Below, one piece after another: positions 1 to 12,990 of a stretch of DNA of 12,990 nucleotides. A program made the translations under genes and the position numbers. The stretch is from Bacteroidia bacterium (GTDB lineage Bacteria > Bacteroidota > Bacteroidia > Bacteroidales > P3): NCBI GenBank assembly GCA_025999775.1, contig BNXT01000021.1:1-12990 (forward strand), in the 5' to 3' direction. Under the pieces are notes generated by a model. It was not told the DNA's origin, searched no databases, and was given only the letters and a program-made list of their open reading frames with translations. Numbering within the stretch: the first letter of the stretch is position 1; each line of letters begins with the position of its first letter.

Positions 1-305
1 ATAATACGTTTCCTTATAATAAAAATTTTTACATGTATGTCTTGGACAAAAATGATGCGGGCGACTTTGTGCAGATGTATGATGAAACAGGAAAGTACCC
101 ATTTCACTTTGATGCCCGAATTGAACCATTTGAAAATAGCGCAAGTCTGAAGGGAACGATGGTCATGAACATTAAAGAATCTAATTTAGAATTTTTGAAA
201 ATGTATAGCAAGCATAAACGCGTGAAGTTTGAGATGGTTATGTATGATATTGATTTGGTCAAAAGCAACGTTGTAACAACAGAAGAAATTAGGCTGGATT
301 TATGA
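1..305 (+). CDS. 3' end of an unrecognised protein, cut by the window edge
   Basis: The reading frame is open from the first complete codon at position 3 to a TGA at 303-305, so this is probably the C-terminal ~100 residues of a longer protein; the ATG at 33 is the first internal Met and need not be the start. The visible part alternates charged and hydrophobic residues in a beta-strand-like pattern, with no membrane segment and no cysteine. I do not recognise the family. The stop overlaps the mrdA start (ATGA at 302-305), so it is probably co-translated with mrdA and rodA. In many Bacteroidota mreD sits immediately upstream of mrdA, but MreD is a multi-spanning membrane protein and this soluble-looking tail does not resemble it. 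A role in cell shape is only a guess from position. Confidence 0.6.
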   Translation, partial: NTFPYNKNFYMYVLDKNDAGDFVQMYDETGKYPFHFDARIEPFENSASLKGTMVMNIKESNLEFLKMYSKHKRVKFEMVMYDIDLVKSNVVTTEEIRLDL

Positions 306-2125
306 AAGATCGTGGGCTATCACGGAGAAAGATTGATATTATTATCATCGTAGCATTAGTGTTTAGCGTATTTGTGTTACGATTATTTTATTTGCAAGTA
401 ATTGATGAAAGTTATCAAGTTATGGCAAATAACAACGCCTTTCGGAATGTTGTTCAATACCCTACGCGCGGGCTGATTTACGATCGAAATGGGGAACTCA
501 TCGTGTATAATGAAGCGTTCTATGATTTAATGGTCATTCCGGGACAAGTCAAGGCTTTTGATACTGCTGAATTTGCACAATTGATTCAATTATCTGTGCC
601 GGAATGTAAAAAACGTTTGGCTGCGGCTAAAATCCATTCTCGCTATGCGCCTTCGGTATTTGAAAAACAAATTTCAAAAGAAACGTATGGACGATTACAG
701 GAACGATTGTATAAATATCGTGGTTTTTATGCACAGATACGAACGCTTCGTAAGTACCCTAAATCAGTGGCTGCACATGTACTGGGCTATGTCGGGGAAG
801 TAAGCCCCAGCATGATAGAAAAAGATGTGTATTACAAGCAAGGTGATTATATTGGGATGAGTGGCTTGGAGAATTTCTATGAAAACCAATTACGCGGTCA
901 AAAAGGTCAAAAAATTCAAATTGTGGATGTCAAGAGTCAAGACAAAGGCTCTTACATGGATGGTAAATATGATGTTTACGCTGTTCCCGGACAGAATTTA
1001 TACAGCACGTTGGATTTGTCCCTGCAAGAATTGGCAGAACAGTTGATGCAGGGTAAGCGAGGTAGCGTGATAGCTATCGAACCTGCCACCGGAGAGATAT
1101 TGGCATTGGTAAGCGCTCCTACGTATGACCCCAATCTTTTGGTCGGACGCGAACGTAGCTCGAACTATCATAACTTACTCAATGATCCTCAAAAACCTTT
1201 GTTTGATAGAGCCTTGATGGCACAATATCCACCCGGATCCGTATTCAAATTACCCCAAGCGTTAATAGCGCTCAAACATCATGTCATCACTGAAAATACA
1301 GGTTTTCATTGTGATAAATCATTAGTCGGTTGCCACAACCATCCGGACGCAACCAATTTACGGGAAGGTGTGAAAATGTCGTGCAACCCCTATTTCCAAC
1401 AGGTATATCGTAGAATGATCATGCAAAACATTGACCCCAACCGCTTTATTGATAGCAGAAAAGGATTAGCAATGTGGGAACAAGACATCCTTTCGTTCGG
1501 ATTTGGTAGCCGTTTAGAGATAGACTTGCCGAACACGAAATCAGGTTTGATACCCAATGTTGTCTATTATGATAAGATATATGGCGAAAATCAATGGGCG
1601 TTTAGCAACTTTCGTTCGGTGAGTATAGGACAAGGCGAGGTTCTATTGATACCTCTTCAAATGGCTAATCTTGCGGCTATCATGGCTAATCGCGGCTTTT
1701 ATGTTACACCCCATTTGTGCCGAAAAATAGGCGATAACATTCCCAATGACGAGTATGCGAAAATACATCTCACAACGGTGGATTCATCCTATTTTAAAGA
1801 GGTGGTCAATGGTATGTATGATGCTGTGTATGCACCGGGTGGCACCGCCCATCGAGCGCAAGTAGAGAATATTACTGTGTGCGGAAAAACCGGTACCGCC
1901 GAAAATCCGCACGGTAAAGACCATGCAGTGTTCATTGCCTTTGCTCCTAAGGATGACCCGAAAATAGCTATCTCAGTGATTATTGAAAACAGCGGCTTTG
2001 GCGGTACGTGGGCTTCCCCGATAGCGAGTTTACTCATCGAACAGTATTTTACAGGCGAAGTGAAGCGGGTTCAGATGAAACAACAAATGCAAGAAATATC
2101 TTTTATGAACGAAATTAAACCATGA
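302..2125 (+). CDS. mrdA: Penicillin-binding protein 2, elongation peptidoglycan D,D-transpeptidase
   Basis: This 607-aa class B PBP crosslinks peptide stems of new lateral-wall peptidoglycan in the periplasm, working with RodA in the elongation complex. It has a short cytoplasmic N-terminus, one membrane anchor at about residues 12-30, then the non-catalytic PBP dimer region starting with TRGLIYDRNGE (about 55-65). The transpeptidase domain follows, with all three active-site motifs: S313-V-F-K316 (nucleophile serine, within PPGSVFK), S360-C-N362, and K529-T-G531. Length is close to E. coli PBP2 (633 aa). C337, C344, H345 and H347 lie just before the SxN motif; E. coli PBP2 has a zinc site in this general region, so metal binding is possible but unproven. 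The ATG overlaps the preceding stop and the TGA overlaps the rodA ATG, indicating translational coupling. The rodA neighbour excludes the division homologue FtsI. Confidence 0.96.
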   Translation: MKDRGLSRRKIDIIIIVALVFSVFVLRLFYLQVIDESYQVMANNNAFRNVVQYPTRGLIYDRNGELIVYNEAFYDLMVIPGQVKAFDTAEFAQLIQLSVPECKKRLAAAKIHSRYAPSVFEKQISKETYGRLQERLYKYRGFYAQIRTLRKYPKSVAAHVLGYVGEVSPSMIEKDVYYKQGDYIGMSGLENFYENQLRGQKGQKIQIVDVKSQDKGSYMDGKYDVYAVPGQNLYSTLDLSLQELAEQLMQGKRGSVIAIEPATGEILALVSAPTYDPNLLVGRERSSNYHNLLNDPQKPLFDRALMAQYPPGSVFKLPQALIALKHHVITENTGFHCDKSLVGCHNHPDATNLREGVKMSCNPYFQQVYRRMIMQNIDPNRFIDSRKGLAMWEQDILSFGFGSRLEIDLPNTKSGLIPNVVYYDKIYGENQWAFSNFRSVSIGQGEVLLIPLQMANLAAIMANRGFYVTPHLCRKIGDNIPNDEYAKIHLTTVDSSYFKEVVNGMYDAVYAPGGTAHRAQVENITVCGKTGTAENPHGKDHAVFIAFAPKDDPKIAISVIIENSGFGGTWASPIASLLIEQYFTGEVKRVQMKQQMQEISFMNEIKP

Positions 2126-3375
2126 ACAATGACTATCGTATAGCAAAAAACATGGACGTGTGGTTGATTCTCGTCTACGTCGTGTTGGTCATCTGCGGAT
2201 GGTTTAATATCTACGCAACGGTCAATACCGACCAACAGGCGAGTATATTCAACGTATCGCAAATATACGGTAAACAAATGATATTCATCATTATGGCGTT
2301 TGTCATAGCAGCTATCATTTTGTTAGTAGATATGCGGTTTTTCATGAATATGTCATATATCTTTTACGCCATTGTGCTTGTATTGCTTGTGGCAGTAACT
2401 TTGTTCGGTACCAAAATATCCGGTGCACGCTCGTGGTTCACCTTTGGCGGCTTTTCCATTCAACCATCGGAATTTGCAAAGTTTACCACGTGTTTGGCTT
2501 TGGCTAAGTATTTGAGTACCAGCGTAGTTGTGTTAAAAGATATACGTTCACAGTTAATAGCGATGTTCATAATGTTATTTCCGGCAACTCTCATTTTATT
2601 GCAACCGGATATGGGGTCGGCGATGATATTTGGATGCTTTATATTAGCGCTCTATCGAGAAGGTCTCCCTGCAATCTATTTGTGGGTCATCTTCTTTGCC
2701 GCGGTATTGTTCGTGGCGGCGCTATTGGTACAGTGGTATATTATCTTGATTGTGCTTGCCATCGCCGTTAGTTTATTGATATTCATCAATAAACGGACAT
2801 TTAAAAATATTGCCATGGCGCTGTTACTCTTTTTGGGAGCAGCCGCATACACCTACTCGGCAGATTATGCGTTTCAAAAGTTACAAACACATCAACAAGA
2901 CCGTATAAAAATCTTATTTGCACAAGAAATAGATACGCAAGGCGTGGGCTATAATGTGAGTCAGTCTAAAATTGCCATTGGATCCGGTGGCTGGACGGGT
3001 AAAGGATTTATGCAAGGTACGCAGACGAAATACAATTTTGTGCCGGAGCAAAGTACGGATTTTATTTTTTGTACCATCGGAGAAGAATGGGGTTTTGTCG
3101 GATCGGTTCTACTATTGGTACTGTTTTTTATTCTGATACAACGAATCGTAGCTTTGGCTGAGCAGTCGCGTAATAAATTTTCTCGCATCTATGGTTACGG
3201 CTTGGCATCGTTGTTGTTTTTTCAAGTGTTTATTAACGTTGGCATGACTATCGGTTTATTGCCCGTAATTGGTATTCCGTTGCCTTTCTTTAGTTATGGC
3301 GGTTCTTCGTTATGGACATATACCATCATGCTCTTTGTGTTTATCAAGCAAAGCGCCTCTAAGAGTATGTTTTAG
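2122..3375 (+). CDS. rodA: RodA, SEDS-family peptidoglycan glycosyltransferase
   Basis: This 417-aa polytopic inner-membrane protein polymerises lipid II into glycan strands for cell elongation, partnered with PBP2 encoded just upstream. SEDS family signatures are in order: SGARSWF and QPSEFAK (about 100-120), LLQPDMGSA with D163, the loop FVPEQSTDFIF containing D313 (matching by eye the essential Asp of RodA in the large periplasmic loop), and the C-terminal GIPLPFFSYGGSS block (about 384-396). About ten hydrophobic segments are visible. A stretch of consecutive hydrophobic segments at about 183-245 separates the two conserved halves. The ATG at 2122 overlaps the mrdA stop. The TAG at 3373-3375 overlaps the stop of the convergent murD. 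FtsW is the alternative within the family, but pairing with mrdA favours RodA. Confidence 0.95.
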   Translation: MNNDYRIAKNMDVWLILVYVVLVICGWFNIYATVNTDQQASIFNVSQIYGKQMIFIIMAFVIAAIILLVDMRFFMNMSYIFYAIVLVLLVAVTLFGTKISGARSWFTFGGFSIQPSEFAKFTTCLALAKYLSTSVVVLKDIRSQLIAMFIMLFPATLILLQPDMGSAMIFGCFILALYREGLPAIYLWVIFFAAVLFVAALLVQWYIILIVLAIAVSLLIFINKRTFKNIAMALLLFLGAAAYTYSADYAFQKLQTHQQDRIKILFAQEIDTQGVGYNVSQSKIAIGSGGWTGKGFMQGTQTKYNFVPEQSTDFIFCTIGEEWGFVGSVLLLVLFFILIQRIVALAEQSRNKFSRIYGYGLASLLFFQVFINVGMTIGLLPVIGIPLPFFSYGGSSLWTYTIMLFVFIKQSASKSMF

Positions 3376-4748
3376 CGTTGATTGCCTTTCGACTGTACAA
3401 GTTCAATAAAGGTTTGTCCGCGGTGCTCAAAATTTTTAAAACTATCGTAGCTGGCGGCAGCCGGAGACAATAAGCAAGCATGACCGGCAGTGGTAACATG
3501 ATAGGCTATATCAACAACTTGTGTGTAATCCGTAGCATCAAAAAACTGCACGAAATCATTTTGTATCTGCGGATTGTTAATAATCTCGTCAATCCACAAA
3601 TTACGGATGCGTTTGCCGGATTCGCCAACAAAAATAATGTTTTCAATGGGATTCATAATCAGAAAATCAATCAAAGAGGTGTAGTCAATACCTCTGTCAA
3701 ATCCCCCAAGAATGAGTGTTTGTACGGTTTTTATGCTGCGTAATGCGGCGATGGTCGCTTCCGGTATTGTGGAAATGGAATCGTTGTAGAATTGAATACC
3801 GGCATAGTCGCCGATGTACTGCATACGATGGGGAAGCGGTTCAAAATCTGCTATAGCCGAGAACATTGTAGGCTGGTCAACGTTAAGAACATCGCACACG
3901 CCCATGGACATCATGATGTTTATGAGATTGTGCGTACCTTGTAAAAGGCGTTCAGAGGTACAATCGTAGTACGCCTTGCCATCGCGATAAATCCAATCAT
4001 TGTGCAAAGAATAGCCGCTTTCTAAACGCTGCGAAATACTTACAGGCACACGATGACGTTGTAGCTGGGCGCTGTTCCATAAGCCCTGTAATAGCGGTTG
4101 GTCAACATTCATAACTAAATAATCATTTTCGTTCTGAAAGCGCGTGATGTTCCACTTAGCCTGTTGATAAGCGCCATACGAGGTATAATGGTCAAGATGT
4201 TCTTGAAAGATATTGAGCAGTACCGCAATGTGTGGCGCATGATGTACAAATTCTAATTGATGCGATGAGAGTTCAAAAACAATTTTGGTATCCTTGTTTA
4301 TTTGGTCATAGAAATCGAAAGGCGGCAAACCGATATTACCCACCAAAAGCACGTTGTCGCTCTGTTTTTTGAGAATATGATAAATAAGCGAAGATGTTGT
4401 ACTTTTCCCTTTGGTACCTGTAATTCCGATGGTTTGTGACCCAAATTCAGCCAAAAATAAATCCGCTTGTGAAGTGATACGCGGGTCTTTGAGTAAGAGC
4501 GGATGATGAGCTAACGAAATACCGGGTGTTTTGATAATCCTATCATAAGGTTCTAACGCTTGGAGATAGTTATCGCCAAGATGAAACTGTAACAAGTCAT
4601 CATTGAGTACGGCGGGGTCATCACGCAGAGCCGTGTTTTGGTCGGCAATAGTAATGTGCATTTGTGGATAACGCTTGCGTAGATGTCGGTAGGTCGAACG
4701 CCCTTCTCTCCCGAAACCTAAGATGAGAACATGTTTACAATTATTCAT
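3372..4748 (-). CDS. murD: UDP-N-acetylmuramoyl-L-alanine--glutamate ligase (MurD; probably the L-glutamate-adding MurD2 type)
   Basis: This 458-aa cytoplasmic Mur ligase adds glutamate to UDP-MurNAc-L-Ala using ATP. It shows an N-terminal nucleotide-sugar-binding fold (ILGFGREGRS, 9-18), the ATP loop GTKGKSTT (111-118), ELSSHQLE (159-166), QEHLDHY (182-188), the lysine expected to be carbamylated (K198), PHRMQYIG (306-313), ILGGFDRG (346-353) and a C-terminal SPAAASYDSFKNFEHRG block. Two positions differ from E. coli MurD by eye alignment: Lys319 (DSKATN) is I325 in DSISTIPE, and Lys348 is R352; the Ser415 and Phe422 equivalents, S433 and F440, are kept. The upstream murL overlaps it by 8 bp. 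Substituted pocket plus murL suggests that L-Glu, not D-Glu, is the substrate, as in Xanthomonas MurD2; this is inferred. An ordinary D-Glu-adding MurD is the alternative. Confidence 0.92.
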   Translation of the reverse strand: MNNCKHVLILGFGREGRSTYRHLRKRYPQMHITIADQNTALRDDPAVLNDDLLQFHLGDNYLQALEPYDRIIKTPGISLAHHPLLLKDPRITSQADLFLAEFGSQTIGITGTKGKSTTSSLIYHILKKQSDNVLLVGNIGLPPFDFYDQINKDTKIVFELSSHQLEFVHHAPHIAVLLNIFQEHLDHYTSYGAYQQAKWNITRFQNENDYLVMNVDQPLLQGLWNSAQLQRHRVPVSISQRLESGYSLHNDWIYRDGKAYYDCTSERLLQGTHNLINIMMSMGVCDVLNVDQPTMFSAIADFEPLPHRMQYIGDYAGIQFYNDSISTIPEATIAALRSIKTVQTLILGGFDRGIDYTSLIDFLIMNPIENIIFVGESGKRIRNLWIDEIINNPQIQNDFVQFFDATDYTQVVDIAYHVTTAGHACLLSPAAASYDSFKNFEHRGQTFIELVQSKGNQR

Positions 4749-6090
4749 GGTGATGGTAGTTTAGAAATTGAGAAGATAAACAGTGATGCTCCGAAAACTC
4801 GGTTGTTAAGTCAATAGGGGAGAGCGTGTATAGCGGTTTTGTCTTGAAGTATTGAACCAAGCAACTATCGTTGTCGTTGAACCGTTGAATATAGAGGTTC
4901 AGCGCATTGCAGACTTCATTGACCGTTCCCACACATTCAAAGGGTTTAACCGCACGAAGACCGGTCAACTGCTCAAATTCGGGTTGTAAGCTCGAATTAT
5001 TCAAGAGATTTTCACCAAAGATAGCCTGCAATGAACGTGGCGGTATGAAAGGCGATAAAATGATGTAGGCAAACAAGCATTTGGCACAGTGACAGCACCA
5101 CATATCGTCCTTAGAACCAACATTGCAACTACGGAAAACATCGTGATAGGCAGAAAATGAAGCAAAATACTTGGCTATAGTAAGCTCGTTTAATGGACGT
5201 AAAAAACTGAAATAATCAATGTCTTCATTGATGTAGGTATGTACATAGTTGCGAAAATCAATTTCAAATTCTACCGATTTGGAATATTGGTGATTGACTC
5301 CGGTAACAGGGTCGGTAGCTTCGTTGGCGCTGGATTCATTGGACAAGGCGATGTGTTTTTTACCTGTTATTGCAGCACAAAGCAGGGTTACAAAGGCGAG
5401 TAGGGCAGAAAACGGCGTATGACCGTTCAGCAACCCTTGGGCATTGAGAGCTAACAAACGCTTATCAAGAGTACGCCGAACCTCAATGACTTCTGTTTCC
5501 TTAAATCCCGCTATTTTAGCACAGTTAAGACTTGCTCCACGCGGATTGACAATCATCGGCAAGGGTTTTAACGCTACATCACGCAGCAGTTCTAAGGTTA
5601 CTACCGAATCTTTACCCCCGCCAACAGGGATGATGACCTCGTCGGATAGCGACAATACGAATTTTGAAAAAGGTTTACCATCCGCACGGATGTTCATAAA
5701 CTCATCCACCGTAGTCTTAATGTTGTTGGTATAAAAAAATTCACCTAACCCATTGAAATAGAGTTTTTTCCACCATTGGATAGCGGCTTTATCTAAGGCA
5801 ATAGGTTTGATGTGGATATTTGGAGAACAGGTGGACTTCCAATAACTTATGAGTTCAATCAGTCCGATATGGGCGACAAGCGTGTCCATTTGCTCGGTAC
5901 TCAAACGGTCAAACGCATAAAACGGACGTTGAGGAAGAAAAAGCGTAGGCTCAAAGTGAGTCAACGTCGGAATGTGAAAATCAAAACTAATATGCAAGCC
6001 ATCAGATTGAATATCCCATTGATAGGCTTCAAAAATGAAGTCAGGATAGTCGGCACGGAGCGTTTTAAAGGTGTTAGAGTGGATATTCAT
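4741..6090 (-). CDS. murL: UDP-N-acetylmuramoyl-L-alanyl-L-glutamate epimerase (MurL-like, PP-loop ATPase fold)
   Basis: This 449-aa soluble protein is most likely MurL, which inverts the terminal L-Glu of UDP-MurNAc-L-Ala-L-Glu to D-Glu. The Xanthomonas enzyme uses ATP and releases AMP and pyrophosphate, so an acyl-adenylate step is expected. The sequence shows a PP-loop-type motif PVGGGKDS (155-162), the kind that cleaves ATP to AMP and PPi, a conserved-looking NESSANE segment (251-257), and a cysteine cluster WCCHCAKC (331-338) with C322 nearby. The ATG at 6090 is preferred: the frame extends upstream only to a TTG at 6141, adding 17 residues that do not look conserved. Its TAA lies inside the murD start, so the two are translationally coupled; murD2-murL adjacency is also known from Xanthomonas. 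Other PP-loop enzymes (QueC, asparagine synthase, tRNA thiolases) are alternatives but fit length and context less well. Confidence 0.82.
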   Translation of the reverse strand: MNIHSNTFKTLRADYPDFIFEAYQWDIQSDGLHISFDFHIPTLTHFEPTLFLPQRPFYAFDRLSTEQMDTLVAHIGLIELISYWKSTCSPNIHIKPIALDKAAIQWWKKLYFNGLGEFFYTNNIKTTVDEFMNIRADGKPFSKFVLSLSDEVIIPVGGGKDSVVTLELLRDVALKPLPMIVNPRGASLNCAKIAGFKETEVIEVRRTLDKRLLALNAQGLLNGHTPFSALLAFVTLLCAAITGKKHIALSNESSANEATDPVTGVNHQYSKSVEFEIDFRNYVHTYINEDIDYFSFLRPLNELTIAKYFASFSAYHDVFRSCNVGSKDDMWCCHCAKCLFAYIILSPFIPPRSLQAIFGENLLNNSSLQPEFEQLTGLRAVKPFECVGTVNEVCNALNLYIQRFNDNDSCLVQYFKTKPLYTLSPIDLTTEFSEHHCLSSQFLNYHHHE

Positions 6091-6110
6091 ACTACAAGCA
6101 AAAAACGTGC

Positions 6111-6141
6111 CGAAGTTACGAAAAAATTTATTAACAATCAA
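6111..6141 (-). promoter_or_regulatory. Possible murL promoter, Bacteroidota type
   Basis: On the minus strand, TAACTTCG (6118 to 6111) matches the Bacteroidota -7 consensus TAnnTTTG at all but one fixed position. TTG triplets at 6141-6139 and 6137-6135 lie 20 and 16 bases upstream, near the expected -33 position. Transcription would begin about 10-15 bases before the murL ATG at 6090. The match is imperfect and the DNA is AT-rich, so this is tentative; a promoter is nevertheless needed here because murL is the first gene of its unit. Confidence 0.3.
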
Positions 6142-6150
6142 TAAAATTTT

Positions 6151-6159
6151 TGTGAATAA
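6151..6159 (-). promoter_or_regulatory. DnaA-box-like 9-mer
   Basis: On the minus strand this reads TTATTCACA, an exact match to the relaxed DnaA box TTATNCACA. It sits in the AT-rich part (about 6121-6170) of the murL/nrdJ divergent region. Weaker 9-mers lie nearby: TTATTAACA at 6128-6136 (plus), and TTATCAACA at 6206-6214 (plus) and 6228-6220 (minus), each off the consensus at one fixed position. DnaA controls ribonucleotide reductase genes in E. coli, so a site here makes sense, but single 9-mers arise by chance in AT-rich DNA. Confidence 0.3.
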
Positions 6160-6201
6160 AAATGAATACTATGCTAAAAGCGCTGTGAACACAAGCATTA
6201 A

Positions 6202-6232
6202 CAATTTATCAACAAGAAGTGTTGATAAATTG
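6202..6232. repeat. Perfect 13-bp inverted repeat upstream of nrdJ (candidate operator or hairpin)
   Basis: CAATTTATCAACA at 6202-6214 is followed by the 5-base spacer AGAAG and its exact reverse complement TGTTGATAAATTG at 6220-6232. The self-complementary hexamer AGCGCT occurs at 6179-6184 and again at 6233-6238, directly after the right arm, so a longer stem with a 17-base bulge on the left side is possible. No T-run follows on the plus strand and no gene ends here, which argues against a terminator. The repeat ends 26 bp before the nrdJ -7 box, so a dimeric regulator bound here could control nrdJ. It does not resemble the NrdR box. The structure is plain in the sequence; the role is inferred. 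Confidence 0.65.
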
Positions 6233-6266
6233 AGCGCTATCAATCCCTCAAAATTTAGTATCTTTG
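6230..6266 (+). promoter_or_regulatory. nrdJ promoter, Bacteroidota type
   Basis: TATCTTTG at 6259-6266 is a full match to the Bacteroidota -7 box TAnnTTTG. A TTG at 6230-6232, inside the right arm of the inverted repeat, is the nearest -33 candidate; its 26-base spacing is longer than usual, so that element is weak. Transcription would start near 6272-6274, giving a leader of only about 16 bases before the ATG at 6289. The -7 element is one of the stronger clues to phylum. Confidence 0.65.
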
Positions 6267-6288
6267 CCGTCCAATATAAAAATACTAC

Positions 6289-8985
6289 ATGATGGATGAT
6301 ATATCATTGGACAGACAAATAAGCGTAAACGAGGTTCTACTTGGTCAATCGGAGAGTACCGTTTATGACAAGCTACAGCAACAACGTATTGAACCTGATG
6401 CGGTGCCTGACGTATTTCAACAAACGCCAACCACTAAGACTATGGAGAACGAGGATAAAGAATTAAAACCATACGATCACAAACTAATATTAGAGCACGC
6501 TACGCAGTACTTCAATGGCAATACCTTAGCAGCGAGTGTGTGGGTGGACAAGTATGCCATGAAAGATAGCCAGAATAATGTCTATGAGCTTACGCCGGAT
6601 GATATGCACCATCGTTTGGCGCGGGAATTTGCGCGAATAGAGGCTAAATATCCAAACCCAATGAGTGAAGAAACCATCTTCAATCTTATGCAAGGATTCC
6701 GATACATCATTCCGCAGGGTTCTCCAATGGCGGGCATTGGTAACGAATTTCAAATAGCATCGTTGTCAAACTGTTTTGTGATAGGGAATGGCGGTGATTC
6801 GGATTCGTATGGCGGCATCATGAAGATTGATCAGGAGCAGGTTCAATTGATGAAACGTCGTGGAGGTGTAGGACACGACTTGTCGCATATACGCCCCAAA
6901 GGTACGTCGGTTAAAAATAGTGCGCTGACTTCCACAGGTATTGTTCCGTTTATGGATAGGTATTCTCATTCCACAAGGGAAGTGGCACAAGACGGTCGCC
7001 GCGGCGCTCTGATGCTCTCAATCTCCGTCAAACATCCCGAAGTAGAAAGTTTTATTGATGCCAAACTGTCCGAAGGAAAAGTAACAGGCGCTAACGTTTC
7101 TGTGAAAATCACCGACGAATTTATGACTAAAATGCTGGCAGGCGAAAAATTTGTGCAAACCTATCCTATTCACTCCGACAATCCTGTTTATACACAAGAA
7201 ATAGACCCTAAAAAACTGTGGAATAAAATTATTCATAACGCATGGCAATCGGCAGAACCTGGCGTCTTGTTTTGGGATACTATTACCCGCGAATCAGTGG
7301 CTGATTGCTACGCTAATTGGGGCTTTCGGACAATATCCACAAATCCTTGCGGCGAAATACCGCTCTGTGCGTATGATAGTTGTCGATTGATAGCTATCAA
7401 CCTTTATTCCTACGTTAAAGAGCCGTTTACGCCAAATGCACAATTCGATTTCGATCTGTTCCGTGCCCATGTACGCTCTGCTCAACGCATGATGGACGAT
7501 CTTGTTGACCTCGAACTTGAGCATATTGACCGTATATTAGATAAAATTGACGCTGACCCAGAAGAAGAAGAAATTAAACGAACGGAACGTTTGTTGTGGA
7601 TGAACATCAAGAAGAAGAGTATGGAGGGTCGTCGCACAGGGCTTGGCATTACGGCAGAAGGCGATATGATAGCGGCTTTGGGCTTACGTTATGGCACGGA
7701 CGAAGCTACCGATTTCTCCGTGAATGTTCATAAGATATTGGCAATCAATGCTTATGCCTCTTCGGTGGAAATGGCGAAAGAACGTGGCGCTTTTCCGGTG
7801 TATAGAACAGAACAAGAAGTGAATAATCCGTTTATTAACCGGTTGAAAGAAGCGTCGCCTGAGATGTACGAAGAAATGACGCAGTATGGTCGTCGCAATA
7901 TTGCACTACTGACGATAGCGCCAACAGGTAGCGTAAGTATTTGTACACAAACCTCATCGGGCATCGAACCGGTGTTTATGCTATACTACAAACGACGCAG
8001 AAAAGTCAACCCAAACGATAAAAACGTCAAAGTAACCGATGTCGATGAAGTGGGAGACGCATGGCAAGAATACAATATCGTTCATCCGCATTTTGAAACA
8101 TGGCTCATTCAGAATGGTTATGATTTAGATGAAGTTAAAGAGATGTCAGCGGAAAACTTGCAAGCCCTTATCGCTAAATCACCGTATTACAAAGCGACCT
8201 CCAGCGATATAGACTGGGTAAGTAAAGTAAAAATGCAGGGCGCTGTACAAAAATGGGTGGATCATTCCATCAGCGTAACCGTGAACCTACCGGCGGATAC
8301 AAAAGAGGACTTGGTAAGCCAAATATACCAAACTGCTTGGGAAACAGGTTGCAAAGGGATGACGATCTACCGTGAAGGCTCTCGTAGCGGCGTATTGGTG
8401 GCTAAAACCGAACAGGACAAAGCGGCTAAGCCAACCGTTGCTACTATGCCCTCGCGTCCCATATCGCTTAAAGCCGATGTCGTTCGTTTTCAGAATGATT
8501 ACGAGAAATGGATAGCTGTGGTGGGTATTCACAATGACCGTCCGTACGAGATTTTTACCGGTAAAGCCGAAGAATTTCAAGTCCCGCTTTATGTTACAGA
8601 AGGCAATGTCGTGAAAGTTAAGGAAGAGGATGGCACTACGCGTTACGACTTTAAATACAAAGATAAAGCCGGCTATTCCGTCAATATGGAAGCGCTATCC
8701 CGAACGTTTGATGAGAGCTATTGGAACTACGCTATTTTAATCTCCGGTATTCTGCGCTTCGGCGTGATGCCTATTACCGAAACCGTCAACTTGATTGCCG
8801 ATTTGAGACTTGGCTCAGATAATATCAATACATGGAAAAATGGGGTCGTTAGAGCGCTCAAACGTTATATTCCGGATGGCACTATCGCTGAAAAAGTAGA
8901 GTGTCCGGAATGTCACGAACATACGGTGATATATAAAGAAGGCTGCATGGTGTGTATTAATTGCGGACACTCGAAGTGCGGATGA
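6289..8985 (+). CDS. nrdJ: Adenosylcobalamin-dependent (class II) ribonucleotide reductase
   Basis: This 898-aa cytoplasmic enzyme reduces ribonucleotides to deoxyribonucleotides using a B12-derived radical, so it needs no oxygen and no separate radical subunit. The active-site block is STNPCGEIPL (350-359): N352, C354 (thiyl radical cysteine) and E356 match the N-x-C-x-E catalytic set. C162 (SNCFV) and C365, eleven residues after C354 as in Thermotoga NrdJ, are the redox cysteine pair. LTIAPTGSVS (541-550) is the phosphate-binding loop region. The C-terminus (872-897) carries six cysteines (CPEC, CMVCINC and a final Cys), as in the NrdJ subgroup with a zinc/redox tail. The first ~60 residues are poorly conserved in appearance and I see no ATP-cone. 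The ATG at 6289 is followed by a second ATG at 6292 and fits the promoter spacing. mpl starts 4 bp after the stop. Confidence 0.95.
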   Translation: MMDDISLDRQISVNEVLLGQSESTVYDKLQQQRIEPDAVPDVFQQTPTTKTMENEDKELKPYDHKLILEHATQYFNGNTLAASVWVDKYAMKDSQNNVYELTPDDMHHRLAREFARIEAKYPNPMSEETIFNLMQGFRYIIPQGSPMAGIGNEFQIASLSNCFVIGNGGDSDSYGGIMKIDQEQVQLMKRRGGVGHDLSHIRPKGTSVKNSALTSTGIVPFMDRYSHSTREVAQDGRRGALMLSISVKHPEVESFIDAKLSEGKVTGANVSVKITDEFMTKMLAGEKFVQTYPIHSDNPVYTQEIDPKKLWNKIIHNAWQSAEPGVLFWDTITRESVADCYANWGFRTISTNPCGEIPLCAYDSCRLIAINLYSYVKEPFTPNAQFDFDLFRAHVRSAQRMMDDLVDLELEHIDRILDKIDADPEEEEIKRTERLLWMNIKKKSMEGRRTGLGITAEGDMIAALGLRYGTDEATDFSVNVHKILAINAYASSVEMAKERGAFPVYRTEQEVNNPFINRLKEASPEMYEEMTQYGRRNIALLTIAPTGSVSICTQTSSGIEPVFMLYYKRRRKVNPNDKNVKVTDVDEVGDAWQEYNIVHPHFETWLIQNGYDLDEVKEMSAENLQALIAKSPYYKATSSDIDWVSKVKMQGAVQKWVDHSISVTVNLPADTKEDLVSQIYQTAWETGCKGMTIYREGSRSGVLVAKTEQDKAAKPTVATMPSRPISLKADVVRFQNDYEKWIAVVGIHNDRPYEIFTGKAEEFQVPLYVTEGNVVKVKEEDGTTRYDFKYKDKAGYSVNMEALSRTFDESYWNYAILISGILRFGVMPITETVNLIADLRLGSDNINTWKNGVVRALKRYIPDGTIAEKVECPECHEHTVIYKEGCMVCINCGHSKCG

Positions 8986-8989
8986 GGCT

Positions 8990-10324
8990 ATGAAACGCTA
9001 TCATTTCATAGCTATCGGCGGTAGCGCCATGCATAATCTCGCCATTGCGCTGCATCTGAAAGGGTGTAAAGTTACAGGCTCCGATGATGAAATCTTTGAT
9101 CCTGCAAAATCTCGTTTACAAAAGTATGGCATATTACCCGATAGGATAGGCTGGCAGCCGGAGTTGATAAACACGGAGCTGGATGCCGTGATATTAGGGA
9201 TGCACGCAAGGGCTGATAATCCGGAACTTTTGAGGGCGTTGGAACTTGGTATTCGCGTATTTTCGTATCCGGAATTCTTGTATGAACAATCAAGGAACAA
9301 AACGCGTATCGTGATAGGGGGGAGCCATGGCAAAACGACCGTTACAGCTATGATATTGCACGTGTTATACCATGTCCGTAAATCGTGCGACTATATGGTG
9401 GGCGCTCAATTAGAGGGCTTTGAGGTGATGGTTAAACTGTCGGAAGACGCTCCGATGATGGTCATAGAAGGTGATGAATATCTGACATCCCCCATTGACC
9501 CGCGCCCGAAATTTCACGTTTACAAACCGGATATCGCATTGATTAACGGAATTGCTTGGGATCATGTCAATGTCTTTCCGTCATTTGATAGTTATGTGGA
9601 GCAATTTAGATTATTTGCAGACCAAATAACGCCGAATGGCGCTTTGGTTTACTACAGCGGTGATGACCAGATAGTACGTATAGCACGGCAAGTGAGACCG
9701 GATATAAAGCTTGTACCATATCAATTACCGTCTTATAATATCCTAAACGGTCGTACGCATTTGATAACTGAAAATCATACGTACCCATTGCAGGTTTTTG
9801 GGAAACATAATTTGCAGAATATCTGCGGCGCATGGGCAGTGTGCAAACTTGTAGGTGTTACGGATACGGAATTCTTGGAAGCAATAAGCTTGTTTAAAGG
9901 CGCTTCTAAACGATTGGAATTGGTTCGAGAATCCGCTAATTCTTCGGTATTCAAGGATTTTGCACATTCGCCGTCCAAACTTAAAGCGACGGTTACCGCC
10001 GTCAAAGAACAATTTCCGGACAGAACCTTAGTTGCTTGTATGGAATTGCATACGTTTAGTAGTCTGACAGCCTCGTTTTTGAACGAGTACAAAGGCGCAT
10101 TTGATAGGACGGACGAGGCTATCGTGTATTTTAATCCGCACGCTATTGCCCATAAAAAATTACCGGAATTAACCGTGGATACAGTTAGAAACGCTTTTGA
10201 TAGACCCGATATTCGCGTATTTGATGATAGTGCGGCTTTACAGCACTATTTACAAGCTAAATCGTGGAATAACACCAATCTTTTACTGATGAGTTCCGGA
10301 AATTTTGACGGACTGCAATTGTAG
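8990..10324 (+). CDS. mpl: UDP-N-acetylmuramate:L-alanyl-gamma-D-glutamyl-meso-diaminopimelate ligase
   Basis: This 444-aa cytoplasmic Mur ligase joins the recycled tripeptide L-Ala-gamma-D-Glu-meso-DAP to UDP-MurNAc using ATP, returning wall turnover products to precursor synthesis. Mpl features are the N-terminal HFIAIGGSAMHNLA (5-18) and SDDEIFDP (31-38), the ATP loop GGSHGKTT (110-117), VIEGDEY (158-164), AWDHVNVF (189-196), GKHNLQN (271-277), KRLE (307-310), DFAHSPSK (323-330) and the C-terminal MSSGNFDGL (434-442). MurC, the closest relative, begins with a GxGGxGM-type motif and differs in the C-terminal domain. The protein is full length and implies meso-DAP in the wall. It follows nrdJ after only 4 bp and is probably cotranscribed with it, though there is no functional link between them. 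Its stop lies 2 bp from the stop of the convergent glycosyltransferase gene. Confidence 0.94.
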   Translation: MKRYHFIAIGGSAMHNLAIALHLKGCKVTGSDDEIFDPAKSRLQKYGILPDRIGWQPELINTELDAVILGMHARADNPELLRALELGIRVFSYPEFLYEQSRNKTRIVIGGSHGKTTVTAMILHVLYHVRKSCDYMVGAQLEGFEVMVKLSEDAPMMVIEGDEYLTSPIDPRPKFHVYKPDIALINGIAWDHVNVFPSFDSYVEQFRLFADQITPNGALVYYSGDDQIVRIARQVRPDIKLVPYQLPSYNILNGRTHLITENHTYPLQVFGKHNLQNICGAWAVCKLVGVTDTEFLEAISLFKGASKRLELVRESANSSVFKDFAHSPSKLKATVTAVKEQFPDRTLVACMELHTFSSLTASFLNEYKGAFDRTDEAIVYFNPHAIAHKKLPELTVDTVRNAFDRPDIRVFDDSAALQHYLQAKSWNNTNLLLMSSGNFDGLQL

Positions 10325-10326
10325 TA

Positions 10327-11493
10327 CTAACGACTACTGATTAACGATAGCCATCGTTGCGATTCCCGCTCCCACGAGAAATGATTTTGTACAAAGTGTT
10401 GTCCGTTGGACTGTAGTAGCCGATACAAGTCTTCTTGCTGCAAGAGACGTTGTATTTGAATCTGAAATTCGTTTGCTGTTTGCGCTAACAATATATCCCG
10501 ATCGGGTGTTGCCAGCAAGGCTTGATTTGCCAACGGCGTGGTAACGCAAGGCAACAGCATAGTCATTGCCTCTAAGAGTTTATTTTGAAGCCCTGAACCG
10601 GACATCATTGGCGCTACAAATAGCTTTGAGCTATTGTATGCCGTGCGAATATCGTAGGGCGAATCCCATACCTCAATATGCGGTGATGCTAAGGCGCAAA
10701 CGCTCTTTGTTGGGTTAAAACCTGCTATCAATACCGATAAATTGGGGTTCTGTTGCAGCAAACGCGGTACTATCTGTCGCACTAAAAAGTGTAGAGCTTC
10801 AATATTTGGCGGATACGTCAAATTCCCAACAAACAGCAAATCATAGCGTTTTTTTACCGTTGTTGTCGGCGTGAAATACGTCGAATCAATGCCGTTGCGC
10901 ACAACGATAATGTGTTCTCTTTGTGGATGTTGTATAGCGGATCTATCATGTTCTGAAATGATTAATTTAAAATCAAAAACATCAAAAAACAGTGTCTCGG
11001 CTTGCTGAAGTTTACGAAACTCGTAAAAAAACAGCGCTTTCCGTAATCCTTTGCTTTGCTTGTAACGACGCTGCATCCCCATGGAGAACGCATCCTGATA
11101 ATCTAATGTTTTTGGGACATCAAACAATTGGGCATACGGAGCAGTACGCAGTAACTGACAAAAAACATGATCGGGGTGCACGCTTTCCGCCCATTGTCGC
11201 AATTGATGTTTAGCTTTTTTGAACACAAAAAAACTAAATTGCAAAGGTTTTCCGGAGAGTAAATTGCCGAACACATTCCAAAGAATCGAGAACCATATAG
11301 GCTGAAAGAAGCGTATTTCCTTGCAATAGCGATGCACTTCTTCCAATTGTTCGGGGGACGGTTTTTTGCGAGTTATGCAAAACAAATAAATCTCATGGTA
11401 TTGAGCAGTCTGTCGAATAATATTATACGCACGCAACCTATCGCCTTTATGCAAAGGGTAAGGGAAACGCGGTAATATCATAAGGATTTTCAT
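10327..11493 (-). CDS. Glycosyltransferase, GT4-like (GT-B fold)
   Basis: This 388-aa cytoplasmic or membrane-associated enzyme probably transfers a sugar from an activated donor during surface glycan synthesis; donor and acceptor cannot be read. The N-terminal domain opens with MKILMILPRFPYPLHKGDR (1-19), resembling the RIPYPPNKGDK start of sugar transferases of the exopolysaccharide/PEP-CTERM-associated type. VVRNGIDSTYF (197-207) marks the domain junction, LLFVGNLTYPPN (219-230) opens the nucleotide-sugar domain, and GSGLQNKLLEAM (299-310) holds the conserved Glu of retaining GT4 enzymes. The ATG at 11493 is chosen over the in-frame ATG at 11520, because it forms an ATGA overlap with the upstream permease stop and begins right at the conserved domain. 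No signal peptide or clear membrane segment is present. It is the third gene of the valS-permease-glycosyltransferase unit, next to lipopolysaccharide transport. Confidence 0.88.
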   Translation of the reverse strand: MKILMILPRFPYPLHKGDRLRAYNIIRQTAQYHEIYLFCITRKKPSPEQLEEVHRYCKEIRFFQPIWFSILWNVFGNLLSGKPLQFSFFVFKKAKHQLRQWAESVHPDHVFCQLLRTAPYAQLFDVPKTLDYQDAFSMGMQRRYKQSKGLRKALFFYEFRKLQQAETLFFDVFDFKLIISEHDRSAIQHPQREHIIVVRNGIDSTYFTPTTTVKKRYDLLFVGNLTYPPNIEALHFLVRQIVPRLLQQNPNLSVLIAGFNPTKSVCALASPHIEVWDSPYDIRTAYNSSKLFVAPMMSGSGLQNKLLEAMTMLLPCVTTPLANQALLATPDRDILLAQTANEFQIQIQRLLQQEDLYRLLQSNGQHFVQNHFSWERESQRWLSLISSR

Positions 11494-12890
11494 TGACGAT
11501 GAAACATGTTTCCGAACCATCGTTTCCAGACCTCAGCATCCATGAAAGCCGCATCCGTAGTGGCTTTAATCATTAAAAACAAGCCTATGGGCAGAAATAC
11601 GATAGCGCTTGTCCACATACCTCTCCATGGCGATAAATCGGTTGTAATGATAGATTTTTCGCAAATGATGGATAGCACGTAAAATGCGGTAAACAATAAG
11701 ATTGAAACCACCACCGGCATTCCAAAGCCGCCCTTGCGAATAATAGCCCCCAAAGGCGCTCCTACTAAAAATAAGACCAAACAAGTGAAGGGTATGGAAT
11801 ATTTTCGGTGCCATTCAATCTCAAAAATATCAATACTCGTGCGGCGCGCATTAAGATCGGAGCTGTAGTACTGTATGTCATTCCGTAAATTGTTAGCGCC
11901 CTCGAAAGCATGAGATGCTATGATAGTGTTGGTATCCATATTGAATACAACCTTATCCGACACTTTACGCTCTGTAGTATCATGATAATATAACGAATAA
12001 AAATTATAGCGTGACGTCAACAAACGCGTTATCTCTGTGGCACGACGTTCATAGTATAGACAAAACGTGTCTATCTGACGCTGCAACGAAGCGATAGTCA
12101 TCATCTTGTAATGATTGGAAAATAAAGCATCATCACTTTCTTGAAATTGGAATTCCGACAAGTCAAACTTGATCTTCTGTTCTTCAAATCGCACGCGTGA
12201 AAACGGGCGTTTGGCACGATTTTGAACCTCTTTCAAGTCTTCCGTGTAAGAGTAACCATCCCACAAGGTAAATACCAAATATTGACCATCTTTAGACATT
12301 TGCATGCAACCATCTTTAGCGATACTCATGCGAACGTTACCTAAATTTTCCGTATGGTCGTAAATTTGAATATCGTGAACCGTTTTGCCATCGCTGTCTT
12401 TTTTCCCTACACGCAATACATAGCCATCAAGTTGGGTATAATATTCACCCTCGTTGATATTCAATGCTGGTTTTTTCGTTTGAATATCGTGCAACATCGT
12501 ACGGTATTTCTTGAATGCGTACGGATAAACATTGTTAGCGAAGATAAAGCTCACAACAGCAATGCCGATAACAAACAATACTAACGGTCGCATCATTTTT
12601 TGTAACGAGATGCCGGCTGCTTTGGCTGCCACTAACTCATAGCGTTCGCCCAAATTACCAAAGGTCATCAATGATGCCAATAGTACCGTAAGCGGCAATG
12701 CCATAGGTACCAGCGTTAAGGTGGCATAATAGAGAAAATTAATGACGATGACCAAGTCAAGCCCTTTGCCCATCAAATCATCCACATATTTCCACAAAAA
12801 CTGCATCAACAGTACCAACATCGAAATAGCAAACGTTACGATGAGCGGACCTAAAAAGGCTTTAACGACTAATTTATGAATTTTTTTCAT
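11490..12890 (-). CDS. lptF: LptF/LptG-family (YjgP/YjgQ) lipopolysaccharide export permease
   Basis: This 466-aa inner-membrane protein belongs to the permease family that, with LptB ATPase and LptC, extracts lipopolysaccharide from the inner membrane and passes it along the Lpt bridge. Membrane segments are visible at about 13-33, 47-77 and 100-122, followed by a large periplasmic domain (about 125-355, beta-jellyroll expected) and three C-terminal segments (about 362-385, 389-412, 424-445). GNLGERYELVAAKAAGIS (about 78-95) is the cytoplasmic coupling region typical of the family. MQFLWKYVDDLMGKGL near the N-terminus is typical of the Bacteroidota LptF-type member, but LptF and LptG cannot be separated with certainty here. 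The periplasmic domain is long, common in Bacteroidota. The ATG lies inside the 3' end of valS (17-bp overlap) and the TGA overlaps the glycosyltransferase start. Confidence 0.9.
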   Translation of the reverse strand: MKKIHKLVVKAFLGPLIVTFAISMLVLLMQFLWKYVDDLMGKGLDLVIVINFLYYATLTLVPMALPLTVLLASLMTFGNLGERYELVAAKAAGISLQKMMRPLVLFVIGIAVVSFIFANNVYPYAFKKYRTMLHDIQTKKPALNINEGEYYTQLDGYVLRVGKKDSDGKTVHDIQIYDHTENLGNVRMSIAKDGCMQMSKDGQYLVFTLWDGYSYTEDLKEVQNRAKRPFSRVRFEEQKIKFDLSEFQFQESDDALFSNHYKMMTIASLQRQIDTFCLYYERRATEITRLLTSRYNFYSLYYHDTTERKVSDKVVFNMDTNTIIASHAFEGANNLRNDIQYYSSDLNARRTSIDIFEIEWHRKYSIPFTCLVLFLVGAPLGAIIRKGGFGMPVVVSILLFTAFYVLSIICEKSIITTDLSPWRGMWTSAIVFLPIGLFLMIKATTDAAFMDAEVWKRWFGNMFHRQ

Positions 12891-12990
12891 CCAAATGTTT
12901 GAGTTGGTTTTCTATGATGGCGATCCTATTTTCAGTATCGCTTTGTTTTTTACGTTCGAGAACTACGACTTGCGCCGGAGCGCTATTCAC
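12874..12990 (-). CDS. valS: Valyl-tRNA synthetase, C-terminal end (cut by the window edge)
   Basis: The minus-strand frame from 12990 to a TAA at 12874-12876 encodes 38 residues, too short to stand out as an ORF. It begins VNSAPAQVVVLERKK and continues as a charged amphipathic helix ending LKHLDEKNS. This matches the end of the ValS C-terminal coiled-coil arm, where the pattern (N)NAPxxVVxxERxKxxxxxxxIxxLExxL is characteristic; the arm contacts tRNA-Val in the cytoplasm. The rest of the gene lies beyond the right edge. Its last 17 bases overlap the start of the LptF/G-type permease, so the two are probably transcribed together. Confidence 0.85.
   Translation of the reverse strand: MNSAPAQVVVLERKKQSDTENRIAIIENQLKHLDEKNS

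Follow-up and report, generated by a model that had tools for sequence, protein, structure and literature searches.

A murL-murD2-type gene pair in Bacteroidales suggests a racemase-free route to peptidoglycan D-glutamate

Introduction

How does a bacterium whose relatives carry no recognizable glutamate racemase obtain the D-Glu of its peptidoglycan? The question is raised by a murL gene and a murD gene that lie together on the minus strand of a contig from the Bacteroidales. In Xanthomonas, the MurD2-MurL pathway corresponds to XOO_1320/XOO_1319 (PMC8788868), and the consulted portions of two reviews place MurL in Gamma- and Alphaproteobacteria and in rare actinobacteria, with low-similarity homologues listed for a fungus, cyanobacteria and an amoeba (PMC8788868, PMC5808125). 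Among the literature matches listed, read as titles and abstract openings, none describes the MurL route in Bacteroidota or links MurL with QueC, and none mentions a MurL-MurD fusion or a MurD C-terminal domain that stands alone.

A sequence-only reading of the window (the whole stretch of 12,990 nucleotides that was analysed) had proposed that the pair forms an L-Glu/MurL route to D-Glu. We conclude, with a probability of about 0.87, that the two genes form a MurD2-MurL system and provide D-Glu for peptidoglycan with no need of a glutamate racemase. This conclusion is based on the match of MurL to its family model, the likeness to the Xanthomonas proteins, three residues of MurD, the mutual exclusion of MurL and the racemase MurI, the occurrence of gene fusions, and a predicted QatC/QueC-like fold. 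In the proposed mechanism, MurD2 would attach L-Glu, and the attached glutamate would then be flipped in place to D-Glu by MurL, a QueC-like ATP pyrophosphatase that would adenylate its alpha-carboxylate.

Results and discussion

The gene pair and its surroundings

Both ORFs, and the 8-bp overlap between them, are present as the sequence-only reading had described (Table 1). An in-frame TTG at 6141 is an alternative start for murL, and would lengthen the protein to 466 aa. Its neighbours include mrdA (PBP2) and rodA, which are on the plus strand and convergent with murD; the stops of rodA and murD overlap by 4 bp (3372-3375). Profile searches assign the other neighbours to a B12-dependent ribonucleotide reductase, an Mpl/MurC-like ligase, a glycosyltransferase and an LptF/LptG permease.

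The window is one entire contig of a genome that is 61.8% complete, so the lack of murI in this genome is by itself weak evidence. Its earlier assignment to Bacteroidota agrees with the labels of the contigs encoding the nearest MurLs: of the 80 named contigs kept, one is labelled only 'uncultured bacterium', and the others bear the names Bacteroidales or Bacteroidetes/Bacteroidota/Bacteroidia or that of a genus or family therein (for example Candidatus Colimorpha and Lentimicrobiaceae).

Table 1. Coordinates of the features discussed (in the window, unless a locus is named)
Feature	Position	Strand	Remarks
murL (MurL)	4741-6090	minus	449 aa; ATG at 6090, stop ends 4741
murD2-type ligase (murD)	3372-4748	minus	458 aa; ATG at 4748, stop ends 3372
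murL stop/murD start overlap, ATGAATAA	4741-4748	minus	8 bp; read from sequence
ATP loop GGGKDS, MurL residues 157-162	5605-5622	minus	invariant in 60 sequences
Four-cysteine motif C322-x9-C332-x2-C335-x2-C338 of MurL	5077-5127	minus	all four invariant in 60 sequences
MurD Glu183	4200-4202	minus	aligned with E. coli Asp182, X. oryzae MurD2 Glu197
MurD Ile325	3774-3776	minus	aligned with E. coli Lys319
MurD Arg352	3693-3695	minus	aligned with E. coli Lys348, X. oryzae MurD2 Arg358
Short dcw murD (MurDc), example	L143:4604-5143		one of 61 short copies

MurL and its predicted fold

The only NCBIfam match of the 449-aa protein is the MurL model NF041275 (261.5 bits, E 1.1e-77, residues 22-424), whose cut-off of 700 bits was set for Xanthomonadales. 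A homologue search with MurL returned at least 8000 relatives, so the ORF is not a chance one. At E 0.001 the protein has no Pfam-A match, PF06508 (the QueC family) included; the labels PF26298 and PF26299 appear as precomputed domains among the MurL search results, and a local Pfam search does not give them.

A search for a solved structure of a MurL relative found none, and the following comparison uses a predicted model. MurL is predicted to have a QueC/QatC fold with an ATP loop and a four-cysteine motif. Three features of QueC-like proteins are represented: the fold, a loop of the SGGxDS type found in QueC (PMC13329287), and a counterpart of the QueC zinc motif C(x)8CxxCxxC (PMC13329287). 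There are also differences from the QueC family (QueC, QatC and Cap9), as the first cysteine spacing is x9 in MurL but x8 in QueC, the profile PF06508 does not match, and the substrate and reaction of the family differ from those proposed for MurL. We do not file MurL as a member of PF06508, and propose that it works like one. The predicted fold, the ATP loop and the cysteines would fit adenylation of the glutamate alpha-carboxylate.

Specificity residues of MurD

On TIGR01087, which has a cut-off of 212 bits, the window MurD reaches 318 bits; this score and the NF041275 match agree with the earlier assignment of the pair as a MurL-like epimerase and a MurD. It has the Mur ligase domains in common with canonical MurDs, and counterparts of E157, H183 and K198 are kept in 59/59 MurDs. 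According to the consulted part of one review, X. oryzae MurD2 has Glu197 and Arg358 where E. coli has Asp182 and Lys348, and these two residues decide the use of L-Glu; E. coli MurD K319T accepts L-Glu (PMC8788868). The window MurD has the same Glu and Arg replacements (E183 and R352), and with Ile325 its pattern at the three chirality positions is E-I-R, in contrast to D-K-K in canonical MurD. An alignment places E, I and R at the same three positions of X. sacchari MurD2. The window MurD thus probably uses L-Glu.

These residues follow MurL across genomes. Overall, MurD2-type MurDs have E-I-R in 80/81 cases and D-I-R in one (G017), and all 64 canonical MurDs have D-K-K. A first set of 59 MurDs, from 57 of 61 genomes, comprised 40 E-I-R, one D-I-R and 18 D-K-K proteins. 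The 41 E-I-R or D-I-R proteins are all from MurL genomes, save the one in G019, a 78% complete genome in which MurL was not found; 16 of the 18 D-K-K proteins are from MurI genomes, and each of the other two is an additional MurD in a MurL genome. In a further set, all 40 MurL-side MurDs are E-I-R, and all 46 full-length canonical MurDs in MurL genomes are D-K-K.

Comparison with Xanthomonas

The window MurL is 34% identical to the annotated X. sacchari MurL over 366 residues (E 6e-59), and the identity of the two MurDs is about 31%. X. sacchari also has murL followed by murD, with an overlap of 20 bp versus 8 bp in the window, and the Xanthomonas proteins share with the window pair both the E-I-R residues and the invariant MurL cysteines. 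A further likeness is the absence of MurI, here from the window's relatives. The identities are low, however, and the host of the window is a member of Bacteroidota. The fusions and short murD genes described below come from a comparison that covered the window's relatives.

MurL and MurI across genomes

A phylum-wide draw of 392 genomes gave a match to the racemase model TIGR00067 in 341, and a full MurL only in the window's genome; four further MurL matches (20-25 bits) cover short stretches of longer proteins. Since this draw held only five genomes of the window's order besides the window's own, both searches were repeated in 294 genomes of that order. In the window's family, the racemase domain PF01177 is found in 0/37 genomes and MurL in 35/37, and the two genomes without a MurL match are 78% and 85% complete. 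For other families of the order, 24 genomes were searched: PF01177 occurs in 17 and MurL in six, with none having both and one having neither. In the 294 genomes, the search found strong MurL matches in 95, strong MurI matches (TIGR00067) in 186, and both in none (Fisher p 2e-63, a calculation that ignores relatedness). Seven weak MurL matches (E 5e-10 or worse) were left out of the MurL count, and weak TIGR00067 matches (E 4e-21 to 1.5e-5) occur in 22/95 MurL genomes. The remaining 13/294 genomes have neither a strong MurL nor a strong MurI; one of these, G051 (98% complete), is also without a convincing MurD (best match 7.8e-28).

The sequence-only reading had suggested both a comparison with the Xanthomonas proteins and a search for murI, and had named, as one case against it, a MurD accepting only D-Glu alongside an intact murI; the comparison and the search came out in its favour, and an intact murI beside such a MurD was found in none of the 294 genomes. 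Four lines of evidence support its proposal of an L-Glu/MurL route: the protein families, the order of the genes, the residues that set specificity, and the lack of MurI in relatives. Its statement that the route was known mainly from Proteobacteria and some Actinobacteria agrees with the consulted parts of the reviews (PMC8788868, PMC5808125), and the known range is indeed extended by 95/294 genomes of an order, rather than by one odd chromosome. In Bacteroidales, the MurD2-MurL route would thereby replace MurI.

Adjacency and fusion of murL and murD

Of 86 MurL genomes from other families of the order, 69 have murD immediately after murL in the same orientation, one has the two genes fused, and nine have murD elsewhere; in seven, the profile used gave no murD match. 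Within the window's family, MurL and MurD share one frame of 885-1138 codons in 17/35 MurL genomes (loci L025, L027-L032, L034, L036, L041, L043 and L044, and genomes G010, G015, G030, G031 and G036). In the rest, the two genes are adjacent in six genomes (the window included), both at contig ends in one, and on different contigs in ten, and in G028 a full-length MurD was not found. In a quick-method tree of 38 MurL rows, three changes between fused and separate states are needed, and the starred branches force three. Part of the window's family thus has murL and murD2 as a fusion. When one fusion was used as a query, 118 of the 120 proteins listed carried PF26298, PF26299 and PF08245, and the database names of the listed relatives are D-glutamate ligase where named, save one hypothetical protein.

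A shortened murD in the dcw cluster

Besides the MurL-associated gene, genomes can have a canonical murD in the dcw (division/cell-wall) cluster. Some MurL lineages would have kept this gene whole, whereas in many only the part for the C-terminal domain would have been left. A form reduced to the C-terminal ~180 residues (MurDc) is present in 29/61 relatives (27/37 of the family, plus G039 and G041) and in 32 of the 86 other MurL genomes, of which 49 have a full-length canonical MurD, two are ambiguous (G527 and G479, whose short murD is indistinguishable from a contig-end cut) and three have no match. Short and full-length canonical genes both occur within ten families. All 16 MurI relatives whose MurD was read have the full-length form, and the only short piece, of 111 aa in G042, was left out as a contig-end fragment. 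For the ten family members without a recognised MurDc, the stretch was fetched for G015 and G029 only, and none was recognised in it. In the 49 genomes mentioned (e.g. L213-L216), a full-length D-K-K MurD exists beside MurL-MurD2 without a strong MurI, perhaps for salvage of D-Glu.

The MurDc ORF starts shortly ahead of the GKHN element and ends at the usual C-terminus of MurD, with 174-182 aa in 28 complete copies; in the window's own genome, the end of contig C65 cuts the copy off at 169 aa (L002:2-508). The gene order is murE, mraY, MurDc in the window's genome and mraY, MurDc, ftsW, murG, murC in G005. In 55/61 short copies, an ORF of 250 aa or more lies upstream and ends no further than 103 nt from MurDc; in four it ends at 177-309 nt, and in the other two the stretch examined contains none. 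In both cases scanned by profile, this ORF is MraY. When a model of the G006 copy (pLDDT 81, first 16 residues <50) was compared with known structures, it matched the C-terminal domain of MurD, with a best E of 4e-14. A profile search also yields many 182-aa copies, mixed with pieces of ordinary MurD and named D-glutamate ligase, cyanophycin synthetase or hypothetical. In G019, an 814-codon frame (L159:5929-8370) has a MurC-like match at residues 366-701, so extra sequence is joined upstream of MurC.

We considered a special internal start for MurDc, at a Met that full-length canonical MurDs of MurL genomes have where the short form begins, and rejected it: the same Met is found in 12/13 MurI relatives with the motif. 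The residue is simply conserved, and available as a start to a gene that has been truncated. In a tree built by a quick method from the C-terminal domains of 111 MurDs, several rows are very long; it needs 11 changes between full and short forms, while well-supported branches force only three; the same-genus sister pairs G713/G569 and G715/G476 differ in state on starred branches. The gene was likely truncated more than once, the number of events being unsure.

Is MurDc simply a decaying pseudogene that persists by chance or through its place in the operon? Its catalytic residues do drift, as K319, K348 and S415 are all kept in 3/29 and 6/32 short copies versus 44/46 full-length proteins, and in four MurDc (G017, G019, G028 and G039) the profile match extends slightly upstream through stop codons. 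A tblastn search at E 0.01, covering as much as 1500 nt of upstream sequence where available, found no N-terminal MurD relic in 61/61. Against decay stand the uniform length of the complete copies, the D317 position, kept in 61/61, and dN/dS values of 0.009-0.147 in 17/21 same-genus pairs (0.26-0.47 in the other four), which are rough, as dS is >1 in 18/21 pairs, and were computed on MurDc alone. We consider a pseudogene unlikely; by these measures, MurDc appears to be under purifying selection while its active site decays. One tentative explanation, to which we give slightly less than even odds, is that the MurD C-terminal domain has a second, non-catalytic role in the division/cell-wall cluster, and that after takeover by MurD2-MurL, lineages repeatedly lost the first two domains of MurD and retained MurDc behind mraY, under purifying selection but with its catalytic residues relaxed. 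This idea is weakened by the stop codons upstream and by the saturation of dS.

Alternatives to a MurD2-MurL system

The conclusion that the window pair is a MurD2-MurL system has to accommodate several observations: MurL reaches 261 of the 700 bits of its model's cut-off, 22/95 MurL genomes have weak racemase-model matches, 49/86 keep a full-length canonical MurD, and 13/294 genomes have neither enzyme. Furthermore, the D-amino-acid aminotransferase model TIGR01121 has no match above cut-off in 61 genomes but below-cut-off matches in 59, so a transaminase could be a source of D-Glu; this is a weak test for absence, because the model passes its cut-off in only 1/14 control genomes. These fold-type relatives would suit a different scheme, in which the window MurD is an ordinary D-Glu ligase, MurL modifies something else, and the cell takes D-Glu from its surroundings or makes it with a broad transaminase or a racemase that escaped recognition. 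The solved folds nearest to MurL, its QueC/QatC cousins, which act on nucleobase or protein substrates, could be read in the same way. However, the chirality residues track MurL in the MurDs read, MurL and MurI are mutually exclusive, and MurL and its MurD are neighbours or fused, so we regard an ordinary D-Glu ligase as quite improbable.

That the patterns are an artefact of incomplete or mixed metagenome assemblies is barely credible: most genomes are in many contigs, the window's own is incomplete and two short murD genes may be contig-end cuts, but 270/294 genomes are >=90% complete and <=5% contaminated, 92 of them with a MurL match, and an upstream ORF adjoins the short murD genes.

If the MurD2-MurL reading is correct, the MurL route would change from a feature of the few genera named in reviews to a common source of cell-wall D-Glu in Bacteroidales, and the MurL-MurD fusions named D-glutamate ligase in databases would probably be L-Glu ligase-epimerases. 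MurL, described as being without known domains, would gain a predicted fold and a testable mechanism, in which both adenylation and epimerisation would be its work. With MurDc, nature would have supplied a series of domain deletions in which a second function of MurD, if there is one, could be tested. MurL-like genes, annotated as hypothetical, are also found on Pseudonocardia plasmids (e.g. L334:3471-4871, with no murD annotated beside it).
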